Positions 1-64,000 of a DNA stretch of 64,000 nucleotides are shown here, piece after piece. Position numbers and translations under genes: made by a program. How positions within the stretch are numbered: the first letter of the stretch is position 1; every line of letters begins with the position of its first letter. The notes under the pieces are model-generated. The model was not told the DNA's origin, did not search any database, and saw only the letters and a program-made list of their open reading frames with translations. The DNA comes from Streptomyces venezuelae (GTDB lineage Bacteria > Actinomycetota > Actinomycetes > Streptomycetales > Streptomycetaceae), in contig NZ_CP029191.1 in the NCBI RefSeq assembly GCF_008642335.1, positions 1,302,001 to 1,366,000 on the forward strand, written 5' to 3'.

Positions 1-518
1 CCGGCGACGGCACGATCAACCTCTCCCCCAAGGGCCTCAAGGGCTCCTTCGCGGTGGTCGACGAACGGACGGTCGCCTACCTGGACTTCGCGGGCAGCAA
101 CGCCGAGACCGTCGCCCATCTGAGGGAGAACGGCCGCATCACGCTGATGTGGTGCGCCTTCCAGGGACCGCCGAACATCGTGCGGGTGCACGGCCGCGGT
201 GAGCCCGTCTTCCGCGACGACCCGCGCTTCACGGAGCTCCTCGGCCACTTCCCGGGCATCGATCCGGCCCCGCACGGGCTGCGCGCCGTCATCGTCGTGA
301 CGGCCGACCTCATCCGCGACACCTGCGGGTACGGGGTGCCCTTCACGACATACGACGAGGACCGCGACCTGCACGGCAAGCGGTTCGCGCGCGAGGACGA
401 CGTGTCGCTCAGCGCGTACTTCGCCAAGAAGGACCACATCGCGCAGAGCATCGACGGGCTTCCCGGCCTCCCCCTCCCCCTGCCGCCCACCCCCGCCCCG
501 GCCGAACCCTCCGTGTAG
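1..518 (+). CDS. Pyridoxamine 5'-phosphate oxidase (PPOX) family protein, 5' end missing
   Basis: The reading frame is open from base 3, so the gene begins outside the window; 171 codons and a TAG stop are visible. The sequence resembles the split-barrel FMN/F420-binding PPOX fold: an N-terminal stretch reading NLSPKGLKGSF, a strand ending RITLMWCAF, then PNIVRVHGRGEPV, which matches how these proteins line the flavin site. No substrate can be inferred; such proteins in actinomycetes are often FMN- or F420-dependent oxidoreductases of unknown substrate. An internal GTG at 54 could be mistaken for a start, but the conserved N-terminal part lies upstream of it. The C-terminal tail is proline-rich. 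The next gene on the same strand follows after about 20 bases. Confidence 0.8.
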   Translation, partial: GDGTINLSPKGLKGSFAVVDERTVAYLDFAGSNAETVAHLRENGRITLMWCAFQGPPNIVRVHGRGEPVFRDDPRFTELLGHFPGIDPAPHGLRAVIVVTADLIRDTCGYGVPFTTYDEDRDLHGKRFAREDDVSLSAYFAKKDHIAQSIDGLPGLPLPLPPTPAPAEPSV

Positions 519-539
519 CGACCACATATCGAGACGGGG

Positions 540-1568
540 TTGCACGCGCAGACGGCCGGGGCGTTGCATCGCGCCGTGCACCCCGAACAGATCACCGCGC
601 AGACGGACCCGGCCGACAAGGCGGCCCGCCGCGCCGTCACCGTCTTCCCCGTCCTCGTCCTGGCCGCGGGCGCGCTCGGACTCGCCCTGCCGGACACGTT
701 CGACGGCTGGGGCACGAACGTCCCGTACCTCCTCGGCGTGGTGATGTTCTGCATGGGCCTGACCATGACCCCGCTCGACTTCCAGGGCGTGGTCAGGCGG
801 CCCTGGGCCGTCGCGCTCGGCCTGGTCGCTCATTACCTGATCATGCCGGGCCTCGGCTGGCTGATCGCCCACGCGCTCGGCCTGTCGCCGCAGTTGGCGG
901 CCGGCGTGATCCTGGTGGGCTGCGCGCCGAGCGGCACCGCGTCCAACGTCGTGACGTATCTGGCACGCGGCGACGTGGCGCTTTCCGTCTCGGTCGCCAC
1001 GGTCTCGACGGTCCTGGCCCCGCTCGTCACCCCACCCCTGACCCTGCTGCTCGCGGGCGAGTACCTCCCCGTCGACGCGGGCTCGATGGTCACGGACATC
1101 TTCAAGACCGTGCTGCTCCCGGTGATCGCGGGCCTGCTCGTACGCCTGCTCTTCGGGCGGTACGTCGACCGGGTGCTCGGCGCGCTGCCGTGGCTGTCGG
1201 CGCTGACCATCGCCGCGATCGTGGCGATCGTCGTCGCGGGCAGCGCCGCGGCGATCAAGTCGGCGGCGGCGCTGGTGTTCCTCGCGGTCTTCCTGCACAA
1301 CGGCCTCGGCCTGGCACTGGGCTACGGCGCGGGCAGACTCTCCCGGCTCGGCCCGCCCGCGTCCCGCGCGATGGCGTTCGAGGTGGGCATGCAGAACTCA
1401 GGCCTGGCAGCCTCCCTGGCCACGGCCCACTTCAGCCCCCTCGCCGCCCTCCCGGCGGCGGTGTTCTCCGTGTGGCACAACGTCTCGGGGGCGTTGGTGG
1501 CGGCGTGGATGGCACATCGGGCGCGGCGGGACGGGCGGTCGCGGGACGGCGAACGCCTTCCGGCCTAG
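540..1568 (+). CDS. Bile acid:sodium symporter (BASS/SBF) family transporter
   Basis: A 342-residue integral membrane protein with about nine hydrophobic segments. The SBF-family signature is clear in the middle (residues about 127-165), including [19 protein letters not shown], followed by a helix rich in small residues and prolines. These carriers move organic anions or other small solutes with sodium; the substrate here is unknown. The frame opens at a TTG (540) with weak upstream Shine-Dalgarno support; a GTG at 576 gives a 330-residue protein and is an equally good start. It ends convergently with argR: the two stop codons overlap in a shared CTAG, so no intergenic DNA separates them. 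Confidence 0.82.
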
Positions 1569-2110
1569 TGTTCGTTGGAGGCCAGGCGGAGCAGGTGGTC
1601 CGCCAGGGCCTGGCCTCCCGAGGGTTCCCTGCTGATGAGCATCAGCGTGTCGTCGCCCGCGATCGTGCCCAGGATGTCGTGGAGTTCGGCCTGGTCGATC
1701 GCGGAGGCCAGGAACTGGGCGGCGCCCGGTGGCGTGCGCAGGACGACGAGGTTGGCCGAGGCCTCCGCGGAGATCAGGAGTTCCGCGGAGAGGCGGCGCA
1801 TCCGCTCCTCCTTGGCCGACTCGCCCAGCGGTGCGCGCGGGGTGCGGAAACCGCCCTCGCTCGGGACCGCGTAGATGAGGTCGCCCTCGGCGTTGCGGAT
1901 CTTCACCGCGTTCAGCTCGTCCAGGTCGCGGGAGAGCGTCGCCTGAGTGACCGTCAGGCCGTCGTCGGCGAGCAGCTTCGCCAGCTGGCTCTGGGAGCGC
2001 ACCGGCTGCCGGTTGAGGATGTCCACGATCCGGCGGTGACGTGCGGTGCGGGTCTGCGGCACGGCGGGACCCGCGTGGTCGGCGTGCTCGTTGCCTTGCG
2101 CCTGGCTCAT
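1565..2110 (-). CDS. argR: Arginine repressor ArgR
   Basis: A 181-residue protein with the two ArgR domains: an N-terminal winged helix (about residues 25-85, with [14 protein letters not shown] at the recognition helix) and a C-terminal hexamerisation/arginine-binding domain containing [12 protein letters not shown]. ArgR with arginine as co-repressor binds ARG boxes in arginine biosynthetic promoters. I chose ATG 2110 (MSQAQGNE) rather than the longer frame from 2152, which would run into argD. It is the last gene of the argC-J-B-D-R operon, seven bases after argD, so the repressor is made together with the pathway it controls; the operator is probably the ARG-box-like sequence over the argC promoter. 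Confidence 0.96.
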
Positions 2111-2117
2111 CGTCGTC

Positions 2118-3323
2118 TCATTCTCCGGATCGTTCGTCCCCGTCGGCCTCAAGAGCCTTGTTCAGGATGCCGGGCAGGGCCCCGAGGAACGCGTCCACCT
2201 CTTCGTCGCGCACGTTCAGCGGCGGCATCAGCCGTACGACATCGGGGGCGGGCGCGTTCACGAGGAAGCCGGCGTCCTGAGCCACCTGCTGCACCTTCGG
2301 CGCGAGCGGCTCGGTGAGCACGATACCCAGCAGGAGGCCCGAGCCCCTTACATGCCGTACCAGCGGGTGTCCCTGTGACTCGATTCCGTCGCGCAGCTTC
2401 TCGCCCGCGCGCTTGGTGTTGTCGAGGAGGCCCTCCGCCTCGATCGTGTCGATCACGGCGCGGCCCGCGGCGCACGCGACGGGGTTCCCGCCGAACGTCG
2501 TGCCGTGGTGACCGGGCTTGAAGAGCTCGGCGGCGGTGCCGAACGCGACGGTCGCGCCGAGCGGGAGCCCGCCGCCCAGACCCTTCGCGAGCGTGACGAC
2601 ATCCGGCTGTACGCCGTCGTGCGCCAGGTACTCGAACCAGTGGCCTGTGCGGCCGATTCCGGTCTGCACCTCGTCGAGGACGAGGAGCGTCCCGGTGGCC
2701 TCGGTGATCTCCCTGGCCGCCTTGAGGTAGCCCGCGGGCGGCACGACGACGCCGTTCTCGCCCTGGATGGGTTCGATGATGACGAAGGCGGTGTCGGTGG
2801 TCACCGCTGCGCGCAGGGCGTCCACGTCGCCGTACGGGACGTGTGTCACCTCTCCCGGCAGCGGTACGAACGGCTCCTGCTTGCCGGGCTGTCCGGTGAG
2901 GGCGAGCGCGCCCATCGTGCGGCCGTGGAAGCCGCCCTGCGTGGCGACCATGTGCCGGCGGCCGGTCAGCCTGCCGAGCTTGAACGCGCCCTCGTTGGCC
3001 TCGGCGCCGGAGTTGCAGAAGTACACCCGGCCCTCGCGGCCGAAGAGCTGCAGCAGCTTCTCGGCGAGCGCGACGGGCGGCTCGGCGACGAAGAGGTTGG
3101 AGACGTGGCCGAGGGCGCCCATCTGGGCGCTCACGGCCTCGACGAGCGCCGGGTGGGCGTGGCCGAGCGCGTTGACCGCGATGCCGCCGACGAAGTCGAG
3201 GTACTCCTTGCCGTCGGCGTCCCACAGCTTGGTGCCCGCGCCGCGCACCAACGGCAGCCTCGGCGTGCCGTAGTTGTCCATGAGTGCGTCCCGCCAGCGC
3301 GCGGTCAGCTCCTGGTTGCTCAT
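2118..3323 (-). CDS. argD: Acetylornithine aminotransferase ArgD
   Basis: A 401-residue class III, PLP-dependent aminotransferase. It carries out the fourth step of arginine synthesis, N-acetylglutamate 5-semialdehyde plus glutamate to N2-acetylornithine plus 2-oxoglutarate. Visible signatures are [15 protein letters not shown] (PLP phosphate contact), [15 protein letters not shown] (PLP-stacking Asp region) and [15 protein letters not shown] with the Schiff-base lysine at about K247. Length and order are normal for ArgD. The ATG at 3323 overlaps the argB stop as ATGA, indicating translational coupling. Members of this family may also act on succinyldiaminopimelate, but the operon context points to arginine. 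Confidence 0.96.
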
Positions 3324-4239
3324 GACTCCCCCTCCGTACCGGTGCTCTCGTCGTCGGGCACGACCATCGTGCCGATGCCTTCGTCCGTGAAGATCTCCAG
3401 CAGGATCGAGTGCTGGACGCGCCCGTCGATCACGCGGGCCGTCTCGACGCCGTTGCGCACGGCGTGCAGGCAGCCCTCCATCTTCGGGACCATGCCGCTG
3501 GCCAGCTCGGGCAGGAGCTTCTCCAGCTCCTTCGCGGTGAGGCGGCTGATGACCTCGTCGGAGTTCGGCCAGTCCTCGTAGAGGCCCTCGACGTCGGTGA
3601 GGACCATCAGGGTCTCGGCACCAAGCGCCGCAGCGAGTGCCGAAGCCGCCGTATCAGCATTGACGTTGTAGACATGGTGATCGTCCTGGGAGCGGGCGAT
3701 CGAGGAGACGACCGGGATGCGGCCGTCGGCGAGCAGCGCCTCGATGGCGCCCGTGTCGATCTCGGTGATCTCGCCGACCCGGCCGATGTCGACCAGTTCG
3801 CCCTCGATGCGGGGCTGGTGCTTGGTGGCGGTGATGGTGTGGGCGTCCTCGCCGGTGAGGCCGACGGCGAGCGGGCCGTGCTGGTTGAGCAGGCCGACGA
3901 GCTCGCGCTGCACCTGTCCGGCGAGCACCATGCGTACGACGTCCATGGCGTCCTCGGTGGTGACCCTGAGGCCCGCCTTGAACTCGCTGACGATGCCGTG
4001 CCGGTCGAGTGCCTTGCTGATCTGCGGTCCGCCGCCGTGCACGACGACGGGCTTGAGGCCCGCGTGGTGCAGGAAGACGACGTCCTGGGCAAAGGCGGCC
4101 TTGAGTGCCTCGTCGACCATGGCGTTGCCGCCGAACTTGATGACGACGGTCCTGCCGCGGTGCCGGGTCAGCCAGGGCAGCGCCTCGATGAGGGTCTGGG
4201 CCTTGGGGAGCGCGGTGTGCTTGCGCGCGGTGGGCGTGC

Positions 4240-4243
<4 letters not shown>
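3320..4243 (-). CDS. argB: Acetylglutamate kinase ArgB
   Basis: A 307-residue amino-acid kinase that phosphorylates N-acetylglutamate with ATP, the second and usually arginine-feedback-inhibited step of the pathway. The ATP-site glycine motif [10 protein letters not shown] is near residues 34-43 and the substrate-side [14 protein letters not shown] follows. Towards the C-terminus, [17 protein letters not shown] and LTDVEGLY are typical of the family. The start is ATG 4243 (MSTPTARKH), which overlaps the argJ stop as ATGA; a longer open frame extending to 4912 is a shadow of argJ. The N-terminal extension before the kinase core fits arginine-sensitive (hexameric) forms, an inference from length only. 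Confidence 0.95.
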
Positions 4244-6478
<2,235 letters not shown>

Positions 6479-6512
6479 GTCGGAGCGTGATCGGAGGGCC
6501 GCGACGCCCGCG

Positions 6513-9164
6513 CTACGACAGGATCTCGACGTATCCGGATGTCCCGTGGACACGGATCCGCTGGCCGTCCCGGATCAGACGGGTCGCCTTCTCCACGCCC
6601 ACCACGGCGGGCAGGCCGTACTCCCTGGCGATCACCGCGCCGTGCGTCATCAGGCCGCCCACCTCGGTCACCAGGCCCGCGACGGCGACGAACAGCGGCG
6701 ACCAGCTGGGGTCGGTGAACGTGGTGACGAGGATGTCGCCCGCTTCGAGGTCGGCGTCCGCGATGTCGAGGATGACGCGGGCCCGCCCCTCGACGGTCCC
6801 GGCGGAGACCGCGAGGCCGGTCAGGGCGCCTTCGGGCACGTCGTCGCGACGGTACGCGCCGGTGAGGGCCTCGCCGTCCGAGGTCAGGACGCGGGGCGGC
6901 GTGAGCTCCTCGTGCCACCGGAAGTCGTCCTTGCGCCGCTGGACGAGCCCGGCGTCCAGGCGGTGCGTGCGCACGACGTCACGGAGTTCCTGGAAGGTGA
7001 GGTAGAAGACGTCCTCCTTCTCGGCCAGCACGCCCGCCCGCACGAGGCGTTCGGCCTCGCCCATCAGGGCCTGCTTGTAGACGGAGTAGCGCTGGATGAT
7101 GCCGTACTTCGGGTACTCCCTGTACCCGATGAACGTCCTGACCCGGTCGATCATCCGCTTGGTCTCGTCGGCCTTCACGTCGCCGTCCGGCAGGGCCCGC
7201 AGCCGCGTCAGTACGTCGCGCTCCTTCTCCGCCGCCTTCCGCCGCCCCTGCTCGAAGCGGTGCGCGGCGGCACCGGGGCCGAAGTTCCTGACGTTGTCGA
7301 GGATGACGGGGACGAGCGCGGTGGGGCGCTCGCGCCACCGCGGCCTCGTGATGTCGATCTCGCCGACGCACCGCGCGCCGTACCGGTCGAGGTACGCCTC
7401 GATGGCGTCCCGCGCCTCGGCTCCGCCCGGGAGCGCCGCCAGTTCGCCGCCGCGCAGGAAGTCCTCGTCCTCGACGCCCTGCAGATACGCCACGACCTCC
7501 GGATGCGGTCGGACCGCGTCCGCCACGTCGAGCAGCGCGAGGCCCATCTCGGACGTGACGTTGTCCGGGGCGGACAAGGTGAGCGTGTCGGCCGCGTTCG
7601 TCTCGCCGAGCCATTCCCGCAGTCTCTCGTTGAGCCACCAGGTGGCATCCATGCCCGCCATCAGCGCCTGGAAGCTCAGCGGATCGCTGAGGACCTCCTT
7701 GTGCTCCACGAAGGCCTCTTCGAGGAAGTCGAACAGCTCCGGCCCTGTCTTCGTGCGGATGTCGCGTTGCAGGGCGGCGACGGACGCCTCGCTGCGGGCG
7801 ATCAGCCCGGTGACGATGGCGGGGTCGGGGCCCGAGCCGAGGGCCGGGTCGGGGCCCGGGGCGGGTGCGGCTGCGTCCTGCTCATCCGGCTCGTTCGGCT
7901 CGTCCGGGAGCGCCGTTGCCACGAAGTCGCCGCGGTCGATGACGGTCTCCAGCGCGTCCCTGGTCAGCGGGTCGTGCTTCCCGATGGCATCGAGGAGGGC
8001 GGCGCGGGTGCCGGGCGCGGCCAGGCGCGGGGTCACGTCGACGAAGAGCCGTCCGCCGGCCTCGTACATGTCGGCCATGGCCGTCCGCTGCCACATCGAG
8101 TACCCGAGGGGCTTCATGGCGTCGGTCATCATCTGCTGGTGGCCGACGGAGACGTAGACGCGGTTCTCCGGGCCGCCGCCTTCGCCGGTCTCCCTCCCGG
8201 GGACGGGGAAGAGCGTGGTGATCGGTCGGCTCTGCACGATGTGGAAGCCGTCGTCCGTCAGACACCACTCGATGTCCTGCGGCCGCCCGAAGTGCGCCTC
8301 GATCCGCCGCCCGATCCGTACGAGCTCCACGACCTGGTCGTCCGTCAGCGACGGCTCCTTCTGCCGCCGCGCGTCGAGCGTCACTTCCTCCGTGCCGCCG
8401 GCGGGCAGGGCGTACACGGCGCGTTCCTTGGCGGCGATGGTCCTGTCGACGACCGCGCCGTCCCGCACGGTGAAGACGTCCGGGTTCACGATCCCGGAGA
8501 CCAGGGCCTCGCCGAGGCCGAAGCCCGCGTCCACGGTGGCGGTCTTCCGGTCGCCCGTGACGGGGTCGGCGGTGAAGAGGATGCCCGCGGCGTCCGGGAG
8601 GACCATCCGCTGGACGACGACGGCCATGTGGACCGTCCGGTGGTCGACGCCGTTGCGCCGGCGGTAGATCACGGCGCGCTCGGTGTAGACGGAGGCCCAG
8701 CAGCGCGTGATGTGCCGGAGGATCTCCGCCGTCCCCACGACGTTGAGATACGTGTCCTGCTGGCCCGCGAACGACGCCGTCGGCTGGTCCTCGGCGGTCG
8801 CGCTGGACCGTACGGCATAGGCGGCCCGCTCGCCCCCGTCGGTACGGGCGAGCGCGCGGGTGACCGCTTCCGCGAGGACGTCCGGGAGGGCGATGCCCTC
8901 GATGACCCGGCGGATCTCCGCGCTCAGCGCCCGGACGCCCTCCTGGTCGTCCGGGCTCAGCCGCGCCAGACGGTCGAGCCGGTCGCCGAGGGCGGGCGTC
9001 TCGGCGACGATGTGCCGGTACGCGTCGGTGGTGACGCAGAAACCGGGCGGCACGTGGACGTCGCCGATCCGTGCCAGTGCGCCCAGATGCGCGCCCTTGC
9101 CGCCGACGGCGGCGGTCTGTCGCTCGTCGACTTCAGCGAGGTCGATTACGTACTGCGTGCCCAT
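6513..9164 (-). CDS. rph: Rifampin phosphotransferase (PEP-synthase-like) Rph
   Basis: An 883-residue three-part enzyme: an ATP-binding (PPDK N-terminal) domain at about 1-320 with VGGKGAHLGAL and YAVRSSATAEDQPTASFAGQ; a rifampin-binding helical middle domain; and a C-terminal phosphohistidine domain containing GGLMTHGAVIAREYGLP, with the swinging histidine at about H841. The order and the C-terminal motif match rifampin phosphotransferases, which inactivate rifamycins by phosphorylation using ATP. The start is ATG 9164 (MGTQYVIDL); the frame stays open far upstream without coding character. A Pro/Asp/Glu-rich insert near residues 405-435 is probably a linker. It stands alone on its strand, and the upstream palindrome supports rifamycin-linked expression. 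A PEP synthase paralogue is the alternative, but the position of the His domain and the middle domain favour Rph. Confidence 0.88.
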   Translation of the reverse strand: MGTQYVIDLAEVDERQTAAVGGKGAHLGALARIGDVHVPPGFCVTTDAYRHIVAETPALGDRLDRLARLSPDDQEGVRALSAEIRRVIEGIALPDVLAEAVTRALARTDGGERAAYAVRSSATAEDQPTASFAGQQDTYLNVVGTAEILRHITRCWASVYTERAVIYRRRNGVDHRTVHMAVVVQRMVLPDAAGILFTADPVTGDRKTATVDAGFGLGEALVSGIVNPDVFTVRDGAVVDRTIAAKERAVYALPAGGTEEVTLDARRQKEPSLTDDQVVELVRIGRRIEAHFGRPQDIEWCLTDDGFHIVQSRPITTLFPVPGRETGEGGGPENRVYVSVGHQQMMTDAMKPLGYSMWQRTAMADMYEAGGRLFVDVTPRLAAPGTRAALLDAIGKHDPLTRDALETVIDRGDFVATALPDEPNEPDEQDAAAPAPGPDPALGSGPDPAIVTGLIARSEASVAALQRDIRTKTGPELFDFLEEAFVEHKEVLSDPLSFQALMAGMDATWWLNERLREWLGETNAADTLTLSAPDNVTSEMGLALLDVADAVRPHPEVVAYLQGVEDEDFLRGGELAALPGGAEARDAIEAYLDRYGARCVGEIDITRPRWRERPTALVPVILDNVRNFGPGAAAHRFEQGRRKAAEKERDVLTRLRALPDGDVKADETKRMIDRVRTFIGYREYPKYGIIQRYSVYKQALMGEAERLVRAGVLAEKEDVFYLTFQELRDVVRTHRLDAGLVQRRKDDFRWHEELTPPRVLTSDGEALTGAYRRDDVPEGALTGLAVSAGTVEGRARVILDIADADLEAGDILVTTFTDPSWSPLFVAVAGLVTEVGGLMTHGAVIAREYGLPAVVGVEKATRLIRDGQRIRVHGTSGYVEILS

Positions 9165-9221
9165 CGTTCGGCGCCCCGTTTCCGCAGGTAGTGGCTTCGG
9201 CCGACGATTGTGCGCCGTCCT

Positions 9222-9243
9222 GGGGGCCTTGTGGCAAGCCCCC
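9222..9243. promoter_or_regulatory. Palindrome resembling the rifamycin-associated element (RAE)
   Basis: GGGGGCCTTG at 9222-9231 faces CAAGCCCCC (9235-9243) around a TGG centre. Read on the minus strand it is GGGGCTTGCCACAAGGCCCC, close to my recollection of the ~19-bp RAE found upstream of rph and other rifamycin-inactivation genes in actinomycetes. It sits about 60 bases before the rph start. Within it, TTGCCA (minus, 9237-9232) can act as a -35, paired with CACAAT (9212-9207) at 19 bases. Confidence 0.75.
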
Positions 9244-9257
9244 CAGGACGCTATAAG
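9229..9257 (+). promoter_or_regulatory. Outward-facing promoter overlapping the RAE
   Basis: On the plus strand TTGTGG (9229-9234), part of the palindrome, is separated by 17 bases from TATAAG (9252-9257). Initiation would fall near 9264, immediately before the terminator hairpin at 9266. The product would be a transcript of roughly 40 nucleotides unless termination is suppressed. Confidence 0.5.
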
Positions 9258-9265
9258 TTGAGAGT

Positions 9266-9302
9266 GGCAAGGAGAGCTCGCTCTCCTTGCCTTTTTGTTT
9301 TT
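9266..9302 (+). terminator. Strong intrinsic terminator, plus strand, with no gene upstream
   Basis: GGCAAGGAGAGC (9266-9277) and GCTCTCCTTGCC (9280-9291) form a perfect 12-bp stem with a two-base loop, followed by TTTTTGTTTTT. This is a classical Rho-independent terminator, rare in Streptomyces. It acts only on plus-strand transcripts, yet no plus-strand gene lies between it and the divergent rph gene. Confidence 0.85.
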
Positions 9303-9321
9303 CTCCTCAAGCCACCACGCG

Positions 9322-9372
9322 TGGCACCATAACCCTTCGCGATGGCGCCACATGTGTGCCATGATGGCACCA
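9322..9372 (+). repeat. Three helically phased TGGCRCCA motifs
   Basis: TGGCACCA (9322-9329), TGGCGCCA (9343-9350) and TGGCACCA (9365-9372) are spaced 21 and 22 bases start to start, about two helical turns. Each is (nearly) self-complementary, and a further GTGCCAT-G-ATGGCAC palindrome spans 9356-9370. They lie between the plus-strand terminator and the GtrA-like gene, where an operator array would be expected. Confidence 0.65.
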
Positions 9373-9432
9373 CAGGCGACACGAGGGATTGTCGCAACGG
9401 GGTTTACGGGGCAACGGGGTGGGGAGCCGGAC

Positions 9433-9993
9433 ATGGCATCGACAGAGCACGGAGAGAGACAGGGCCGAGGCCGGGGCCCCGGCGCCTTACACGCCTTCGC
9501 CCGCTTCGTGCTCTGCGGCGGCGGCGTGGGACTCGCCTCCAGCTTCGCCGTGGCGGGCCTCGCCCACTCGGTTCCGTGGGCCATGGCCAACGCGCTGGTC
9601 ACCGTGGTGTCGACGCTTCTCGCCACCGAGCTGCACGCCCGCTTCACCTTCGGCGCGGGCGGCCGGGCGACCTGGCGCCAGCACGTGCAGTCAGCGGGAT
9701 CCGCGGCGGCGGCGTACGTAGTGACCTGTGGAGCGATGCTGGTCCTGCACCAGGTGGTGGCCGCGCCCGGCGCGGTTCTGGAGCAGGTCGTCTACCTGTC
9801 CGCGTCCGCGCTCGCCGGGGTCGCGCGGTTCGCGGTGTTGCGCGCCATCGTCTTCGCCCGCACCCGCCGCCCGCGCCCCGCACCCGCCGACGCATCCCGC
9901 CCGGTCACCGTTGCCGCATCCCGCCCGGTCACCGTGCCCATGGCCCGCGCCGCCGCCCCGGCCGAGGCCGCGGCGCTCTGCCCCGCGGCCTGA
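9433..9993 (+). CDS. GtrA-like small membrane protein
   Basis: A 186-residue protein with four predicted membrane helices at about residues 20-125, beginning FVLCGGGVGLASSF and including the conserved polar TELHARFTFG motif between helices two and three, which is characteristic of the GtrA/DPMS-associated family. Relatives help flip polyprenyl-phosphate sugars or take part in cell-surface polysaccharide modification; no glycosyltransferase partner is adjacent. I start at ATG 9433 (MASTEHGERQ), preceded by GGGGAG; the frame is open further upstream from 9295 but that region holds the terminator tail and repeated operator motifs. The C-terminus is a low-complexity Pro/Ala/Arg tail containing a repeated SRPVTV. 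Confidence 0.72.
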   Translation: MASTEHGERQGRGRGPGALHAFARFVLCGGGVGLASSFAVAGLAHSVPWAMANALVTVVSTLLATELHARFTFGAGGRATWRQHVQSAGSAAAAYVVTCGAMLVLHQVVAAPGAVLEQVVYLSASALAGVARFAVLRAIVFARTRRPRPAPADASRPVTVAASRPVTVPMARAAAPAEAAALCPAA

Positions 9994-10032
9994 CCGGAGG
10001 GGCCACCCCGACCGCCCTGCCGTCTCTCCACG

Positions 10033-11082
10033 TCACACCGCGGACCTCGACTCCGCGGGACGTCGGCGCAGGGCCCGCGCCGTGAGCGAGGGCGGGGTCC
10101 ACACGCCGTCCGGCGGGTAGATGTCGGTGCCGGGAGGCACGATCTCGTCGAGCCGGTCGAGGGTCGCGTCGTCCAGGGACACGGACGCCCCCTTGAGGGT
10201 GGCGCGCAGCTGCTCCATCGTGCGGGGACCGATGATCACCGACGTGACGGCGGGGTGCGCGAGCGGGAAGGCCGTCGCCAACTCCGGCAACGTACAGCCG
10301 AGTTCGTCCGCCACGGCGACGAGCTGCTCCACGACCTCCAGCTTCGCAGCCGTGCGCGGCGCCGCGGGGTCGAAGCGACCCGGGTGCAGGGTCGGACGGC
10401 CGCTGCTCAGATCGAGGGCCCGGCCCTTCCTGTACCGCCCGGTCAGGAACCCCGAGCCGAGCGGGCTCCACGTCAGCACCCCCATGCCGAGCCGCTGCGC
10501 CACCGGCAGCACGTGCCGCTCGATGCCCCGGGCGAGGAGCGAGTAGGGCGGCTGCTCGGTACGGAACCGCTGAAGCCCGCGCCGCTCGGCCACGTGGTAC
10601 GCCTCGACGATGTCGTCGGCCGGGAACGTGGAGCACCCGAACGCCCTGATCTTGCCCTGCCGCACCAGGTCGGTGAGGGCGGAGAGGGTCTCCTCGACGT
10701 CGGTCGTGTGGTCCGGCCGGTGCACCTGGTAGAGGTCGATCCACTCCGTGCCGAGCCGCCGCAGACTGTCCTCGACCGCCCTGACGATCCAACGCCGCGA
10801 ATTGCCGCCGCGGTTGGGCCCCTCCCCCATGGGGAAGTGCACCTTGGTCGCGAGCACCACGTCGTCGCGACGGCCCTTCAACGCCTTGCCGACGATCGTC
10901 TCCGACTCCCCCGCCGAGTACATGTCGGCGGTGTCGACGAAGTTGATCCCTTCGTCGAGCGCGGCATGGACGATCCGGGCACAGTCGTCGTGATCACCGT
11001 TGCCGACGTGCCCGAACATCATGGTGCCGAGGCAGTACGGGCTGACCTGGATCCCGGTCCCGCCCAGAACGCGGTAGCGCAT
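10033..11082 (-). CDS. Aldo/keto reductase
   Basis: A 349-residue TIM-barrel oxidoreductase of the AKR superfamily (YajO/Tas-like subgroup), NADPH-dependent reduction of aldehydes or ketones. The tetrad is visible: Asp and Tyr in FVDTADMYSAGESE, Lys in LATKVHFP and His in IDLYQVHRPD. The C-terminal NADPH-binding signature TSVIIGPRTMEQLRATL is present. The physiological substrate is unknown. It is divergent from the AhpD-ECF41 pair and convergent with the GtrA-like gene. Its promoter has the MerR-type 19-base spacer architecture (separate entry), shared with the second aldo/keto reductase at 23007, suggesting response to electrophile, oxidative or xenobiotic stress. Confidence 0.9.
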   Translation of the reverse strand: MRYRVLGGTGIQVSPYCLGTMMFGHVGNGDHDDCARIVHAALDEGINFVDTADMYSAGESETIVGKALKGRRDDVVLATKVHFPMGEGPNRGGNSRRWIVRAVEDSLRRLGTEWIDLYQVHRPDHTTDVEETLSALTDLVRQGKIRAFGCSTFPADDIVEAYHVAERRGLQRFRTEQPPYSLLARGIERHVLPVAQRLGMGVLTWSPLGSGFLTGRYRKGRALDLSSGRPTLHPGRFDPAAPRTAAKLEVVEQLVAVADELGCTLPELATAFPLAHPAVTSVIIGPRTMEQLRATLKGASVSLDDATLDRLDEIVPPGTDIYPPDGVWTPPSLTARALRRRPAESRSAV

Positions 11083-11119
11083 GCAACTCTCCTTGGGGTT
11101 CGCCCTCTTGGAGCGCCAG

Positions 11120-11150
11120 ACGTTACGACGTGGAGTGCGCTCCAGGGCAA
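11120..11150 (-). promoter_or_regulatory. MerR-type promoter of the aldo/keto reductase gene
   Basis: On the minus strand TTGCCC (11150-11145) and TAACGT (11125-11120) are separated by 19 bases, the overlong spacing typical of MerR-activated promoters. The spacer holds the perfect dyad TGGAG-CGCA-CTCCA (11131-11144). The same arrangement precedes the other aldo/keto reductase gene. Confidence 0.75.
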
Positions 11151-11180
11151 CAGCTCCGAGACGCAGGTCACATCCAGGTG

Positions 11181-11207
11181 TGTCACAGGGGGATCCGCTG
11201 TCTCGTC
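11181..11207 (+). promoter_or_regulatory. ECF41-type sigma factor promoter
   Basis: TGTCACA (11181-11187), exactly 16 bases, then CGTC (11204-11207) matches the ECF41 consensus TGTCACA-N16-CGTC that I recall from characterised ECF41 systems. It lies about 65 bases upstream of the AhpD-like gene whose operon encodes the ECF41 factor, implying autoregulation. Confidence 0.85.
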
Positions 11208-11272
11208 CCAGGGGGTGTAGAAGCCGGGGGTCGGGAAGGGCCGTCGGGGAACGTCACCGTAGGGAGCACAGC

Positions 11273-11746
11273 ATGGACGCGCGACTGAACTACATGAGCC
11301 GGCCCAACGCCGGGAAGGCCATGAAGTACTTCCTGTCGGGGGTCAAGGCGCTGCAGGACACGACGCTGGCGCCGGCGACGCAGGAGCTGGTGGCGTTGCG
11401 GGTCAGTCAGATCAACGGGTGTGCGGGCTGCATCGACATGCACACCAAGGAGGCCGCGCTGGCGGGTGAGACCCCGGCGCGGCTGAATCTGGTGGCGGCG
11501 TGGCGCGAGGCCACCGTCTTCACCGAGGCCGAACGCGCCGCGCTGGAGCTGGCGGAGGAGGGCACCCGGGTCGCGGACGCGGCCGGTGGCGTGGCCGATG
11601 ACGTGTGGGAGCGCGCCGCGCGCCACTACGACGAGGACGAACTCACCGCGCTGGTGGTCCACATCGGGTTCATGAATATGGTGAACCGGCTGAACGTCAT
11701 CACGCGGCAGCCGGCGGGCGACTACGTGCCGGGACAGCTGCACTGA
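11273..11746 (+). CDS. AhpD-like carboxymuconolactone decarboxylase family protein
   Basis: A 157-residue all-helical protein of the carboxymuconolactone decarboxylase/AhpD family. It carries the peroxidase-type motif GCAGCIDMHTKEA, in which the CxxC pair plus downstream His form the redox centre (about residues 46-54). Homologues act as alkylhydroperoxidase-like antioxidants. ATG 11273 follows AGGGAGC with good spacing. It is the first gene of a two-gene unit with an ECF41 sigma factor 31 bases downstream, the classical arrangement for that sigma group, and an exact ECF41 promoter precedes it. The physiological substrate of these ECF41-linked proteins has not been established. Confidence 0.9.
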   Translation: MDARLNYMSRPNAGKAMKYFLSGVKALQDTTLAPATQELVALRVSQINGCAGCIDMHTKEAALAGETPARLNLVAAWREATVFTEAERAALELAEEGTRVADAAGGVADDVWERAARHYDEDELTALVVHIGFMNMVNRLNVITRQPAGDYVPGQLH

Positions 11747-11777
11747 CCGGGCCGAACAGGGAGCAACGGGGGGCCAT

Positions 11778-12710
11778 ATGAGCAAGGTCGAGGAGTTCGA
11801 GGAGCTGCGGCCGCTGCTGTTCTCGATCGCGTACCGGATCCTCGGCAGCGTGGGCGAGGCCGAGGACGCGGTGCAGGAGACATGGCTGCGCTTCGACGGC
11901 TCCACGACCCGGCCCGCGTCGACCAAGGCGTATCTGTCCGCCGCGGTCACGCGGGTCGCCATCGACGTGCTGCGGTCGGCGCGGGTGCGGCGCGAGCAGT
12001 ACGTGGGTCCGTGGTTCCCCGAGCCGCTCCTGAACGATCCGTACGAGGATCCGGCGCGGGCGGCGGAGCTCGCCGAGTCGGTGTCGATGGCCGCGCTCGT
12101 CCTGCTGGAGCGGCTCAGTCCGCTGGAGCGGGCCGTGTTCGTGCTGCGGGACGTGTTCGGGTTCGAGTTCGACGAGGTCGCGGAGGCGGTGGAGCGGTCC
12201 CAGGCGGCCTGCCGGCAGCTCCTCGTGCGGGCGCGGCGGCACATGCGGGCGGGGCAGCCGCGGTTCGCTGCGGCGCGCGACGAGCGGGAGAGGCTGGCGT
12301 CCCGCTTCTTCGACGCGCTCAGCGAGGGCAACCTGGCCGGGCTGCGGGACCTGCTCTCCGCCGAGGTGTCGATGATCGGCGACGGCGGCGGCAACGCGCC
12401 GCAGCTGTCCAGGCCGCTCGCCGGTCCCGACCAGGTGGCCCGGATCCTTGCGATGGCGTTCCCGCGGATGGCGGGGATCGGCGTGACGTACGAGACGTAC
12501 GAGATCAACAGCCGGCCCGGCGCGGTCTTCCGCGACCGCGACGGCAAGGTCGTCCACACGCTGGGCCTCGACGTGGCCGACGGGCGGATCCAGATGATCC
12601 GTCTCGTCATCAACCCCGACAAGCTGCGGCACCTGGGGCCGACGGCGGACATCTGGGCCATCGACCACGCGACGCGGCACGCGCATCGGCTCCCGCAGTC
12701 GGCGGAGTAG
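11778..12710 (+). CDS. ECF41-family RNA polymerase sigma factor (SigJ-like)
   Basis: A 310-residue extracytoplasmic-function sigma factor, much longer than usual because of a C-terminal SnoaL-like extension. Region 2 lies at about residues 10-75 (LFSIAYRILGSVGEAEDAVQ), region 4 at about 110-165 (LSPLERAVFVLRDVFGF). The extension contains the ECF41 hallmarks DGGG (about residue 200) and NPDKL (about residue 288), which are reported to modulate sigma activity in cis in place of an anti-sigma factor. Genetic linkage to an AhpD-like protein and the matching upstream promoter agree. No anti-sigma gene is present. The inducing signal is unknown. Confidence 0.93.
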   Translation: MSKVEEFEELRPLLFSIAYRILGSVGEAEDAVQETWLRFDGSTTRPASTKAYLSAAVTRVAIDVLRSARVRREQYVGPWFPEPLLNDPYEDPARAAELAESVSMAALVLLERLSPLERAVFVLRDVFGFEFDEVAEAVERSQAACRQLLVRARRHMRAGQPRFAAARDERERLASRFFDALSEGNLAGLRDLLSAEVSMIGDGGGNAPQLSRPLAGPDQVARILAMAFPRMAGIGVTYETYEINSRPGAVFRDRDGKVVHTLGLDVADGRIQMIRLVINPDKLRHLGPTADIWAIDHATRHAHRLPQSAE

Positions 12711-12777
12711 GCCCCCCGGAAGGCGCGGCCATCTTGGCCGCCTTGCCTCCGGACGCGCCCGCGGAGCATGCTCAGGT

Positions 12778-13650
12778 ATGACGATCTTGAGCGATGCGCG
12801 GCGCGGCGCACGGTCCGGTGCCGTACTGGCCGCCGCCATCGCCGCCTTCGGCCTGACGGCCGGCTGCGGAGGCGGGGACGGGGACGGGGACGAGGGCGAC
12901 GGTGCCCGGGGCGGGCTCGGTGCCGACCAGCGGCGGCGGGCGGACCAGCTGGTGAGCGTCTTCGAGAACGGCACCACCAGGATCCAGTACGCGTACGCGG
13001 AGAACCTCGGCGACGGCCGGGGCGTCACCGCGGGCCGCGCGGGCTTCACGACCGGCGACGGCGACGCGCTCGAAGTGGTCCGGGCCTACACGAAGCGGGT
13101 GCCGGACAATCCCTTCGCCCGCTTCGTCCCCGGTCTGGAACGCGAAGCCCGTGGGACCGGCGGGAAGGGTTCGGGCGGGTCCGGGGCGCCGTTCCCCGAC
13201 GCCGAGTTCATCGCCGCCTGGAAGCGCGCCGCCGCCGACCCCGCGTTCCGCGACGTGCAGGACGCGCAGGTCGACGAGCGCTACTTCACGCCCGCCGCCC
13301 GGGCCGCCGAGAAGGCCGGTCTCCGCAGCCCGCTCGCGCTCGCCGAGCTGTACGACGCCTCGATCCAGCACGGCAACGGTCCCGACCGGGACGGGCTGCC
13401 CGCCCTGATCAAGCGGACGACGGCGGAGGCCGGGCCGCCGTCGAAGGCGGGCGAGAAGGCGTGGCTGGACGCGTTCTTCGACGTACGCGTCGACGATCTG
13501 ACCCACCCCGCGAACCCTGACACCGCCGAGGAGTGGCGCAAGTCCGTCGATCGCGTCGAGGCGCTGCGCCGCATCGCGAAGAGCGGCAACCGCGACCTCG
13601 ACGGGCCGTTCGAGGTCACCGCGTTCGGCAGTACGCACACGATCAAGTGA
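12778..13650 (+). CDS. Secreted chitosanase, GH46 family, lipoprotein-type signal
   Basis: A 290-residue exported enzyme. The N-terminus is a lipoprotein signal with lipobox LTAGC (Cys30), then a Gly/Asp-rich linker. The catalytic domain shows the GH46 pattern DQLVSVFENGTTRIQYAY with the likely acid Glu63, and LGDGRGVTAGRAGF with the likely second carboxylate Asp79; the downstream FVPGLE, YFTPAAR and DASIQHGNG segments also fit. GH46 enzymes cleave beta-1,4 bonds in chitosan by inversion. Membrane anchoring is unusual because most Streptomyces chitosanases are freely secreted. A CATGCT hexamer close to the ATG suggests a short or absent leader. The gene is convergent with the DUF5997 gene. 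Confidence 0.87.
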   Translation: MTILSDARRGARSGAVLAAAIAAFGLTAGCGGGDGDGDEGDGARGGLGADQRRRADQLVSVFENGTTRIQYAYAENLGDGRGVTAGRAGFTTGDGDALEVVRAYTKRVPDNPFARFVPGLEREARGTGGKGSGGSGAPFPDAEFIAAWKRAAADPAFRDVQDAQVDERYFTPAARAAEKAGLRSPLALAELYDASIQHGNGPDRDGLPALIKRTTAEAGPPSKAGEKAWLDAFFDVRVDDLTHPANPDTAEEWRKSVDRVEALRRIAKSGNRDLDGPFEVTAFGSTHTIK

Positions 13651-13686
13651 GGGCGGCCGACAGCCGGATCGGCGGCGCGGAACCGG

Positions 13687-14103
13687 TCAGTCGCGCGGGT
13701 CCTCGCCGCGTGCCGCCCGCTTCTCGGCCTGCTCCGCCTGCTTCTCCTTGATGCGCGCCGCGTCCTTGCGCACCTCGGCCTGCGTGGCGCGCTCCTGGCG
13801 CAGCCAGCCGGGCTGCTCCTCCTTCAGCGCGTCGATCTGCTCCGTGGTGAGCGGCTCGGTCACTCCGCCGCGCGCGAGGCCCGCGATGGAGACGCCGAGC
13901 TTGGCCGCGACGACGGGGCGCGGGTGCGGGCCGTTGCGCCGCAGTTCCTGGAGCCACTCGGGCGGGTCGGTCTGCAGCGCGTTGAGCTCGCTGCGCGAGA
14001 CGACGCCCTCCTGGAACTCGGCGGGCGTGGCCTGGAGGTACACACCCAGCTTCTTCGCCGCGGTCGCGGGCTTCATGGTCTGGGTGGTCTGGTGCGACGT
14101 CAT
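13687..14103 (-). CDS. DUF5997 family protein
   Basis: A 138-residue protein of a family conserved in actinobacteria (DUF5997). It has two short helix-turn-helix-like segments, KPATAAKKLGVYLQATP and RPVVAAKLGVSIAGLARG, and a highly charged Lys/Glu/Arg C-terminal helix. No function is known. It is transcribed divergently from a LysR-type protein that lacks its DNA-binding domain, separated by 57 bases, an association I recognise as recurrent in Streptomyces. The start used is ATG 14103 (MTSHQTTQ); an internal ATG ten codons later (MKPATAAKK) is nearly as good. Confidence 0.78.
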   Translation of the reverse strand: MTSHQTTQTMKPATAAKKLGVYLQATPAEFQEGVVSRSELNALQTDPPEWLQELRRNGPHPRPVVAAKLGVSIAGLARGGVTEPLTTEQIDALKEEQPGWLRQERATQAEVRKDAARIKEKQAEQAEKRAARGEDPRD

Positions 14104-14160
14104 GGGTCCAGGGTATCGAGCATGTGCGCTGGTCCTGACCACGGCGGGTAGCCTGGCGAG

Positions 14161-14955
14161 GTGACAGGCTCGGAAGTATCCCCTTCGTTCCGGCTCGCCT
14201 ACGTCCCGGGGGTGACGCCCGCCAAATGGGTGCGTATCTGGAACGAGCGGCTGCCCGACGTCCCGCTGACCCTCCGGACCGTGGCCGCCGCCGAGGTGCC
14301 CGACGTGCTGCGGGCGGGTGGCGCGGACGCCGGTTTCGTACGGCTGCCCATTGACCGTACGGACCTCAGCGCGATCCCCCTCTACACCGAGACGACGGTC
14401 GTCGTGATCCCCAAGGACCATGTCGTCGCCGCGGTCGACGAGGTGTCCGTCGACGATCTCGCCGACGAGGTCGTGTTCCATCCGCTGGACGAGACGCTGG
14501 AGTGGGAGCGGCGGCCGGGCCTGTCCGCGTACGAGCGTCCCGCGACGACCGAGGACGCGGTGGAGCTCGTGGCGGCGGGGGTGGGCCTCCTGGTCGTCCC
14601 GCAGTCGCTGGCCCGCTTGTACCACCGCAAGGACCTCACCTACCGGCCCGTCACGGGTGCGCCGGAGTCGCGCGTCGCCCTGTCGTGGCCGGAGGCCGAG
14701 ACGACGGACCTGGTCGAGGACTTCATCGGGATCGTCCGCGGCCGGACGGTCAACAGCTCCCGGGGCCGCGCCCAGAACCCGCCGAAGGGCAAGGGCACGG
14801 GCACGGACAAGGACGTGGCCAGGGCGAAGGCCGCCCAGGCGGCCAAGGCCAAGCGGAAGCCGGGCGCCTCGTCCGGGAAGCCGAAGGCCAAGGGCGGGCA
14901 GGGCGGCCGCTCCGGCGGCGCACCCAAGCGCGGCAAGCCCCGCCGCCGCTCCTAG
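14161..14955 (+). CDS. LysR-type substrate-binding domain protein lacking the HTH
   Basis: A 264-residue protein that begins directly with the periplasmic-binding-like effector domain of LysR regulators (FRLAYVPGVTPAKWVRIWNERLPDVPLTL) and continues to about residue 190. There is no N-terminal helix-turn-helix, so it is not a truncated start: upstream sequence is the divergent promoter region. Residues 195-264 form a very basic Lys/Arg/Gly/Ser tail, which could bind nucleic acid. A TAGCCT hexamer (14149-14154) just upstream of GTG 14161 suggests leaderless transcription. The divergent DUF5997 gene is the probable partner. Effector unknown. Confidence 0.82.
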   Translation: MTGSEVSPSFRLAYVPGVTPAKWVRIWNERLPDVPLTLRTVAAAEVPDVLRAGGADAGFVRLPIDRTDLSAIPLYTETTVVVIPKDHVVAAVDEVSVDDLADEVVFHPLDETLEWERRPGLSAYERPATTEDAVELVAAGVGLLVVPQSLARLYHRKDLTYRPVTGAPESRVALSWPEAETTDLVEDFIGIVRGRTVNSSRGRAQNPPKGKGTGTDKDVARAKAAQAAKAKRKPGASSGKPKAKGGQGGRSGGAPKRGKPRRRS

Positions 14956-14962
14956 CCCACGA

Positions 14963-14999
14963 CGAGGGGCCTCCCACCAGTAGGGCGGGAGGCCCCTCG
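14963..14999. terminator. Bidirectional hairpin between the LysR-like gene and icd
   Basis: CGAGGGGCCTCCC (14963-14975) and GGGAGGCCCCTCG (14987-14999) form a perfect 13-bp stem with an 11-base loop, placed between two convergent genes. T-runs are weak on both sides, as is common in Streptomyces. Confidence 0.8.
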
Positions 15000-15032
15000 C
15001 TCTTGTTGCCGCGCTACGGCAGCGTCAGGACG

Positions 15033-17379
<2,347 letters not shown>

Positions 17380-17380
<1 letters not shown>

Positions 17381-17976
17381 TGACCGAACGGGATGATCAA
17401 GAGGCCGGGCTGCGCGCCCGGCTCGTGGACGTGGGTGTCGAGCTCGTGGCGACGCAGGGGGTGCAGGCGCTGACCCTGCGGGAGATCGCACGCAGGGCGG
17501 GCGTCTCGCACGGCGCGCCCCGGCGGTACTTCCCCACGCATGTGTCGCTGCTCTCCGCCATCGCCCGGCGGGGCTTCGGGGAGCTGGCCGTCGAGGTGCG
17601 GAAGGCGGTGGGCGACGGTCCCGACGACGACGCCCGGGTACGGCTGCGTGCCCTGAGCCGCGCCTACCTCGGCTTCGCCGTGACCCGTCGCGGCATGTTC
17701 GAGCTGATGTTCCGGCACGACCTGCTGGAGAGCAATCAGCTCGGTCTCCGGGAGACCAGCCTCCCCCTCTTCGACGTCCTGACCGGCCTGGTCGCCGAGG
17801 CCCGCCCCGCGTCCGGCGCCGGAGCGCGGGTCGTCGCGGGCGCGCTGTGGGCGAACCTGCACGGCATCGCGCAGCTGTGGGGGTGGGGCAGCCTGAGCCT
17901 GGCGACGGGCGAGGACGACGTGGAGGCGCTGCTGGACGCGGCACTCGACGCGCACCTCGGGCCGGAGGCCTCGTGA
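17380..17976 (+). CDS. TetR family transcriptional regulator
   Basis: A 198-residue repressor. The N-terminal helix-turn-helix is LTLREIARRAGVSHGAPRRYFPTH (about residues 30-55) and the C-terminal ligand domain is mostly helical, with a Met/Phe-rich segment (RRGMFELMFRHDLLE) as in TetR_C regulators. ATG 17380 lies at the end of the second operator palindrome, implying a very short leader; an in-frame GTG two codons upstream is also possible. Its stop overlaps the GTG of the MFS gene, so they are co-transcribed, and it probably represses this exporter until a toxic ligand binds. Confidence 0.92.
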
Positions 17977-19430
17977 CGACCACCGCGGAGATACCGCCCC
18001 CGGAGATCCGGACCACGGGACTGCGGCACCGGCTCACCCTCGCCTGCAGCGTCGTCGGAGCCATGGTCGTCGCGCTGGACGGCACCGCGCTGACCGTCGT
18101 CCAACCCGCTCTGCAACGCGACCTGGACGCCTCCTTCGCACAGGTGCAGTGGACGAGCACCGGCTATCTGATCGCCGTCGCGAGCCTGCTCGTCTTCGCG
18201 GGGCGGCTCGGCGACCGGTACGGGCACGGGCGGCTCTTCGCCGTCGGAACGCTCGGGTTCGCCGCCGCCTCGGCGGGGGTCGGCCTGGCGTCCGGCATCG
18301 GCTGGGTGATCGCATTGCGCGTGGCCCAGGGTGTCTTCGGGGCGCTTCTGCAACCCGCGACGCTCGGGATGTTGCGGGCCGCATTCCCGCCGGACCGGCT
18401 CGGGATGCCGATCGCGCTGCGGATGAGCGCGATCGGGCTCGCGGCGGCCACGGGACCCCTGGTCGGCGGGGCTCTCGCCACGCACCTCGGCTGGCGTTCG
18501 GTGTTCTACCTGAGCGTGGTGCCCGCGGTGGTGATCGGCGTACTGGCGCTGGTGGTACGGGTACCGGCGGCACGCCGGGAGGCCCCCGCGCCCGGGCTCG
18601 ACCTGCCCGGCGCGGGGCTGCTCGCGGTGACGCTGGCCTGCCTGGTGCACATCCTCGTGACGGTGCCGGAAGAGGGGTGGACGACGGTGGCCGTGGTGAG
18701 TCTCGTGGTGGCGACGGCCGCGGGAGGCGCGTTCGTACGGCACGAGAGGCGTGCCGCGAGCGCGCTGGTGCCGCCGCGCCTGCTCCGCTCGGCCGGGGTC
18801 GGGGCGGCGCTCGGCATCCTGGTCGCGGCGTCCGCGGCGATGTTCGGGGCGCTCTTCGTCGGCACGTACTTCCTTCAGGACGTCCTGGGCCTCGACCCGC
18901 TGGACTGCGCGCTGAGGGCGCTGCCGCTCGCCGTGATGATGGTGGTGAGCGCGCCGCTCGCGGCGGTGGTGCTGCGCAGGCATGGGCCGCGGCGGACGAT
19001 CACGGCGGCGATGACGGTGCTCGCCGCGGGGATCCTGGCCCTGTCGCGCGTGGACGCGACGTCGGGCCCGGTGGCGACCGGTGCGGGGTTCCTGTTGCTC
19101 GGGGCGGGGTTCGGGACGGTGATGGTCGCGGCGACGGCGGTCGTCGTGCGCCATGCTCCGGTCGCCGACGCGGGGGTGGCGGGCGGCCTCCAGCAGACGG
19201 CGATGAACGTGGGCCCGACGGTGGGGGTCGCCGTGGCGACGACCCTGATGACGGCCCTGGCGCCGCGTACGGCGGAACGAGGCGCCCCCTGGCAGGACGC
19301 CGCGTTCCTCTCCGCGATGACTCCTACGCTCACGACGCTGGCGTCGGTGGCCGCGCTGGGCGCCCTGGCGGCGACGGGCCTGCCGCGACGGAACGCACCA
19401 CGCCCGGAGCGCGCGGCGCCGGGCGCGTAG
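17973..19430 (+). CDS. MFS drug-export transporter, DHA2 type
   Basis: A 485-residue major facilitator with about 14 membrane segments (DHA2 family of drug:proton antiporters). Motifs include the helix-1 region VVALDGTALTVVQPALQRDL, loop motif GRLGDRYGHGRLF after helix 2, and the antiporter motif around GPLVGGALATHLGWRSVF. The start is GTG 17973, overlapping the TetR stop (GTGA). Context with an overlapping TetR repressor and two operators indicates inducible efflux of a toxic compound. The substrate cannot be inferred. The C-terminal tail is basic. The gene ends directly at the minisatellite region. Confidence 0.92.
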   Translation: MTTTAEIPPPEIRTTGLRHRLTLACSVVGAMVVALDGTALTVVQPALQRDLDASFAQVQWTSTGYLIAVASLLVFAGRLGDRYGHGRLFAVGTLGFAAASAGVGLASGIGWVIALRVAQGVFGALLQPATLGMLRAAFPPDRLGMPIALRMSAIGLAAATGPLVGGALATHLGWRSVFYLSVVPAVVIGVLALVVRVPAARREAPAPGLDLPGAGLLAVTLACLVHILVTVPEEGWTTVAVVSLVVATAAGGAFVRHERRAASALVPPRLLRSAGVGAALGILVAASAAMFGALFVGTYFLQDVLGLDPLDCALRALPLAVMMVVSAPLAAVVLRRHGPRRTITAAMTVLAAGILALSRVDATSGPVATGAGFLLLGAGFGTVMVAATAVVVRHAPVADAGVAGGLQQTAMNVGPTVGVAVATTLMTALAPRTAERGAPWQDAAFLSAMTPTLTTLASVAALGALAATGLPRRNAPRPERAAPGA

Positions 19431-19436
19431 GCCTGG

Positions 19437-20033
19437 GCGGGGCGCAGGGCCGGGCGGGGGCGTTGGGCCGGGCGGGGGCGTTGGGCCCGCCGGGCACAGG
19501 CCGGGCGGGCACAGGGCCCGCCAGGCACAGACCCCGCCGGGCACAGGACCGGGCGAACGCAGACCCCGCCGGGCACAGGACTGGGCGGGCGCAGACCCCG
19601 CCGGGGGCAGGCCCGCCAGGCACAGACCCCGCCCCGAGAACAGCAGCGCCTCTCGGTGATCGCGCACCGGGACGGAGCACGGACGCTGAGCGCCTACCGC
19701 CGGGAGCAGGACACGCTCGGCGACCAGACCCAGGTCCGTGGTGTGCAGAAGGGTCGGGCACAGACCCGGGCGAATACAGACCCCGCCGGGCGCAGGCCCG
19801 GGCGGGTACAGGCCCGAGCGGACGCAAGCCCCGCCGGGCACAGACCCGGGCGGACGCAGACCCCGCCAGGCAGACGCAGGGCCGGGCGGACACAGACCCC
19901 ACCGGGCACAGACCCCACCGGGCACAGACCCGAGCGAACACAGACCCCGCCAGGCGCAAGGCCGGGCGGGCGCAAGGCCGGGCGGGCGCAAGGCCGGGCG
20001 GGCGCAAGGCCGGGCGGGCGCAGGCCCGGGCCT
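19437..20033. repeat. Imperfect 16-bp minisatellite in two blocks with a unique island
   Basis: About 480 bases of degenerate tandem repeats with predominant period 16 (range 15-18), consensus about GCACAGRCCCCGCCGG, in blocks 19437-19632 and 19750-20033. The last four units of CGCAAGGCCGGGCGGG are perfect 16-mers. Units carrying GGGCGG alternate with units carrying CCCGCC, so neighbouring units can pair. The 117-base island at 19633-19749 is not repetitive; no family was recognised in any frame. Because 16 is not a multiple of three, all frames translate to 16-residue repeats and long spurious open frames arise on both strands. No gene is called here. Confidence 0.85.
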
Positions 20034-20054
20034 ACGTCGGGGTGGGGTGTTCGC

Positions 20055-21263
20055 CTACGCGTTCGTGCTCAACACCTCGTCCACCATCCCAAGCGCCGCC
20101 CGCGCCTGGCGCAGGTGGGTCTCCTCGCTGTCGAGGCGCAGCGTGAACGCCGCGGCGGTGACCGCCGTCGCGCCGTCCGGGGTCACGCCACCCTCGCTGA
20201 CGTAGCCGAGGCTCGTGCCGCCGTGGAACCAGATGCCGTCATCGCGGCCGGCGAGAGGGCGGGAGGCGATGCCGAGGCCGTAGCGGACGCCGTCGGCGGG
20301 GATCCAGTCGCTCACCGGCACCGTCGACTTCATCGCCGCCAGCTGTGCGGGGCGCAGCAGTCGGCCGCCCAGGAGCGCCCGCAGGAAGGTGCCGTGGTCG
20401 TGTGTCGTCGAGATGAGGCAGCCGTCCGCTCCCCCGCCGAAGCCGAGCGTGGTCTCGGTGGGTCGCGTCTCGTCCGGGAAGTACGTGTAGCCCGTCGCCG
20501 TCGGCTGCGGCACGTACGACGAGGTCCCGGGGATGAGCGTGTGGCGCAGGCCGAGCGGTTCGATGATGCGCTCATGGACCTCCTGGGCCCAGGGGTGTCC
20601 GGTGACCGCCTCGACGAGCATCCCGGCGACGACGTAGTTGGTGTTGCAGTATCCCCAGCGCCGCTCCTCCGCCGGGTCGTCGGCGTCGGGCAGCCACTGC
20701 GGGGGCTCGGCGAGGGCCACCGCCAGCTGTTCCTGCGGGGACTGCGGACGGAAGCGGTTGCGCCGGTACGCGTCGGGGGTGAAGTCGCCGCTCTCCGCCG
20801 TGATGTATTCGTTGAGGCCGCTCGTCTGGCGCAGCAGGTTGGTGACGGTGATCCGGCGCCCGTCGTTGCCGTGTCCGCGGACCACGCCGGGCAGCCAGCG
20901 CTCCACGGTGTCCGTCAGCTTCAGCCGCCCCTCCCCGACCAGTTGGAGGACGACGGTCGCCGTGTACGTCTTGGTGTCGCTGCCGATGCGGTAGTACGCA
21001 CCCCACGGCACGGGGCCCTTCGCCGGGGCGTCGAGGTCGCCGACTCCTGCCCGTGCGGTGGTGCGGCCGCGTGCGTCCTGCACCTCGGCGAGGACGCCGC
21101 TCGCCCCGGTGGCGCGGATGGCGTCGACGCCGCGCTGGAGGGCGCGTCCACGCGGGCCGTTCGGGGTACGCGGGGCGGCGGCCGACGCCGGGACGCCCGC
21201 CGTCCCCGCGAGAAGTGCGGCCGCGGCCGCCGTGAGGCCCGTGCGCCTGCTGATGTCGGTCAT
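20055..21263 (-). CDS. Secreted serine hydrolase, beta-lactamase/DD-peptidase fold
   Basis: A 402-residue exported class C beta-lactamase-like protein. It begins with a Tat-like signal (RRTGLTAAAAALLAGTAGVPASA). Active-site motifs are present in order: S95-D-T-K98 (SxxK), Y205-C-N207 (YxN) and a C-terminal HGGTSLG in place of KTG. Homologues are D-alanyl-D-alanine carboxypeptidases, esterases or D-aminopeptidases; an HGG third motif is common to the esterase/DD-peptidase side of the family. The ATG at 21263 overlaps the stop of the upstream peptidase as ATGA, so the two secreted hydrolases form an operon. The gene end abuts the minisatellite. Confidence 0.88.
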   Translation of the reverse strand: MTDISRRTGLTAAAAALLAGTAGVPASAAAPRTPNGPRGRALQRGVDAIRATGASGVLAEVQDARGRTTARAGVGDLDAPAKGPVPWGAYYRIGSDTKTYTATVVLQLVGEGRLKLTDTVERWLPGVVRGHGNDGRRITVTNLLRQTSGLNEYITAESGDFTPDAYRRNRFRPQSPQEQLAVALAEPPQWLPDADDPAEERRWGYCNTNYVVAGMLVEAVTGHPWAQEVHERIIEPLGLRHTLIPGTSSYVPQPTATGYTYFPDETRPTETTLGFGGGADGCLISTTHDHGTFLRALLGGRLLRPAQLAAMKSTVPVSDWIPADGVRYGLGIASRPLAGRDDGIWFHGGTSLGYVSEGGVTPDGATAVTAAAFTLRLDSEETHLRQARAALGMVDEVLSTNA

Positions 21264-22801
21264 CGGGTCTTCTCCGTCGTGCTCGGGCTCGGCTTCAGGT
21301 TCGGCTTCAGGTTCGGCTTCGCGCAGGTGACGTCCGCCGCGGGCAGCTTGCCGTCGCGCAGGTAGGTGTTCACGGCGTCGTCGGCGCACGGGACGGGGGT
21401 GAGGCCGCTGGTGCCGCGTGCGTAGACGCCGTGGGAGCGGATGTCCGCCGTGACGAGTCGGGATCCCTTGAGCTTCTCGTGCAGGGCGAGAGCGCCCTCG
21501 TACGGGACGTTGTTGTCGTACTTGGCCTGGAGCAGCAGGACGGGCACGTCGTTGTGGATCTTCGTTCCGGGTTCGCGGGGCTCGGTCCCCCAGAACGCGC
21601 AGGGCGCGATCATTCCGTTGACGTACGGCCCGAAGACCGGCTGGGTGGCGCGGCTGCGCTGCATGTTCTTCCAGTACGTCGCCGGGTTCTTCGGCCAGCC
21701 GCCCGCCGGCCAGCCCCCGTCGCCGCACATGAAGATCGCGCCGCCCGTCATGCTGTCCGCCAGCTCGGGCGACGAGAGGAGGTCGAGGAGTCCGCTCAGC
21801 GCGGGCCCGGGTTCGAACTCCTCGCCCGCGGCGGCCTTCTTCAAGTCGTCGACGACGCTGATGAGTTGTGGGTCGTACTCCTCGTGCTGCACGAGCTGCT
21901 TGAGGAGCAGCCGCAGCAGTGGTGCGTCGAGGCGGACGTCCTTGACCGGGATGGGGTGCCGTTCGGCGCGCGCAAGGAGCTCCAGGACGTCGGAGCGCAC
22001 GTGTCCGCCGAGTCCGTCGAGCGCCGCCTCCGCGGGCGCGCCGGACCGCTGGAACAGTTCGTACTGCGTGGCCGCCGGGTCGGTGGAGGAGTCCAGGACG
22101 ATCCGGTCGCTGCGGCGCGGGAAGAGCTGGGTGTAGACGGCGCCCAGGTCGGCGCCGTACGAGATGCCGTAGTACGACAGTTTGCGCTCGCCGAGCGCCG
22201 CGCGGATGGCGTCCATGTCGCGGGCGACGTTCCTGGTCGACGCGTGCGGCAGCAGTTCGGCGTTGTCGCCGTGCTCCTGGCACCTGCGCGCGGTGTCGCG
22301 TGCGGACCGCACCGAGGCCTCGAAGTCCCGGCGCGGGGTGGTGGTTTCGGCGGGCGGCGTGGGCTGCGGGGCCTTGCCGCAGGTGACGGGGGTGCTCTCG
22401 CCGAGGAAGCGCGGGTCGAAGCCGATGAGGTCGTAGTGGTCGGCGACGTCCTTCAACGCGGGGCGCAGGGCGAGGGTGTTGGCGAGTCCCGTGCCGCCGG
22501 GCCCGCCGGGGTTCGAGAGCAGGATGCCGCGCCGCTCCTTCGGCGACTTCGCCCTGATGCGGGAGACGGCGATGTCGATCGTACGGCCGCGGGGGTCCGC
22601 GTAGTCGAGGGGTACGGCCACCTTCGCGCACTCCGCGCCCGCCTCGTTGAGCTCCTTCTGATCGGCGGAGCAGGCGCCCCAACTGACGGACGGGCTATGG
22701 GGCTTGGCCGCCCCGCCCCCGGTGAGGTCCGCGGCGGCCCCGGGGCCCGCGAGCAACCCGACGAGGCCCAGGCCCGCGGTGACTGCTGACACGACGCGCA
22801 T
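21260..22801 (-). CDS. Secreted alpha/beta hydrolase, tripeptidyl aminopeptidase type
   Basis: A 513-residue exported protein resembling Streptomyces tripeptidyl aminopeptidases (Slp/Tap family). An N-terminal signal peptide ends near GAAADL. The oxyanion region [13 protein letters not shown] is followed by the nucleophile elbow [11 protein letters not shown] with Ser214, and a C-terminal TAP-like domain contains [17 protein letters not shown] and the likely catalytic His in RSHGVYARG. These enzymes remove N-terminal tripeptides from extracellular proteins. The tail has a repeated KPNL segment. The ribosome site AAGGAG precedes ATG 22801. A tandem 16-base repeat lies immediately upstream. Confidence 0.9.
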
Positions 22802-22815
22802 CGTGCTCCTTGGTT

Positions 22816-22848
22816 CGGTGGGAAGTGATCAACGGTGGGAAGTGATCA
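22816..22848 (-). repeat. Tandem 16-bp direct repeat upstream of the peptidase gene
   Basis: CGGTGGGAAGTGATCA occurs at 22816-22831 and again at 22833-22848, a 17-base period. Each copy contains the palindrome TGATCA. Lying 15-47 bases upstream of the peptidase start codon, it may be a double operator. Confidence 0.75.
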
Positions 22849-22938
22849 CCACGTTAGGAACGCGCGCGCCGCCGGACCATCGGGCTAGCGGGCCGGACCA
22901 CCCGGGGGAAATCCCCCGGTTCCCCGCACGCCCTCGCC

Positions 22939-22969
22939 TTGACCTGGAGTCCGCTCCAACTTCTACTGT
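22939..22969 (+). promoter_or_regulatory. MerR-type promoter of the second aldo/keto reductase gene
   Basis: TTGACC (22939-22944) and TACTGT (22964-22969) are 19 bases apart, and the spacer contains the dyad TGGAG-TCCG-CTCCA (22945-22958). This is the same architecture and dyad as at 11120-11150. MerR-family activators correct the overlong spacer by distorting DNA. Confidence 0.82.
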
Positions 22970-23006
22970 CGTCGACGATCACCGGGCACACTCAGGAGGT
23001 ACCACC

Positions 23007-24008
<1,002 letters not shown>

Positions 24009-24055
24009 ACAAGGCGTCCCGAACAGGCGGACGCGGAGGCAAGTAGCCTGCACGT

Positions 24056-24556
24056 ATGACCGCGCCGTTGCCGTCGGACCTCACGTTCCGTCCCGTCCCC
24101 GACGTCCTCGCCCACCTAGCGGGTGAGTGGCACGTCGAGCGCACGGTCCGCGATCTCGCGGACGGCTCCGAGGGCCGCTTCACCGGTACGACGCGCTTCT
24201 CGCCGCTGCCCGCCCCGGACACCGGCGGGCTCCTGCACCACGAGTCCGGCACGTTCACCTGGCACGGGGTGACGCGCCCCGCCGAGCGCACGCTCCGCTT
24301 CCTGCCCGGCGAGGAGCCCGGCACCGCGCGCGTGGAGTTCGCCGACGGCCGCTTCTTCCACGACCTCGACCTGCGCGCGGGCCGTTGGACGACGGACCAC
24401 CCCTGTTCGGACGATCTCTACCGCGGCGAGTTCGAGGTGGTCGACGCGGACCGCTGGCGCAGCCGGTGGCGGGTCGGCGGCCCGGCCAAGGACCTGCTGC
24501 TGGTCACGGAGTACCGGCGCGGATCATCCAGTCCTCGGGCGCCGGAAGGGCCGTGA
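24056..24556 (+). CDS. DUF6314 family protein
   Basis: A 166-residue protein whose sequence suggests a small beta-barrel (VLAHLAGEWHVERTVRD..., then alternating strands ending LLLVTEYRR), which I recognise as DUF6314. No active-site residues are obvious and the function is unknown. A TAGCCT hexamer at 24044-24049 is only six bases from the ATG, suggesting a leaderless mRNA. The last 53 bases overlap tail-to-tail with the GNAT gene on the opposite strand; the conserved part ends before the overlap, so the final residues may be a non-conserved extension. Confidence 0.72.
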   Translation: MTAPLPSDLTFRPVPDVLAHLAGEWHVERTVRDLADGSEGRFTGTTRFSPLPAPDTGGLLHHESGTFTWHGVTRPAERTLRFLPGEEPGTARVEFADGRFFHDLDLRAGRWTTDHPCSDDLYRGEFEVVDADRWRSRWRVGGPAKDLLLVTEYRRGSSSPRAPEGP

Positions 24557-24944
24557 AGCCGATCTTCTCGTAGACCCCGTGCGCGTCGGCCGTGGCGAGC
24601 AGCGTCCTGCGCAGCCCGAACGGCTCCAGGTGCGCGCAGACCTGGGTGACGAGCGCGACGCCGATGCCCTTGCCGCGTACGTCCGGGGAGACGTACACGT
24701 CGCAGAGATAGGCGAACGTGGCACGATCGGTCACCACGCGCGCGTACGCGACCTGCTCGCCCGAAACCTCTTCGTACACCCCGAAGTTGAGCGACCCGGC
24801 CATCGCCGCCTCGTGCTTGTCGCGGGGGCGTCCGATGGCCCAGTACGCGTCGGTGGAGAGCCAGTGGTGGACGCGAGCGGCGTCGATGCGGGCGGTGTCG
24901 GCGGATATCTCGTACCCGTCGGGTAGCGTGGCGCTTTCGTTCAT
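24504..24944 (-). CDS. GNAT family N-acetyltransferase
   Basis: A 146-residue acetyltransferase. The acetyl-CoA pyrophosphate loop is in YVSPDVRGKGIGVALV (motif A, R/Q-x-x-G-x-G/A) and the C-terminal strand LRRTLLATADAHGVYEKIGF is motif B. This arrangement matches small-molecule GNATs (DUF-type HWLSTDAYWAIGRPRD N-terminus). The acceptor is unknown. It overlaps the DUF6314 gene by 53 bases at the 3' ends and is divergent from the SUKH-3 gene, whose start lies 64 bases away. Confidence 0.9.
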   Translation of the reverse strand: MNESATLPDGYEISADTARIDAARVHHWLSTDAYWAIGRPRDKHEAAMAGSLNFGVYEEVSGEQVAYARVVTDRATFAYLCDVYVSPDVRGKGIGVALVTQVCAHLEPFGLRRTLLATADAHGVYEKIGFTALPAPEDWMIRAGTP

Positions 24945-25008
24945 ACGGGCGAGCCTGGCAGCCGCGGCGCCATGGCGTCGACCGCATTTCACCAGGCGGG
25001 ACGGCCGG

Positions 25009-25464
25009 ATGACGGACACCTCGGAGGCAGGATCCCGCGGGCGCTGGTCCGCGGAGACCGACCGCGTACTGCGAGCGGCCGGCTGGCGACCCGGGCGATC
25101 CGTGCCGACGGCCGAGTGGGAGCGCGTCCTGCACGAGCACGGCGGCTTCGAGATGCATGAGGCGGCACGGCGCTTCCTCGCCGAGTTCGGCGGTCTGGCG
25201 AGTGAAGAGCGGGGCCCCGGGCGGACGATGGCCCGCATGGGCTTTCGGCTCGATCCGCTCGCGGCGGAATGGGACGACGAGATCTTCGACGTGCTCAGCG
25301 AGGAAGCGGGGGCGTATCTGTATCCCGTCGGCGAGGCCGATCGTCGCAACACCTACCTGGGGATCGCGCCGGACGGCAAGGTCTACGCCGGGATGGACAG
25401 CGTCACGCTGCTCGCCGAGACCGCCGACCGGGCGCTGGAGAAGCTCATGGAGGGGATCCGGTGA
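25009..25464 (+). CDS. SUKH-3 domain protein (orphan immunity-like)
   Basis: A 151-residue protein resembling the SUKH-3 family: RWSAETDRVLRAAGWRPGR at the N-terminus, a central FLAEFGGL, and a C-terminal YLGIAPDGKVYAGMDSV strand pair. SUKH-superfamily proteins are frequently immunity proteins for contact-dependent or polymorphic toxins, but they also occur in housekeeping contexts. No toxin gene is adjacent. ATG 25009 gives a compact protein; a weak ribosome site precedes it. It is convergent with the MocR gene with nine bases between stops. Confidence 0.8.
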   Translation: MTDTSEAGSRGRWSAETDRVLRAAGWRPGRSVPTAEWERVLHEHGGFEMHEAARRFLAEFGGLASEERGPGRTMARMGFRLDPLAAEWDDEIFDVLSEEAGAYLYPVGEADRRNTYLGIAPDGKVYAGMDSVTLLAETADRALEKLMEGIR

Positions 25465-25473
25465 AGCGTGCGG

Positions 25474-26916
25474 TCAGCGGAGGTCCAACACCTCGTCGCA
25501 GGCCGCCCGCAAGCGACGTACCCCCTCCGTGATCTCCCCCACCCCCGGAACCGCGGCGAAGCTCAACCGGACGTGCCCCGCAGGGGGTTCGGCCGCGAAG
25601 TACGGGCGGCCCGGCGCCACCGCCACGCCCGCCCGCAGCGCCGCGGAGGCGAACGCCGCCTCGTCGGCGCCGTCGGGCAGCCGCACCCACAGGTGGTAGC
25701 CGCCCGCCGGGATGTGCTCCACCGTGAGCTCGGGCACCCGCAGCCGCAGCGCCGCCGACATGGCGTCCCTGCGTTCCTTCAACTCGCCCGCGACCGCCCG
25801 CAGATGGCGCGGCCAGGCCGGTGAGCCGACCAGTTCGAGTGCCGCCTCCTGGAGGGGGCGCGGCACGAAGAAGTGGTCGACGACCTGGATGGCGCGCAGC
25901 CGTTCGAGGACGGGGCCGCGGGCCGCGAGCGCGCTGACGCGGAAGCTCGGCGAGGTCGCCTTGGTGAGCGAGCAGACGTGGACGACGACTCCGTCGGGGT
26001 CGTCGGACGAGAGCGGGCGCGGCAGCGGCCCCGCGTCCTCGTGGACGAGGCGGCGCACGAAGTCGTCCTCGATGACGAACGCGCCCGCCTCGCGGGCGAT
26101 CCGCAGGACCTCGGGGCGGCGCTCGGCGGAGAGCACGGCGCCGGTCGGGTTCTGGAAGAGCGGCTGGCAGACGAAGACCCGGGCGCCGGTCGCCCGAAAG
26201 GCGGCCTCCAGGAGCCGGGGCCGCACCCCGTCCGTGTCGACGGGCACCGGCACGGGACGCAGCCCCGCCGCCCGCGCGATGGCGAGCATGCCGGGATACG
26301 TCGGTGACTCGACGAGGACCGGCGCGCCGGGCGGGGCGAGCGCCCGCAGCGCGGTCGTCAGCGCGCTCTGGCCGCCCGCCGTGATCAGCACCTCGGCGGC
26401 GGTGACGGCCCCGCCGATCCCCCGCGCGAACCATTCGCGCAGCTCGGGCAGGCCGTCGACGGGCGGCCGCCCCCACGCGCCGGGCCGCCGTCCCGCGCGG
26501 GCGAGGGCCGCGGCCATCGCCTGTCCGGGCTGCAGTGCGGGGTCGAGATAGCCGCCGTTGAACTCGATGACGCCGGGCGGCGGGGCGGCGAGGGTGGCCA
26601 GGACGCCGGTCGCGTCGACCGAGCGCGGCACGAGCTCGGCCGCGGCGTCGGCGCTCAGCGTCACCTCCTGCCACGAGGTGTCCCCGGCGGGGGCGGCCGG
26701 TGCCGCGGGCTCGGCGCGGAAGACGCCCGCTCCGGGGCGGGTGACGACGAGGCCTTCGGCGGCGAGCTGCGCGAGGGCCCGCGACACGGTCACGGGGCTC
26801 ACCCTGAACCGCTCCACGATCGCCCGGCTCGACGGCAGCTTTCCACCTGGCGAGTAGCGGTCCAGCTCACTCCGCAGCCGTTTCGCCAGTTCGCCCACAC
26901 TGCTACTGTCATGCAT
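25474..26916 (-). CDS. MocR-type (GntR/aminotransferase) transcriptional regulator
   Basis: A 480-residue fusion of an N-terminal GntR winged helix (residues about 5-70; KLPSSRAIVERFRVSPVTVSRALAQLAAEGL) to a class I aminotransferase-fold domain. The PLP-domain carries GGQSALTTALRAL, CQPLFQNPTGAVLS, VIEDDF and a candidate Schiff-base Lys in CSLTKATSPSFRVS. MocR proteins use PLP or amino acids as effectors. Start ATG 26916 lies in a palindrome and overlaps the ATG of the divergent exporter gene, so the mRNA must be leaderless or nearly so (TATCCT at 26930-26925 is a fitting -10). It probably controls the exporter next door. Confidence 0.92.
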   Translation of the reverse strand: MHDSSSVGELAKRLRSELDRYSPGGKLPSSRAIVERFRVSPVTVSRALAQLAAEGLVVTRPGAGVFRAEPAAPAAPAGDTSWQEVTLSADAAAELVPRSVDATGVLATLAAPPPGVIEFNGGYLDPALQPGQAMAAALARAGRRPGAWGRPPVDGLPELREWFARGIGGAVTAAEVLITAGGQSALTTALRALAPPGAPVLVESPTYPGMLAIARAAGLRPVPVPVDTDGVRPRLLEAAFRATGARVFVCQPLFQNPTGAVLSAERRPEVLRIAREAGAFVIEDDFVRRLVHEDAGPLPRPLSSDDPDGVVVHVCSLTKATSPSFRVSALAARGPVLERLRAIQVVDHFFVPRPLQEAALELVGSPAWPRHLRAVAGELKERRDAMSAALRLRVPELTVEHIPAGGYHLWVRLPDGADEAAFASAALRAGVAVAPGRPYFAAEPPAGHVRLSFAAVPGVGEITEGVRRLRAACDEVLDLR

Positions 26917-26921
26917 GACAG
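26906..26921. promoter_or_regulatory. 16-bp palindrome containing both divergent start codons
   Basis: CTGTCATG-CATGACAG is a perfect palindrome. It includes the ATG of the MocR regulator (26916-26914) and of the EamA gene (26915-26917), which overlap by two bases. Candidate -10 hexamers are TACTGT (26904-26909) for the exporter and TATCCT (26930-26925) for the regulator, both 5-8 bases from their ATG. It is the obvious candidate MocR operator. Confidence 0.8.
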
Positions 26922-27853
26922 CACAGGATAGCGCTACTCGCCCGACCCGGATAGCGGTCCCCGCCCCCGCGCCCCGCGGCCAGGCCCCCGCGGGGACGCA
27001 CCGCACCGGCACCCTGATGGCCGCCCTCGGCGTCATCGCCTTCTCCCTCACGTTCCCCTCCACCGCCTGGGGCCTCGAAGGCATCGGCCCCTGGAGCTTC
27101 GTGACCCTGCGCGGGGTGCTCAGCGCGCTCGTCGCGGGCGGCTGTCTGCTCGCGCTGCGCGTCGCGGTCCCCGACCGCCGCCACTGGGCGGGCCTCGCGG
27201 TCGTCGGCGCCGGTGTCGTCGTCGGCTTCCCGCTGCTCACCACGCTCGCCCTGCAGACCTCGACGACCGCCCACGCGGCCGTGGTCGTCGGCCTGCTCCC
27301 CCTCACGACCGCGGTCTTCGCGGCGCTGCGCACGGGCGCCCGCCCGTCGCGCACGTTCTGGACGGCGGCGCTCGCCGGGGCCGCGGCCGTCATCGGGTTC
27401 ACCGTGCAGCAGAGCGGCGGCGCCCTCACCACCGCCGACCTCTACCTCTTCGGCGCGCTGCTGATCTGCGCGGCCGGCTACACCGAGGGCGGCCGCCTGG
27501 CCCGCGAGATGCCCGGCTGGCAGGTCATCGGGTGGGCGCTGATCCTCTGCCTGCCGCTCAACATCGCGGGCGCCGCACTGGCCCTGCCCCACGAGTCCTT
27601 CCACCTCACCGGGCACAGCACGGCGGGCCTGCTCTACGCGGCGCTCGGCTCGCAGTTCCTCGGCCTGGTCGTCTGGTACCGGGGCATGGCGGCGATCGGC
27701 GTACCCAAAGCCAGCCAGCTGCAGCTCGCCCAGCCGCTCCTGACCCTGGTGTGGTCGGTCTTCCTGCTCGGCGAACACCTCACCGTCGCCGCGCCCCTCA
27801 CGGCGGCCGCGGTCCTCGTCTGCATCGCGGTCACCCAACGCGCGCGCGGGTGA
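26915..27853 (+). CDS. EamA/DMT superfamily exporter
   Basis: A 312-residue membrane protein with about ten helices forming two EamA repeats (first beginning GVIAFSLTFPSTAWGL, second beginning FGALLICAAGYTEGG). DMT exporters of this type expel amino acids or metabolites; the MocR partner suggests an amino-acid-like or PLP-linked substrate. The start codon overlaps that of the divergent regulator and lies inside the palindrome, so the transcript is probably leaderless. Nothing else on the strand follows closely; a weak hairpin (8-bp arms at 27863-27870 and 27884-27891) follows the stop. Confidence 0.9.
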   Translation: MTAQDSATRPTRIAVPAPAPRGQAPAGTHRTGTLMAALGVIAFSLTFPSTAWGLEGIGPWSFVTLRGVLSALVAGGCLLALRVAVPDRRHWAGLAVVGAGVVVGFPLLTTLALQTSTTAHAAVVVGLLPLTTAVFAALRTGARPSRTFWTAALAGAAAVIGFTVQQSGGALTTADLYLFGALLICAAGYTEGGRLAREMPGWQVIGWALILCLPLNIAGAALALPHESFHLTGHSTAGLLYAALGSQFLGLVVWYRGMAAIGVPKASQLQLAQPLLTLVWSVFLLGEHLTVAAPLTAAAVLVCIAVTQRARG

Positions 27854-27944
27854 GAACCTGCCCGACGGGTCCCAACTCCCGCCACCCGTCGTACACTTGC
27901 CGCCACGGATCGCGACCGCAGAGCGGGACGAGGGGGCACTCCAG

Positions 27945-28139
27945 ATGCGTGCAACCGTAGGCGACGAGCTGGTGGTGCACGGCAGGATCGTCGGGCAGCA
28001 CGACAGGATCGCGCAGGTCGTCGAGGTGCTGGGGGCGAACGGCGGACCGCCGTACCGCGTCCGCTTCGAGGACGGCCACGAGACCGTGATGTCGCCGGGC
28101 CCCGACACCGTCGTACGGCATCAGGACCCGGCTTCCTGA
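27945..28139 (+). CDS. DUF1918 domain protein
   Basis: A 64-residue protein consisting of one DUF1918 domain: MRATVGDELVVHGRIVG at the start, then VVEVLGANGGPPYRVRFEDGHETVM. The family is small, SH3-like, and very common in actinobacteria; function is not established. ATG 27945 follows AGGGGG. A TACACT hexamer about 55 bases upstream (27892-27897) may be the -10. The gene ends 10 bases before the convergent glycosidase gene. Confidence 0.88.
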   Translation: MRATVGDELVVHGRIVGQHDRIAQVVEVLGANGGPPYRVRFEDGHETVMSPGPDTVVRHQDPAS

Positions 28140-28149
28140 CAGACGAGGA

Positions 28150-29385
28150 TCAGCGCGGCGGCTTCGCCGGCTTCTGGTAGTGGTCGGCGACCACCCGCGC
28201 CATCGCGCCGATCTTGTCGACGCCGACCTCCTTCGCCGAGAAGTAGACGTGCCCGCGCACCTCGTGGAAGCCCTCGGCGTACGTGAGGTGCCGGGACAGC
28301 TCCGCCGGGTCCTGCCAGGCGGCGGGCTGCGCCGGGTCGCCCGCCTTGTACAGGGCCTCGCCGATGTAGAGGTTCACACCCGTGCCGCGCACGACGTCGT
28401 TCCACCACGGGATGAGCTTCGCGTAGTCCGCGGCGGGGAATCCGATGTTCCAGTACACCTGCGGGACGATGTAGTCGATCCAGCCCTTCTTCACCCAGCC
28501 GCGGGTGTCCGCGTACAGGTCGTCGTAGGTCTGCACGCCCGCCCGGGTGTCCGAGCCCGTCGGGTCGGTGGCGATGTTCCGCCAGACCGCGAAGGGGCTG
28601 ATCCCGAACTGGGTGCGGCCCCGCGCCTTCTTCACCCGCCGGGCCATCTCGCGCACCAGGCGGTCGATGTTGTCCCGCCGCCACGAGGCCCGGTCCGGGA
28701 AGCCGCCGCCGTACCGCTCGAAGGCGTCGTCGTCGTCGAAGACCTGGCCCGCGACGGGGTACGGGTAGAAGTAGTCGTCCCAGTGCACGGCGTCGATCGG
28801 ATAGCGCCGCACCGCGTCGAGCATCGCGTCCTGCACGAAGCGCCGCACCGCGGGCAGCCCCGGGTTGTAGTACAGCTTCCCGCCGTACGGCACGACCCAG
28901 TCGGGGTGGACCCGCGCGGGGTGCGTGGCCACCAGACGGGACGGGTCCGTGTGGTTGGCGATCCGGAACGGGTTGAACCACGCGTGCAGCTCCAGGCCCC
29001 TGCGGTGCGCCTCGTGGACGGCCGTGCCCAGGGGATCCCAGCCCGGGTCCTTGCCCTGGACGCCGGTCAGATACTCCGACCACGGCTCGTAGGGCGATGG
29101 CCACAGGGCGTCCGCGGTGGGGCGCACCTGGAAGACCACCGCGTTGAGTCTGCGGTTCACGGCCGAGTCCAGATAGGCCAGCAACTCGCTGCGCTGCTGG
29201 GCCGCCGGGAGACCCGGCTTGGACGGCCAGTCACGGTTCACGACGCTCGCCAGCCACATGCCGCGCAGTTCGCGGCCGTCCTTCGGGCGTCGGCCGGACG
29301 CGGCGACCGCGTCACCCGCCGTCGCCAGGCCGGCCACCGTCGCGGCGGCCACCAGAGAGAAACCCCGACGTGACATACGCCTCAT
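28150..29385 (-). CDS. Secreted glycosyl-hydrolase-like 10 (GHL10/YngK) protein
   Basis: A 411-residue exported protein with a Tat signal (RRMSRRGFSLVAAATVAGLA). The mature domain is a GHL10 TIM barrel: ELRGMWLASVVNRDWPS, FQVRPTADALWPS, LHAWFNPFRIA and AVHWDDYFYPYP, the last with acidic residues at the predicted active site. Homologues (YngK, DUF187) probably hydrolyse peptidoglycan-linked or other complex glycans. Of two closely placed ATGs, the one at 29385 has AGGGGG at proper spacing; 29391 is too close. Divergent from the 3-hydroxybutyryl-CoA dehydrogenase gene. Confidence 0.88.
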   Translation of the reverse strand: MRRMSRRGFSLVAAATVAGLATAGDAVAASGRRPKDGRELRGMWLASVVNRDWPSKPGLPAAQQRSELLAYLDSAVNRRLNAVVFQVRPTADALWPSPYEPWSEYLTGVQGKDPGWDPLGTAVHEAHRRGLELHAWFNPFRIANHTDPSRLVATHPARVHPDWVVPYGGKLYYNPGLPAVRRFVQDAMLDAVRRYPIDAVHWDDYFYPYPVAGQVFDDDDAFERYGGGFPDRASWRRDNIDRLVREMARRVKKARGRTQFGISPFAVWRNIATDPTGSDTRAGVQTYDDLYADTRGWVKKGWIDYIVPQVYWNIGFPAADYAKLIPWWNDVVRGTGVNLYIGEALYKAGDPAQPAAWQDPAELSRHLTYAEGFHEVRGHVYFSAKEVGVDKIGAMARVVADHYQKPAKPPR

Positions 29386-29560
29386 CTGCATGCCCCCTGA
29401 GCTCGCTGTGCACCGGCACCCCTTGCCGGTTGGGCACAGCATGCCCGACCCGGCCCGTCATGGCCCCCTCATTGCGGAGTAACGTTCACGGCCGAGGCAG
29501 GCACCGCATCCACATTCGGGGGGGGTCCTGCCGGCCCCGTTGATCAGCGAAAGGCACGAG

Positions 29561-30433
29561 GTGACCGACTCCATGACCGATATCGCACGCGTCGGAGTGG
29601 TGGGCTGTGGCCAGATGGGCGCCGGAATCGCAGAGGTCTGCGCCCGCTCCGGACTGGACGTGAAGGTCGCGGAGACCACCGGTGAAGCCCTGGAGATCGG
29701 CCGTACGCGGCTGTACAACTCCCTCTCCAAGGCGGCCGAGCGCGGCAAGATCTCCGAGGAGGAGCGCGACGCGACCCTGGACCGCCTGAGCTTCACCACC
29801 GACCTCGGCGAGTTCTCCGACCGTGACCTGGTCATCGAGGCCGTCGTCGAGAACGAGCAGGTCAAGACCGAGATCTTCCAGGTGCTCGACCAGGTGGTGA
29901 CCCGGCAGGACGCGATCCTCGCCTCCAACACCTCCTCCATCCCGCTGGTGAAGCTGGCCGTCGCGACCTCGCGTCCCGACCAGGTCATCGGCATCCACTT
30001 CTTCAACCCGGCGCCGGTGCAGCAGCTCGTCGAGCTGATCCCCGCGCTGACCACGTCAGAGGGCACCATCAGCCGGGCGCAGGCCGTGGTCGAGAAGGTC
30101 CTCGGCAAGCACGCGATCCGCGCCCAGGACCGCTCGGGCTTCGTGGTGAACGCGCTGCTCATCCCGTACCTGCTCTCCGCCATCCGGATGTTCGAGTCGG
30201 GCATCGCGAGCCGCGAGGACATCGACAACGGCATGGAGATGGGCTGCGCCCACCCGATGGGTCCGCTGAAGCTCTCCGACCTGATCGGCCTGGACACGGT
30301 CGCCTCGGTCGCCGACTCCATGTACACCGAGTACAAGGAGCCGCTGTACGCCGCTCCCCCGCTGCTGCAGCGCATGGTGGACGCGGGCCGCCTCGGCCGG
30401 AAGTCCGGCTCGGGTTTCTACACGTACGCCTGA
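29561..30433 (+). CDS. 3-hydroxybutyryl-CoA dehydrogenase
   Basis: A 290-residue 3-hydroxyacyl-CoA dehydrogenase. The NAD-binding loop VGVVGCGQMGAGIAEV is followed by ILASNTSSIPL and the catalytic His in IGIHFFNPAPVQQLVEL; the C-terminal helical dimerisation domain contains GCAHPMGPLKLSDLIGLD. It interconverts acetoacetyl-CoA and 3-hydroxybutyryl-CoA; in Streptomyces it feeds butyryl-CoA or ethylmalonyl-CoA pathways. Start candidates are GTG 29561 (used, with AAGG upstream) and ATG 29573 (MTDIAR), four codons later. A strong hairpin follows the stop. Confidence 0.93.
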   Translation: MTDSMTDIARVGVVGCGQMGAGIAEVCARSGLDVKVAETTGEALEIGRTRLYNSLSKAAERGKISEEERDATLDRLSFTTDLGEFSDRDLVIEAVVENEQVKTEIFQVLDQVVTRQDAILASNTSSIPLVKLAVATSRPDQVIGIHFFNPAPVQQLVELIPALTTSEGTISRAQAVVEKVLGKHAIRAQDRSGFVVNALLIPYLLSAIRMFESGIASREDIDNGMEMGCAHPMGPLKLSDLIGLDTVASVADSMYTEYKEPLYAAPPLLQRMVDAGRLGRKSGSGFYTYA

Positions 30434-30496
30434 CGACCCGTACGCCATGCGGCGTACGCGCGGATCACTCCCCGTACGAACACGCTCTGTACCCGA

Positions 30497-30528
30497 CGGG
30501 CCCGGCACTCCTGCGAGTGCCGGGCCCG
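30497..30528 (+). terminator. Terminator hairpin after 3-hydroxybutyryl-CoA dehydrogenase
   Basis: CGGGCCCGGCACTC (30497-30510) and GAGTGCCGGGCCCG (30515-30528) form a perfect 14-bp stem with a four-base loop. No T-tract, as usual for this GC range. Confidence 0.82.
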
Positions 30529-30533
30529 CGGCG

Positions 30534-30550
30534 TTCACACAGGGTGTGCG
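30534..30550. promoter_or_regulatory. TTCACAC-N3-GTGTG operator-like site, copy 1
   Basis: TTCACAC-AGG-GTGTGCG is an imperfect version of the palindrome at 32974-32990. It lies about 110 bases before the TTA-containing membrane protein gene. Confidence 0.45.
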
Positions 30551-30659
30551 CCATGGGCTCGCATATGCCCTTCGCACACTCTCCCGCCCTGGTCACCACG
30601 CGAGTTGACTGCCGGTGCGGATGAAGGGGGGACGCGCCACTACAGAGAGGAGTGGACTC

Positions 30660-30917
30660 GTGACCATCGACGGCGAGAGTGCCGTGGTCCCGGAAGAACT
30701 CGCTGAGTTACGCCGAAGCCTGGAGGTGGGCCTGGCCCGCGTCGACGGACGGCTCGCGTTGCTCAGTCAGCACGACGAACAGACCGCCAAGAACGTGGAG
30801 ACCATGGAGGCCCGGGTCGCCGCGCTGGAGAACACACGCTGGCCCCTGCCCACGATCGTCGCGCTCGCGGCGGTCGCGGCAATCGCGGTGTCGGTCTGGC
30901 AGGCACTCGGCCATTAG
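30660..30917 (+). CDS. Small coiled-coil membrane protein with a TTA codon
   Basis: An 85-residue protein: residues 10-58 are predicted amphipathic coiled coil (EELAELRRSLEVGLARVDGR, then ETMEARVAALEN), followed by one hydrophobic segment (IVALAAVAAIAVSVWQAL) at the C-terminus, giving a tail-anchored topology. No family recognised. Leu17 is encoded by TTA (30708-30710), which in Streptomyces requires the bldA tRNA and so ties expression to development. GTG 30660 has GAGAGGAG upstream; an ATG-type extension to 30615 exists but covers the ribosome site. The stop abuts the convergent NUDIX stop with no gap. Confidence 0.72.
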   Translation: MTIDGESAVVPEELAELRRSLEVGLARVDGRLALLSQHDEQTAKNVETMEARVAALENTRWPLPTIVALAAVAAIAVSVWQALGH

Positions 30918-31460
30918 CTAGCGCGCGTCCTGGCCGAGGCGCAGATGGTGCAGGAGGAGGAGTGCCGCGGCCATGTTGGCGGCCGGGACCTCCCCACGGG
31001 TCACCATGTCGGGAACCAGTTTGAGCGGGACCCACTCGCGGCGGTCCGACTCGAAGGCGTCCTCGGGATGACCGATGTACGTCCCCTCGTCGGACCAGTA
31101 GATGTGGTGCCTCGCGTCAGTGAGCCCGTTGGACGGCTCGACGCTCATGAGGTGCCGCAGCGGGCCCGGTCGCCACCCGGTCTCCTCCTCCATTTCGCGT
31201 GCCGCCGCGTACGCGATGTCCTCGCCGTCCTCGACGACGCCTGCCGCGAGTTCCCAGCCCCAGCTGTCGGTGATGAAGCGGTGCCGCCACAGCAGGAGCA
31301 CTTCGTTGGCGTCGTTGACGACGGTGGCCACGGCGACGGGCCGCATCCGTATGAGGAAGTGGTCCAGATGCCGGCCGTCGGGGAGTTCGACATCCGCGAG
31401 ATTGACCGTGAACCACCGATTTCCATACACAGTTTGTTCGCTCTGTTTCGTCCACTGCAC
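30918..31460 (-). CDS. NUDIX hydrolase
   Basis: A 180-residue NUDIX protein. The 23-residue box is intact: G-V-V-E-D-G-E at its start, REMEEETGW at its end, about residues 83-105. An N-terminal beta-rich part (VYGNRWFTVNLADVELPDGR) resembles ADP-ribose pyrophosphatases, suggesting nucleoside-diphosphate-sugar hydrolysis. I start at GTG 31460 (VQWTKQSEQ); the frame is open to 31550 with another ATG at 31514, and either could be used. Divergence of the upstream region is unclear because the TPR regulator gene ends 118 bases away. Confidence 0.87.
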   Translation of the reverse strand: MQWTKQSEQTVYGNRWFTVNLADVELPDGRHLDHFLIRMRPVAVATVVNDANEVLLLWRHRFITDSWGWELAAGVVEDGEDIAYAAAREMEEETGWRPGPLRHLMSVEPSNGLTDARHHIYWSDEGTYIGHPEDAFESDRREWVPLKLVPDMVTRGEVPAANMAAALLLLHHLRLGQDAR

Positions 31461-31577
31461 GGTTCTGCCACCTTCCGATCGGTAGATGGCAATATCGCAG
31501 CAGACAAAGTTCATGAGCAGCGTGTGTGCGCCTCGGAACGGTGAGTGCACGCGATCGCGGACCGGGGGCGCTGCGCG

Positions 31578-32927
31578 TTACAGGGGGACGCGCAGCGCCC
31601 CTGCGATGAGCTCGGCCGCCTCCGCCGTACCCGCGCAGTCGCTGCGGACCAGGTGCTCGCGCACAGCACGGAGTCGGTCGCGCAGCCGCTGGGACTCCAT
31701 GCCCCGGGCCTGTTCCGCCATTTCCACGGCCGTGACCACCGCCTCGTCGGTGTTGCCCTGGCGCAGTTCGATCTGGCTGAGCATGGCCAGGCGGTGCACC
31801 CGCCCGCGGTCGTGCGCCGGAGTGTCCACGGCCGCCGCGGCGTGCTCCCGGGCGCTGGCGAGATCACCCAGACTGAGCAGCGCCTCCGCCACTTGCACGT
31901 TGACCAGGCCGGGCTGGACATAGCCCGTCTCGTCCGGCTCACGGCCGCGCAGGATCCGGTCGGCCGCCGCCTCCGCACGCCGGATGCAGGACAGCGCGCT
32001 CCTGCCGTCGCCCAGGTGCGCGTACGCCTTGGCCTGCATCGCGTACAGGTCGGAGGCGAGGGCCGGGGTGAGGTCGCGCCCGGCGGCCCGCAGCGCGGCC
32101 TCCGCGAACGCCACCGCCTGGCGGTACTCACGCATGAACAGCGACTGGTTGACCAGGAGCGCGATCACATACGCGCCGAGCCCGGTGTCGCCGCTGGCCT
32201 TGGAGAGGCGCAGCGCCTGGTGGAAGTAGCGCTGGGCCAGGCCGTGGGCGTCGGAGTCGTAGGCGCAGATCCCGGCGATGGCGACCAACCCGCCGGTGGA
32301 GCGGTGGAGTTGGCGGCCCATCTCGTCGGTGTAGCTGCCGCGCAGCAGGGGCGCGACCTCGGCGTTGAGGAAGCCGACGATGCGGGAGCGCGTCGCGATG
32401 CCGCCGGTCTTGCGGTACATCTGCTCGTAGTGGGCGCGGGCCGCGCGCATCATCTCGATGTCGGCGGTGCTCACGGGGTGCCGTCCACCGCGTGACACGT
32501 CGACGTCCTCGGGCGGGTTCTCCCACTCCCAGACCGGCATCACGGCGGGTGTGCCGGTGACGGCGGGCGCCCCGAGCAGGTGCGGGCGCTGCTGTTCGTC
32601 CGAGCGCCACAGCGCGGTGGCCCGCTCCACGAAGCCGGAGAGGGTGGAGGCGGCCGTTCCGGTCCGGGCGGCGGGAACACCGGGCAGGCCGAGGCCGATG
32701 TCGTCCAGGGTGACAGGTCGGTGCAGGCGGGCGGCGAGGACTTCGCAGATCAGGTCCGGCACCTGGCCGCGCGGCCGCTGGCCTTTCAACCAGCGTGACA
32801 CGGCCGTGTGTTCGTAGCGGAGCGCGAGTCCTCTGGCCCTTCCGGCCTGGTTCACATGTGCGGCGAGTCCCGCGTGGGAGATGCCGGCCTCGTCGAGGAT
32901 CGCGTCGAGCAGGGTGTTGGGCTGCAT
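31578..32927 (-). CDS. TPR-containing HTH regulator (NsdA-like group)
   Basis: A 449-residue protein: an N-terminal lambda-repressor-like helix-turn-helix (residues about 5-75; SHAGLAAHVNQAGRARG, HTAVSRWLKGQRPRG) and a long C-terminal array of tetratricopeptide-like helices (residues about 200-440). The architecture matches Streptomyces TPR regulators such as NsdA that affect sporulation and antibiotic production; the exact orthologue is not identified. Start ATG 32927 has a purine-rich site; a longer open frame upstream crosses operator-like sequence and is rejected. A palindromic TTCACAC-GGG-GTGTGAA lies 47 bases upstream and may be its own site. Confidence 0.85.
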   Translation of the reverse strand: MQPNTLLDAILDEAGISHAGLAAHVNQAGRARGLALRYEHTAVSRWLKGQRPRGQVPDLICEVLAARLHRPVTLDDIGLGLPGVPAARTGTAASTLSGFVERATALWRSDEQQRPHLLGAPAVTGTPAVMPVWEWENPPEDVDVSRGGRHPVSTADIEMMRAARAHYEQMYRKTGGIATRSRIVGFLNAEVAPLLRGSYTDEMGRQLHRSTGGLVAIAGICAYDSDAHGLAQRYFHQALRLSKASGDTGLGAYVIALLVNQSLFMREYRQAVAFAEAALRAAGRDLTPALASDLYAMQAKAYAHLGDGRSALSCIRRAEAAADRILRGREPDETGYVQPGLVNVQVAEALLSLGDLASAREHAAAAVDTPAHDRGRVHRLAMLSQIELRQGNTDEAVVTAVEMAEQARGMESQRLRDRLRAVREHLVRSDCAGTAEAAELIAGALRVPL

Positions 32928-32973
32928 GGATGCCCTCCGGTGGCTCAGTGCTGCACACACTAATGGAGGTCCC

Positions 32974-32990
32974 TTCACACGGGGTGTGAA
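32974..32990. promoter_or_regulatory. Perfect TTCACAC-GGG-GTGTGAA palindrome, copy 2
   Basis: TTCACAC (32974-32980), GGG, GTGTGAA (32984-32990). Additional GTGTG/CACAC elements surround it (32954-32960, 33012-33017). It lies upstream of the TPR regulator gene and resembles the site at 30534. Confidence 0.65.
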
Positions 32991-33118
32991 CGGAGTGCCC
33001 GGATCCGGGGGGTGTGCGCTCTGCCGCATGGGGTGTGGGATCGCTTGACTGAGATGCCTCATCAGTTAAGGAGGCCGGCCGGGTCGCCGAGCTCCCCCCT
33101 CTTACAGTGCGGCGGCCC

Positions 33119-34180
33119 TCATCGGCGCCGTTCGTCCCGCCGTCTGCCCGACAACTCCATGGCGGGGCGGGCGGCGCATGCCGTCTCCCGTTGCTGTGGA
33201 GGGACCCGCGTGCGGTCGTTGCGCAGGACGAGGAGCGCCGTGTCGTCGGACGGCAACCGCCCGGTGTGGCGCAGGAGTCGGTCGTAGACCGCGCGGATGA
33301 CGCCCTGCGGGGAGACCGGCGGGACGCGGGCCGCTTCGGTCAGCGCGGCCCGCAGCGGGAAGAACTCCCCCGCCGCGTCGCGGGCGTCCTCGATGCCGTC
33401 CGTGTGCAGGACGAGTGCCTCGCCGGGCAGCAACCGTCCGCAGCGGAGCACGGGCAGGTCGGCGGGGAGCGGGAAGGGTCCGAGCGGCGGCAGCGGATCG
33501 CTGTCCGTCAGGGGCCGCGCGGTGCCGCTGAGCAGATGGGGCCAGGGGTGGCCGCAGTTGAGGGCGGAGATCCGGCCGTCCCGGTCGATCTCCAGGAGCA
33601 GGACGGTGACGAACTCCTCGGCCACCGGGGTCTCCGGCGGGTCACCGCCGCACGCGGGGTGTTCGGCCCGCGCGCGTTCGCGCAGGTGCCGACCGAGGGC
33701 GCGCTCCAAACGGCGCAGGACCATGGGCAGTTCCGGTTCGTCGTGGGCGGCCTCGCGGAAACTGCCGAGCACGGCGGCGACGGTCGCGAGGGCGGCGAGA
33801 CCGTGGCCCCGGACGTCGCCCATGACCACGCGCACGCCGTGCTCAGTGGCCGCCACCTCGTACAGGTCGCCCCCGACGGTGGCGCCCCGGGACGCGGAGA
33901 GCCGCCCGGCGGCGACAGCGAGGCCTTCGACGCGGGGCGGCAGGGGCCGCAGGAGTACGTTCTGCGCGGCCCCCGCGACCTCGCGCATCTGCCGCAGCTC
34001 CCGAAGCAGCGCCCGCCGGGCGTGGCATATCAGCGCGGTCCCGACGGCGAAGAAGACGGCGCTGCTGACGATCCGCGCCCCCATGCCCTCCTCCTGGGCG
34101 AGCGGACAGGCCAGTTTGTACGTGATGGCGACGGCACCCCACACCGCGGGCAGAGCCAGTGACCTCCCGAGACGGATCAT
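33119..34180 (-). CDS. PP2C-family (SpoIIE-type) serine phosphatase, membrane-linked
   Basis: A 353-residue protein with two N-terminal hydrophobic segments (about residues 10-25 and 35-50) and a C-terminal SpoIIE/PP2C catalytic domain. Metal-binding motifs are GGDLYEV, VVMGDVRGHGLAAL, LHTDGIEDARD and PSDDTALLVL. Such phosphatases usually reverse phosphorylation of anti-sigma antagonists in stress or differentiation pathways; no partner kinase or antagonist is adjacent. Start ATG 34180 follows GGAGGGG; an open frame upstream to 34306 is probably non-coding. Basic C-terminal tail. Confidence 0.9.
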   Translation of the reverse strand: MIRLGRSLALPAVWGAVAITYKLACPLAQEEGMGARIVSSAVFFAVGTALICHARRALLRELRQMREVAGAAQNVLLRPLPPRVEGLAVAAGRLSASRGATVGGDLYEVAATEHGVRVVMGDVRGHGLAALATVAAVLGSFREAAHDEPELPMVLRRLERALGRHLRERARAEHPACGGDPPETPVAEEFVTVLLLEIDRDGRISALNCGHPWPHLLSGTARPLTDSDPLPPLGPFPLPADLPVLRCGRLLPGEALVLHTDGIEDARDAAGEFFPLRAALTEAARVPPVSPQGVIRAVYDRLLRHTGRLPSDDTALLVLRNDRTRVPPQQRETACAARPAMELSGRRRDERRR

Positions 34181-34295
34181 GGCGGTGGCCCCCCTCCAGG
34201 GTTCAGCGCGCAGGCCCACCCCTACGGCCGGACTGATTCTGTCGACCGCATGGGCCGATCGGGTCAGGGCGCCGAATGAAGTCACTCGAACGAGT

Positions 34296-34332
34296 GAGGG
34301 GCTCATCCGGTGGTCCGGATAAGCCCCTCTTT
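34296..34332. terminator. Bidirectional terminator after pheT
   Basis: GAGGGGCTCATCCGG (34296-34310) pairs with CCGGATAAGCCCCTC (34315-34329) with one mismatch and a TGGT loop, followed by TTT on the plus strand. A separate TCACTCG-AA-CGAGTGA palindrome sits at 34282-34297. It ends the pheST transcript coming from the right. Confidence 0.82.
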
Positions 34333-34370
34333 GCGCCCCTTGTGCGCCTGTTATCGCCTACGGGCAGTCA

Positions 34371-36899
34371 CTACGCTCCGCGCAGCACCGCTCCCGTCCG
34401 CTCGGCCGCCGCAGCGACGGCCGCGTCGCGGGCCGCCGAGGCCTCGTCGACGGTCAGCGTGCGGTCGGCGGCGCGGAAGCGCAGCGCGTACGCCAGCGAC
34501 TTCTTGCCCTCGCCGATCTGCTCGCCCTCGAAGACGTCGAACAGCCGGATGGACTCCAGGAGTTCACCCGCGCCGCCGCGGAGGTAGTACTCGACCACGG
34601 CGGCCGGCACCTCCTTGTCGACGACCAGCGCGACGTCCTGCGTGGCCACGGGGAAGGTGGAGATCCGCGGCGCCCGCAGCTCCCCGTCCCGCGCCTGCTC
34701 CAGGCGGTCGAGGTCGAGCTCCATGGCGCAGGTGCGCGCGGGCACGCCGAGCGCCTTGACGACGCGCGGGTGCAGCTCACCGGCGTGGCCGACGGAGACG
34801 ATGTCCCCGTCGACGACGACCTTCAGCTCGGCGCAGCGGCCCGGGTGCCACGGGCCGTACTGTCCCTGGTCGACGATGAGCTCGACATTGGCCTCGCGGG
34901 CGATGGTCCGCGCCGCCTCGACGGCGTCGGCCCAGTCGGCCGGGCGGCCCTTGCCCCACCAGCCGGCCTGCTCGCGGGCGCCCGCGAGGACGACGGCGGC
35001 GTGCCGGGGCTGGACGGGCAGCGCCGCGGTGAGGGACGCGATCTCCTCGTCGGTGGGACGCCGGTCGACGGGCAGCCGCCCGGCGATCTTCAGCTCGTCC
35101 TGCGGGTGGAAGACCAGCCCGGTCTCGAAGAGCGCCAGGTCGTGCGAGCCGCGGCCGTCGTTGCGGCGCAGCGCGGACAGCAGGCCCGGCAGCAGCGTCG
35201 TGCGGAGCGCGGGCTCCTCGTCGGAGAGCGGGTTGACGAGCTTGACCACGCGGCGGTTCGGGTCGTCCGCCTCCAGGCCCAGCTGGTCGAAGACGCCCTC
35301 ACCGATGAAGGGGTAGCTCAGCGACTCCACGTAGCCCGCGCCGGCCAGCGCGCGGCCCACCCGGCGGTGCAGCCGCTGCCGCTCGGTCAGACCGCGGCCC
35401 GCGGGGGGCTTCGGCAGGGTCGAGGGCAGGTTCTCGTACCCCTCCAGGCGGATGACCTCTTCGGCGAGATCGTTCGGCTCGGCGAGGTCGGGGCGCCACG
35501 ACGGGACGGTGACCGTCAGGTCGTCCTGGCCGTAGACGTCGCAGCCGACCTGCTGGAGGCGGCGTACGACGGTCTCGCGGCCGTAGGCCACACCGGCGAC
35601 CTTGTCCGGGTGGTCGGCGGGCATCGTGATCGTGCGCGGCGCGGTCGGCGCGATGACCTCGGTGACGCCGGCCTCGGCGCTGCCGCCCGCGAGGAGCACG
35701 AGCAGGTCGACGGTGCGCTGCGCGGCGGCGGCCGCGGCCTGCGGGTCGACGCCGCGCTCGAAGCGCTTGGACGCCTCGGAGGCCAGCTTGTGGCGGCGCG
35801 CGGTGCGGGCGATGGAGATCGCGTCGAAGTGCGCGGCCTCGACGACGACCTCGGTGGTGCCGCGGACCTGCCCGGTCTCCGGGTCGGTCTCGGAGTCGGC
35901 GATCTCGGTGTTCGCGCCGCCCATGACGCCCGCGAGGCCGATCGGGCCGCGGTCGTCGGTGATGACCAGGTCACCGGCGTCCAGGACGCGCTTGGTGCCG
36001 TCGAGGGTGGTGAACTTCTCGCCCTGCTCGGCGCGGCGCACGCCGATCGTGCCCTGGATGCGGGAACGGTCGTACGCGTGCAGGGGCTGGCCGAGCTCCA
36101 TCATCACGTAGTTGGTGATGTCGACGGCGAGCGAGATCGGGCGCATGCCGACCTTCTGCAGACGGCGCTGCAGCCAGATCGGGGAGCGCGCCTCGGGCTG
36201 CAGGCCCGTGACGGTGCGCGCGGTGAAGCGGTCGCAGCCGATCGGGTCGGCGATCTTGACGGGGTAGCCGAAGGAGTTCGGCGCGGGCACGTCCAGGAGC
36301 GCCGGGTCGCGCAGCGGCAGGCCGTACGCGATGGCGGTCTCGCGGGCGACGCCGCGCATCGAGAGCGCATAGCCGCGGTCGGGCGTGACGGCGATGTCCA
36401 GGACCTCGTCGACGAGCTCCAGGAGCTCGATGGCGTCGGTGCCGGCCTCGTGCTCGGGCGGCAGGACGATGATGCCGCCGCTGCCGTCGTCGCCCATGCC
36501 CAGCTCGTCGCCGGAGCAGATCATGCCGTGCGACGTCTTGCCGTACGTCTTGCGGGCGGCGATGGCGAAGTCGCCGGGCAGGACGGCGCCGGGCAGGACC
36601 ACGACGACCTTGTCGCCGACCTGGAAGTTCCGGGCGCCGCAGACGATCTCCTGCGGCTCGCCGGTGCCGTTGGCCATGCCGACGTCGACGGTGCAGAAGC
36701 GGATGGGCTTCTTGAAGCCCTCCAGCTCCTCGATGGTGAGGACCTTGCCCACGACGAGCGGGCCCTTGAGGCCCGCGCCGAGCTGCTCGACGGTCTCGAC
36801 CTCGAGGCCGACCTCGATCAGCTTGGCCTGCACGTCACGGCCGGTCTCGGTGGCGGGGAGGTCGACGTACTCCCGCAGCCAGGAAAGCGGGACCCGCAT
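34371..36899 (-). CDS. pheT: Phenylalanyl-tRNA synthetase beta subunit PheT
   Basis: An 842-residue subunit of the (alpha-beta)2 synthetase that charges tRNA-Phe. Domains in order: N-terminal [18 protein letters not shown]-like tRNA-binding fold (about 40-155; [21 protein letters not shown]), B3/B4 editing domain (about 210-395), B5 (about 415-485), and C-terminal anticodon-binding FDX-ACB domain (about 750-842; [21 protein letters not shown]). Its ATG shares one base with the pheS stop codon, showing tight coupling. Full length. Confidence 0.97.
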
Positions 36900-38029
36900 C
36901 AGATCTCCATCCCGAACGGCCGGGTGAACCGGATGTCACCCTCGACCATGTCTCGCATGTCTTCGACGTTGTGGCGGAACATCAGCATCCGCTCGATGCC
37001 GAACCCGAAGGCGAATCCGCTGTACTTCTTGGGGTCGACGCCGCAGGCGGTCAGCACCTTGGGGTTGACCATGCCGCAGCCGCCGAGCTCGATCCAGCCC
37101 TCGCTGCCGCAGGTGCGGCAGGCGCGGTCCGGGTTGCCGACGGACTCGCCGCGGCACACGTAGCAGACCATGTCCATCTCGGCGGACGGCTCGGTGAACG
37201 GGAAGTAGTTCGGCCGCAGCCGGGTCTTCATGTCCGGGCCGAAGAGCGCCTGGACCATGTGGTCGAGGGTGCCCTTGAGGTCGGCCATGGTGAGGCCCTC
37301 GTCGACGGCGAGCAGCTCGATCTGGTGGAAGACCGGGGTGTGCGTGGCGTCGAGCTCGTCCGTGCGGTACACGCGGCCGGGGCAGACGATGTAGACCGGC
37401 GGCTCACGGCGTTCCAGGAGCGCGCGGGCCTGCACGGGCGAGGTGTGCGTACGCAGCACGACACCGGACTCGTCGCCGTCAGTCCCCTTCGGGCCCTGGA
37501 CGAAGAACGTGTCCTGCATCTGCCGGGCCGGGTGGTCGGGCGTGAAGTTCAGGGCGTCGAAGTTGAACCACTCCGCCTCGACCTCGGGACCCTCGGCGAC
37601 CTCGTAGCCCATCGAGACGAAGACGTCGGCGACGCGCTCCATCATCGTGGTCAGCGGGTGCCGGGCGCCGGCGGGGATCCGGTCGTACGGCAGCGTGACG
37701 TCCACCGCCTCCTCGACCAGGACGCGGGCGTCGCGCTCGGCCTCGAGCTCGGTCTGGCGGGCGGCCAGGGCCTTGCTCACGGCGCCGCGCGCCATGCCCA
37801 CGCGCTTGCCCGCCTCGGCCTTGGCCTGCGGGGGCAGCGCGCCGATCTCGCGGTTGGCGAGCGCCAGCGGCGACGTGCCGCCGGTGTGCGCGACCTTGGC
37901 CTCCTGGAGCGCTTCGAGGGAGTCCGCGGCGGCGAAGGCGGCGAGCGCCTCGTCCCGCATCCGCTCGATCTCTTCAGGTTTCAGTGCCTCGACCTCAACA
38001 GGGTCGTACGACTTGTTCGGTGCCGACAT
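36899..38029 (-). CDS. pheS: Phenylalanyl-tRNA synthetase alpha subunit PheS
   Basis: A 376-residue class II synthetase subunit. The N-terminal coiled coil (about 20-90) is followed by the catalytic core with motif 2 ([21 protein letters not shown]) and motif 3 ([16 protein letters not shown]). A CxxC pair of cysteines (CYVCRG...CRTCG) is a structural insertion seen in actinobacterial PheS. The start is ATG 38029 (MSAPNKSYD) after GGGAAGAG; the frame stays open upstream to 38119 but without conserved sequence. The 158-base leader to the histidine kinase gene shows no T-box or Phe-rich leader peptide. Confidence 0.97.
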
Positions 38030-38187
38030 CTCTTCCCGTGCTTCCGGTTGGCTGGCGGATGGGTCCCCGTCAACGACTCGGAGACAAGCTGTCCCAGGTG
38101 TGGGGACACAAAGTGCCAACGACCGAGTCTAACGGGGGTGCGGTGAACGAATGAGCCCGCGGGCGACTCAGGGCGTCCTCGACAGGG

Positions 38188-39330
38188 TCACTGGAGATAC
38201 GCCGGGGCCCCCACGGGCAACGTAAATCGGAATCGGGCGCCGCCGCCGGGTGCGCGGCCGACGGTGATCGTTCCGCCGTGCACTTCCACGATGCCCTTCA
38301 CGATGTACAACCCCAGTCCCGTCCCGCCGCGCTTGCTGCCCCGCCAGAAGCGGGTGAAGACGCGGCCCATCGACTCCTCCGGAATGCCGGGACCTTCGTC
38401 GCTCACGGTCACGGCGGTCTCGGCGCCGCCCCGCTCGCGCGGAGACGAGGAGGGCGCCACCTCGATGGTGACGGTTCCCTCGCCGTGCCGCACGGCATTT
38501 TCCAGCAGGTTGCTGAGCACCTGGTCGACCTTGTCGGGGTCGGCCCAGCAGTCGGGCAGCGGACGCTGGACGCGGACGAGGAAGCGGTCCGCGTCCTGTC
38601 CGGCGGCGACGTGCGCCTGGATGTGGCGTCCGACGGCGGCGCCTATGTCGACGGGCTGACGGCGCAGCTCAAGCCGTCCGGAGTCGATGCGGGAGATGTC
38701 GAGGAGCTCGGCGATCAGCCGGGTGACGCGGTTCGCGTCGGCGTCGACGGTCTCCAGCATCAGTTTCTTCTGGTCGTCGGTGAACCGCTCCCACTTGGCG
38801 AGCAGCGTCGCGGTGAAGCCCTTGACGGAGGTGAGCGGCGAGCGGAGCTCGTGGGCGACCGTGGCGATCAGCTCGGCGTGGCTGCGCTCGGTGCGGCGGC
38901 GGGCCTCGGTGTCGCGCAGCGAGACGACGACGCGGCGGACGGGGCCGGTGCGGGCGGTGCGTACGTAGCGGGCGGAGACGAGGACTTCGCGGCCGCCGGG
39001 CAGGAGGAGGTTGCACTCGGGCTGGCCGACGCGGATGGCGAGGCCGCCGTAGGGATCGGTCAGCTGCCACCAGCGGCGGCCTTCGAGGTCTTCTAAGGGG
39101 AGCGCGTGCTCCAGGGGCGTGCCGAGGGCGTCGGCCGCCGGTACGGCGGTGATCCGCGCCGCCGCCGCGTTGAAGCAGATGACGTGGCCCGTCTCGTCCG
39201 CGACGACGAGCCCATCAGGCAGCTCGTCGGGGTCGAGTCCGAGGCCGCCGAGGTCACCGGAACCGCCGTGGTCCGCGCGAGCACGGACGAGGTCCTGTAC
39301 CCCCGGTGCTCTGCTCGTGCCCACACTCAT
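38188..39330 (-). CDS. PAS-domain sensor histidine kinase, no membrane anchor
   Basis: A 380-residue cytosolic kinase: PAS domain at about residues 30-130 (LPDGLVVADETGHVICFNAAAARI), DHp helix with phospho-acceptor His160 in IATVAHELRSPLTSVKGF, and an HATPase domain with N box DQVLSNLLENAVRHGEG, DEGPGIPEESMG and GGTGLGLYIVKG. No transmembrane helix is visible, so the signal is intracellular. There is no response regulator next to it. It lies between the ribosomal/SpoU genes and pheS on the same strand, an arrangement I believe is conserved in Streptomyces. Start ATG 39330; upstream open frame rejected. Confidence 0.92.
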   Translation of the reverse strand: MSVGTSRAPGVQDLVRARADHGGSGDLGGLGLDPDELPDGLVVADETGHVICFNAAAARITAVPAADALGTPLEHALPLEDLEGRRWWQLTDPYGGLAIRVGQPECNLLLPGGREVLVSARYVRTARTGPVRRVVVSLRDTEARRRTERSHAELIATVAHELRSPLTSVKGFTATLLAKWERFTDDQKKLMLETVDADANRVTRLIAELLDISRIDSGRLELRRQPVDIGAAVGRHIQAHVAAGQDADRFLVRVQRPLPDCWADPDKVDQVLSNLLENAVRHGEGTVTIEVAPSSSPRERGGAETAVTVSDEGPGIPEESMGRVFTRFWRGSKRGGTGLGLYIVKGIVEVHGGTITVGRAPGGGARFRFTLPVGAPAYLQ

Positions 39331-39410
39331 TCCCCGTACCCCACCTCTCGGACCTGTCGGGGCCCCCGAGCCCGTCACACTACTAGCTCGATGTGACGGA
39401 GCGGACCCCC

Positions 39411-40238
39411 TCAGCGAGTACCGGAGGCGCGCTGCGCACGGGCGGACGCATAGAGGCACACGGCGGCGGCCGTCGCGAGGTTGAGGCTCTCGGCTCTGCC
39501 GTGGATCGGAACGCGCACCACGGCGTCGGCGAGTGCGCGGGTCTCCTCCGGCAGCCCCCATGCCTCGTTGCCGAAGATCCAGGCGGTCGGGGTGCCCATG
39601 GTGCCCTGGTCGAGCTCCGCGTCGAGGTCGTCCTCACCCGCCCCGTCGGCGGCGAGGATCCGTACGCCCACGTCCTTGAGTCCCCGCACGGCCTGCTCCA
39701 CGGGTACGCCCACGGCGACCGGCAGATGGAAGTGCGAGCCGACCGACGCGCGCACCGACTTGGGGTTGTAGAGGTCCACGGAGGCGTCCGTGAGGATCAC
39801 GGCGTCGGCGCCCGCGGCATCGGCGCAGCGCAGGACGGTCCCCGCGTTCCCGGGGTCGCGGACGTTCGACAGGACGGCGACGAGCCGGGGCCGGGCGGCG
39901 AGGATCTCCTCGAACGGCACGTCGAGGAACCGGCAGACACCGACGAGGCCCTGCGGGGTGACGGTCGTCGAGATGTCGGCGATGACATCCTCGTCGGCGA
40001 GGTGCACGCGGGCGCCGGCGGCGCGGGCCTCCCCCACGATGTCGGCGTACCGCTCGGCGGCGTCGACGGTGGCGAACAGCTCGACGAGCGTCTGCCCGTG
40101 CCCGGCGGCCTCCCGCACGGCCTGCGGCCCCTCGGCGAGGAACAGCCGCTCCTTCCCCCGAAAGTTCCGCTTGGCCAACCGCCGCGCACCACTGACGCGG
40201 GGCGACTTGGGGGAGATCAACTCGGGAGCGGCGGGCAT
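39411..40238 (-). CDS. TrmH/SpoU family RNA 2'-O-methyltransferase
   Basis: A 275-residue SPOUT methyltransferase. N-terminal substrate-binding part (RRLAKRNFRGKERLFLAEG) is followed by the knotted domain: motif 1 NVRDPGNAGTVLRCADAAG, motif 2 AWIFGNEAWGLPEE and motif 3 VRVPIHGRAESLNLATAAAV. Location beside rplT and pheS parallels the Bacillus ysgA position. It probably methylates rRNA or tRNA; specificity is not determined. Start is ATG 40238; a longer frame to 40373 is produced by the dispersed repeat (WLIAQFPAPL peptide) and is not coding. Confidence 0.92.
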   Translation of the reverse strand: MPAAPELISPKSPRVSGARRLAKRNFRGKERLFLAEGPQAVREAAGHGQTLVELFATVDAAERYADIVGEARAAGARVHLADEDVIADISTTVTPQGLVGVCRFLDVPFEEILAARPRLVAVLSNVRDPGNAGTVLRCADAAGADAVILTDASVDLYNPKSVRASVGSHFHLPVAVGVPVEQAVRGLKDVGVRILAADGAGEDDLDAELDQGTMGTPTAWIFGNEAWGLPEETRALADAVVRVPIHGRAESLNLATAAAVCLYASARAQRASGTR

Positions 40239-40290
40239 GGACTCACCTTCGACAGGGGGACGGCTGGGGCGCCCCGCCAGGGGCGCCTTC

Positions 40291-40320
40291 AGGGGCGCGG
40301 GGAACTGCGCGATCAGCCAC
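40291..40320 (+). repeat. Dispersed Streptomyces repeat, copy A
   Basis: Thirty bases beginning AGGGGCGCGGGGAACTGCGC match copy B (48899-48928) with one substitution. It lies between the trmH-like start and the rplT terminator. Repeats of this kind are frequent in intergenic DNA of Streptomyces genomes; function unknown. Confidence 0.7.
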
Positions 40321-40375
40321 AGCGGACCCGCGGGCGGGGGCGAACGGACCTTGGCACACGAGAAGCCGAACAAAG

Positions 40376-40409
40376 TCGGACCCGCAGGCCAGACGGCCTG
40401 CGGGTCCGA
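40376..40409 (-). terminator. Intrinsic terminator of infC-rpmI-rplT
   Basis: TCGGACCCGCAGGCC (40376-40390) and GGCCTGCGGGTCCGA (40395-40409) form a perfect 15-bp stem with a four-base loop; on the minus strand it is followed by CTTTGTT. It lies just past rplT. Confidence 0.9.
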
Positions 40410-40434
40410 ACCTCACGCTCAGCTCAGCGAAGCG

Positions 40435-40818
40435 TCACGCCGCCTTGGGGGCGTTGACGTCCGACGGCAGCGCCTTCTGCGCAACCTCGACGAGCGCGGC
40501 GAACGCGTTCTCGTCGTTGACGGCCAGCTCCGCGAGGATCTTGCGGTCCACCTCGATGTTGGCGGCCTTCAGACCCTGGATGAAGCGGTTGTAGGTGATG
40601 CCGTTGGCGCGGGCAGCGGCGTTGATGCGCTGGATCCACAGCTGACGGAAGTCGCCCTTGCGCTTCTTGCGGTCGTTGTAGTTGTAGACCAGGGAGTGGG
40701 TGACCTGCTCCTTGGCCTTGCGGTACAGGCGCGAACGCTGGCCGCGGTAGCCGCTGGCCGCTTCGAGGATCGCCCGACGCTTCTTGTGGGCGTTGACTGC
40801 CCGCTTGACGCGTGCCAC
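40435..40818 (-). CDS. rplT: 50S ribosomal protein L20
   Basis: A 127-residue ribosomal protein with the L20 hallmark N-terminus [18 protein letters not shown] and core [19 protein letters not shown] followed by [17 protein letters not shown]. It binds 23S rRNA early in 50S assembly and, in several bacteria, represses its own operon by binding the mRNA. Third gene after infC and rpmI; 97 bases separate it from rpmI. Terminator immediately downstream. Confidence 0.98.
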
Positions 40819-40915
40819 TTGTTAACTCCTTGTAGCGGGGCCGTGGTTGGACTCACACGACCCGGTATCGATTGGGTCCCGGTCAGAGGTCAGGTGCCGT
40901 GTCCGGCACCCGAGC

Positions 40916-41110
40916 TCACTTGCCGAGAAGCTTCTTGATCTTCTTGGCGTCGCCCGGGGCCATCTCGGCGTTGCCGGTGAGGCGACGCGTCAGACGGGAC
41001 GACTTGTGCTCGAGCAGGTGGCGCTTGCCGGCGCGCTCACGGAGCACCTTGCCGGAGCCGGTGACCTTGAAGCGCTTGCTGGCACCGCTGTGCGACTTGT
41101 TCTTCGGCAT
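40916..41110 (-). CDS. rpmI: 50S ribosomal protein L35
   Basis: A 64-residue, very basic protein beginning [20 protein letters not shown], the standard L35 N-terminus, with [16 protein letters not shown] in the middle. Part of the 50S subunit. Middle gene of the infC-rpmI-rplT operon, 106 bases after infC. Full length. Confidence 0.98.
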
Positions 41111-41216
41111 AGCGCCGTTCTCTCCTCGTCAGTGGCACTCCGATGCCCGGTCGTGAAACCGGGCATCCGGGAGCCATATGTGTCAGTTGCAATCCCCTGG
41201 GCCTGCGCCCCGGGGA

Positions 41217-41879
41217 TCAGGCCTCGGCGGGAGCTTCGGCCGGGGCCTCGGCGGGAGCCTCGGAGGGCTCCTCCCCCTCGGCGGAGTTCTGCGAGCGGCC
41301 CGGGTTGGCCTTCGCGTCCGCCTTGCGGGCCGCCTGGGCCTCACGGGCCTCGGCCATCGCCTCGGTCTTCTTCTTGTGCGGACCGAGAACCATGATCATG
41401 TTTCGGCCGTCCTGCTTCGGGTTCGACTCGATGAACCCAAGGTCCTCGACGTCCGAAGCGAGGCGCTGCAGCAGTCGGAAGCCCAGCTCGGGGCGGGACT
41501 GCTCGCGACCACGGAACATGATCGTGATCTTGACCTTGTCGCCCTGCTTGAGGAACCGGACGACGTGACCCTTCTTGGTGTCATAGTCGTGCGGGTCGAT
41601 CTTCGGCCGGAGCTTCATCTCCTTGATGACCGTGTGCGCCTGGTTCTTGCGCGCTTCACGGGCCTTCATGGCCGACTCGTACTTGAACTTCCCGTAGTCC
41701 ATGAGCTTGCACACGGGCGGACGGGCGTTCGCCGCGACCTCAACCAGGTCGAGGTCGTACTCCTGCGCAAGCTCCAGGGCCTTGGCAAGCGGAACAATCC
41801 CGACCTGCTCGCCGCTGGGACCGACAAGTCGCACCTCGGGAACGCGAATCCGGTCGTTGATGCGGGGCTCGGCGCTGAT
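41217..41879 (-). CDS. infC: Translation initiation factor IF-3, apparent AUC start
   Basis: A 220-residue IF-3: N-terminal domain ([23 protein letters not shown]), linker, and C-terminal domain (KMKLRPK-like region, then [14 protein letters not shown] and MVLGPHKKK), plus an Ala/Glu/Pro-rich tail with repeated APAEAPAEA. No ATG, GTG or TTG lies in frame between the IF-3 domain and position 41996; the conserved part is preceded by GAGGAGG four bases before an ATC (41879-41877), making AUC the likely start (ISAEPRIN). Non-AUG starts in infC underlie IF-3 autoregulation elsewhere. The ATG at 41996 would add 39 non-conserved residues across a terminator hairpin and include a TTA codon. Confidence 0.92.
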
Positions 41880-42173
41880 GGATCCTCCTCGGTAGCACCA
41901 CGCGACCGTCTGGCGGACAGCCGCGTTACGTCTGTTAACTGGACCAACCGCGCGGAGCCATAAAAAATGCCCCGACCGATCACTGAGGGGCTCCATGTAC
42001 TACCGGAGCACCTCCGCGGTGATCGCGGGGCGCACATCGGGCGACCCGAAGCCTCGGGGACTTCGGCCGCCTGACCGGTGACCCGCCGCTCCGGGGAGCG
42101 GTCAGGTGGGAGAACGGAGCCTCCACTTGTGGGCCGGATCCTTGCGCTGACACGCGGGTATCCAGCCGGTCGT
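41880..42173 (-). ncRNA. Long structured 5' leader of the infC operon
   Basis: From the predicted start near 42173 to the AUC codon the leader is about 294 nucleotides and contains no convincing gene. It includes several GC-rich stem-loops (for example around 42070-42120) and ends with the terminator-like hairpin. Leaders of infC-rpmI-rplT operate as L20- or IF-3-responsive controls in other bacteria. Confidence 0.55.
41962..41994 (-). terminator. Attenuator-like hairpin in the infC leader
   Basis: On the minus strand GCCCC (41991-41987) pairs with GGGGC (41973-41969), followed by A and TTTTTT (41967-41962). An alternative pairing, GGAGCC (41994-41989) with GGCTCC (41959-41954), shares bases with the first stem, so the two folds exclude one another, as terminator and antiterminator do. 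Confidence 0.6.
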
Positions 42174-42179
42174 TACACA

Positions 42180-42209
42180 AGGTTAGCAGCTCCCCGGGGG
42201 TGGGGCGAA
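42180..42209 (-). promoter_or_regulatory. Putative infC operon promoter
   Basis: On the minus strand TTCGCC (42209-42204), 18 bases, TAACCT (42185-42180). The divergent DUF1844 gene starts 62 bases beyond. Moderate match to vegetative consensus. Confidence 0.5.
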
Positions 42210-42270
42210 CCACTGTGCGCAACCGCTCCCGCGGCTCGGGCGCTCCGTGGCTCGGCATATCGTGTGGGAC

Positions 42271-42654
42271 ATGAGCGACGCGACCCCCACCCCCGAGTCC
42301 GCGGCCCCCGGGCCCGACTCCCCCGACTTCGACACCCTGACCCGTGACATCGCGGACGTCCCCGCGGTCGAGGTGATCACCACGGTGGCGGTCCACCTGA
42401 TGAGCGCCGCCGCGGTGAACCTCGGTCTCGCCGAGGGCGGCGAGGGCCACAAGGACCTGGACGAGGCCCGCAAGCTGATCCACTCGCTGGCCGGTCTGCT
42501 CGACGCGAGCGCCACCGAGGTCAGCTCGTTCCACGCGGCTCCGCTGCGCGACGGCCTGAAGTCGCTGCAGCTGGCGTTCCGCGAGGCGTCGGTGGTGCCG
42601 GACGAGCCCGGTCAGGGCCCCGGCGAGAAGTACACGGGCCCGGTCTTCGGCTGA
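42271..42654 (+). CDS. DUF1844 domain protein
   Basis: A 127-residue protein: acidic, proline-rich first 35 residues, then the DUF1844 helical domain (VEVITTVAVHLMSAAAVNLGLAEGG, DLDEARKLIHSLAGLLD). The family is widespread in bacteria and is often found near infC in actinobacteria; function unknown. CATATC at 42257-42262 near the ATG may be a -10 with a short leader. Divergent from the infC operon and convergent with the SseB-like gene. Confidence 0.88.
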   Translation: MSDATPTPESAAPGPDSPDFDTLTRDIADVPAVEVITTVAVHLMSAAAVNLGLAEGGEGHKDLDEARKLIHSLAGLLDASATEVSSFHAAPLRDGLKSLQLAFREASVVPDEPGQGPGEKYTGPVFG

Positions 42655-42673
42655 GCCCGGCGCTTCACACCGT

Positions 42674-43423
42674 TCACTTGCGTACGTAGAGGGGCTCGCC
42701 CGGTGGCGTCGCCTCGGCCGGCAGGAGTGCCAGGTCGAGGCCGCGCACCAGGCGGGCCCTCAGTGTTTCGTCGGCGGCGATCCGCCGGGCCACGCGCTGG
42801 GCTGCCTCGGCCTGGTCGGCGGCGGGGTCGAGGACGAGGGCGAGGGTGCCGTCCGCGCTGCCGGGGCCGAGGTGGGCACGGAGCACGGCGGGCTCGGCGG
42901 CGACGGCGGCACGGACCGCTTCGGTGACGGCGGGGTCGGCGAGCGGGTCGGCGCTGGCGCGGCCCTCGGCGAGGGCGAGCAGCGCGGAGCGTCCCAGTTC
43001 GTAGGGGACGGGGCCCGCGAGGTCGAGGACGATGGTGTCGGCCTGCTCGTGGGCGGCGGCCTGGAGCGCCTGGTGGAGCGGTACGGCGACGGGGCGGGCG
43101 GCCGGGTCCCAGAGCGCGAGGGCCTCGATGGAGGTGAACGCGGGCAGCGCCTTGCGGTCGCCGGCCTTGAGGGTGGGGACGGCCATGTCGCTGGTCTTCT
43201 CGCGGCGCAGCCCGTTCTCGTCCTCCTCGACCTCGCCGAGCACGGCGACGACCGGCACGAGGAGCCTGGCTCCGACAAGAGCCTCAAGGACGGGCCCGTG
43301 GGCCGTGCGGTCCGCGGCCCACCCGGCGAGCGCGGCGGCCAGCCGGGGATCGGCGGTCCCGTCGTCGTCGGAGAAGCCGGGGTCGGGAATGTTCTTGTTC
43401 GCCGTGTTCGCCATGTTCACCAC
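42674..43423 (-). CDS. SseB family protein
   Basis: A 249-residue protein with the SseB-like domain in its N-terminal half (LLVPVVAVLGEVEEDENGLRR, MAVPTLKAGDRKALPAFTSIEAL). In enterobacteria the name reflects sulphurtransferase-linked or rhodanese-like genes, but actinobacterial members have no defined role and often occur with type VII secretion genes, as here beside a mycosin. Three starts are possible: GTG 43423 (used, AGGG eight bases upstream), GTG 43420 and ATG 43414. No membrane segment. Confidence 0.82.
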   Translation of the reverse strand: MVNMANTANKNIPDPGFSDDDGTADPRLAAALAGWAADRTAHGPVLEALVGARLLVPVVAVLGEVEEDENGLRREKTSDMAVPTLKAGDRKALPAFTSIEALALWDPAARPVAVPLHQALQAAAHEQADTIVLDLAGPVPYELGRSALLALAEGRASADPLADPAVTEAVRAAVAAEPAVLRAHLGPGSADGTLALVLDPAADQAEAAQRVARRIAADETLRARLVRGLDLALLPAEATPPGEPLYVRK

Positions 43424-43457
43424 GGTGTCGACCCTACAGAGTGACCGTGCGGCCGGA

Positions 43458-44663
43458 TCAGGCGCGTCGGGAGGTCCTCGGCCTGGTGCGCCAGAGGTGG
43501 ACCGCCAGGGCCAGGAGGCCGATGCCGAGGGCGCCGGCCACGGGGCCCACCCAGCCCGCGGGACCGTCGTCGGACGCTGTCGCGTCCGGGCCGCTGCCGA
43601 AGTACTTCGTGCCGTACGTCGCCGTGCGCTGCCCCTGCGGCTCGGTCCGCGCGGCGCGGTCCAGCGCGGCCGCCGGGTCGATCAGGCCGAAGCCCCGGGA
43701 GTCGTCGCGGCCGCCGGAGGGTGCGTCGCGGGCCGTGTCCTCCAGCACCTCCTTGATCTGTGCGGGCTTCAGGCCGGGATGCGCGGCGCGGATCAGGGCG
43801 ACGGCGCCCGATACGAACGCGGAGGCGGCGCTGGTGCCCCAGCCCTCGTAGTACTTGCGGTCGGGGTCGGCGATGACGATGTCGTCGCCGGGGGCCGCGA
43901 CGGTGGCGTACCAGCGGCGGGTGGAGAAGGAGGCGCGGGCGCCGTTCTCGTCGACGGCCGTCGCGGCGATGACGCCGGGGTAGGCGGCGGGGTACGAGAT
44001 GTGGTCGCCGCGCTCGCCGCCGTTGCCCGCGGAGGCGACGACGGCGACGCCCTTCTTCAGGGCGTACTGGACGGCGGCGTCCTCGGCCGGTTCGGGGTGG
44101 GCGGACTTGGAGTCGTCGCCGAGGGAGAGGTTGATGACGTCGGCGCCGTGGTCCGCGGCCCACCGGATGCCTTCGGCGAGGGCGTTGCCGCGCGTGTTGC
44201 GGGCCTTCTTGCGGGCGGGGTCGCCGTCTTCGAGGATCACGCGGATCGGCAGGATCTTGGCCTCGGGCGCGACGCCGAGCACGCCGTCCGCGCGGCCCTC
44301 CCCGTGTCCGTGGCCCGCGATGATGCCCGCCATGGCGGTGCCGTGCCTGGCCCAGGGCCGGTCGCCGCGACCCGCACCAAAGCCCACCATGTCGGTGCCT
44401 TCGAGGACGTTGCCCTCGAGGTCGGGGTGCTCGTCGTCTATGCCGGTGTCCAGGACGGCGACGGTGATGCCCTGGCCCTTCGTGGTCTGCCAGGCCCGGC
44501 CGGTGTGCAGGGCGTCGAGGGCCCACTGCTGGGCGCGGATGCCGTCGTCGGCGTGGGCGGTCGTGGCGGTGACGGGGACGAGTGCCGTGGCGGCGGCGAG
44601 GGCGGCCGCGACGAGGGGGCGGCGCACCCTCCGCACACGCTCTCCTTCCGCGGAGCCCCTCAT
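43458..44663 (-). CDS. mycP: Type VII secretion-associated serine protease (mycosin)
   Basis: A 401-residue membrane-anchored subtilisin (S8). Signal peptide at about residues 15-38; catalytic triad Asp72 (VLDTGID), His107 (RHGTAMAG), Ser278 (GTSAAS); C-terminal helix at about 370-392 followed by a basic RTRPRTSRRA tail, giving the mycosin topology. Mycosins process or stabilise ESX substrates/core complexes. No eccB-E or WXG100 genes are in the window, so this copy is detached from an ESX locus. Its ATG overlaps the stop of the proline-rich partner (ATGA), showing co-translation. Confidence 0.88.
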   Translation of the reverse strand: MRGSAEGERVRRVRRPLVAAALAAATALVPVTATTAHADDGIRAQQWALDALHTGRAWQTTKGQGITVAVLDTGIDDEHPDLEGNVLEGTDMVGFGAGRGDRPWARHGTAMAGIIAGHGHGEGRADGVLGVAPEAKILPIRVILEDGDPARKKARNTRGNALAEGIRWAADHGADVINLSLGDDSKSAHPEPAEDAAVQYALKKGVAVVASAGNGGERGDHISYPAAYPGVIAATAVDENGARASFSTRRWYATVAAPGDDIVIADPDRKYYEGWGTSAASAFVSGAVALIRAAHPGLKPAQIKEVLEDTARDAPSGGRDDSRGFGLIDPAAALDRAARTEPQGQRTATYGTKYFGSGPDATASDDGPAGWVGPVAGALGIGLLALAVHLWRTRPRTSRRA

Positions 44664-46426
44664 GACGACTTCTCCGCGGCCGCGATGGTCTTGCGCAGGC
44701 CCCGCTCGACGCGGTCGGCGATGCCCTTCGCCTCGTGGCCGAGGCCGGACTGGGCGGGCGCGGACGTGGTGTTGCTCCCCATCGCCTCGGTGGCGGGTTC
44801 GGGGTCCGTGACGGCGCGGCCGTCGGCGAATCCGGAGACGGCGTACGCGACGACCGGCGCGTCCGGCAGCACGGACATGGTCCAGGACGCGCGCTGCGCG
44901 TCGCCGAAGCCTTCGGCGGCCGTGCCCTTGGCGGCGTACGCGCGGGGCATGAGGTCGGGGCGCCGGTCGAGGCCCTCCTCCGTGAAACGGTTCCGCAGCG
45001 TCTGCATGGCGTCGGCGTCCGCCTTCGTGAACAGCAGGCCGACGGTGGTGACGTGGCTGCGGGTCGCGTCCGCGTAGGTGGCGCGGAGCAGGCGCAGGCA
45101 GCCGACCGGTGCGAGCACCTTGCTCAGGAGCGGGTCGAAGGCGTCCGTGCAGCCGCTGTCCGGGGCGACGGCGATACGGGTCCAGGAGCGGTCGGCGCCG
45201 CCCGGGCCCGCGCCCTCGCCCTTCAGCTCGGGCGGGAAGAGCCGGTCGACGGGGACGCTGTGCCAGAGGGCGCCGGTGACGGTGTACGCACTGCGTGTGG
45301 TGCCGCCCGCCACGGACTCACCGGTCAGCCAACTCCCCGTAGCCGCACCGCCGATGAGCCCGAGCCCGAGCACGACGCAGACCACGGCGGCGGCCGCGCG
45401 GGGGCGGGCCCAGGTGCCGATGGGGCGCAGCCGGGTGGTGGTGTCGTCGTACACGGCGGGCCGCGCGAACGCCACGAAGGGCCGCCCGGCGCCGGGCCCC
45501 GGCGACAGGTCGACGGCTCCGACGGCCCGCCGCGCGGCGACGGCCCGGGGGTCATGCGACTCGTCCGGAACGGGCCGTAGCCGGGTGGTCGTCTCCTCGC
45601 GCGAGACGGGCGGCGCGTCGCCGGTACGTGAGGTGCCGGTGGCGGGTCGCGTGCCCTTCGGCGCCACGGAACCGGTCGGCGACGCGTCGGGCGCGGAGCG
45701 CGGCCGGACGGCGGGAACGGTGTCGGGCCGCCCGGGAAGGACCGGCCCGGGGTCCTCGGCCGGGGCCGACACGTGGGACCGGTGGGCCTGTTGGCCTTCC
45801 GTCACCGCAGGCGGCGCGGCCGCCTGAGCCACGGGGGGCTCGGTCCGCTGCGGCGGGGCACCATCGGCACGCGTGCGTGACGTGGTCGTGCGGAGCGGAG
45901 TGGCCGGTACCGGGGGGACGTCCGGGCGCGGGGGCGCGGGGAGCGCGGCTCCCTCACGGAGCAGGGACACACGCTCGGCCGGAGCCGAAACGTCATCACC
46001 CGCCAGGCCCGCGCCGTCCTCCCCGTCCACCGGCGCCGCACCGCTCACGCCGCCCTTTCCGGCCGCGGGGGTGCGCGGCGGGGCATCGGGCAGGCGGGCC
46101 GAGGACGGTGGGGGCGGGAGGGGGGACGTCGCACCTGACGCCTCGCGTTCCGCGCGGGCCTTTTCGAAGGGGGCCAGCAGGTCGTGGATGCGCGCCGCGC
46201 GGGTGGGCTCCGACTCGGCGCGGGAGGGTGCGAGCACCCAGTCCTCGTCCACGGGCGGGCGCACGTCGGGAAAGCGTGCGGACGCCACGGGCGGCGGCTC
46301 GACCGCTCCGTCGGACTGGTCCGCGACGGAAGCCGGCGGGGTCGAAGGGCGGGGTGGCGGGGCCGACGGGCGAGGTGGGGCGGTGGGGCGTGGGGGGACC
46401 GGGGTGCCTGGCGCCTCCGTGCTCAT
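44660..46426 (-). CDS. Proline-rich single-pass membrane protein, mycosin partner
   Basis: A 588-residue protein of unrecognised family. Residues 1-370 are a long disordered, cytosolic Pro/Ala/Ser/Arg-rich region; one hydrophobic helix (AAAVVCVVLGLGLIGGAAT) follows; the last ~200 residues form an extracellular globular domain containing two cysteines (PDSGCTD, PVGCLRLL) and ending in a helix. Two copies of TTTRLRP occur, in EETTTRLRPVPD and DDTTTRLRPIGT, each preceded by acidic residues; they look like phospho-threonine/FHA-type sites. It is translationally coupled to mycP downstream, suggesting a joint surface role. Start ATG 46426. Confidence 0.78.
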   Translation of the reverse strand: MSTEAPGTPVPPRPTAPPRPSAPPPRPSTPPASVADQSDGAVEPPPVASARFPDVRPPVDEDWVLAPSRAESEPTRAARIHDLLAPFEKARAEREASGATSPLPPPPSSARLPDAPPRTPAAGKGGVSGAAPVDGEDGAGLAGDDVSAPAERVSLLREGAALPAPPRPDVPPVPATPLRTTTSRTRADGAPPQRTEPPVAQAAAPPAVTEGQQAHRSHVSAPAEDPGPVLPGRPDTVPAVRPRSAPDASPTGSVAPKGTRPATGTSRTGDAPPVSREETTTRLRPVPDESHDPRAVAARRAVGAVDLSPGPGAGRPFVAFARPAVYDDTTTRLRPIGTWARPRAAAAVVCVVLGLGLIGGAATGSWLTGESVAGGTTRSAYTVTGALWHSVPVDRLFPPELKGEGAGPGGADRSWTRIAVAPDSGCTDAFDPLLSKVLAPVGCLRLLRATYADATRSHVTTVGLLFTKADADAMQTLRNRFTEEGLDRRPDLMPRAYAAKGTAAEGFGDAQRASWTMSVLPDAPVVAYAVSGFADGRAVTDPEPATEAMGSNTTSAPAQSGLGHEAKGIADRVERGLRKTIAAAEKSS

Positions 46427-46620
46427 GCTCCCCCGTTTCCTCGCGCTCGGCCGGCCGGAGCGCTCGGCGGGCGAGGCTCCGTGCGCACCGCTCGGCCAGG
46501 CTCCGTGCGCGTCACTCTACGGGCAGACACAGGCCGTACGGGAACTCGGTCCGCACCCCCGGGCGATCTGCCCGGATCATCCCCCTACCCTCGGGTAATC
46601 GCGTCTGGCAGGCTTCGCCC
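46427..46620. other. Divergent promoter region, no gene
   Basis: This 194-base gap between the proline-rich membrane protein and the PLP enzyme contains a 13-base direct repeat AGGCTCCGTGCGC (46474-46486, 46498-46510, 24 bases apart) and a possible TAGAGT -10 on the minus strand (46519-46514). No open frame with coding character. Confidence 0.5.
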
Positions 46621-47835
46621 ATGACTGCCCGTGCCGCAGACCGTGCCACCGACCGGGCCCGTTACGACCGGGCCACCGCACACCTCGACGCCCCCGTCGC
46701 CGTCGTCGATCTGGACGCCTTCGACGCCAATGCCGACGATCTCGTGCGGCGGGCCGGGGGCAAGCCGATCCGGGTCGCCAGCAAGTCCGTGCGCTGCCGC
46801 GCCCTGCTCGAACGGGTCCTCGCCCGCGACGGTTTCGCCGGGATCATGTCGTTCACGCTCAGAGAGTCCCTGTGGCTGGCCCGCTCCGGCTTCGACGACG
46901 TGCTGCTCGCCTACCCCTCGGCCGACCGCGCCGGTTTCGCGGAGCTGGCCGGCGACCCCAAGCTCGCCGCCTCGGTGACCGTCATGGTCGACGATCCGGC
47001 GCAGCTGCGGTTGATCGACGACGCCAGGGATGGCGGGAGCGAGGAAGTGCGGGTCTGTCTGGAACTGGACACCTCCTTCAAGGCGCTGGGCGGCAAGGTG
47101 CGGATCGGCGCGCTCCGCTCACCGCTGCACTCGCCCGCGCAGGTCGCCGCGCTGGCCCGCGCCATCGAGCGGCGGCCCGGCTTCCGGCTGGTGGGCGTCA
47201 TGGCGTACGAGGGACATGTCGCGGGCGTGGGCGACGCGGTCGAAGGGCATCCGGCGCGCTCGCGGGCGGTCCGTCTCATGCAGACCGCGGCCCGCAAGGA
47301 GCTCGCCGCGCGCCGCGCGGAGACGATCGCCGCGGTGCGGGCGGTCGCGCCGGACCTGGAGTTCGTGAACGGCGGCGGCACCGGCAGCGTGCAGCACACC
47401 GCAGCCGAGCGGGCCGTGACGGAAATCGCCGCCGGATCGGGGCTTTTCGTGCCGCGGCTCTTCGACAACTACACGTCGTTCAGCGGGCGTCCGGCCGCGC
47501 TGTTCGCGCAGCCCGTGGTGCGGCGGCCAGGACCGGGAACCGTGACGGTGCTCGGCGGCGGCTATCCGGCGTCGGGCGTCGCGGGCACGGACCGCTCGCC
47601 GGAGCCGTACCTCCCCGAGGGGCTGCGGTACGACGCGCAGGAGGGCGCGGGTGAGGTGCAGACGCCGCTGCACGGGCCGCCCGCGGACGACCTGCGGATC
47701 GGCGACAAGGTGTGGTTCCGGCACGCCAAGGCCGGGGAGTTGTGCGAGCGGTTCGAGACGCTGCACCTGGTCGAGGGCGACCGGGTGACGGGGAGCGTGC
47801 CGACGTACCGCGGCGAGGGCCACACCTTTCTCTGA
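46621..47835 (+). CDS. Alanine-racemase-fold PLP enzyme (amino acid deaminase/aldolase)
   Basis: A 404-residue fold-type III PLP protein. The Schiff-base lysine is Lys55 in IRVASKSVRCRALLE; the barrel continues with VMVDDPAQLRLIDDA and VCLELDTSFKALGGKVRIG, and the C-terminal beta domain (D-serine dehydratase-like) ends the protein. This architecture is that of D-threonine aldolases and related amino-acid deaminases. The substrate is not determined; it is not a canonical Alr because the C-terminal Tyr pattern differs. Starts at ATG 46621; a long open frame upstream is a shadow of the opposite strand gene. Confidence 0.87.
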   Translation: MTARAADRATDRARYDRATAHLDAPVAVVDLDAFDANADDLVRRAGGKPIRVASKSVRCRALLERVLARDGFAGIMSFTLRESLWLARSGFDDVLLAYPSADRAGFAELAGDPKLAASVTVMVDDPAQLRLIDDARDGGSEEVRVCLELDTSFKALGGKVRIGALRSPLHSPAQVAALARAIERRPGFRLVGVMAYEGHVAGVGDAVEGHPARSRAVRLMQTAARKELAARRAETIAAVRAVAPDLEFVNGGGTGSVQHTAAERAVTEIAAGSGLFVPRLFDNYTSFSGRPAALFAQPVVRRPGPGTVTVLGGGYPASGVAGTDRSPEPYLPEGLRYDAQEGAGEVQTPLHGPPADDLRIGDKVWFRHAKAGELCERFETLHLVEGDRVTGSVPTYRGEGHTFL

Positions 47836-47867
47836 GCGCCCCGGCCCCGGCCCCGGCCCCGTACGCG

Positions 47868-48830
47868 CTACGGCGTCGGCTCCACGTCGTTGCCCACGCC
47901 GCCGCCCGTCGCGCTGTCGTCGACCGAGCGGATCCCGTCGGTGATCTCGTCGAAGACGGAGACGGGCGGCGCGCCGTCGCCCGCGCCGACGCTGAAGCGG
48001 ACCATGATCATCGACTCGGAGCCGACGCTCGACGCGAAGGACAGCGACTGGACGTATCCGCCGTCGCCCTTCGCCGTGTGGACGCGCCAGCGCACGAAGT
48101 ATCCGGTGCGGCCCGCGACCGCGACCTGGCCTTCCTTGACCTTTTCGTGGCGGGTGATGCCGCCGTAGGGCTGTTGGTCCAGCTTGTCCTTGTCGTAGGC
48201 GGCGTCCGCCGCGTCCTTGATGTCGCCGAGGGCGAGGGCCTTGGGGTCCGTCTCGTCCTTGCCCGTGACGGTGGTGGACGTGACGGTGCCCTCGCGGCAG
48301 AGGCCGGAGTCGCCGGGGCAGTCGACGATGTCCGGCGTCTGGATGGTCGCGCCGCTGCCGAAGGAGTCGTCGTCCTTCTCCCAGCCGTCGGGCACGGGGA
48401 GCGTGATGCCGTTGAGGTCGTCGACGAGGGTGTCCGGGTCGGGGTCGGCCGTCGGCGACTTCGACTCCTCGTCCTTCGAGGCGACCGGCGTCGGGCCGTC
48501 CTTCGCGGACGTGCTCGGCGCCGGTGTGCCGCCCTGCGGGTCGTCGTCGCCCCCGGTGAGGGTGATGGCGCCCGCGACGATCGCTCCGACGAGGACGACC
48601 CCGGCGACGCCCAGCGCGACGACCTTCGCCCGGCCTCCTCCGCCGCCGCCCGACGCCACCGGCATGACCGACGTCGTGGCCTGCGGCGGCCCGAACCCCT
48701 GCTGTGCGGGGGCGGCTTGGGCGTACTCGGGAGTGCGCCGGTGCTCGGTCCAGGCGGAACCGTCCCACCAGCGCTCGACGGACGGCTGGTGCGGGTCCGG
48801 GTACCAGCCGGGCGGGGTCGACATGCTCAT
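47868..48830 (-). CDS. DUF2510 domain membrane protein
   Basis: A 320-residue protein with an N-terminal DUF2510 module (PPGWYPDPHQPSVERWWDGSAWTEH), a short Gly linker, one transmembrane helix at about residues 70-92 and an extracellular domain of about 200 residues rich in Asp/Lys/Thr with two cysteines (VDCPGDSGLC). DUF2510 occurs in many actinobacterial membrane proteins and its role is not known. Start is ATG 48830; the ATG at 48824 has better spacing to a CGGGA-like site. Ends 32 bases after the PLP enzyme stop (convergent). Confidence 0.85.
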   Translation of the reverse strand: MSMSTPPGWYPDPHQPSVERWWDGSAWTEHRRTPEYAQAAPAQQGFGPPQATTSVMPVASGGGGGGRAKVVALGVAGVVLVGAIVAGAITLTGGDDDPQGGTPAPSTSAKDGPTPVASKDEESKSPTADPDPDTLVDDLNGITLPVPDGWEKDDDSFGSGATIQTPDIVDCPGDSGLCREGTVTSTTVTGKDETDPKALALGDIKDAADAAYDKDKLDQQPYGGITRHEKVKEGQVAVAGRTGYFVRWRVHTAKGDGGYVQSLSFASSVGSESMIMVRFSVGAGDGAPPVSVFDEITDGIRSVDDSATGGGVGNDVEPTP

Positions 48831-48898
48831 CCCGGCACTCTAAGCGCTTCGCCGAGGGGCAGGTGAAAGCAGGCCCCGGTGCCACCTGCGGGCCGGGG

Positions 48899-48928
48899 GT
48901 GGCTGGTCGCGCAGTTCCCCGCGCCCCT
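48899..48928 (-). repeat. Dispersed Streptomyces repeat, copy B
   Basis: The minus strand reads AGGGGCGCGGGGAACTGCGC then GACCAGCCAC, matching copy A (40291-40320) with one substitution. Its first bases overlap the TAG stop of the HAD gene, so the element begins at the end of that coding region. Confidence 0.7.
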
Positions 48929-50255
48929 ATCGGGGCACGGAAGACGCATGCACCGAATCGCCCTGGTCAGGCACGACGGAACCGTCCTCGCGCAGCACAG
49001 GCCCCTTGCTCCCGTCGTGCTCGTTGTACGCGGCCGTCGAGCACGGGTAGGTGCCGTCCTTCCGCGGCAGCGGTTCGATGAACATGGGGTTCACGACCCA
49101 GCGGCCGTCCGCGTTGTCGTACGCCCGGCACATGAACTCGCTCTTGTTGCGGTTCAGGACGAGGTGCGCGCCCGTGGCGTCGCCGACGAACGTCACGTCC
49201 GTGTCGGCATCGCCGCCGCCGAGAGCGATGCGGTGCCTGAAGTCCTGCTTGTCCCAGGCCTTCTTGCCCTTGATCTTGAAGATCTCCTGGTTGATCCAGC
49301 AGCGCTTGCCGTCGATGTACGGGATGGCCTCGCCCTTGTTGCGGGGGACGCCGCCGCAGCCCTCGTTCCAGGTGCTGATGCGGCCCTTGCGGTCCAGGAC
49401 GGAGCGGATGGCGACGGTGTGCGCGCGGTCGATGCCGACACCCTTCGACCAGACCTCCGTCACCGGCTCCGAGCCCGCCGAGACGATGTAGACGTCGAAG
49501 CCGGCCTTCTTGAGGGTGCGGATCAGGTCGCGCTGCTGGTCGTAGTAGCGGACGTAGCCGGGGATCTCGTGCGTGCCGACGGTCTGCGTCGCGCCGATGG
49601 GCGCGGCGAGCGCCTCCTTGCGGGCCTTCGCGGCGTACGACTCCAGCTCGGGGACGGTGTGCCCGGCGAAGAGCTGCGGCACCCAGGCGTACTGCGGGAC
49701 GGTGTGCCGGTGGTCCCACTCCCCCGCGAACGCGGGGGCGCCGCTCATCGTCTTTCCGTCCTCGCGGACCTCGAAGATCTCGTCGGCGCAGGCGGCGTTC
49801 CTGGAAGTGGGCAGCGGCTTGCCGACGGGCACCTTCGTGCCGCACGCCTCGGTGAGCGCGCGGTCCGCGTCGTCGGTCATCCACTTGCTGGTGGACTTCC
49901 AGCTCTTGGGGCGCAGGATCTTGTCGTGCCGCAGCGACCAGGCGATGGTCGCGTCGGTGACGTCGTTCTTCGTGATGGTGTTGTCCCAGTCGAACGCGGC
50001 GACCGGGCGCTTGCTCTTCCCGTGCCCGAGGTCCGGGTTCGCGCAGGTGCCGCGCTCGTCGATGGTCCGCTGGAGCTTGGTGCGGTTGTTTCCGTACCAC
50101 TCCAGCTTCTTCGACAGCTGCGGGCAGTCGCCGCGCGCGGTGCGGGAGTTCGCGGGGTGCGCGGCCGTGGCGGCGGCCGCGGGGAGTGCTGCGGGCACGG
50201 CCGCCAGGGTGGCGGCCGCGGCCAGAGTCAGCGCCAAAATGTTTCTGTTACGCAT
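48927..50255 (-). CDS. Secreted HAD-family phosphatase, paralogue 1
   Basis: A 442-residue exported HAD hydrolase with an N-terminal signal peptide (NILALTLAAAATLAAVPAALPAAAA). The nucleophile motif is FDWDNTITKND (Asp89, Asp91); motif II is VYIVSAGSEPV and the C-terminal metal motif is GGGDADTDVTFVG. The architecture resembles phosphorylcholine phosphatases and related secreted phosphatases. Cysteine-flanked C-terminus (YPCSTAAYNEHDG). Second gene of a tandem pair with 50272-51591, gap 16 bases, so co-transcribed. Substrate unknown. Confidence 0.87.
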   Translation of the reverse strand: MRNRNILALTLAAAATLAAVPAALPAAAATAAHPANSRTARGDCPQLSKKLEWYGNNRTKLQRTIDERGTCANPDLGHGKSKRPVAAFDWDNTITKNDVTDATIAWSLRHDKILRPKSWKSTSKWMTDDADRALTEACGTKVPVGKPLPTSRNAACADEIFEVREDGKTMSGAPAFAGEWDHRHTVPQYAWVPQLFAGHTVPELESYAAKARKEALAAPIGATQTVGTHEIPGYVRYYDQQRDLIRTLKKAGFDVYIVSAGSEPVTEVWSKGVGIDRAHTVAIRSVLDRKGRISTWNEGCGGVPRNKGEAIPYIDGKRCWINQEIFKIKGKKAWDKQDFRHRIALGGGDADTDVTFVGDATGAHLVLNRNKSEFMCRAYDNADGRWVVNPMFIEPLPRKDGTYPCSTAAYNEHDGSKGPVLREDGSVVPDQGDSVHASSVPR

Positions 50256-50271
50256 GTGAGTGGACCGTACA

Positions 50272-51591
50272 TCAGTCCTGTGGGCCTGACGATGCCGTCG
50301 ACGCCCCGAACACCGTGTCCCTCTGATCGGGGATCACGGAGCCGTCCGTACGGCGCACCGGGCCCTGTCCGCCGTCCCGTTCGGTGTATCCGGTGGAGGC
50401 GCAGGGGTAGGGGTCGGCCTTGCGGCCCTTCGGCTCGATGAACATGGGGTTCACCAGCCAGCGTCCGTCGCCGTTCTCGTAGGCGCGGCACATCAGTTCG
50501 TTCTTGTTGCGGTTCAGGACGAGCCTGAGCGCGGTGGCGTCGCGCAGGAAGGAGATGTCCGTGTCGGAGTCGCCCGCCGCGAACACCTGTCGCCTCGCGG
50601 CCGGTTGGACCTTCTCGGCCGCCGCGCCGCGCACGCCGAGGATCTCCTTGTTGATCCAGCAGCGCTTGCCGTCGATGTACGTGATCATCGAGTCGTCGCC
50701 GTCCCGGACGGTGCCGCAGCCCTTGAGGTGCGCGGTCAGCTTCCCGCGCGCGGTGACGTTGCGGATGCCGAGGGTGTGGCGGGCGTCGATGCCCACGGCC
50801 TGGCCCCACACCTCGGCGACCGGCTCGGGCGACGCGGAGACGACGTGGACCGCGAACCCGGCCTTCTTGAGCGTGCGGATCAGGTCACGCTGCTGGTCGT
50901 AGTAGCGCACCCACCCGGTGACCTTGTGACTGCCGACCTTCTGCTCGGCCCCGACGGGCGCGGCGAGGTTCTCCTTGCGGGCGGCGGCCGCGAACTGCTT
51001 CACCTCGCGCGTGGACCAGCCGCGGGTGAGCTGGGCGAGCCAGGCGTACTGCGGCTCCATGCGCCGGTGGTCGAAGCCGGCGAAGGCGGCCTTGCCGGAG
51101 GTGGTGGTGCCCTCGGTGTAGACGGAGAGGATCTCATCGGCGCAGGCGGTGTCGCGCTGGGTGGGCAGGGTGGCGCGGGTGGCGGGGCAGGCCTTGGCGA
51201 GGGCCGTGGCGGCGGTGTCGGTGAGGTAGCGGCTGGTGGTGTGCCAGTCGCCGTGCTCGGGCGTGCGGATCTTGCCGTTCCGCAGCAGCCAGAACATGGT
51301 GGCGTCGCCGATGTCGTTCTTGATGACGGTGTTGTCCCAGTCGAAGGTGGCGACGGGCTTGGCGCCACCCTTGTGCCGCTGGGGCCCGCACTGGCCGTAC
51401 GTGTCGATCATGCGCTGGAGCCGCGCCCTGTTCTTGCCGTACCAGCCCTCGGAGACGGTGAGTGTGGGGCACTTCGCGGCCTTCGGCCGGGCGTGCTGCG
51501 TGGCTTCGGCGGTGGCCTGTACGCCGAGGAGGCCCGCCCCCGCGACGGCGAGCACGGCGGCTGCGGCGGTGCAGCGGCGCTTGAGGTTCAT
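50272..51591 (-). CDS. Secreted HAD-family phosphatase, paralogue 2
   Basis: A 439-residue exported protein, clearly paralogous to the neighbour along its whole length (shared YYDQQRDLIRTLKKAGF, DGKRCWIN, LNRNK, and similar C-terminus YPCASTGYTERDG). Motifs: FDWDNTVIKND (Asp84, Asp86), VHVVSASPEPV and FAAGDSDTDISFL. It begins with a signal peptide and precedes paralogue 1. Start ATG 51591 after GGGAGC with seven bases spacing; a GTG two codons upstream is possible. Differs from paralogue 1 in the helical cap, suggesting altered substrate range. Confidence 0.87.
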   Translation of the reverse strand: MNLKRRCTAAAAVLAVAGAGLLGVQATAEATQHARPKAAKCPTLTVSEGWYGKNRARLQRMIDTYGQCGPQRHKGGAKPVATFDWDNTVIKNDIGDATMFWLLRNGKIRTPEHGDWHTTSRYLTDTAATALAKACPATRATLPTQRDTACADEILSVYTEGTTTSGKAAFAGFDHRRMEPQYAWLAQLTRGWSTREVKQFAAAARKENLAAPVGAEQKVGSHKVTGWVRYYDQQRDLIRTLKKAGFAVHVVSASPEPVAEVWGQAVGIDARHTLGIRNVTARGKLTAHLKGCGTVRDGDDSMITYIDGKRCWINKEILGVRGAAAEKVQPAARRQVFAAGDSDTDISFLRDATALRLVLNRNKNELMCRAYENGDGRWLVNPMFIEPKGRKADPYPCASTGYTERDGGQGPVRRTDGSVIPDQRDTVFGASTASSGPQD

Positions 51592-51616
51592 GTACACGCT
51601 CCCATGTCTACGCAGG

Positions 51617-51646
51617 TCAGCCGGGCGTCGTGCGACGCCCGGCTGA
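51617..51646. terminator. Terminator hairpin between SDR and HAD genes
   Basis: TCAGCCGGGCGTCG (51617-51630) and CGACGCCCGGCTGA (51633-51646) form a perfect 14-bp stem with a two-base loop, about 37 bases past the SDR stop. It probably ends the glnA4-ALDH-SDR transcript. Confidence 0.85.
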
Positions 51647-51683
51647 CGGGTGGGTGGCCCTGGGGTGAACTGTCCGGTGAGGC

Positions 51684-52463
51684 CTAGAGCGGCGTGACGT
51701 ACGCCCCCGTGAGGCCACCGTCGACGAGGAAGTCCGTCGCGTTCACGAACGAGGAGTCGTCGCTGGCGAGGAACGCCACCGCGGACGCCATCTCCTCGGC
51801 CTCGGCGAAACGGCCCACGGGGATGTGCACGAGGCGGCGGGCGGCGCGCTCGGGGTCCTTGGCGAACAGCTCCTGGAGGAGCGGGGTGTTGACCGGCCCC
51901 GGGCAGAGCGCGTTGACGCGGATGCCCTCGCGGGCGAACTGCACGCCGAGCTCGCGGGACATGGCGAGGACGCCGCCCTTGGACGCGGTGTAGGAGATCT
52001 GCGAGGTCGCCGCGCCCATGCGGGCCACGAACGACGCGGTGTTGATGATGGAGCCCTTGCCCTGGCGCCGCATGTAGGGGATGGCGGCCTTGCAGCACAG
52101 ATAGACGGAGGTGAGGTTGACGTCCTGAACGCGCTTCCAGGCCTCCAGGCCGGTGTCGAGGATGGAGTCGTCGTCCGGCGGCGAGATGCCCGCGTTGTTG
52201 AACGCGATGTCGACGGATCCGTAGGTGTCGAAGGCCGTCTTGAAGAGCGCCTCGACCTGCTCGGCGTCGGTGACGTCGACCTTCACGAAGGTCCCGCCCA
52301 CCTCGTCCGCGGCGGCCTTGCCCGCGGTCTCGTCGATGTCGCCGCAGACCACGTTGGCGCCCTCGGAGGCGAGGCGGCGCGCGGTGGCGAGGCCGATGCC
52401 GCTGCCGGCGCCGGTGATGACGGCGGTGCGGCCCACGAGGCGGCGGCAGATGTTTTCTGTCAT
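51684..52463 (-). CDS. Short-chain dehydrogenase in the glnA4 operon
   Basis: A 259-residue SDR: cofactor motif TGAGSGIGLA, NNAGIS, catalytic Ser144, Tyr158 and Lys162 (YTASKGG), and PGPVNTPLL. Acidic Asp42 after the second strand (CGDIDE) favours NAD. Commonly annotated as a 3-oxoacyl-ACP reductase, but its operon with glnA4 and an aldehyde dehydrogenase suggests oxidation of a gamma-glutamylated alcohol, such as gamma-glutamylethanolamide, to the aldehyde. Start ATG 52463 is four bases after the ALDH stop. Confidence 0.9.
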   Translation of the reverse strand: MTENICRRLVGRTAVITGAGSGIGLATARRLASEGANVVCGDIDETAGKAAADEVGGTFVKVDVTDAEQVEALFKTAFDTYGSVDIAFNNAGISPPDDDSILDTGLEAWKRVQDVNLTSVYLCCKAAIPYMRRQGKGSIINTASFVARMGAATSQISYTASKGGVLAMSRELGVQFAREGIRVNALCPGPVNTPLLQELFAKDPERAARRLVHIPVGRFAEAEEMASAVAFLASDDSSFVNATDFLVDGGLTGAYVTPL

Positions 52464-52467
52464 GGGG

Positions 52468-53832
52468 TCAGGCCTCCGTGCTGATGAAGACGTTCTTGGT
52501 CTCGGTGAATGCGGTGAGTGCGTCGGGGCCGAGTTCGCGGCCGAGCCCGGACTGCTTGTAGCCGCCGAACGGGGTCCAATAGCGCACGCTGGAGTGCGAG
52601 TTGACGGACAGGTTGCCTGCCCTGACCGCCCCGGACACGCGCAGGGCGCGCCCGACGTCGCGCGTCCAGACGGAGCCGGACAGGCCGTGGTCGGTGGCGT
52701 TGGCGAGGCGGATCGCGTCGGCCTCGTCGTCGAAGGGGATGACGACGGCGACGGGCCCGAAGACCTCCTCCGTGGCGACCGGCGCGTCCGGGTCGACATC
52801 GGTGAGCAGCGTCGGCGGGAACCAGAAGCCGGGGCCCTCGGGCGCCGTCCCGTGGATGCCGTCGCCGGGGGTGACGTGGGAGCGGACGCGGTCCAGCTGG
52901 GTCCGGGAGATCAGCGGTCCCATCTGCGTCTTCTCGTCGGTCGGGTCGCCCACGACGATGGACTCGACGGCGGGCGCGACGACCTCCAGGAACCGGTCGT
53001 ACACCGAGCGCTGGACGAGGACACGGGTGCGGGCGCAGCAGTCCTGTCCCGAGTTGTCCAGGTACGCCATGGGGGCGGCGAGGGCCGCCGCTTCCACGTC
53101 GGCGTCGGCGAAGACGATGTTGGGGCTCTTGCCGCCGAGTTCGAGGGTCAGGCGCTTCACGCGGTCGGCGCACCGGGCCATGATCTGCTTGCCGACGCGC
53201 GTGGAGCCGGTGAACACGATCTTGGCGACACCGGGGTGCTCGACCAGCGCGTTGCCCGCGACTCCGCCCTCGCCGGGCAGGACCTGGAAGAGGTCTTCGG
53301 GCAGGCCTGCTTCGAGGGCGAGTTCGGCGAGGCGGAGCGCGGTGAGCGGGGTGGTCTCGGCGGGTTTGAGGATGACCGCGTTGCCGGCCGCGAGGGCGGG
53401 GGCGGTGCCCCACGCGGCGATCGGCATCGGGAAGTTCCAGGGGGCGATGACGCCGACGACGCCGAGGGGTTCGAGGACGGTGATGTTGAGGCCGCCGGGG
53501 GCCGGGATCTGGCGGCCGTTGAGGCGTTCCGCTCCCCCGGCGGCGTAGTCGAACAGGTCGCGGACGTTGCCTGCTTCCCAGCGGGCGTTGCCGATGAGGT
53601 GGCCCGCCTCGCGGACCTCAAGCCGGGCGAGCTCTTCGATGTGTTCGTCGACGGTGGTGGCGAAGCGGCGCAGGAGGCGTGCGCGGTCGGCGGGGGCGGT
53701 GGCCGCCCACTTCTCCTGGGCCCTGGCGGCCCGTGCGACGGCGGCGTCGACGTCCGCGGCGGTGGCGGCCGGGACGGACGCGACGACCTCTTCGGTCGCC
53801 GGGTTGAGTACCTGCAGCAAGTCGTTCCTCAC
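52468..53832 (-). CDS. Aldehyde dehydrogenase in the glnA4 operon
   Basis: A 454-residue NAD(P)-dependent ALDH. Catalytic glutamate in LELGGKSPN (Glu231), nucleophile Cys265 in NSGQDCCARTRV, NAD site PWNFPMPIAAWGTAPALAAGN. The N-terminus is about 20 residues shorter than typical. The context suggests oxidation of a gamma-glutamyl aldehyde to gamma-glutamylglycine or a similar acid, in analogy with the Puu pathway; this is inference. Its ATG overlaps the glnA4 stop as ATGA. Confidence 0.93.
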   Translation of the reverse strand: MRNDLLQVLNPATEEVVASVPAATAADVDAAVARAARAQEKWAATAPADRARLLRRFATTVDEHIEELARLEVREAGHLIGNARWEAGNVRDLFDYAAGGAERLNGRQIPAPGGLNITVLEPLGVVGVIAPWNFPMPIAAWGTAPALAAGNAVILKPAETTPLTALRLAELALEAGLPEDLFQVLPGEGGVAGNALVEHPGVAKIVFTGSTRVGKQIMARCADRVKRLTLELGGKSPNIVFADADVEAAALAAPMAYLDNSGQDCCARTRVLVQRSVYDRFLEVVAPAVESIVVGDPTDEKTQMGPLISRTQLDRVRSHVTPGDGIHGTAPEGPGFWFPPTLLTDVDPDAPVATEEVFGPVAVVIPFDDEADAIRLANATDHGLSGSVWTRDVGRALRVSGAVRAGNLSVNSHSSVRYWTPFGGYKQSGLGRELGPDALTAFTETKNVFISTEA

Positions 53833-55199
53833 ATGCGTTCGAAGGAGCGGCGGAGCTCCCAGTCGGTCACCGCGGAGTCGAAGGCCTGCAGCTCGACCCG
53901 CGCCATGTTGCGGTAGTGCGCGACCACCTCGTCGCCGAAGGCGGCCTTGGCGATGGGGCTGTTCTCCCAGAGCTCGGCGGCCTCGCGCAGGGTGGTGGGG
54001 ACGTGCTCGTACTCACCCGTGTAGGCGTTGCCGGTGCACTCCTCGGGCAGTTCGAGCTTTTCCTCTATGCCGTACAGGCCCGCGGCGACGAGGCCCGCGA
54101 CGGCGAGGTGCGGGTTGACGTCTCCGCCGGGGAGCCGGTTCTCGAACCGCAGGGAGCGGCCGTGGCCGACGACGCGGAGTGCGCAGGTGCGGTTGTCGTA
54201 TCCCCAGGCGGCGGCGGTCGGCGCGAACGTGCCGGGCTGGAACCGCTTGTAGGAGTTGATGTTGGGGGCGTAGAGGAGGGAGAAGTCGCGGAGGGCTGCG
54301 AGCTGGCCCGCGAGGAAGTGCCGCATGACGGGCGACATGCCTCCGGGGTCGTCCGCGGTGCCCGCCATGACGTTGGTGCCTTCGGCGTCCTGCAGCGAGA
54401 GGTGGATGTGACAGGAGTTGCCCTCGCGCTCGTTGAACTTGGCCATGAAGGTGAGGGAGACACCTTCCTGGGCCGCGATCTCCTTGGCGCCGGTCTTGTA
54501 GATGGCGTGCTGGTCGCAGGTGACGAGGGCTTCGTCGTACTTGAACACGATCTCGTGCTGGCCGGGGTTGCACTCGCCCTTGGCCGACTCGACGGTGAGC
54601 CCGGCGGCCGCCATGTCGTTGCGGATGCGGCGCAGCAGGGGCTCGATGCGGCCGGTGCCGAGGACGGAGTAGTCGATGTTGTACTGGTTGGCGGGTGTGA
54701 GGTCCTTGTACCCGGCGTCCCAGGCCTGTTCGTAGGTGTCCTTGAAGACGATGAACTCGAGCTCCGTGCCGACGTGCGCGGTGTAGCCGAGCTCCGCGAG
54801 CCGGTCGAGCTGGCGGCGCAGGATCTGCCGGGGCGCGGCGACCACGGGCGAGGAGTCGTTCCAGGCGAGGTCCGCGATCAGCATCGCGGTGCCCTCGTTC
54901 CAGGGGACCCGGCGCAGGGTGGAGAGGTCGGCGTGCATGGCGAAGTCGCCGTAGCCGCGGTCCCAGGAGGACATCGCGTAACCGTCGACGGTGTTCATGT
55001 CGGCGTCGACGGCGAGGAGGTAGTTGCAGCCCTCCGTGCCGTGTTCGAGGACCTCGTCGAGGAAGAAGCGGGCGGCGAACCGCTTGCCCTGGAGCCGTCC
55101 CTGCATGTCGGGGAAGGCCAGGACGACAGTGTCGATCTCGCCGCTCGCGACGAGGGCCTTCAGCTCCTCGACGGCCAGCGGGGGTGTGCGGTCTGCCAC
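53829..55199 (-). CDS. glnA4: Glutamine synthetase-like gamma-glutamylamide ligase GlnA4
   Basis: A 456-residue GSI-fold ligase. N-terminal beta-grasp (VVLAFPDMQGRLQGKRF), catalytic residues in GTELEFIVF, GECNPGQHEIVF, SCHIHLSL and LRFENRLPGGDVNPHL. The genuine nitrogen-assimilation glutamine synthetase differs in its adenylylation-site region; this protein fits GlnA4, shown in S. coelicolor to be a gamma-glutamylethanolamide synthetase (recollection). Gene order with ALDH, SDR, a divergent FadR-type regulator and an APC permease agrees with ethanolamine/polyamine catabolism. Alternative: gamma-glutamylpolyamine synthetase (GlnA3-like). Confidence 0.85.
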   Translation of the reverse strand: MADRTPPLAVEELKALVASGEIDTVVLAFPDMQGRLQGKRFAARFFLDEVLEHGTEGCNYLLAVDADMNTVDGYAMSSWDRGYGDFAMHADLSTLRRVPWNEGTAMLIADLAWNDSSPVVAAPRQILRRQLDRLAELGYTAHVGTELEFIVFKDTYEQAWDAGYKDLTPANQYNIDYSVLGTGRIEPLLRRIRNDMAAAGLTVESAKGECNPGQHEIVFKYDEALVTCDQHAIYKTGAKEIAAQEGVSLTFMAKFNEREGNSCHIHLSLQDAEGTNVMAGTADDPGGMSPVMRHFLAGQLAALRDFSLLYAPNINSYKRFQPGTFAPTAAAWGYDNRTCALRVVGHGRSLRFENRLPGGDVNPHLAVAGLVAAGLYGIEEKLELPEECTGNAYTGEYEHVPTTLREAAELWENSPIAKAAFGDEVVAHYRNMARVELQAFDSAVTDWELRRSFERM

Positions 55200-55274
55200 G
55201 GGAAAAGCCTCCTTGGGTCAGCCGGGAGCCATAAGGTATTGCCGAGAACCATTGCTTGGGAAGGGGGTACGGAG

Positions 55275-56024
55275 ATGTCGCACCCGGAAGAGGGCACGGC
55301 GGCGTCCGCGCCGGACGACGAGCGCCTGACGGCGGTGCTGCGTCCGGTGCGGGCGGGCAACGGCTTCGAGGAGGCCCTGGAGCAGATCCTCCAGGTCGTC
55401 CGCCTCGGCCTGGTGCCCGGCGGCGAACGCCTGCCGTCGGAGCGGGAGCTGGCCGACCGCCTCGGCATCAGCAGGGTCACGCTGCGCGAGGTCCTGAAGG
55501 TGCTGCAGGACCAGGGCCTGGTCGAGTCGCGGCGCGGGCGGTACGGCGGCACGTTCGTGCGGCCGCGCCCCGAGGCGCAGGGCGAGGACGAGCTGCGGCG
55601 CCGCATCAAGGACGTCGACGTCGAGGACGCGCTGCGCTTCCGCGAGGTCCTGGAGGTCGGCGCGGCCGGGCTCTGCGCGGCGCACGGCCTGACCGGCGAG
55701 CAGGCGGACCGGCTGCGCACGGCGCTGGCCCGGACGCACGACGCGCCCCTCGCGGAGTACCGGCGGCAGGACACGCTGCTGCACCTCACGCTCGCCGAGC
55801 TGTGCGGATCGCCCTCCCTCACCGCGCAGTACGCGGCGGTCCGCGCGACCGTCAACGACCTCCTGGACTGCATCCCGCTGCTCGTACGGAACCTGGAGCA
55901 CTCGCAGCGCCAGCACACGGCGCTCGTGGAGGCGGTGCTCGACGGGGACGCGGACGGCGCGCGGGAAATGATGCGGGAGCACTGCTCGGGGACGGCGGCG
56001 CTGCTGCGGGGCTTCTTGACGTGA
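55275..56024 (+). CDS. FadR/GntR-family regulator of the glnA4 locus
   Basis: A 249-residue FadR-subgroup regulator: winged helix at about residues 45-90 (PSERELADRLGISRVTLREVLKVLQDQGL) and FCD ligand domain (EDALRFREVLEVGAAGLCAAHG; later HTALVEAVLDGDADGAREMM) with metal-binding histidines. It is transcribed divergently from glnA4, 75 bases apart, and upstream of the permease; it likely controls both. In S. coelicolor a regulator at this position, EpuRII, has been linked to ethanolamine use, as I recall. The intergenic region has a GCAAT direct repeat but no clear palindrome. Confidence 0.9.
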   Translation: MSHPEEGTAASAPDDERLTAVLRPVRAGNGFEEALEQILQVVRLGLVPGGERLPSERELADRLGISRVTLREVLKVLQDQGLVESRRGRYGGTFVRPRPEAQGEDELRRRIKDVDVEDALRFREVLEVGAAGLCAAHGLTGEQADRLRTALARTHDAPLAEYRRQDTLLHLTLAELCGSPSLTAQYAAVRATVNDLLDCIPLLVRNLEHSQRQHTALVEAVLDGDADGAREMMREHCSGTAALLRGFLT

Positions 56025-56147
56025 GACGCGATTAACCGTCGCGTAACGCAAGGGTCTTGCTTTCTCCCACCCGGCACGGCAAAGGTATGCATCCGTTCCA
56101 TTGAGTCACCCGCCAGCCGAGCCACAGTGCCGCAGAGGAGCCGCGCC

Positions 56148-57605
56148 ATGACGACGGACCCCACCCCACCGAACCCGGCCCCGGCCCCGGCCGAACCGGC
56201 GGACGACTATCTGGAACGCAGGACACTGCGCCGGGGCAGCGCGGGCTGGCTGCTGCTCACCGGCCTCGGCGTCGCCTACGTCGTCTCCGGCGACTACTCG
56301 GGGTGGAACTTCGGTCTCGCGGAAGGCGGCTTCGGCGGCCTCGGCATCGCCATGGCGCTCATGGGCGTGATGTACGCGTGCATGGTGTTCTCACTCGCCG
56401 AGCTCTCGTCCGTCCTGCCGACGGCGGGCGGCGGCTACGGCTTCGCGCGGCGGGCGCTCGGCCCGTGGGGCGGGTTCCTGACCGGTACGGCGATCCTCAT
56501 CGAGTACATCCTGGCGCCGGCCGCGATCTCCATCTTCATCGGTGACTACGTGGAGTCGCTCGGGCTCTTCGGCCTCAGCTCCGGCTGGCCGGTCCATCTG
56601 GCCTGCTTCGTGATCTTCATCGGCATCCATCTGTGGGGCGTCGGCGAGGCGCTGCGGTTCAGCTTCGTCGTCACCGGCATCGCGGTGGCCGCGCTGCTGA
56701 TCTTCGCGGTCGGCGCGTTCATGGACTTCGACGCGTCGAAGCTGAACGACATCCCCGTGGAGGCGGACGCGTTCGGCGCCAACTCATGGCTGCCGATGGG
56801 CCTGTTGGGCATCTGGGCGGCGTTCCCGTTCGGCATGTGGTTCTTCCTGGGCGTGGAGGGCGTGCCGCTGGCCGCCGAGGAGACCAAGGACCCGGCGCGC
56901 ACCCTGCCCCGCGCGATCCGCTGGTCGATGGCGATCCTCGTCGTCCTCGCGCTCCTCACCTTCTTCGCCTCGTCCGGCGCGCGGGGCGCGAACGCGATCC
57001 AGGACGCGGGCAATCCGCTGGTGGAGGCGTTGCAGCCGGACGGCGACGCGACGGCGCTCAGCCGCATCGTCAACTACGCGGGCCTCGCAGGACTGGTCGC
57101 CTCCTTCTTCTCCCTCATCTACGCGGGCTCGCGCCAGCTCTTCGCGCTCTCCCGCGCCGGCTACCTGCCCCGCTTCCTCTCGCTCACCAGCAGCCGCAAG
57201 GCCCCCTACCTGGGCCTGCTCGTTCCGGGCGCCATCGGTTTCAGTCTGGCCGCGGCGACGGGGGACGGCGCCCGGATGCTGAACGTCGCGGTGTTCGGCG
57301 CGACCATCTCGTACGCGCTGATGTCCCTGTCGCACATCGTCCTGCGCCGCCGCGAGCCCGCCCTCGAACGCCCCTACCGCACCCCGGGCGGCATCCTCAC
57401 CTCGTCCGTGGCGCTGGTCCTCGCCTGCGCGGCGCTCGTCGCGACGTTCCTGGTGGACGTGACGGCGGCGCTCATCGCCCTCGGCGTGTACGTGGTCGCC
57501 CTCGCCTACTTCGGCGTCTACAGCCGCAAGCACCTGGTGGCGCGCGCACCGGAGGAGGAGTTCGCGGCGCTGGCGGCGGCCGAGGCAGAGTTGGAACGCG
57601 ACTGA
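56148..57605 (+). CDS. APC-family amino acid/ethanolamine permease
   Basis: A 485-residue permease with 12 predicted helices. Motifs near the N-terminus (GVAYVVSGDYSGWNFGLAEGGFGG) strongly resemble ethanolamine permeases (Eat); GVPLAAEETKDPARTLPRAI is the conserved cytoplasmic loop of APC carriers. The N-terminal 20 residues are Pro/Ala-rich. Located between the FadR-type regulator and the hydrolase gene, it would import the amine that GlnA4 glutamylates. ATG 56148 is preceded by GAGGAG. Confidence 0.9.
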   Translation: MTTDPTPPNPAPAPAEPADDYLERRTLRRGSAGWLLLTGLGVAYVVSGDYSGWNFGLAEGGFGGLGIAMALMGVMYACMVFSLAELSSVLPTAGGGYGFARRALGPWGGFLTGTAILIEYILAPAAISIFIGDYVESLGLFGLSSGWPVHLACFVIFIGIHLWGVGEALRFSFVVTGIAVAALLIFAVGAFMDFDASKLNDIPVEADAFGANSWLPMGLLGIWAAFPFGMWFFLGVEGVPLAAEETKDPARTLPRAIRWSMAILVVLALLTFFASSGARGANAIQDAGNPLVEALQPDGDATALSRIVNYAGLAGLVASFFSLIYAGSRQLFALSRAGYLPRFLSLTSSRKAPYLGLLVPGAIGFSLAAATGDGARMLNVAVFGATISYALMSLSHIVLRRREPALERPYRTPGGILTSSVALVLACAALVATFLVDVTAALIALGVYVVALAYFGVYSRKHLVARAPEEEFAALAAAEAELERD

Positions 57606-57662
57606 TCGGCACGACCTGTGCACGACACCGAAGGAGAACGGCGAACGGTGGAGGAGAACGCA

Positions 57663-58352
57663 GTGACCGGCGGCAGACCACTGATCGGGGTCAGCACCTA
57701 CCTCGACCCCTCGGTGAGCTGGGGCGTGTGGCAGCTGCCCGCGGCCGTGCTGCCGGCCGGGTATCCGCGCCTCGTACGGGCGGCGGGCGGCCTCACCGCG
57801 ATGCTGCCGCCGGACGACCCCGCGCACGCCGCCGGGATCGTCGCCCGCCTGGACGGCGTGGTCGTCGCGGGCGGCCCCGACGTGGCACCCGAGCGGTACG
57901 GCGCGGCCCGCGACGCCCGCACAGGACCGCCCGCACCGGAACGGGACGCATGGGAACTGGCCCTGATCGAAGCGGCCTTGTCCTCCGGCACCCCGCTGCT
58001 CGGCATCTGCCGGGGCATGCAGCTCATGAACGTGGCACTCGGCGGCACGCTGATCCAGCACATGGACGGCCACGCGGGGGGAATCGGCGTCTTCGGCACC
58101 CACACGGTGAAGCCGGTCCCCGGCACGCTCTACGAGTCGATCGCCCCGGACGCCGCCACGGATGTCCCGACCTACCACCACCAGGCGGTGGACCGCCTCG
58201 GCCGGGACCTCGTGGCATCGGCGTACGCGGAGGACGGCACGATCGAAGCCGTCGAACTCCCCGCCCCGACCTGGGCGCTGGGCGTGCAGTGGCACCCAGA
58301 AATGGGCGAGGACACCCGCGTCATGACAGCCCTGGTCCGAGCCGCTTCCTGA
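57663..58352 (+). CDS. Gamma-glutamyl hydrolase (PuuD-like class I amidotransferase)
   Basis: A 229-residue class I glutamine-amidotransferase-fold hydrolase. Nucleophile Cys116 in LLGICRGMQLMN, His211 and Glu213 in VQWHPEMG, and oxyanion region VVAGGPDVAPERYG. Relatives such as PuuD cleave gamma-glutamyl-gamma-aminobutyrate; here the substrate would be gamma-glutamylglycine or a related acid at the end of the pathway. Start candidates are GTG 57663 (used; GAGGAG seven bases upstream), GTG 57648 and GTG 57618. Same strand as the permease, 57 bases apart. Confidence 0.88.
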   Translation: MTGGRPLIGVSTYLDPSVSWGVWQLPAAVLPAGYPRLVRAAGGLTAMLPPDDPAHAAGIVARLDGVVVAGGPDVAPERYGAARDARTGPPAPERDAWELALIEAALSSGTPLLGICRGMQLMNVALGGTLIQHMDGHAGGIGVFGTHTVKPVPGTLYESIAPDAATDVPTYHHQAVDRLGRDLVASAYAEDGTIEAVELPAPTWALGVQWHPEMGEDTRVMTALVRAAS

Positions 58353-58425
58353 GCCGGCCCGTGAGCGGGGAGGCGCTCCCGGGGGTGCGGGCTCCGGTGG
58401 CCGGGGACGCGGTGGGGAGCACGTC

Positions 58426-58869
58426 CTACTCCCCTTCCGCCGCCGTGCGCGACACCAGGCGTTCGTAGCGTTGGCGGGCCGCCTGGGGGGTGCCGAGGCC
58501 GAGGCCGAAGGCGATGTCGGGCCAGGTCATGCCGCGACCGCGGGCCATCTGGAGGAGGCCGGTCTCCAGTTCGTCCATTTCGCCGCGGGCCATGGGGAGG
58601 AGGGTGAGGGCGGCGGTGATGTCCGCCTGGTCCACGTCCGGCTCGCCGGGCACCGGCTTCGCGGCGCCGCTGAGCAGGAACGACACGATGCGGACCGCTT
58701 CGTGCGGGCCGAGGACGGTCGGGTGGACCTGTCGCTTGCGCTGGTCGTCGTCGGCGGCGTGGCGTTCGGCGATGCGCATGAGGGAGGCGTACGCGCGCCG
58801 GGCGCGGGCCTCGTCCGGGTGCGGGGGCGTGAAGGGGTCGGCGTCCTGGGGGTGTTCGGGGGGCGTCAT
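58426..58869 (-). CDS. Small HTH-like protein, function unknown
   Basis: A 147-residue protein. The C-terminal third contains MTWPDIAFGLGLGTPQAARQRYERL, resembling a sigma-region-4-like or MarR-type helix-turn-helix; the middle part (LTLLPMARGEMDELETGLL) is helical. The first 30 residues are acidic and Pro-rich. No family assigned, but similar proteins annotated as DNA-binding are common in Streptomyces. Start ATG 58869; a start at 58905 is possible. An ACCGTT-N7-AACGGT inverted repeat lies just upstream. Confidence 0.7.
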   Translation of the reverse strand: MTPPEHPQDADPFTPPHPDEARARRAYASLMRIAERHAADDDQRKRQVHPTVLGPHEAVRIVSFLLSGAAKPVPGEPDVDQADITAALTLLPMARGEMDELETGLLQMARGRGMTWPDIAFGLGLGTPQAARQRYERLVSRTAAEGE

Positions 58870-58890
58870 GCATCCAGCATGGGATAGCGC

Positions 58891-58909
58891 ACCGTTCGTG
58901 GTCAACGGT
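58891..58909. promoter_or_regulatory. ACCGTT-N7-AACGGT inverted repeat
   Basis: ACCGTT (58891-58896) and AACGGT (58904-58909) flank a seven-base spacer, directly before the stop of the LysR gene and 22 bases upstream of the small HTH-like gene start. On the minus strand TTGACC overlaps it. Likely operator, perhaps autoregulatory. Confidence 0.5.
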
Positions 58910-59866
58910 TTATTGTGAACGAGTTGTTTGCTTCGTGCGGGTGAGGGACAGCAGGTCCCGCCCCGGGCCCGCCGGGCGGTGACCCGTCGGCCACACCGCC
59001 CGCAGCTCCCTGCGCAGCCGCACCTCCGCCACGGGGATCTCCACCAGGCGCCGCGCCGCCAGCTCCTCGCCCACCGCGAGCTCGCTCAGGACCGAAGGAC
59101 CCGCGCCGCTCACCGCGGACGCCTTCACCGCCGTCGTCGACGACAGCTCGATCAGCGGGCGGGCGAGACCACCGAGCGCCGCGTCCAGGACCTGGCGCGT
59201 CCCCGAGCCCTCCTCGCGCAGGATCAGCGGCGTCGCCGCGAGCTCGTCCGCGCCGAGCGGCTTCCTGCGCCGCGCCCACGGATGCCCCGGCGCCGTCACG
59301 ACGACCAGACGGTCGTGGGCGATGACCACTTCGTCGAGCCCGCCGGGCACGGTGAGCCCTTCGACGAAGCCGAGGTCCGCCTCACCGGCGAGGAGCCGCG
59401 CCGCGACGGCCGTGGAGTTCCCGGCGAGCAGCGACACCGCCGTGTCCGGACGCTGCGTGCGCAGGGCGATCAGCCACCCCGGCAGCAGATACTCGGCGAT
59501 CGTCATGCTGGCCGCCACCCGCAGCCGCGAGTCCCGTCGCACCCGCAGCGCCTGCGCCCCCGCGTCGAACGCCTCCGCCGCCTCCACGATCCGCCCCGCC
59601 CAGTCCGTGACCAGCGCACCCGCGTCCGTGAGGCGCGACCCGCGCGGCGACCGGTCGACGAGGGCGACGCCGAGCTGCCGCTCCATGGCCCGCACCCGGC
59701 TGCTCGCGGCGGGCTGGGTGATGCCCAGCTCGCGCGCCGCCCGCCCCAGACTGCCGAGTCTGGCGACGGCGAGCAGCAGCTGGAGCGCCCCGAGGTCGGG
59801 CACGCGGTGCGCGAGTGATGCCTCTGGGGTGGTGGACGGCTCGGGGGACGCAGGGGACGTACTCAT
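58910..59866 (-). CDS. LysR family regulator
   Basis: A 318-residue LTTR with an intact N-terminal HTH (LGRAARELGITQPAASSRVRAMERQLG, about residues 38-64) and LysR substrate-binding domain; SLLAGNSTAVAARLLAGEADLGFVEG matches the CysB-like ligand cleft. Divergent from a TDT-family transporter with 71 bases between starts, and the ATAA-N7-TTAT site overlaps its own start codon, so it probably regulates both. In several Streptomyces this pair occurs together. Effector unknown. Confidence 0.92.
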   Translation of the reverse strand: MSTSPASPEPSTTPEASLAHRVPDLGALQLLLAVARLGSLGRAARELGITQPAASSRVRAMERQLGVALVDRSPRGSRLTDAGALVTDWAGRIVEAAEAFDAGAQALRVRRDSRLRVAASMTIAEYLLPGWLIALRTQRPDTAVSLLAGNSTAVAARLLAGEADLGFVEGLTVPGGLDEVVIAHDRLVVVTAPGHPWARRRKPLGADELAATPLILREEGSGTRQVLDAALGGLARPLIELSSTTAVKASAVSGAGPSVLSELAVGEELAARRLVEIPVAEVRLRRELRAVWPTGHRPAGPGRDLLSLTRTKQTTRSQ

Positions 59867-59879
59867 AAAGTCAGCTTAT
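59865..59879. promoter_or_regulatory. LysR-type operator ATAA-N7-TTAT
   Basis: ATAA at 59865-59868 and TTAT at 59876-59879 form a dyad with the T-N11-A core of LTTR sites. It overlaps the LysR start codon. A second half-site (CATAG at 59885-59889) follows, giving the spaced repeats typical of LTTR control regions. Confidence 0.65.
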
Positions 59880-59937
59880 GCCCTCATAGAAGGGTGCTCC
59901 CTGGTGGCGGACTCCCACCTTCCACGACCGTGGAACC

Positions 59938-61065
59938 ATGGTCACCACCGCACATCCCGCCACCTCCGCCGGCGCCTCCCCCACGGTCACCGCCACCCGC
60001 GCCCCCGCGGTCCGCCACCTCGGACCGAACTGGTACGCCTCCGTCATGGGCACCGCCATCGTCGCCAACGCGGGCGCGACGCTGCCGTATCGGTTCGCGG
60101 GGCTCCGCACGGGCTGCACGATCGTGTGGGCGCTGTCCTTCCTCATGCTGGCCGTCCTGCTCACCGCCCGCGCCACGCACTTGATCCACCACCGCGACCA
60201 GGCCCGCACCCACCTCCTGGACCCGGCCGTCGCCCCGTTCTACGGCTGCCTGTCGATGGCGCTGCTCGCGGTCGGCGGCGGCACCCTCATCGTCGGCGAG
60301 GACTGGATCGGCACGCAGGCGGCCGTCGCGATCGATGCCGTGCTGTACGCCGCGGGCACGGTCATCGGCCTCGCCGCCGCCGTCGCCATCCCCTACCTGA
60401 TGGTGGTCCGCCACCGCATCGCAGCCGACCAGGCCTCCCCGGTGTGGCTGCTGCCCGTCGTGGCCCCCATGGTGTCGGCGGCCGTCGGCCCGCTGCTCAT
60501 CCCGCACCTGCCCGCGGGCCAGGCGCAGCAGACGATGCTGTACGCCTGTTTCGCGATGTTCGGCCTGAGCCTGCTCGCCACCCTGGTGATGCTCCCAGTG
60601 ATCTTCGCCCGCCTGGTGACCGCGGGCCCGCTGCCCCTGGCCCTCACCCCCACCCTGTTCCTGGTCCTCGGCCCGCTGGGCCAGTCGACGACCGCCACCA
60701 ACAAGTTCGCCGACTTCGCCCCGCACGTCGTGACGGCCCCCCTCGACCGGGGCTTCCTCGTCTTCGCCGTGCTCTACGGCGTGCCCGTCATCGGCTTCGC
60801 CCTGATGTGGCTGGCACTCGCCGGGGCGATGGTGGTGCGCGCGGGGCGTCGCGGCATGGGGTTCGCGATGACCTGGTGGGCGTTCACGTTCCCCGTCGGC
60901 ACCTGCGTGACCGGCGCGGAGGGCCTCGGCAAGCACACGGGCCTCGCGGTCTTCGACTGGCTCGCGACCGCCCTCTTCGTGTTCCTCGTGACCGCCGTGG
61001 CGGTGGCCCTCGCCCACACCCTGAGGGGCGTCCTCACCGGACGGCTGCTCGCAGCGCCCCGCTGA
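59938..61065 (+). CDS. TDT family (SLAC1/TehA-like) transporter
   Basis: A 375-residue membrane protein with about ten helices in the tellurite-resistance/dicarboxylate transporter (TDT) fold. LGPNWYASVMGTAIVANAG is the usual first-helix motif, and FVFLVTAVAVALAHTL closes the last helix. Family members are anion channels or C4-dicarboxylate/sulphite exporters; the substrate is uncertain. Controlled by the divergent LysR protein in all likelihood. The last 32 bases overlap the BtuF-like gene on the other strand tail-to-tail. Confidence 0.88.
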   Translation: MVTTAHPATSAGASPTVTATRAPAVRHLGPNWYASVMGTAIVANAGATLPYRFAGLRTGCTIVWALSFLMLAVLLTARATHLIHHRDQARTHLLDPAVAPFYGCLSMALLAVGGGTLIVGEDWIGTQAAVAIDAVLYAAGTVIGLAAAVAIPYLMVVRHRIAADQASPVWLLPVVAPMVSAAVGPLLIPHLPAGQAQQTMLYACFAMFGLSLLATLVMLPVIFARLVTAGPLPLALTPTLFLVLGPLGQSTTATNKFADFAPHVVTAPLDRGFLVFAVLYGVPVIGFALMWLALAGAMVVRAGRRGMGFAMTWWAFTFPVGTCVTGAEGLGKHTGLAVFDWLATALFVFLVTAVAVALAHTLRGVLTGRLLAAPR

Positions 61066-61807
61066 GGACCGCCGGAGCCTCCACCAGCGACGGCCCGTAC
61101 CACGTGAGGTGGCGGCCCCCGACCAGCGCGACCGGTGTGCCCGGGAACGCCTCGGGGCCGTCCTCGCGCGTGAAGCGGTACGGCTCGTCCGGGAGGACCA
61201 CGAGGTCGAGGTCCGCCGACGCCAGCTCCTCGACCGGCACGCGCGGATAGCGGTCGGCGTGGTCCGCGTACGCGTTGTCCACGCCGAGGCGGGCGAGGAC
61301 GTCCCCCGCGAAGGTGTCGCGGCCCAGGACCATCCACGGACGGCGCCAGATGGGGACGGCCGCCCGCAGCCGGGCGGCCGGGCGCGGGACCTCGGCCTCC
61401 CGCCACGCCGCCTCCGCCTCGTCCAGCCACCGCGGGCGTCCCGCACCGCACGCCGTGAGGACCCGCGCCAGCTCGCGGAACGCCTGGTCCAGCGTGCGCA
61501 CCTCGGTCACGAGGACCTCGACGCCCGCCGCGCGGAGCGCCGCCAGGTCGGGGGCGCGGTTCTCCTCCTCGTTGGCGACGACGAGATCGGGCGCGAGGGC
61601 GACGATGCGCGGCACGTCGGGGTTCTTGGTGCCGCCCACCCGGGTGACGTCGAGGCCGGCCGGGTGACTGCACCAGTCCGTCGCACCGACCAGCACGTCC
61701 GGGACGGTGACGGCGACCGCCTCGGTCAGCGAGGGCACCAGCGAGACGACCCGGAGCGGGCCACGCGCGCGTGACGTATGAGCGGGTGGCGTGTCCGTGC
61801 GTGACAC
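61034..61807 (-). CDS. BtuF-like helical-backbone metal-receptor domain protein, no signal
   Basis: A 257-residue protein of the periplasmic-binding TroA/BtuF type (VVSLVPSLTEAVAV, GGTKNPDVPRIVALAPDLVVAN, TFAGDVLARLGVDNAYAD). It lacks a signal peptide and lipobox, so it is probably cytoplasmic, which is odd for a binding protein; annotation as cobalamin-binding is common but unproven. GTG 61807 starts one base after the XRE-cupin gene's stop, implying coupling. Could be a domain recruited for intracellular cobalamin or tetrapyrrole sensing/handling. Confidence 0.8.
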   Translation of the reverse strand: MSRTDTPPAHTSRARGPLRVVSLVPSLTEAVAVTVPDVLVGATDWCSHPAGLDVTRVGGTKNPDVPRIVALAPDLVVANEEENRAPDLAALRAAGVEVLVTEVRTLDQAFRELARVLTACGAGRPRWLDEAEAAWREAEVPRPAARLRAAVPIWRRPWMVLGRDTFAGDVLARLGVDNAYADHADRYPRVPVEELASADLDLVVLPDEPYRFTREDGPEAFPGTPVALVGGRHLTWYGPSLVEAPAVLSGALRAAVR

Positions 61808-61808
61808 C

Positions 61809-62384
61809 TCAGCGCCCCTTGTCGTCCACGGCCTCGATGTGGTCCCCCACGGCGACCACCAGGACCCGGGTGTCCGGCACGGTGGCCCGCCAGCGGTGCC
61901 GCACCCCGCCCGTGAGGAACAGCGTGTCGCCGCGCCCGAGGCGGTAGGCCCGCCCCTCGGCCTCCATCTCCACGGCGCCCTCGACGACGTACATCAGCTC
62001 GTCGTTGCGGTGCTGGAACTCGCGCCCCTCGTCGTGGTCGCCGATGAATTCCAGGGCGTGCAGCTGGTGGTGGCCGCGGGTCAGTTCGCGGACGCGCGTG
62101 TCGGGCGTGGAGCCCTCCAGGTCCGTGTCGTCGGCGGCGCGCACCACCTCGACGGTGCGGGCCGGGTCGGCGGCGGCCAGGAGTTCCACGTCGGTGGTGC
62201 ACAGGGCGTCGGCGACGCGCTGCAGTGAGCGCATGCTGGGGCGGGCCCGCTCGTTCTCGATCTGGCTGAGGAAGGGCACGGAGAGGCCGCTGCGCTCGGC
62301 GACGACCGCGAGGGTGAGCTCCAGCTGCCGGCGGCGGCGCCGCACGGCCGAGCCCACCCGGAGCGTCTCCTTGTGCTCGTCCAT
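61809..62384 (-). CDS. XRE family regulator with C-terminal cupin
   Basis: A 191-residue protein: an N-terminal XRE helix-turn-helix (about residues 10-62, RRRRRQLELTLAVVAERSGLSVPFLSQIENERARPSM) and a C-terminal cupin (HRNDELMYVVEGAVEMEAEG, RGDTLFLTGGVRHRW). Such regulators often sense small molecules through the cupin and control amine/sugar/metabolite genes. It is followed directly by the BtuF-like gene. Its start ATG 62384 lies close to the secreted protein gene's 3' end (62418), leaving only 33 bases for the promoter. Confidence 0.9.
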   Translation of the reverse strand: MDEHKETLRVGSAVRRRRRQLELTLAVVAERSGLSVPFLSQIENERARPSMRSLQRVADALCTTDVELLAAADPARTVEVVRAADDTDLEGSTPDTRVRELTRGHHQLHALEFIGDHDEGREFQHRNDELMYVVEGAVEMEAEGRAYRLGRGDTLFLTGGVRHRWRATVPDTRVLVVAVGDHIEAVDDKGR

Positions 62385-62417
62385 CGCCTCGACTCCCTTC
62401 AGCGCGTCGGCCCGCTC

Positions 62418-63479
62418 TCAACCCTGAGGGGTTTTCTGCACCCTACGCATGTTCGCCAAACGGTTTTGCCCCGTTGCCGAGACCGCCTTCTCCAGCTCGT
62501 GCCAGTAGAGCAGTTGTCCGGACTCGCCGGGGGCGGAACCCTCGGTCGGCACGAACACGCTGAGGAGCAGGGCGGGTTGACCCCGCGGGTCGGTGAGGAG
62601 GGTCGCCGAAGGGTTGGCGAAGGCGCGGCTGCCGCCGTGCGTCCTGATGTCGAGGCGGTCCGCGCGGCCACTTGAGGGGTCGTACGCGTACGTGCCCCAG
62701 CTGCCGAAGTCGCCGCGCCGCCCCTGTCCCTCGACGAGGACCACGCGCTGCCCGCCGAGCTCCACGGGCGCCCGGTCGCCGATGTTGCCGCCGTTGCCCC
62801 AGGCGTGCACGGCGCGGTCCAGGCGGCGGTCGGGCTCGGCGTGCCAGTGCCGGAAGCCGGTGAGGGTGGCGCGCAGCTGGCGGTCGGTGTCGCAGCCCGC
62901 GCGGTAGTGCCCGGTGAGGTGGACGGTGGCGCCGTGGACGTCGGTGACGCTGGGGGTGCCCTCGGCGCAGCGCGAGAGGGTCAGCGGTGCGTCGAAGGCG
63001 CGGCGGGCCCGGCCGTCGAGGAGCGCGGCCAGGTTCGCGTAGGCGCGTACGGCGATGTGGTTGCGCGGGTCCTTCTCGTACGCGAGGACGTATCCGCCGC
63101 GGCCGTCGGGGGCGAGCGAGGCCTGGTGGGTGCCGGGGCCGAAGTCGTGGCGGCGGTGCCAGTGGCGCAGGTCGGCGGAGGTGGCGACGGCCGCGTGGAA
63201 GCGTCCGTCGGCGAGGAGCGTGTGGTAGACGGCGAGGTAGCTGCCGTCCTGCGCCTGGGCGATCTGCGCGGCGTCCATGGTGCGGCCGGTGTGGTCGCGG
63301 GCGTCGTAGCGGTGGCCGTCGGCGGCGGTCACGTCCTCGGCGAGGGCGGCCAGGCGGGCGGTGCCCGCGGAGGCGGGGGCGGCGTCGGCCCGTGCGAGCT
63401 GCGCGACGAGCAGGGCGGCGGCCAGGGCCAGTACGGCGGCCACGACGAAGAGCGCGGTCCTGGGCTGCCTTGCGATCAC
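62418..63479 (-). CDS. Secreted beta-propeller-like (GH43-type fold) protein
   Basis: A 353-residue exported protein: hydrophobic signal at about residues 8-30 (ALFVVAAVLALAAALLVAQLA), then a domain with repeated short strands such as DGSYLAVYHTLLADGRFHAAVATSADLRHW and GYVLAYEKDPRNHIAVRAY, which recall the five-bladed propeller of GH32/43/62. Conserved acidic catalytic residues are not obvious, so it may be non-catalytic. Three cysteines. Start is GTG 63479; upstream open frame to 63590 is not supported. Ribosome site weak. Confidence 0.68.
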   Translation of the reverse strand: MIARQPRTALFVVAAVLALAAALLVAQLARADAAPASAGTARLAALAEDVTAADGHRYDARDHTGRTMDAAQIAQAQDGSYLAVYHTLLADGRFHAAVATSADLRHWHRRHDFGPGTHQASLAPDGRGGYVLAYEKDPRNHIAVRAYANLAALLDGRARRAFDAPLTLSRCAEGTPSVTDVHGATVHLTGHYRAGCDTDRQLRATLTGFRHWHAEPDRRLDRAVHAWGNGGNIGDRAPVELGGQRVVLVEGQGRRGDFGSWGTYAYDPSSGRADRLDIRTHGGSRAFANPSATLLTDPRGQPALLLSVFVPTEGSAPGESGQLLYWHELEKAVSATGQNRLANMRRVQKTPQG

Positions 63480-63558
63480 GGGCGGATTCTCGCGTTCAGG
63501 TGTTCGAGACGGGGCGCAGTCGAGCGTATGGACTCGGGAGTCCCGCAGGAACGCCGAA

Positions 63559-63594
63559 GGGGGTGGGCTTCGCCACAAGGCGAGACCCACCCCC
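63559..63594. terminator. Hairpin after the glycine-betaine binding protein gene
   Basis: GGGGGTGGGCTTCGCC (63559-63574) and GGCGAGACCCACCCCC (63579-63594) form a 16-bp stem with two mismatches and an ACAA loop. On the minus strand it follows the partial OpuAC-like gene. Confidence 0.78.
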
Positions 63595-63614
63595 AGGACT
63601 ACGGCGGCTTGTGA

Positions 63615-64000
63615 CTACTTCACAGCCGTCATCTTCTCCTCGAAGCCCGGGTTCTTCTTCAGCCAGGCGTCGACGGCCTTGGGCTCGTTGTTCTTGCCCG
63701 CCTTGTTGATCTCGTTCTCCAGGCTCGCCAGTTCCTTCTCACTCATCTTGAAGTTCTTGAGCCACTTCGTGAGCTGCGGGTACTGGTTCGGGAAGTCCTT
63801 GCTGGAGAGCGACCGGATCGTGTTGCCCTTGCCGAAGCCACCCTTGGGGTCCTTCAGCTTGGTCAGGTCGTACTCGCTGTACGCCCAGTGCGGCGACCAG
63901 AGCAGAACCGCGACCGGCTCCTTCTTCGCGTACGCGGTCTTCAGCTCGGAGAGCATCGCCGGGGTCGAGCCCGCGGCGATCTCGTACTCGTCCTCCAGGC
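63615..64000 (-). CDS. Glycine betaine/proline ABC transporter binding protein, C-terminal part
   Basis: The gene continues beyond the right edge; 127 codons and the stop are present. The visible sequence (LEDEYEIAAGSTPAMLSELKTAYAKKEPVAVLLWSPHWAYSEYDLTKLKD in segments) is the OpuAC-type ligand domain: VLLWSPHWAY carries aromatic residues that form the betaine cage, and KWLKNFKMSEKELASLE is the conserved C-terminal helix. OpuAC/ProX proteins bind quaternary amines for osmoprotection. The rest of the operon (ATPase, permease) must lie to the right. An internal ATG at 63956 is not the start. Confidence 0.9.
   Translation of the reverse strand, partial: LEDEYEIAAGSTPAMLSELKTAYAKKEPVAVLLWSPHWAYSEYDLTKLKDPKGGFGKGNTIRSLSSKDFPNQYPQLTKWLKNFKMSEKELASLENEINKAGKNNEPKAVDAWLKKNPGFEEKMTAVK

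Follow-up and report, generated by a model that had tools for sequence, protein, structure and literature searches.

A predicted outward promoter arm, often followed by a terminator, accompanies the RAE upstream of rifamycin-resistance genes

The rifamycin-associated element (RAE) of actinobacteria, a palindrome that lies before rifamycin-resistance genes and overlaps the −35 element of the gene promoter (PMC10719064, PMC8655204), appears to serve two back-to-back promoters as a common −35 core, one promoter directed into the resistance gene and the other outward. The outward arm accompanies the RAE almost everywhere we examined it and may be part of rifamycin sensing. Sequence comparison establishes both arms, their fixed asymmetry, a predicted terminator behind the outward arm and the tie to five classes of rifamycin-resistance genes, and we consider this two-arm anatomy very likely. 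The RAE of the literature is the same with respect to the palindrome, the place before resistance genes and the −35 overlap, but consists of the palindrome and sense promoters only, the outward arm and the terminator being added here. No description of an outward RAE promoter or terminator was found in the literature covered, PMC11077062 included; the primary RAE and HelR papers lie outside this scope, so that an earlier mention is possible.

The RAE locus upstream of rph

The window, a 64,000-nt stretch of the Streptomyces venezuelae genome (8.05 Mb, one contig), contains an RAE at 9223–9243 (contig positions 1311223–1311243; no strand is assigned to the palindrome). It reads GGGGCCTTGTGGCAAGCCCCC, a 21-bp match to GGGGNCTTGNNNCAAGNCCCC in which the 19-bp RAE palindrome is exact, and it precedes a rifamycin-resistance gene, rph (6513–9164, minus strand), encoding an 883-aa rifamycin-inactivating phosphotransferase (NF041857, 1548.5 bits against a cut-off of 999) whose top PDB relatives are filed as phosphoenolpyruvate synthase. 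At this locus, the palindrome runs 7 bases further on each side (CAGGACG on both), spanning 9216–9250.

Both strands of the RAE provide a TTG-type −35 element, as the earlier note had proposed. On the minus strand, judged by sequence and conservation, TTGCCA (9232–9237) is followed after a 19-bp spacer by the −10 CACAAT (9207–9212), which places the predicted start near 9200 and a predicted rph leader at 9165–9200. In many loci, this gene-side leader keeps a GGCCGAGGCCAGGACCTGCGGAAA-like motif before different resistance genes. On the plus strand, TTGTGG (9229–9234; TTG is present here in all 147 loci compared below, by design of the search pattern) is followed after a 19-bp spacer by TAAGTT (9254–9259), the conserved −10 register, and by the discriminator GAGAGT (9260–9265), both assigned by conservation. 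The start predicted from this −10 lies at about 9266, and the predicted outward RNA (9266–9302, plus strand) consists only of a terminator, with the hairpin at 9266–9291 and a T-rich tail, the U-tract of the RNA, at 9292–9302. The hairpin has a perfect 11-bp stem, 1 bp shorter than first described, and a 4-nt loop (MFE −20.8 kcal/mol, z −4.3, none of 200 shuffles as good); with TTTTTGTTTTT, termination is predicted, and the outward promoter should yield an RNA of 32–36 nt. It had been remarked that no plus-strand gene lies there; a GtrA-like plus-strand open reading frame exists but begins only at 9433, about 130 bp past the terminator (PF04138, 23.7 bits, below the cut-off of 26.1). Further along the plus strand, an AhpD-domain gene is followed by a SigJ-type sigma factor gene (11273–12710), and the window also contains an Rfam Scr1601 small RNA on the minus strand (41962–42174; 166.3 bits, gathering score 100).

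From this single sequence, the claim of an outward promoter and terminator is weak: a generic sigma-70 scan of 7000–13000 found no promoter, and the one terminator-like site in that region is at chance level (1.1 expected). The support comes from comparison. The source genome contains two perfect RAEs, one at rph and the other at helR, and both are followed by the same outward block, namely CTATAA(G/C)TTGAGAGTGGCAAG, a hairpin and CTTGCCTTT.

Conservation and asymmetry of the two arms

An exact RAE match was detected in 141 of 199 Streptomyces genomes, and across the class, 132 of 296 genomes (49 of 105 genera) contain the 19-bp core. The comparison was made on 147 loci, 77 from Streptomyces and 70 from 13 other families: the two of the source genome, 30 each delivered by the Streptomyces and the class searches, 45 added Streptomyces rows (all others among the matches listed) and 40 class rows hand-picked for family spread among the matches listed. 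One locus with two mismatches (L003) was left out of all counts. The genes downstream of the 147 RAEs, assigned by tblastn to representatives, encode HelR (68), Rox (40), Rgt-like proteins (18), Rph (13), Arr (5) and other products (3). The Rox and Arr representatives pass their NCBIfam models, as do 483 residues of P0002, the HelR protein of the source genome (NF041254, 775.8 against a cut-off of 750); the Rgt representative scores below its model (492 bits, cut-off 800). At one locus (L068, family f14), the gene behind an RAE that has both arms and an outward terminator encodes a DrrA-type ABC transporter ATPase and may be another rifamycin-regulated gene.

With positions numbered outward from the palindrome (1–21), A33 and T37 are present on both sides in 143 of the 147 loci, on one side in two and on neither in two, counted before the loci were oriented; this amounts to 288 of 294 sides. 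Of 23 other offsets, 22 gave at most 30 loci, and offset 39, which lands in the outward discriminator, gave 107. In Streptomyces, the outward −10 is TAnnnT starting at position 32 in 75 of 77 loci, and the outward arm generally combines a TAnnnT −10 with the conserved discriminator TTGAGAGTGG, whereas the gene-side −10 is CAGAAT or CACAAT in 119 of 147 loci. The asymmetry is fixed: the outward −10 begins with TA and the gene-side one does not in 143 of 147 loci, and the roles are never swapped. The earlier note had read the outward promoter as TTGTGG-17-TATAAG (−10 at 9252–9257, plus strand). The promoter-like arm stands, but the register is probably TAAGTT-19, 2 bp away; we prefer it because of the A33/T37 conservation and because several loci of family f4 (L084, L087 and L089) have TACAGT, TATGGT or TAAAGT and lack the earlier TATA.

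The link between core and arms holds in both directions. Among 30 loci from Streptomyces genomes without a 21-bp match, both arms are present at each of the 20 whose 19-bp core is intact, and neither arm at any of the 10 one-mismatch chance palindromes. Conversely, when the genome collection was scanned with the outward motif alone, at least 117 occurrences were found, and 115 of the 117 among the matches listed carry an RAE core (of the remaining two, one has a degenerate core and one is unrelated), at a distance of 13 bp in 114 and 12 bp in one; the gene arm is in register in 113 of these 115 and one base off in the other two. It is the presence of both arms in 143 of 147 loci, together with these reciprocal matches, that makes the RAE appear to be a shared −35 core. 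Coupled spacing of the arms was considered, given one locus shifted by one base on both sides (L024) and one degenerate on both (L065), but is not claimed because five others (L052, L117, L201, L258 and L291) changed on one side only. A search within 300 bp for an upstream gene-directed consensus promoter gave one match in the 77 Streptomyces loci, with a pattern that requires TAnnnT and would miss weak or CAGAAT-type promoters. A gene-side dyad, CCGCAG...CTGCGG, is perfect in 10 of 77 loci and was set aside.

In a phylum-wide sample, 13 of 119 genomes match, five of them outside the class. Four of six out-of-class palindromes have both arms, but two of these four (L322 and L325) are very Streptomyces-like, so that contamination or transfer is possible; L316 and L324 are more diverged. 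Of the 58 Streptomyces genomes without a 21-bp match, 32 were also searched for HelR; one (G187) encodes a close HelR (78% identity), upstream of which no RAE was seen by eye, and the others have, among the matches listed, only HelR relatives of at most 43% identity.

The main alternative to a promoter-based switch is that the RAE is the operator of a dimeric rifamycin-responsive transcription factor, in which case the outward arm would be co-regulated as a by-product and would need a terminator. An unknown factor acting at the RAE has been proposed in reviews, although none is named in the literature passages on the RAE; the palindrome arms are conserved past a plain −35 (by construction of the search), and their GGGG/CCCC arms could mean a dimeric protein. 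Furthermore, within a locus, bases 22–26 match between the two sides more often than expected (0.408 against 0.344, z 5.4, none of 2000 permutations, 147 loci) without any fixed sequence. There is no excess at 27–31, 45–52 or 53–60 and only a slight one at 32–37 (z 2.4) and 38–44 (z 2.3). Template-switch mutation could account for this flank agreement, as could a hairpin or a protein dimer; the outer flanks, moreover, differ between the two RAEs of the source genome. A by-product would have no need of stronger conservation than the gene arm, nor would it have to retain its own discriminator and first bases. On balance, we regard a dimeric factor with a by-product arm as unlikely, albeit the strongest competitor of an outward arm that itself works in regulation.

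The outward terminator and the predicted RNA

The outward promoter is frequently aimed straight into a terminator, in agreement with the earlier proposal. Under a strict rule (8 or more pairs with no more than one mismatch, a 5' base at positions 43–46 and four or more T in the next 8), an outward terminator is predicted at 55 of the 77 Streptomyces loci and at 20 of the other 68 (two loci, L044 and L047, are outside the hairpin counts as their contigs end there), but on the gene side in 0 of 77 and 0 of 68, and in 8 of 2310 and 5 of 2040 random windows, respectively. The rule finds none in the other 22 and 48 loci. Only strict counts are used because a looser rule (6 pairs) is satisfied by 55% of random windows. 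Absence of the hairpin from close relatives, which had been named as the outcome that would count against the proposal, is thus not what the Streptomyces loci show. Within Streptomyces, the terminator is present in all 23 Rox loci, 17 of 34 HelR, 10 of 14 Rgt-like and 5 of 6 Rph loci. In family f4 (L083–L089, five of them Arr loci), the outward promoter and discriminator are retained but the terminator is absent (0 of 7 loci even under the looser rule), so that outward transcripts would be expected to extend further.

Position 44 is the commonest 5' base of the hairpin (69 of 77 Streptomyces loci, a count that includes L024 in the opposite orientation), an inner start at 45 being nearly equal (67). 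From position 44 to the end of the stem, the Streptomyces loci span a median of 26 nt, which implies that the predicted outward RNA is little more than the terminator. The right arm CCTTGCC or a G-U variant occurs in 100 of the 117 listed motif-selected loci, in which the left arm was fixed by the search, compared to 184 of 20000 random windows. Two-sided pair changes exceed those in all 500 shuffles, both across all 77 Streptomyces loci (23 against 12.5 cells, in an alignment with partly misaligned rows, where a 3' arm slid by +1 has a higher covariation score, 0.214 against 0.191) and in a set of 51 sequences hand-picked for having the hairpin (39 against 10.4 cells).

Such pair changes, and the prediction of a discrete, strongly folded short RNA, are what one would expect of a regulatory small RNA that targets the mRNA or the polymerase or acts in trans. 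Nevertheless, the loop and the top of the stem are variable, Rfam covariance models gave no match in 9100–9500 up to E 1, and the promoter, with its discriminator conserved though less strongly, is kept in 31 loci that lack the hairpin. In these, positions 44–52 retain a majority base at 0.66 and purine at 0.86, compared to 0.43 and 0.50 at positions 53–61 (the majority at 44–52 is 0.84 in the 103 hairpin loci); conservation of 44–52 without a hairpin points to promoter behaviour, not to an RNA. A small RNA function therefore seems improbable.

Bacterial promoters often fire in both directions owing to sequence symmetry, and among five tested, competition between the directions was negligible at basal activity (PMC12825309), so the outward arm might be unselected divergent noise of a palindromic site. 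We consider this a poor prospect as well, since the two −10s are separate, unlike each other and each conserved, and the terminator follows the outward one only. Finally, that the terminator insulates the neighbouring gene from the outward promoter, as suggested for the GtrA-like gene because the terminator lies between the two at the window locus, is disfavoured to the point of being very hard to maintain: terminators are equally common beside divergent and tail-on neighbours (29 of 39 against 22 of 32 in Streptomyces, p 0.61; 5 of 16 against 11 of 38 in other families, p 1.0; neighbours called by a simple codon-composition script, with 22 of 147 loci lacking a call).

A possible two-sided rifamycin switch

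The response of the RAE to rifamycins is called unresolved in the literature (PMC12802891, PMC10719064), and the discussion in PMC12802891 states that the RAE genes are not of the convergent kind and that their mechanism remains to be found. The most similar known arrangement is the Bacillus subtilis helD/pps alarm, in which a sense promoter before a rifamycin-protection gene is likewise paired with an antisense promoter and an intrinsic terminator (PMC12802891). In helD, the antisense promoter, which is the stronger one and has a proximal terminator (transcript of about 94 nt), keeps the sense promoter repressed until sub-inhibitory rifampicin lifts the repression (PMC12802891). The RAE locus shares the predicted terminator after the antisense promoter (9266–9302 in the window). 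Judged by sequence, its outward −10 is better than the gene-side one. The geometry differs, however: the B. subtilis promoters converge, with starts 39 bp apart (the search in PMC12802891 was for 45–100 bp between convergent promoters), whereas the RAE arms diverge and overlap in a common −35 region. The E. coli bidirectional promoters are similar in that symmetric DNA engages polymerase in two mutually exclusive orientations, but they share the −10, with starts most often 18 bp apart (PMC12825309), whereas the RAE shares the −35, each arm has its own −10 and the predicted starts are about 66 bp apart.

In our view, the outward arm likely has a functional role in the regulation, and among the candidate functions a sensor role is favoured; the idea in the earlier note, that rifamycin-affected polymerase behaves differently on the two sides, is in keeping with the constant asymmetry between the arms (143 of 147). 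The best explanation, to which we give an even chance, is a shared −35 with an outward braking and sensing arm that rifamycin disables; that the arm acts specifically as a brake released by the drug is put forward a little more tentatively. Under the best explanation, the RAE would be the common −35 centre of two back-to-back housekeeping-type promoters of equal geometry. The gene arm would be weak, with a CAGAAT-like −10 and a GC-rich discriminator, and the better −10 (TAnnnT) would belong to the outward arm, whose discriminator (GAGAGT) and first bases are rich in purines, all judged by sequence. Most Streptomyces outward transcripts would end within about 35 nt, and with a terminator that starts at the predicted +1, the outward arm would drive no gene. 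When the drug is absent, outward polymerase traffic would deny the gene arm the shared site; polymerase locked by rifamycin would halt this traffic and free the gene arm.

Least secure in this scheme is the release step, which requires the locked complex either to tolerate gene-side initiation or to be removed by a factor. Simple bookkeeping with one polymerase pool and strictly exclusive promoters never yields a gene-side gain above 1-fold (in the values tried and by algebra), which rules out strictly exclusive competition as the induction mechanism and requires co-occupancy, a removing factor or a transcription factor. A calculation in which the gene side can still fire beside a locked outward complex gives gains of 5.5 to 47.5-fold, assuming 1–5% locked polymerase, a residence of 10–1000 times normal and an occupancy constant of 50. 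Several published observations bear on the best explanation. Deletion of the upstream half of the RAE abolishes induction (PMC10719064), but also takes out the gene-side −35. In Mycobacterium smegmatis, the sense start (P1) lies about 20 bp upstream of the RAE, near the outward start predicted here, which counts against it; an antisense start goes unmentioned in the passages of PMC10719064 that bear on this promoter. The convergence of the B. subtilis promoters and the loss of induction there when the promoter distance is shortened by 17 bp, where a clash would be expected (PMC12802891), count against it as well.

The boldest version, which we regard as doubtful although worth stating, dispenses with a dedicated regulator: the palindrome would be two overlapping −35 regions, RNA polymerase itself would sense rifamycin, with the futile outward promoter-terminator arm as its antenna, and rifamycin-locked outward polymerase would free the gene arm. 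If this is correct, the actinobacterial switch would be an independent counterpart, of divergent geometry, of the Bacillus alarm. In any case, a second conserved promoter arm, often with its own terminator, makes the question of how the RAE responds directly testable. If the arm is a sensor, polymerase traffic as a drug detector would be one principle common to actinobacterial rph, rox, rgt, arr and helR, parallel to the Bacillus system but different in geometry.
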